From: a bacterium
GTDB taxonomy: Bacteria; UBP18; UBA7526
Assembly (NCBI GenBank): GCA_030619985.1
Contig: JAUXAI010000041.1
Coordinates: 1 to 11,178, forward strand
Length of the DNA stretch: 11,178 bases
Direction: 5' to 3'
The position numbers and the translations under genes were made by a program. The notes under the pieces are model-generated. The model worked only from the letters and a program-made list of their open reading frames with translations. It did not search any database and was not told where the DNA came from. Positions 1-11,178 of the stretch are shown one piece after another. Position 1 is the first letter of the stretch. The number at the start of each line of letters is the position of its first letter.

Positions 1-1435
1 GGTCTATATCTAAAATTTTGGAGTTTCTTATCAGGCGATCAAATCTATCTTCAACGATCTTGTCTCGCTCAATTATAATCTCCCTTAATTCATCTCGTAA
101 GGTGGTACCTTTTAATTCTTTGGCAGTGATGCGCTCCACAACATGCATGAGGGCCGACCGGCGGCTTACCTTAGCCCGGGCGTAAATCAAATACCAGGCT
201 AGGGCACAAGCGATAAAAATTCCAGTTATTTCGAGGGGAAGCCTTCCCATTTTAAAAATGAGAAATCCATAACTACCAATAGCTAAGATCTGAATCCAGG
301 GATAGAGGGGAGAGCGGAATTTTGGGCGATAGGTCTGTATCTTACTTTCCCGCATAACGATCACAGACAGGTTTACAAAGGCGAACAATAGAATCATTAA
401 AGTAGAGGCGGTCTTGACCAAATTCTCCAGACTTAAGAATAAGATAACGATAATCATAAAGAGAGTGGTGAAGATTATGGAGGAATAAGGAGTGTTAAAT
501 TTGGAGCCGACTTTCTTGAAGAACCCGGGCAGAAGTTGATCCCGGCTCATAGCCAGGGAATCTCGAGAGGCGGTTAAGATTCCAGCATTGGCCGTGGAGA
601 CGAAGGCCAACAAGGCAGCAATGGCCAATACCACGCCTCCTGCAGTTCCCATGAAAGTACTGGCACCAAGTGAGAGAGGAGTACGAGAACTGGAAAAATT
701 TTGGGGATCGAGCAGGCCTACGGTTATGAAGGTGACTAAAGCGTAGAGAACCATTACCATGCTAAAAGCAAGGAACATCCCCAGGGGTATATTTCGTCCC
801 GGATTCTTTACCTCTTCCGCAACACAGCATATCTTCGTTAGGCCTCCGAAGGAAACAAAGACAAGACCGGCAGTGGCAAAGACAGAACCCATCCCATATG
901 GCATAAAAGGAATGTATCTGGAGTGTTGAATAGAGAAAGAACCACGAAGAACATATAAGACAAGTATGCCAATGAGAGAGAGAACTAGTGCTATCTGGAA
1001 CCTCCCGGTATGTTTAACCCCCATGATATTGACGAACATAAAGAAGAGACAGCAGGCAATCGCGACGAATCTGTAATCGATGCCGGGGAAAAGAAACTTG
1101 GCCAATATCCCCATCCCCACCAGGGCGAAGGCGCTTTTAAAGCTCAAGGAGAACCAACTGGTGAGCCCACCTATGGTACCTGCAGCAGCCCCCATACTTC
1201 TTTCAATAAAAAAATAGGTTCCTCCTGCTTTGGGCATAGCAGTGGCCAGCTCCGCCTTGGCAAGCATGGCTGGTAAGATAAGAAGGCCAGCCAAAATATA
1301 AGAGAAGACCATAGATGGTCCGGTCTTAGCATATGCCAAAGCGGGCAGAATGAATAATCCAGAACTGATCATTGCGCCCGAGGCAATGCAGAAGACATCG
1401 AGAAGACCCAGTCCTTTCTTTAATTTCTCTTCCAT
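1..1435 (-). CDS. APC-superfamily amino-acid permease, C-terminus cut by window edge
   Basis: Inner-membrane secondary transporter, probably for amino acids. I translated 478 residues without a stop or frameshift from an ATG at 1435 to the left edge, so the end is missing. The N-terminus (MEEKLKKGLGLLDVFCIASG, then AMISSGLF) carries the unwound TM1 glycine motif typical of APC carriers. About 12 hydrophobic helices follow, ending near residue 405 (ALAWYLIYARAK). A charged cytoplasmic tail then begins and continues off the window (EDRFDRLIRNSKILDID at the edge). In related permeases a tail of this kind leads into a regulatory domain such as PTS EIIA-type or UspA; that is expectation, because the domain itself is not visible. 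A purine-rich GAGAGAAGAAG precedes the ATG as a weak ribosome site. The gene lies downstream of lptE in the same direction, separated by a 155-bp repeat-rich gap. The substrate is unknown. Confidence 0.88.
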   Translation of the reverse strand, partial: MEEKLKKGLGLLDVFCIASGAMISSGLFILPALAYAKTGPSMVFSYILAGLLILPAMLAKAELATAMPKAGGTYFFIERSMGAAAGTIGGLTSWFSLSFKSAFALVGMGILAKFLFPGIDYRFVAIACCLFFMFVNIMGVKHTGRFQIALVLSLIGILVLYVLRGSFSIQHSRYIPFMPYGMGSVFATAGLVFVSFGGLTKICCVAEEVKNPGRNIPLGMFLAFSMVMVLYALVTFITVGLLDPQNFSSSRTPLSLGASTFMGTAGGVVLAIAALLAFVSTANAGILTASRDSLAMSRDQLLPGFFKKVGSKFNTPYSSIIFTTLFMIIVILFLSLENLVKTASTLMILLFAFVNLSVIVMRESKIQTYRPKFRSPLYPWIQILAIGSYGFLIFKMGRLPLEITGIFIACALAWYLIYARAKVSRRSALMHVVERITAKELKGTTLRDELREIIIERDKIVEDRFDRLIRNSKILDID

Positions 1436-1460
1436 TACTTCTTCTCTCGCTTTGTTTGAA

Positions 1461-1577
1461 AGTTGGTTAGTTGTTAGTTGGTTAGTAGTTAGTTAAAAAG
1501 AAAGAATTAAACAGACAATTAGCAGACCAGCAAATTAACCAACTAAAGGCAATAAAGTTGCCGTCCTAACTACTAAC
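1461..1577. repeat. TTAGTTGG-type low-complexity repeat with complementary copies
   Basis: The gap between the permease and lptE holds a GTTGGTTAG/GTTAGTAGTTAG run at 1461-1495. Exact reverse complements lie further right: TTAACCAACT at 1535-1544 and CTAACTACTAAC at 1566-1577, matching 1481-1492. A small hairpin (GGCAA at 1548-1552, TTGCC at 1558-1562) sits just after the lptE stop on the minus strand and could be a weak terminator, but it lacks a proper T-run. No gene is visible here. Confidence 0.6.
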
Positions 1578-1590
1578 GACTCTTACTCTG

Positions 1591-2148
1591 CTACTCTTCC
1601 TCTTCTGGCAGGATCCCCCTTTTCCATTTTGCCGTGGGAAATCCCCTCATTACCCGATTGACGATATCCTTTGCCAAGTTGTCGATAGCTCTGGCCTTGC
1701 CCTTTGCCTCTGTCTCCTTCGGTTGGAGGGCTTCCTCCGTATACCAGATGGTGGTATCTCCCCTCATCCCTTCCTCTTTGAAGAGGACCTCACCGGTAGT
1801 CAGATCCTTTAAAGTAATATTGGCTTCAATATATACCCGATATTCCTCAGCTACATCGTAATCATCATAGGATAAAACATCCTTACCATAGCCACTTACG
1901 CCCCCCTGGAGTACGGCATCAGCATGCTTTAGGCTTACAATCTTCAGTCTCCCATCAGTGAGAAAGCTCTCAATAACGGCATCGGTCAGGCTATTCTCCG
2001 CCCCATACTCATAGGTATCGTTCCCGAATATGGGAATGGCAATCTTCTTAATATGGAGAGGTAGCTTATACTCTGCTTTATAGGCACAACTGGTTATCGT
2101 AATTCCCACTACGAGCACTGCCAATAGAATAATTCGTCTTATTTTCAT
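1591..2148 (-). CDS. lptE: LptE-like outer-membrane LPS-assembly lipoprotein
   Basis: Likely the lipoprotein plug of the LptD/LptE translocon that inserts lipopolysaccharide into the outer leaflet. The 185-residue product begins MKIRRIILLAVLVVGITITS and then has a cysteine at residue 21, a plausible lipobox (I-T-S-C) for signal peptidase II. The mature part reads like the LptE family: IKKIAIPIFGNDTYEYGAE near residues 34-52, then E-x-F-L-T-D-G-R-L and an alternating strand/helix pattern, with an acidic end (LPEEEE). The length is normal for the family. The ATG at 2148 is preceded by AGAGGAG. The position directly downstream of leuS matches the leuS-lptE order known from Proteobacteria, which strengthens the call because LptE sequences diverge strongly. 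The usual next gene, holA, is absent; a permease follows instead. A generic lipoprotein is the alternative. Confidence 0.78.
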   Translation of the reverse strand: MKIRRIILLAVLVVGITITSCAYKAEYKLPLHIKKIAIPIFGNDTYEYGAENSLTDAVIESFLTDGRLKIVSLKHADAVLQGGVSGYGKDVLSYDDYDVAEEYRVYIEANITLKDLTTGEVLFKEEGMRGDTTIWYTEEALQPKETEAKGKARAIDNLAKDIVNRVMRGFPTAKWKRGILPEEEE

Positions 2149-2453
2149 TTTACTCCTCTTTAGACACAGATGATCACAGATTTTTTACAGATATTCACAG
2201 ATTACAGATCGAATTCGGAAAACTAAAAGCTTGTGAAATAACCAAACACCAAGAGACAAGATACAAACAAACATCAATCACTAAATAACCAATGACCAAA
2301 ACAACTTGTCTTTATCAAATCTGGCGAAGCCAGAAAAGTTTGGTTATTTGAATTTGGATATTGTATATTGTCTGATTATTGTTTCTTGTATCTTGTGTCT
2401 TATTCTCTTACTTTCTCATTCTCTTACTTTTCTTCTTTCCTACTCTCCTACTT
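2149..2453. repeat. Gene-free spacer of about 300 bp between leuS and lptE, made of repeats
   Basis: No credible gene. From left to right it holds CACAGAT-type short repeats (about 2163-2206), then a large imperfect palindrome (2251-2400, listed separately), then a pyrimidine-rich run (2398-2453) in which ATTCTCTTAC occurs twice, at 2402-2411 and 2418-2427. On the coding (minus) strand the last part is a purine-rich run directly after the leuS stop. No terminator with a T-run is visible, so leuS transcription could continue through it into lptE. Confidence 0.65.
2251..2400. repeat. Imperfect ~150-bp palindromic (MITE-like) element
   Basis: The outer arms 2251-2280 and 2373-2400 are imperfect reverse complements sharing the CAAGATACAA core. 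An inner pair is exact: AAATAACCAA at 2283-2292 with TTGGTTATTT at 2340-2349. At the centre is a perfect mini-hairpin, CTGGC-GAA-GCCAG (2321-2333). The nested symmetry implies a cruciform or a long RNA hairpin. It has no coding capacity; whether it is mobile cannot be told from one copy. Confidence 0.65.
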
Positions 2454-5066
2454 TTATTTGGTGACAATATTTACCAATTTCTTAGGGACAACGACCACTC
2501 TTTTGATTCCCTTTCCCGAAATAAACTTCCTTACCTTTTCATCAGATAGGGCCTTCTCTTTTATCTCCTCACCACTTGAATCTATAGGAACCTTTATTCT
2601 GCTTCGGAGTTTTCCATCTACTTGAATGACGATTAGAATCTCCTTTTCTATAATTGCTTTTGGATTATAGGTTGGCCAATCCTTTTGGCCGATACTCGGT
2701 TTATTGCCTAAGATCTCCCAGAGTTCTTCACAGATATGGGGAGCGAAGGGAGAGAGTAATAGCACCACGGTTTCGATGGCTTCTTCTATTGTCTGCCTGT
2801 CTGCCCGTCTACCTGTCTGCCTGTCTTTATCTTTTGACTGGCTGACTGGCTGACTGGCTGACTGGCTGACTACTGAGTGAATGGCATTGACCAGTTCCAT
2901 AATGGCAGAGATGGCGGTATTGAAATGGAACCTCTTCTCAATATCCTCAGTCACCTTCTTAATTGTTTTATGGGTAATCCTTTTTAACTCAGTTTCGGGT
3001 TTCGGGTTTCGGGTTTCGGGTTTACCTTGTAAATTAGAAATTGCCCGCCCCGCTTTGCTTGGCGAGGCCGGGGGAAATTGGAAATTAAAATCATTAATTA
3101 ATCTCCATACCCTATTCAAGAACCTAAACGACCCTTCTACCCCTTCCGCGCTCCATTCTAAGTCTTTCTCTGGAGGAGAGGCAAAGAGGATGAAGAGCCG
3201 GGCGGTATCTGCACCATATTTATTCGTTATTTCATCGACAGAAACCACATTTCCTTTTGATTTGGACATCTTGGCCCCATCCTTTACCACCATTCCCTGA
3301 CAGAATAGTTTCTTAAAGGGCTCATCAATCTTATATAATCCTATGTCTCTCAAGGCCTTGGTGAAGAATCGAGCATACAAAAGATGCATGATGGCATGCT
3401 CTATTCCCCCAATATATTGATCAACGGGCATCCAGTAATCTATTCTCTTTTCATCAAAAGGTTTTTTGGTATAATCCGGGCTACAGTATCTGGAGAAGTA
3501 CCAAGAGGAGTCGACGAAGGTATCCATGGTATCCGTCTCTCTTCTTGCTTTCCCCTTACACTTAGGACATCTGCAATTTACAAATTCTCGACATTCTTCT
3601 AAGGGGTTACCCTTTCCGGTAAATTTAATGTCCTTCGGTAACTCTACTGGCAGGTTCTTTTCTGGAACAGGAACTACTCCGCACTTCTCACAGTAGATGA
3701 TGGGAATGGGGGTCCCCCAGTATCTCTGTCGAGATATGAGCCAGTCGCGCAACTTATACTGAACCGTCTTCTTTCCCCATCCCTTCTCTTCTAGGTAGGT
3801 GGTAATCTTCCCTTTGGCCTCTTCTGAGTTTAGGCCAGTGAATTGAGCAGAATTCATCATTATTCCTGGATTAACATAGGCCTCCTTTAAATCGGTGCTC
3901 AGTGGTCGCCCCGACGAGCGCGGAGAAGAAGGGTCGGGGTCTCCGCTTCGCTCCGAGAGTTCGGAGTTCGGGGGCATGATAACTTGTTTGATGGGGATAT
4001 TGTATTTTTTGGCGAACTCGAAGTCCCTCTGGTCATGGGCGGGAACGGCCATGATAATCCCTGTACCATATTCTAAGAGAACGAAGTTAGCCACATAGAT
4101 GGGGACCTCCTCATTGGTTAAGGGATTGATGGCGTACCTACCGATGAAGACCCCTTCCTTCTCCTTATCCTCTGCCGTTCTGGTAAATCGATCCTCCAGG
4201 ATTACTCTATTTATAAATTCCTTGACTTCTTTCTCATACTTTGTGCCCTCAACTAATTCTAAAGCCAAAGGATGTTCACAGGCCATGGTCATGAAGGTTA
4301 CGCCGTATAAAGTATCCGGCCGGGTAGTGAAGATAGGGAGGGTCTTGTCGCTATCTTTGAGTTTGAAGTTGACCAAAGTTCCAGTTGACTTTCCGATCCA
4401 GTTCTCTTGCATTAGTTTCACCCTCTCCGGCCATCCTTCTAACTTTTTTAAATCTCTTAATAATTCCTTAGCATATTCTGTAATCTTGAGGAACCACTGT
4501 TCCAGATCCTTTATCTCAACCCTTGATTCACATCTCCAGCACTTTCCATCTTCAACCTGCTCATTGGCCAGAACGGTCTGACATTTAGGACACCAGTTGA
4601 TGGGCGCCTTCTTCTTATAGGCCAACCCCCTCTCATAGAACTTCAAGAAGATCCACTGGTTCCATCTATAATAGTCTGGCTGAGAGGTAATGACCAGTCT
4701 ATTCCAGTCATAGGATAATCCCATCTTCTCCTGCTGCTTCCTCATATCAGAGATGCATTTTCTCGTCCATTCTGCAGGATGGGTCTTATTCTGCATGGCA
4801 GCATTCTCTGCGGGAAGGCCGAAGGAATCATAGCCCATGGGATATAATACATTATATCCCCTCATCCTCAAGAAGCGAGTTAGGGTATCGCCAACCACAT
4901 AGTTTCTCATATGGCCCATATGGAGCTTTCCAGATGGGTAAGGAAACATCTCTAAAAGATAGTACTTTTTCTTCTCAGGGTCTTCCTTGACTTTGAACTG
5001 GCTCTTCTTTCCCCAGTAATCCTGCCATTTTTTTTCAATCTTTCGGAAAGGATAGTATCTTCCCAT
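2454..5066 (-). CDS. leuS: Leucyl-tRNA synthetase, bacterial type, with three repeat-derived insertions
   Basis: Class I synthetase that charges tRNA-Leu in the cytoplasm. From the ATG at 5066 the protein has 870 residues, near the family norm. Visible parts: YPFRKIEKKWQ start, HMGH signature at 49-52, zinc-type cysteines 159/162 and 176/179, CP1 editing domain with TTRPDT at 247-252 and VPAHD at 341-345, a second Cys cluster 459-503, KMSKS at 599-603, and the C-terminal domain (IQVDGKLRSRI). All key motifs are intact, so it should be functional. The start at 5066 follows GGAGG with a 5-base gap; a longer reading frame reaches 5117 but runs through the promoter. Oddities are three low-complexity insertions at residues about 367-391, 662-693 and 734-759, each coinciding with repeat DNA. 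It is monocistronic from its own promoter or extends into lptE. Confidence 0.97.
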   Translation of the reverse strand: MGRYYPFRKIEKKWQDYWGKKSQFKVKEDPEKKKYYLLEMFPYPSGKLHMGHMRNYVVGDTLTRFLRMRGYNVLYPMGYDSFGLPAENAAMQNKTHPAEWTRKCISDMRKQQEKMGLSYDWNRLVITSQPDYYRWNQWIFLKFYERGLAYKKKAPINWCPKCQTVLANEQVEDGKCWRCESRVEIKDLEQWFLKITEYAKELLRDLKKLEGWPERVKLMQENWIGKSTGTLVNFKLKDSDKTLPIFTTRPDTLYGVTFMTMACEHPLALELVEGTKYEKEVKEFINRVILEDRFTRTAEDKEKEGVFIGRYAINPLTNEEVPIYVANFVLLEYGTGIIMAVPAHDQRDFEFAKKYNIPIKQVIMPPNSELSERSGDPDPSSPRSSGRPLSTDLKEAYVNPGIMMNSAQFTGLNSEEAKGKITTYLEEKGWGKKTVQYKLRDWLISRQRYWGTPIPIIYCEKCGVVPVPEKNLPVELPKDIKFTGKGNPLEECREFVNCRCPKCKGKARRETDTMDTFVDSSWYFSRYCSPDYTKKPFDEKRIDYWMPVDQYIGGIEHAIMHLLYARFFTKALRDIGLYKIDEPFKKLFCQGMVVKDGAKMSKSKGNVVSVDEITNKYGADTARLFILFASPPEKDLEWSAEGVEGSFRFLNRVWRLINDFNFQFPPASPSKAGRAISNLQGKPETRNPKPETELKRITHKTIKKVTEDIEKRFHFNTAISAIMELVNAIHSVVSQSASQPVSQSKDKDRQTGRRADRQTIEEAIETVVLLLSPFAPHICEELWEILGNKPSIGQKDWPTYNPKAIIEKEILIVIQVDGKLRSRIKVPIDSSGEEIKEKALSDEKVRKFISGKGIKRVVVVPKKLVNIVTK
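2790..2871. repeat. Two 8-bp tandem repeat arrays inside leuS
   Basis: The plus strand shows GTCTGCCT-type units four times at 2791-2822, with single-base variants, then after a short spacer GACTGGCT four and a half times at 2836-2871. Because 8 is not a multiple of 3, each set of three units gives an eight-residue protein period; residues 734-759 of leuS read SQSASQPVSQS followed by DRQTGRRADRQT. The frame is open across both arrays. They fall in a surface-loop position of the helical anticodon-binding domain. Confidence 0.9.
2988..3087. repeat. 7-bp tandem repeat plus GC-rich core inside leuS
   Basis: GTTTCGG is repeated four times at 2992-3019 and continues as GTTTA. It is followed by AAATTAGAAATT (3031-3042), a GC-rich core, and AAATTGGAAATT (3075-3086), so the core sits between near-identical direct repeats. 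On the coding strand the tandem gives KPETRNPKPETE. The whole block encodes about residues 662-693, between RVWRLI and the ITHKTI helix, where this loop is roughly 13 residues longer than my recollection of the E. coli enzyme. Confidence 0.85.
3894..3975. repeat. Palindromic GC-rich element inside the leuS editing domain
   Basis: This block encodes residues about 367-391 (SELSERSGDPDPSSPRSSGR), rich in Ser, Pro, Arg and Asp and unlike the surrounding enzyme. At DNA level it is strongly self-complementary. CTCCGA at 3951-3956 pairs with TCGGAG at 3961-3966 around GAGT; CCCCGAC near 3910 pairs with GTCGGGG; GAGCG...CGGAG pairs with CTCCG...CGCTC. It also contains GCTTCGC at 3945-3951, the complement of the GCGAAGC mini-hairpin core. 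Confidence 0.75.
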
Positions 5067-5071
5067 TCTCG

Positions 5072-5076
5072 CCTCC
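5072..5076 (-). promoter_or_regulatory. Shine-Dalgarno GGAGG deciding the leuS start
   Basis: On the minus strand GGAGG lies five bases before the ATG at 5066 and overlaps an in-frame upstream ATG at 5078. That upstream ATG has no ribosome site of its own, so translation should begin at 5066 with MGRYYPFRK. Confidence 0.8.
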
Positions 5077-5088
5077 ATTAATTTGATT

Positions 5089-5117
5089 AGTATAGCATAA
5101 ATAAGACCTTTTTGCAA
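5089..5117 (-). promoter_or_regulatory. leuS sigma-70-type promoter
   Basis: Minus-strand TTGCAA (5112-5117), a 17-base spacer and TATACT (5089-5094). The start site would be about 15-20 bases before the leuS ATG, leaving no room for a T-box or other leader control. TAACGGGGC lies immediately upstream of the -35 box, as it also does at the DUF1284 promoter. Confidence 0.75.
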
Positions 5118-5228
5118 GCCCCGTTAGAAAATTCTTTAGCTAAGGTGATATTTGCTATTTAAATGCAATCATTCTCTTAAAACGCAGTATTTAGAGAATG
5201 TGTCTATTAAGATTTCTAAAGGGGCAAG
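5115..5228. repeat. Split GCCCCGTTA palindrome in the leuS-bioY spacer
   Basis: CAAGCCCCGTTAGAAA (5115-5130) and TTTCTAAAGGGGCAAG (5213-5228) are near-perfect inverted copies enclosing about 80 AT-rich bases. Inside is another hairpin (5171-5181 with 5190-5199, one bulge). The right copy, 5207-5229, matches 7237-7259 at 21 of 23 positions, so this is a dispersed family. No gene is visible. Confidence 0.65.
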
Positions 5229-5232
5229 TTTT

Positions 5233-5264
5233 AAAAAAAGAGCCACTAAACAAGTTAGCGGCTC
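5233..5264 (-). terminator. Intrinsic terminator of bioY
   Basis: On the minus strand, about 30 bases after the bioY stop, GAGCCGCTAA pairs with TTAGTGGCTC (ten pairs, one G-U) across a five-base loop and is followed by seven T. This is a textbook Rho-independent terminator and separates bioY from leuS. Confidence 0.9.
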
Positions 5265-5293
5265 TAAAGATTCTAAGCAGGGTGTGAAGCCGG

Positions 5294-5899
5294 CTACCGA
5301 GGAAAAATCTGACCTGCCCGATCTTGAAGTTTACAGTAGATGCTGGCAGCAGCGAATAACTTCAGGATGTCACCGGGGAGGAAAGGAAGTATTCCCAAAA
5401 GGAACGCTTTTCCAATTCCCAAGTGAAGAACCAGGGCAAGATGAATGGCCCCCAGGAGAAGAATAATTAAGGAACCCAGAACCATGGCCAGGACCGTCTG
5501 GCCAAAACCGGCTCTTTCTTTATTACTGAGCACCTTCCCAATTATATAGGCGGCAAGGATGAATCCTAAAAGATATCCGCCTGTAGGGCCAAAAAGAGGG
5601 ATTAAGCCACCTGTGGCGCCAGCAAAGATGGGAAAACCCAAACTTCCCAGGAATACGTACCCCAATTGGCTCAAAGCTCCCAACCTCTTGCCCAATAGGG
5701 CTCCAGCCAACAAGACGAAGAAGGTCTGGAGGGTAATGGGAACCGGGGTAAAGGGAATGGGAATCCTGACAAAGGCTCCCAGAGCAGTGAAGGCGATGAA
5801 GATGCCTATCCCAATCAGGGCACAGCCGATTCTATTAGTGACTACTTCCCGATTTCCGATTTTCCATAACTGATCCCATGTTTTTTCAATAACGACCAT
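5294..5899 (-). CDS. bioY: BioY family biotin transporter (ECF S component)
   Basis: Integral membrane protein that binds and imports biotin, alone or with an ECF energising module (BioMN/EcfAAT). The 201-residue product has about six hydrophobic helices. It also has the BioY-type stretches VRIPIPFTPVPITLQTFFVL, LLAGALLG, then FGPTGGYLLGF in the middle and LPFLPGDILKL near the end. The ATG at 5899 is chosen because AGGAGG lies eight bases upstream; an in-frame GTG at 5908 overlaps that ribosome site. No bioM/bioN or energising genes are in view, so it probably shares a module encoded elsewhere. A BirA-type operator (TTGTAAACC half sites) is not visible. It has its own promoter and terminator but could also receive readthrough from the barrel gene, whose stop is 49 bases upstream. 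Confidence 0.93.
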   Translation of the reverse strand: MVVIEKTWDQLWKIGNREVVTNRIGCALIGIGIFIAFTALGAFVRIPIPFTPVPITLQTFFVLLAGALLGKRLGALSQLGYVFLGSLGFPIFAGATGGLIPLFGPTGGYLLGFILAAYIIGKVLSNKERAGFGQTVLAMVLGSLIILLLGAIHLALVLHLGIGKAFLLGILPFLPGDILKLFAAASIYCKLQDRAGQIFPR

Positions 5900-5907
5900 C
5901 TCTTTCA

Positions 5908-5913
5908 CCTCCT
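5908..5913 (-). promoter_or_regulatory. Shine-Dalgarno AGGAGG deciding the bioY start
   Basis: Minus-strand AGGAGG with eight bases to the ATG at 5899. The alternative GTG start at 5908-5906 overlaps this motif and is therefore unlikely. Confidence 0.75.
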
Positions 5914-5918
5914 ATTAC

Positions 5919-5947
5919 ATCCTACCATAAATTATTTTTGATTTCAA
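5919..5947 (-). promoter_or_regulatory. bioY promoter
   Basis: Minus-strand TTGAAA (5942-5947), 17-base spacer, TAGGAT (5919-5924). It begins directly after the stop codon of the upstream barrel gene and would give a very short leader, the same layout as at leuS. Confidence 0.6.
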
Positions 5948-5948
5948 G

Positions 5949-6746
5949 TTAATTTTTAATACTGAAATAATAAGCGCAGGCGAGATAGGCTAAATAGTCT
6001 GGGGTGGCCTGGTTCAATCTCGTGCCCAGAGAGGCCTTCATGCCGAAGGAAGGAGTGAAGCCATATTTGAATCCTCCATAGAGATCCAAAGTATTCTCCT
6101 TCACTGTAAGATGGGGTTCCTTATAGTTTGTCTTCCCCACTAACTCCAGGACCAATGAGACCGACTTTACAGGGTAGACATAGGCCGCCCCATAACTCAC
6201 CTGGTTAGAATATATCTTATCATCTGGTTCACCAACATACTTATAGCCTAGATTGAGATTGAGTTGCCCTCCAATTAGGTCTTTACTCACAATGAGATAG
6301 AGCGCATGATCAACCTCTCCTGTAGTCAGACCCTTGCTATCCGTATTAGTAGGGATTTTCAGAGAATACTTTGCTGCTAAGGATGGTAGATTATCCCTTT
6401 CCTCTGAGAATTGATACTTAAGCCCGCAGACAACATCCCCAAAGTCATGGTCGCTACCACTGTTATCCCTTCCCCATATGGCATCATGCACCTCAGGGGC
6501 AATGACCGCCTCTAAATGATCCGTTATCCCATAGGCTAAAGCAAGCCAGATGGAGGTGGTATAATAGCCAGGTGAGCCACTATAGACCACCTTGGGAATG
6601 GTGAGCTCGAATGTCCCCTTGGGTTCTGTTCCTGCATCATCCAAGACCACTCCCGCACCATACTTTGTGTGGCGTGCTTCTACTTTGGTAGAGAATCCCA
6701 AGATTAATGAACCCATTAAACCCAAAAATATCAAACAATTCCTCAT
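5949..6746 (-). CDS. Outer-membrane beta-barrel protein, phenol-degradation MetA-pathway-like family
   Basis: Probable outer-membrane barrel of unknown cargo. The 265-residue product starts with a signal peptide (MRNCLIFLGLMGSLILGFST, cleavage probably after VEA near residue 24). It continues in alternating aromatic/hydrophobic beta-strands with Gly turns, ending ACAYYFSIKN. The pattern FGDVVCGLKYQF, PSLAAKYSLKIPTN, then VDHALYLIVSKDLIGGQLNLN and LGYKYVGE resembles the family named after the putative phenol MetA pathway. That name is historical and does not show a role in phenol breakdown. Start: ATG at 6746 behind AGGAGG with six bases. The ATG overlaps the TGA of the DUF1284 gene (ATGA), so the two are translationally coupled and co-transcribed. 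A generic porin-like barrel is the alternative. Confidence 0.75.
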   Translation of the reverse strand: MRNCLIFLGLMGSLILGFSTKVEARHTKYGAGVVLDDAGTEPKGTFELTIPKVVYSGSPGYYTTSIWLALAYGITDHLEAVIAPEVHDAIWGRDNSGSDHDFGDVVCGLKYQFSEERDNLPSLAAKYSLKIPTNTDSKGLTTGEVDHALYLIVSKDLIGGQLNLNLGYKYVGEPDDKIYSNQVSYGAAYVYPVKSVSLVLELVGKTNYKEPHLTVKENTLDLYGGFKYGFTPSFGMKASLGTRLNQATPDYLAYLACAYYFSIKN

Positions 6747-7168
6747 CTTTTTCCTCCTAAAAAATCGTCTATCTTCTTAAGGCCCTCTGCACAGTATCCC
6801 ATTTTTAGCCAGGGACAATCCTTACAGATGACTGATAAATCACCTGGCTTGATCTTCTTCTTTACCGAATCCAGGACTTCCTTTATAGTCAATATATCCT
6901 CAGCTTTGAGATCCAGCCTTCCTGCTACCTGGCTATCTCTTTCCCTGACCCTTTCTTCACCCCCTACCGCTTCATTCTCGCAAAGTCCATTAATATTAAA
7001 AGGACAGGCGGCACAGATATCATCACAGCCTTCTATCAACTCAATCTCTAAGGTGGGATTATCCTTTATTTTTTGAATGACTCTTTCCATCCCTTTAATA
7101 AATTTCTCATCATATCCCAATCCCCGAAAGCCAAAAATGCATAAGAGATGATGAAGGCGCAGTCTCAT
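6743..7168 (-). CDS. DUF1284 family cysteine-rich protein
   Basis: Function unknown; small soluble protein with likely metal or Fe-S binding. The 141 residues start MRLRLHHLLCIFGFRGLGYD, the family hallmark (R-L-x-x-HHLLC). They hold two cysteine groups: C48, C52, C55 and C63 (CDDICAACPFNINGLC) and C115, C118 and C126 (CKDCPWLKMGYC). With C10 that makes eight cysteines, suggestive of a cluster; this is inference. The length fits the family. The ATG at 7168 has AGAGG about seven bases upstream. It is the first gene of a two-gene unit with the barrel gene, four-base overlap, behind a strong promoter. Pairing with an outer-membrane barrel is not an association I know for this family. Confidence 0.85.
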   Translation of the reverse strand: MRLRLHHLLCIFGFRGLGYDEKFIKGMERVIQKIKDNPTLEIELIEGCDDICAACPFNINGLCENEAVGGEERVRERDSQVAGRLDLKAEDILTIKEVLDSVKKKIKPGDLSVICKDCPWLKMGYCAEGLKKIDDFLGGKR

Positions 7169-7201
7169 CTGTTAACCTCTTTTTAATTTTGGTTAACTAT
7201 T

Positions 7202-7230
7202 ATGATAAAACAAACTTTTCTATTTGTCAA
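7202..7230 (-). promoter_or_regulatory. Promoter of the DUF1284-barrel operon
   Basis: Minus-strand TTGACA (7225-7230), exactly 17 bases, TATCAT (7202-7207), followed by AAT. The -35 box directly abuts the palindrome at 7231-7255. Confidence 0.8.
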
Positions 7231-7255
7231 GCCCCGTTAAGATTTTTAACGGGGC
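7231..7255. promoter_or_regulatory. 10-bp perfect palindrome between divergent promoters
   Basis: GCCCCGTTAA (7231-7240), five-base spacer, TTAACGGGGC (7246-7255). It sits between the two outward-facing -35 boxes (7225-7230 and 7265-7270). It could be an operator for a dimeric regulator acting on both promoters, or a copy of the dispersed palindrome family also seen at 5115-5228. Confidence 0.55.
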
Positions 7256-7264
7256 AAGTATTTC

Positions 7265-7293
7265 TTGACAAGTCTAAAAAAATAGGATAAGAT
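7265..7293 (+). promoter_or_regulatory. tRNA-Ala promoter
   Basis: TTGACA (7265-7270), 17-base spacer, TAAGAT (7288-7293), with the tRNA 5' end 14 bases later. The consensus -35 fits a stable-RNA promoter. Confidence 0.8.
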
Positions 7294-7306
7294 GAGAATA
7301 AAGGAT

Positions 7307-7382
<76 letters not shown>

Positions 7383-7384
7383 TA

Positions 7385-7444
7385 ACACGGATGCACACAG
7401 ATAACAGCACGGATTGACACAGATTTATCCATAATTATCCGTGT
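7385..7444. repeat. CACGGAT/CACAGAT repeat cluster after the tRNA
   Basis: ACACGGAT (7385-7392), ACACAGAT, GCACGGAT (7407-7414) and a further ACACAGAT, closed by the inverted ATCCGTGT (7437-7444). The ends are perfect 8-bp inverted repeats. Related motifs occur at 2163-2206 and 9506-9563, always between genes. ATCCGTGT appears once more at 7477-7484. Confidence 0.65.
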
Positions 7445-7486
7445 ATTTAATCCTAAATAGTGAGCAGAACAAAGAAATCCGTGTCT

Positions 7487-7493
7487 AAGGAGG
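7487..7493 (+). promoter_or_regulatory. Shine-Dalgarno AAGGAGG deciding the slipin start
   Basis: AAGGAGG five bases before the ATG at 7499. An in-frame GTG at 7460 has no such site. Confidence 0.85.
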
Positions 7494-7498
7494 AAAAA

Positions 7499-8488
7499 AT
7501 GGAATATCCGAGAAGAGAGACGCTGAGGATGGAGGACTTACTGCGTATGGCTCCCAGAGAAGGGGGAAGGATAAACCCGGTAGCCACGATACTCTTCATT
7601 ATTATTGCCGGGATAGGAATAGGATTGAGTTCCTACTTCCAAAACTTTATCTGGGGAATCCCCTTCTTTCTACTTGCTTTCTTGGTGGGAGCAGCACTGA
7701 AGATCGCCTCCCAGTGGGAGAGGGTAATTATCTTAAAATTGGGGAAGTTCCATCGCATGAAAGGCCCGGGACTATTCTGGGTTATTCCCATTATAGAAAG
7801 CATCCCCTACTGGATAGATATCAGGGTCTGGGCTACGGATATCAGGGCAGAACAGACTCTCACCAAAGATAATGTTCCAGTGGATGTGGATGCCATTGTA
7901 TTCTGGAAGGTCTTCGATCCCGAGAAGGCTGCTTTAGAGGTAGAGAACTATAGGGCAGCCATCTCCCTGGCCTCCCAGACCGCTTTGAGGGATACTATAG
8001 GAAAGACCTCACTCTCTGAGATGCTCGTGGGAAGGGAAAGATTGGATGTTGACCTCAAGAAGAGGATTGATGATCGGAGTGATCCCTGGGGGATCTCGGT
8101 TCAGTCTGTGGAGATCAGGGAGGTATTAATTCCTCAGGCACTACAGAAGGCCATGTCCATGCAGGCCCAGGCAGAGAGGGAGAAGCAGGCCCGGGTTCTC
8201 CTGGGTGAATCAGAGAAGTTAATCGCCGGCAAGTTTGAAGAAGCGGCAAAGACTTATGCCAACAACCCCACTGCTTTACATCTCAGGGCTATGAATATGC
8301 TCTATGAAGGATTGAAGGAGAAGGCCACCATCTTGATCGTTCCCTCTACGGCAGTAGATACCATGAATATAGGTGCTTTTGCGGGATTGACCGCCCTGGC
8401 CAAGATAACAACAAAGGAGATGGAGACCGAAGAGAAGAAGGAGAAGGAAAAAGAGAAAGAGCCACCGCCAAAGGCGGGAAAAAAGTAA
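7499..8488 (+). CDS. Slipin (stomatin-like) SPFH/band 7 membrane protein
   Basis: Scaffold protein of the SPFH superfamily, thought to form oligomeric rings in membrane microdomains. The 329 residues hold two hydrophobic segments (about 27-44 and 50-69). The SPFH domain then begins SQWERVIILKLGKFHRMKGP and runs to about residue 230 (PYWIDIRV, TKDNVPVDVDAIVFWKV, then SQTALRDTIGKTSLSEML and EIREVLIPQALQ). A helical region rich in Ala/Glu (MQAQAEREKQARVLLGES) and the slipin block NNPTALHLRAMNMLYEGLKE follow, and the last 25 residues are almost all Lys, Glu and Pro. The start at 7499 rests on a perfect ribosome site. Slipins often lie beside an nfeD gene; none is present here. It probably depends on the tRNA-Ala promoter or an unseen one, since I found no clear promoter in 7383-7486. 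Confidence 0.93.
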   Translation: MEYPRRETLRMEDLLRMAPREGGRINPVATILFIIIAGIGIGLSSYFQNFIWGIPFFLLAFLVGAALKIASQWERVIILKLGKFHRMKGPGLFWVIPIIESIPYWIDIRVWATDIRAEQTLTKDNVPVDVDAIVFWKVFDPEKAALEVENYRAAISLASQTALRDTIGKTSLSEMLVGRERLDVDLKKRIDDRSDPWGISVQSVEIREVLIPQALQKAMSMQAQAEREKQARVLLGESEKLIAGKFEEAAKTYANNPTALHLRAMNMLYEGLKEKATILIVPSTAVDTMNIGAFAGLTALAKITTKEMETEEKKEKEKEKEPPPKAGKK

Positions 8489-8503
8489 TAAATATTAGGG
8501 AAT

Positions 8504-8541
8504 AAAAAAAGGTCGTCCTTTTGGACGGCCTTTCCTTTTTG
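8504..8541. terminator. Bidirectional intrinsic terminator between slipin and pseudopilin
   Basis: AAAGGTCGTCC (8508-8518) pairs with GGACGGCCTTT (8523-8533) across TTTT. The plus strand ends in CCTTTTTG and the minus strand in a seven-T run, so it stops the slipin transcript and the convergent pseudopilin transcript. Confidence 0.93.
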
Positions 8542-8548
8542 TCAATTA

Positions 8549-9034
8549 TTACTTAATGCAGGTTCTCACAATATCTGCATTCCAGCCCGTTCCTCCTGAT
8601 ACCCCATCCTTTCCATAAGAGACGATATCACAAGAGCCATCACTATTGCACTGATAGACATACTTGTTTCCCCAGGGATCTGTGGGCTCTTCCGCTGTCA
8701 CCCCTCTGCAGCCGCATCCCCCGCCGGTAGTGACAGCAAATCTTCGATACTTTATGTATGGCCCATTCCAGGCATCGAGGTCTTCATCTCCTTCAGCAGA
8801 TGGTTTCTTTACCAGGGCAGGAAGACCTTGATCCGTAGAGGGGAAATGTCCGATGCTAAGGCGATACATTTCCAAAGAGATGCTGAAGATATCCATCTCT
8901 GCCTTGACTGCTCTTACCCTTGTTTCCTCTTTACGATGGGGAATGATCTTCACCGAAGCAATAGCGGCTATTAGTCCCACGATGACTACCACTACCATGA
9001 GTTCGATTAAGGTTATGCCTCTCCTTCTATTCAT
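8549..9034 (-). CDS. GspG-like type II secretion/type IV pilus pseudopilin
   Basis: Pseudopilin, probably the major one (GspG type) of a type II secretion system, processed by prepilin peptidase at the inner membrane. From the ATG at 9034 it has 161 residues. The leader is MNRRRG, cleavage is before ITLIE, and the mature Glu5 is residue 11, followed by the hydrophobic helix MVVVVIVGLIAAI. GspG hallmarks are STDQGLPALVKKP, WNGPYIKY, DPWGNKYVY and SYGKDGVSGGTG, the last matching the calcium-binding end of the family. Unusual are five cysteines, with a GGGCGCRG loop (C107, C109) plus C129, C135 and C159. A TTG at 9067 gives a longer frame but would place 11 residues before the leader. No other secretion genes are nearby, so it is an orphan here. 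The ribosome site is weak (AGG, about eight bases). Confidence 0.88.
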   Translation of the reverse strand: MNRRRGITLIELMVVVVIVGLIAAIASVKIIPHRKEETRVRAVKAEMDIFSISLEMYRLSIGHFPSTDQGLPALVKKPSAEGDEDLDAWNGPYIKYRRFAVTTGGGCGCRGVTAEEPTDPWGNKYVYQCNSDGSCDIVSYGKDGVSGGTGWNADIVRTCIK

Positions 9035-9073
9035 TCTATTGCCTATTTTAAGGTATCGAAATTTCAATAAAAC

Positions 9074-9138
9074 AAGGTTCTCCGATGAAATCGGAGGTTC
9101 TTAATTCGTAGAATCAAGGTTCTCGCGAAGCGAGGTTC
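9074..9138. repeat. Tandem mini-hairpins with fixed GAA loops
   Basis: Two units share the frame CAAGGTT-hairpin-GTTCTTA. The first stem is CTCCGAT/ATCGGAG (9080-9096) and the second CTCGC/GCGAG (9122-9134), each closing a GAA loop. Stem bases differ but pairing is kept. They fill the gap between the coiled-coil gene stop and the pseudopilin gene. Without T-runs they are poor terminators, though they may protect or attenuate RNA. Confidence 0.7.
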
Positions 9139-9492
9139 TTATTTTCTTAATCGCTTGATCTCTTTCTCTTTCTTTCGAATCTTGGTCTCCAGATTCCTTA
9201 TCTCTTCACTCAGGGATTTCAGGTTCTTTTCGGAAATCTTTCCGCTTTTAATCAGGCGGTAAGTCTTCTTCCCCAGCTCCTTTAGTTTTCTATCCCTTTT
9301 CTGAACCAAAGGAACGATCTCCAGTCTCAACCTGCTAATCCTGGCTGTCTTTCCCGCCCCTTCCTTCGCCTTCTTGGCCAGAGCGGTCGTTCTTTTCCTA
9401 AATTCCGCCAGCCTCTTCCTCGCCTCTTCCAAATCCTTAATGAGGCTCTTCTTCGTCCTCTCCAGAATCCCTTCTATCTTCTTCTTTGCCAT
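9139..9492 (-). CDS. Small basic coiled-coil protein, unknown function
   Basis: I do not recognise this gene. The 117-residue product is very rich in Lys, Arg, Glu and Leu, has no signal peptide or membrane segment, and looks wholly helical. Heptad-like stretches occur at about residues 15-45 (LEEARKRLAEFRKRTTALAK) and 92-117 (LSEEIRNLETKIRKKEKEIK), with a central basic segment. It might bind nucleic acid or form an oligomer, but nothing shows this. The ATG at 9492 has a strong AGGAGGGAG site, and codon choice is like the neighbours, so it is likely a real gene. It would be transcribed from the promoter at 9694-9722 through a roughly 190-base leader. Confidence 0.65.
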   Translation of the reverse strand: MAKKKIEGILERTKKSLIKDLEEARKRLAEFRKRTTALAKKAKEGAGKTARISRLRLEIVPLVQKRDRKLKELGKKTYRLIKSGKISEKNLKSLSEEIRNLETKIRKKEKEIKRLRK

Positions 9493-9505
9493 CTCTCCCT
9501 CCTAT

Positions 9506-9680
9506 ACACGGATTTCTTTTTACCGCTTATTGCGTTAGTTTAAAAACACGGATGGTCACGGATAAATTATAAGCGCGCCTGTCCGTCCGATCGCCTCTGG
9601 CGGACGGACGGAAATTATTGCGAACATTATAACTGCAAAGACGCAAAATTTAATTTAAAAACGCAAAACTGAGATTCCTT
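9506..9680. repeat. Repeat-filled leader before the coiled-coil gene
   Basis: Gene-free spacer 9493-9726. It holds ACACGGAT at 9506-9513 and 9546-9553, and TCACGGAT at 9556-9563. A hairpin of GTCCGTCCG (9581-9589) with CGGACGGAC (9602-9610) has an inner GCC/GGC extension. Two ACGCAAAA motifs lie around 9640-9668. It would lie in the 5' untranslated region if the 9694-9722 promoter is used. Confidence 0.6.
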
Positions 9681-9693
9681 GTTGCTTTATCAT

Positions 9694-9722
9694 ATTATAG
9701 TATATTATTTGGACTTTTGCAA
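9694..9722 (-). promoter_or_regulatory. Promoter reading toward the coiled-coil gene
   Basis: Minus-strand TTGCAA (9717-9722), 17-base spacer and perfect TATAAT (9694-9699), beginning right after the nfo stop codon. It uses the same -35 variant as leuS. Confidence 0.65.
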
Positions 9723-9726
9723 GTAA

Positions 9727-10569
9727 TTATCTGGCCAATCTTCGCAGAGTGGCCAAGTTCTTTAAATCATCCCCTGGTTCTTTAAAGGGGGTCTCAATGA
9801 TGATTGGTAGATTTATTATCGCTGGATGATGCAATAATGCCCGGAACCCTTCCTCTCCAATATATCCCTTTCCAATGTGCCAGTGGCGATCGATATGGGA
9901 ACCTAAAGGACTTTTGGAGTCATTGGCGTGGATAACCTTTAGTTTCTTCAAGCCAATTAAATTATCAAATAATTTCAAGGTTTTAGAGACTGCCTTCTTC
10001 GTCCTAAAATCATACCCACTGGCAAAGCCATGACAGGTATCGAAACAGACCCCGATCCTTTCCTTCTCTTTGATACTTTTGATAATTTTTGCAAGCTCCT
10101 CGAACCTGCTGCCTAACTCTCTTCCTCCCCCTGCGGTATTCTCTAAAAGGAGCATGACATCGTTCTTTACTTTAACAAAAGCAGTATTTATTCCTTCGGT
10201 CACTCTCGCTATTCCTTCTTCCCGGCTGGAAAGGTCGGAAAAGCTTCCGATATGAGTAACGAGATAAGGCGCTCCCAAGACCTCGGATCTTCTTAAGTCT
10301 TCTTCTAAGGCATTGACTGATTTAAGATATAATCCAATTTTAGGAGAGGCTAGGTTGGGAAGATAGGGCATATGAACGATGAGGGGATGGATGTCAAATC
10401 TTTCTAAATCATCCCTCAGTCTCTTTGCTTCATCGGAAAGGAGTTCTTTGAGTTGCCATCCCCTTGGGTTTCGAGAGAAGATCTGGGCAGTATTGCATCC
10501 TATCCTTTTGGCCCTCTCTGCCACCTGATATATCTTACCCGCAATGGAGATGTGAGCCCCAAACCTCAT
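9727..10569 (-). CDS. nfo: Endonuclease IV (AP endonuclease)
   Basis: Zinc-dependent enzyme of base excision repair that cuts DNA 5' of abasic sites. The 280 residues match the TIM-barrel Nfo family in full. It starts MRFGAHISIAGKIYQVAERA and carries the metal ligands seen in the E. coli enzyme at H66 (VHMPYLPNLA), H106 (VTHIGS), E143 (LLENTAG), D177 and H180 (CFDTCH), H214 (VIHANDS), D227 and H229 (DRH) and E259 (IIETP). No ligand is missing, so it should be active. The ATG at 10569 overlaps the TGA of the upstream membrane-protein gene by four bases, with AGGAAA upstream. That implies translational coupling to a gene with no obvious repair role. Confidence 0.97.
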   Translation of the reverse strand: MRFGAHISIAGKIYQVAERAKRIGCNTAQIFSRNPRGWQLKELLSDEAKRLRDDLERFDIHPLIVHMPYLPNLASPKIGLYLKSVNALEEDLRRSEVLGAPYLVTHIGSFSDLSSREEGIARVTEGINTAFVKVKNDVMLLLENTAGGGRELGSRFEELAKIIKSIKEKERIGVCFDTCHGFASGYDFRTKKAVSKTLKLFDNLIGLKKLKVIHANDSKSPLGSHIDRHWHIGKGYIGEEGFRALLHHPAIINLPIIIETPFKEPGDDLKNLATLRRLAR

Positions 10570-11178
10570 CTTAATTTCCTACGGACAAGGGGAAGGATGG
10601 CTATAATAAGGAGGAAGGCTCCAAAACACAAGAGGATGTTTCCTAAAATGAGGAGGATTTCATTATACTCAAGGTAGCGAACCCAGAGATTCAAGAATAT
10701 AATCCCTTTGGAGAAAAGAAGGAGGGCTATTCCAATTACCGCTAAGTTTAAAAGCATGGGTTTCATCTTAAAAAGGCACAAAAAGAAATAGGATATAATC
10801 GACCAGATAATCCAGGATAAGAGCCGAAAACCATTTAGACTGGAGAAGTAGTAGAATGAGCCGACAAATGGCTCGAAGAAATACCTTACTCTATTTTGAG
10901 GTTCAATCCTGTCATAGAGAATTACCTTGAATAGATTTACTTTTCTGTTACGCAGGGCAGCGAGTATTGCCTCTTCTTTTTTCTTTTTGTTCAGATTGGA
11001 CCAATCCGCTATATGGATTGAGGTCCAGATATGAGAAGCACTTCCCCAGCCATGCCAGTTGCTTGACCCAAGCATGATGAGATTATTTCCCTGGCAGACA
11101 TCTTTGATTGCTTCTCGAATAGATCTTTCAGGCCCCAGGGCGCGTGCAGTATAGATCTCAAACCCATCCACTCCAGCC
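10566..11178 (-). CDS. C-terminal part of a membrane-anchored, possibly PHP-type metal-dependent hydrolase
   Basis: Partial gene: the frame is open to the right edge, so the N-terminal part is outside the window and a GTG at 11171 is an internal valine, not a start. The visible 204 residues begin AGVDGFEIYTARALGPERSI, followed by LIMLGSSNWHGWGSASHIWT. This recalls the end of PHP phosphoesterase domains (G-x-D-G-x-E-x-Y, then a GSD-x-HG-like metal motif), here with SSNWHGWG. Three hydrophobic segments follow: about GFRLLSWIIWSIISYFFLCLF, LNLAVIGIALLLFSKGIIFL and ILLILGNILLCFGAFLLIIA. They end in a basic tail, VRRKLR. The family call is inference from a short piece. The gene is translationally coupled to nfo through ATGA. 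Confidence 0.5.
   Translation of the reverse strand, partial: AGVDGFEIYTARALGPERSIREAIKDVCQGNNLIMLGSSNWHGWGSASHIWTSIHIADWSNLNKKKKEEAILAALRNRKVNLFKVILYDRIEPQNRVRYFFEPFVGSFYYFSSLNGFRLLSWIIWSIISYFFLCLFKMKPMLLNLAVIGIALLLFSKGIIFLNLWVRYLEYNEILLILGNILLCFGAFLLIIAILPLVRRKLR

Follow-up and report, generated by a model that had tools for sequence, protein, structure and literature searches.

Short coding repeats in three loops of a bacterial leuS gene, probably part of a family-wide repeat population

Repeat blocks within an intact leuS gene

The window, by which we mean the whole stretch of 11,178 nucleotides analyzed here, comes from a 1.25-Mb draft genome (G000; 91 contigs, 84% complete), in which contig 50 holds all 11178 of its bases. 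It contains leuS, encoding leucyl-tRNA synthetase (LeuRS), and short repeats interrupt this gene in frame at three sites:

2457..5117, minus strand: leuS, leucyl-tRNA synthetase, 887 aa as listed (TIGR00396; tblastn to relatives)
3957..3971, minus strand: site 1, remnant 7-bp array (CCGAACT)2.1, left of the palindrome (TRF)
3909..3956, minus strand: site 1, 48-bp palindromic element PE1 within the array (dispersal, compensatory stem changes)
3890..3908, minus strand: site 1, degenerate ACCGATC-like remnant, right of PE1 (sequence comparison)
3029..3086, minus strand: site 2, AATTTCC-type 7-bp array interrupted by a GC palindrome (palindrome family; in-phase array on both sides)
3043-3073, minus strand: site 2, the GC palindrome CCCCGGCCTCGCCAAGCAAAGCGGGGCGGGC, 31 bp (palindrome family)
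2992..3023, minus strand: site 2, (AAACCCG)4.6 array (TRF, 100% matches; common to the sister genome G002)
2791..2870, minus strand: site 3, hairpin with the octamer arrays (AGTCAGCC)4.6 and (AGACAGGC)4.6 as its arms (DNA fold, TRF)

The gene product scores 1099.5 bits in a profile search against the TIGR00396 equivalog (cut-off 548), and its catalytic, editing, and anticodon regions are complete by TIGR00396, by alignment to 1h3n, and in an AlphaFold2 model. An earlier note, made from the window alone, had described three repeat blocks in frame in a complete leuS, and all of them are present by TRF and the profile score. The listed start codon is TTG, and the conserved protein starts near the ATG at 5064-5066, residue 18. 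Numbered from the listed TTG, sites 1, 2, and 3 span residues of about 383-409, 678-709, and 749-776; the ranges of the earlier note agree if counted from the internal Met18 and are 17 off if counted from the TTG. From the 1h3n alignment, we assign site 1 to the editing domain; sites 2 and 3 both fall between helices of the anticodon-binding bundle. The AlphaFold2 model has a mean pLDDT of 86.7, and its only segments of at least 3 residues with pLDDT below 50 are 14-18, 387-393, 397-407, 685-704, and 765-769, all of which fall inside the three sites save the N-terminal extension (14-18). The repeats thus occupy loops of low model confidence, which are probably flexible.

At site 1, array remnants lie on both sides of PE1 (TCGGAGCGAAGCGGAGACCCCGAC...GTCGGGG, encoding the peptide SERSGDPDPSSPRSSGR). 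CCGAACT also forms an array elsewhere in G000 and in G002, and the ACCGATC-like remnant matches an intact (ACCGATC)4.9 array at the same site of a more distant relative (G005). PE1 is dispersed: it is present in six of six family genomes and recurs within G000, where one copy lies in another ORF, a PseC-like aminotransferase gene, in the same reading frame as in leuS. Both the 7-bp stem and the mini-stem GCGAAGC are retained in its copies; pairing holds in 99.3% of stem cells, and six cells are double-changed versus 1.7 in shuffles. Changes in the PE1 stem are compensatory. We considered GCGAAGC as a general apical loop and rejected it; the motif is found in PE1 and in the site-2 family, yet it is not dominant in a tally of all stems.

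At site 2, the (AAACCCG)4.6 array encodes GKPETRNPKPETE, and the family of the neighboring palindrome is represented in five of six family genomes. Between G000 and G002 this block (window 2997-3086 compared with L004) differs at 1 of 90 bases, versus 116 of 1000 (about 11%) elsewhere in leuS. Such near-identity suggests either recent exchange or conservation under strong constraint, so some blocks appear to be conserved or recently exchanged.

At site 3, TRF reports two 8-bp arrays (2790-2826 and 2835-2871) that pair as the arms of a single hairpin, forming nine 3-bp helices with single mismatches between them. The DNA folds at −18.1 kcal/mol (z −10.5), and 0 of 200 shuffles were equally stable. 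The earlier note had read the three blocks as unrelated repeat types; they are instead versions of a single composite design, in which about 4.5 tandem units of 7 or 8 bp may be joined by a nested GC palindrome or a complementary second array. The two tandems at site 3 belong to the same hairpin, each forming one arm. We also rejected a single dispersed sequence at all three sites, as in G000 the exact AAACCCG and AGTCAGCC units turned up in leuS alone. The expectation that the blocks recur elsewhere in the genome fails for these units; it holds for the site-1 palindrome in G000 and for the site-2 palindrome in relatives. What is shared genome-wide is the kind of repeat and a set of related words, rather than the exact site-2 and site-3 units.

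The same loops in relatives

We compared leuS with that of two genomes of the same genus (G001, G002), one of the same family (G005), and a further one (G003) covered at sites 2 and 3 only; all are drafts, and the family genomes compared here are mostly incomplete. LeuRS of G001, G002, and G005 is 85-87% identical to that of the window (tblastn to relatives gives 82-85%), and the differences gather at the three loops. In 12 of 12 site-by-species combinations (G000, G001, G002, G005) the coding strand of the loop contains an array of 7- or 8-bp units, and the words mostly differ:

Site 1: PE1 and CCGAACT (G000); (TCAGATA)3.3 (G002); (ACCGATC)4.9 (G005); (ACCGTTC)3.9 (G001)
Site 2: split AATTTCC and AAACCCG (G000, G002); AGTTAACC and AAACCGGC (G005); GCCACAA (G001)
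Site 3: (AGTCAGCC)/(AGACAGGC) (G000); (CAAAACT)5.1 and (AACTCCG)4.3 (G002); (AGTTAACC)/(AAACCGGC) (G005, G001)

G003 has further arrays at sites 2 and 3, including a CACAGTT-like array at site 3. Close relatives therefore offer no conserved, non-repetitive version of these loops, in keeping with the earlier reading; these loops contain repeats in the relatives too, mostly not those of the window. In the nearest outgroups (L007, L033, L034), the three sites are short loops of the ordinary kind. Between fixed anchors, sites 1, 2, and 3 comprise 56, 58, and 59 residues in the window and 36, 40, and 40 in the nearest outgroup (G072/L007). The loops are thus lengthened, as had been proposed, by about 18-20 aa per site relative to the outgroup and not by the suggested 10-15.

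The hairpin at site 3 has a related counterpart in G001 and G005, in which AGTTAACC is combined with AAACCGGC. Comparing the window with these two, GTT -> GTC is seen in every unit of one arm and AAC -> GAC in every unit of the other, changes that are concerted and compensatory. Hairpins of the AGTTAACC/AAACCGGC type make up a dispersed family, matched at about 80 places in six genomes; inspection of 27 copies placed 14 in ORFs, for the most part in a single reading frame (type VTQLPSYPVTQFKTGKPANRQTGK), with members in leuS, ksgA, ribE, and other genes. Arm length is constant at about 4.5 units, and the whole element measures about 75-96 bp.

Not every array lengthens its host protein. In three relatives, site 1 has 38-39 residues, a length usual among about 100 LeuRS, although it is array-built; in ahcY, a G002 array replaces 19 native-looking residues of G000 with length unchanged; and at site a of purH, four species have repeat-like peptides of one fixed length. 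Because length is little or not changed in these three cases, a small sample, arrays can replace native loop residues as well as insert. The earlier idea of a process adding loops to proteins accordingly holds for the extended leuS loops and not for ahcY, purH site a, or leuS site 1 of the three relatives. purH also has an intact (ATCACCG)4.9 array in G000 where G002 has the same array split by a palindrome, a pattern seen at two separate sites.

Two Nitrospirae MAGs, unrelated bacteria, also have arrays in leuS, (GTCAACG)5.1 in L078 at about 6065 and (AGAGCAGA)4.4 in L099 at about 6078, both in the same editing-domain loop as site 1. This suggests convergent tolerance of that loop.

A genome-wide population of arrays and palindromes

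We surveyed 643 kb of G000 (about half of the genome) and 587 kb of G002 (40%), calling genes as longest ORFs, which makes the ORF and intergenic fractions approximate. Tandem arrays occur at about 51 (G000) and 59 (G002) per 100 kb with peaks at periods 7, 8, and their multiples, while first-order Markov shuffles gave 10 arrays in 207 kb, spread over periods. Because shuffles are far poorer in arrays, and given the z-score of the site-3 hairpin, the arrays are not due to chance. With a stricter cut, 7/8-bp arrays number 20.8 (G000) and 24.2 (G002) per 100 kb versus 2.5 in 106 distant bacterial loci. This density (21-24 per 100 kb) and the dozens of genes with in-frame arrays substantiate the genome-wide process that the earlier note had suspected.

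Intergenic DNA makes up 11% of the sequence, yet it holds about 55-60% of the 7/8-family arrays. Within ORFs, we found 44 arrays in 32 of 629 ORFs in G000 (5.1%) and 54 in 40 of 550 in G002 (7.3%); the genes that could be named are leuS, purH, eno, ahcY, ksgA, ribE, and cobT. Arrays are clustered, with ten genes bearing at least two in each genome versus 1.8 (G000) and 3.2 (G002) expected. In-gene heptamers are stop-free on the coding strand in 40 of 48 cases and on the opposite strand in 22 of 48. Array length peaks at 30-33 bp for heptamers and 36-37 bp for octamers, about 4.5 units. The 46 heptamer arrays of G000 fall into 25 word classes, 17 of them common to G002, and a one-mismatch neighbor exists for 83% of heptamers and 72% of octamers versus 53% and 21% of shuffled words. 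Of 386 genomes, 7 contain AACTCCG arrays, four in the family (G000, G002, G003, G005) and three outside it (G175, G245, G340); they are mainly lineage-bound, and we rejected words common across bacteria as an account. We likewise do not regard assembly artefact as the main cause: at 30-37 bp the arrays are far shorter than usual reads, their flanks are conserved, and arrays stand at the same loops in separately binned relatives.

As a class, arrays are scarcely more stable when folded than random windows (median z: −0.29 for arrays in genes, −0.86 for intergenic arrays, and −0.21 for random windows), which disposes of the idea that all arrays are strong hairpins; for this reason we argue for hairpin templating of paired octamers only. 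Among adjacent array pairs, of which only 21 were testable, an inverted match was seen in 43% versus 15%. In the PE1 and site-2 palindrome families, the flanking array often runs on in phase across the palindrome, and 28% of copies have a perfect unit on both sides versus 3.5% in mispaired controls.

In 245 reciprocal-best orthologue pairs (mean identity 91%), we found 29 internal stretches that diverge and include an indel of 4 aa or more. In 14 of these, the array or hairpin is stronger than in 99% of background coding DNA, and the other 15 are without a detectable repeat; two of the 29 are clean insertions of the 26-bp palindrome described below. Syntenic spacers are either conserved or wholly exchanged for different repeat words.

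In the window itself, spacers at 1456-1580, 2160-2452, 7381-7450, and 9574-9612 consist of similar short words (including AGTTGGTT..., CACAGATT..., and ACACGGAT...), inverted repeats, and GC palindromes. Those at 5118-5297 (GCCCCGTTAGAAA...TTTCTAAAGGGGC) and 7230-7258 (GCCCCGTTAAGATTTTTAACGGGGC), beside leuS and the tRNA gene, look like more palindromic elements. An Rfam search of the window returned one tRNA and no other known RNA family. A spacer at another locus (L113:6852-7032) holds a MITE-like element with ends CCCCGCACC/GGTGCGGGG and TGAA on either side, conserved between G000 and G002.

Origin of the loops and comparison with known repeat systems

We consider it likely that the leuS blocks are local cases of a family-wide and genome-wide population of short repeats that turns over between species. 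This population comprises 7-/8-bp arrays of ~4.5 units, GC palindromes of 26-57 bp often set in phase in arrays, and hairpins with complementary octamer arms. Such elements would fill and replace intergenic spacers; they would also invade ORFs, surviving in tolerant surface loops if the word brings no stop codon on the coding strand and leaves the frame intact. The word would change in concert along an array and between hairpin arms, palindromes would be gained by or lost from arrays, and related elements would arise at other genes. Turnover of arrays at the loops would therefore leave different repeat peptides in the same loop of sister species. Within this account, the repeats and their frame, dispersal, nesting, turnover between species, compensatory changes, and placement in low-confidence loops are all observed. 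Concerted change could proceed via slippage together with template switching on hairpins, as reported for quasipalindromes (PMC7202029, PMC8794818, PMC8604942), and spread could proceed via transposition or short-patch recombination. We argue for hairpin-templated copying mainly because of the concerted and compensatory arm changes at site 3, and our best inference is hairpin-templated concerted evolution with selection for frame. Weighing against the overall account are the near-identity of the site-2 block in G000 and G002, the 15 of 29 indels lacking a detectable repeat, the weak folding of arrays as a class, and the absence of RAYT and reverse transcriptase from the six mostly incomplete family drafts. 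Neutral tolerance is enough to account for the loops, and no protein function need be assigned to them; literature searches on encoded loop peptides and on short-patch recombination returned nothing relevant. More tentatively, an undescribed process in this family may overwrite coding stretches with length-matched 7/8-bp arrays and then rewrite the loops by hairpin-templated concerted change. If true, it would be a natural loop-shuffling engine acting on essential enzymes.

It is rather doubtful that every element is a MITE mobilized by a transposase encoded in an unassembled part of the genome or not recognized, even though some observations are of that kind. A 26-bp palindrome (CCCCGCCC.TGCA.GCA.GAGCGGGG) has entered two genes cleanly and in frame (L196:8968-9915, L179:16636-17592) with apparent 4-bp target duplications (TAAA, TGAA), an intergenic relative has the ends CCCCGCACC/GGTGCGGGG and TGAA flanks, and PE1 is dispersed across the family. 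However, PE1 and the site-2 palindrome sit in phase with arrays, with no clear duplication separable from the array unit, and terminal repeats are absent at array-only sites. Y1 transposase/RAYT (PF01797) was absent from six of six family genomes, mostly incomplete drafts, and present in 5 of 14 controls; reverse transcriptase (PF00078) was absent from the same six mostly incomplete drafts. On this ground we rejected mobility driven by a RAYT or a reverse transcriptase.

Ordinary replication slippage at tolerant loops, with arrays grown in place from local sequence and no mobile component, is unlikely. It would fit the confinement of many units to one locus, the one-mismatch network expected if words mutate in place, and the clustering of arrays in a few tolerant genes (10 with at least two versus 1.8 expected), but array length peaks at about 4.5 units with no fall-off from the detection limit, the same words stand at unrelated loci (46 arrays in 25 classes, 17 shared with the sister), and a composite 75-bp hairpin whose arms do not vary in length has copies at many loci and in many genes. 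Least probable is that arrays are kept for new binding or regulatory properties of LeuRS and other enzymes, a role proposed before for Borg repeats and for disordered regions: frame is maintained over several species and the site-2 block is nearly identical in G000 and G002, but most sister species have wholly different peptides in a loop whose position stays the same, and intergenic DNA is filled by the same words.

Taking the leuS blocks as part of a repeat population that turns over between species, we see in this lineage a natural, genome-wide process that goes on rewriting protein loops of essential enzymes. Repeats within bacterial genes usually bring to mind phase-variable surface proteins or rare insertions. 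In the present small-genome lineage, roughly one of every fourteen to twenty ORFs has in-frame repeats, among them those for LeuRS, PurH, enolase, KsgA, and riboflavin synthase. This makes testable both the origin of new protein segments from selfish or non-coding DNA and the question of which essential-enzyme loops tolerate arbitrary sequence. Automated gene finding and alignment may misread repeat-derived segments.

The STRR heptanucleotide arrays of filamentous cyanobacteria consist of few 7-bp units and are mostly intergenic, with some in ORFs, and short 7-bp arrays both between and in genes are found here as well. The TAACTGA arrays of Beggiatoaceae are similar in having a few 7-bp units, mostly intergenic with some in ORFs; there, the whole genome uses one word, and the copies in ORFs are found chiefly at the ends of proteins (PMC4679880). 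Here, by contrast, there are dozens of words (25 heptamer classes among 46 arrays in G000), arrays lie within conserved enzymes, and words differ between species. Borgs, archaeal extrachromosomal elements, share fast-evolving tandem repeats in and between genes and disordered protein stretches; all of their ORF units are divisible by three (PMC9879509), unlike the 7- and 8-bp units here. REP sequences (CGTC- and GTAG-tagged palindromes) are 20-40 bp, GC-rich, and accompanied by RAYT (PMC3733652), and resemble our palindromes in being GC-rich, mostly intergenic, and in some cases within genes. They differ in that RAYT was not found in six family genomes, and nesting in 7/8-bp arrays, distinctive here, is unmentioned in the abstract of PMC3733652. 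PARCEL elements are also palindromic coding repeats moved within and between genomes; they encode amphipathic repeats of 25 residues that follow one another in tandem within proteins lacking an assigned function (PMC2996958), unlike one short array in the loop of a housekeeping enzyme.

The closest parallel is with Rickettsia palindromic elements (RPE), about 150 bp long (Ogata et al. 2000, 2002, summarised in PMC10969869). Shared features are dispersed palindromes in frame in unrelated, often essential genes, a peptide in one recurrent frame, and a fold-compatible site. The likeness drawn in the earlier note stands for in-frame dispersal in unrelated genes (PE1 in leuS and the PseC-like gene; the hairpin family in leuS, ksgA, and ribE) and breaks down for length, which is 26-96 bp here (PE1 48, site-2 palindrome 31, hairpin about 75-96) as against about 100-150 bp. 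Also unlike RPE, several families and 7/8-bp arrays occur together in one gene, palindromes are nested, and the loop repeat differs between sisters. The repeats of this family thus work like RPE without being members, and they are best called a new variant of in-frame coding repeats.
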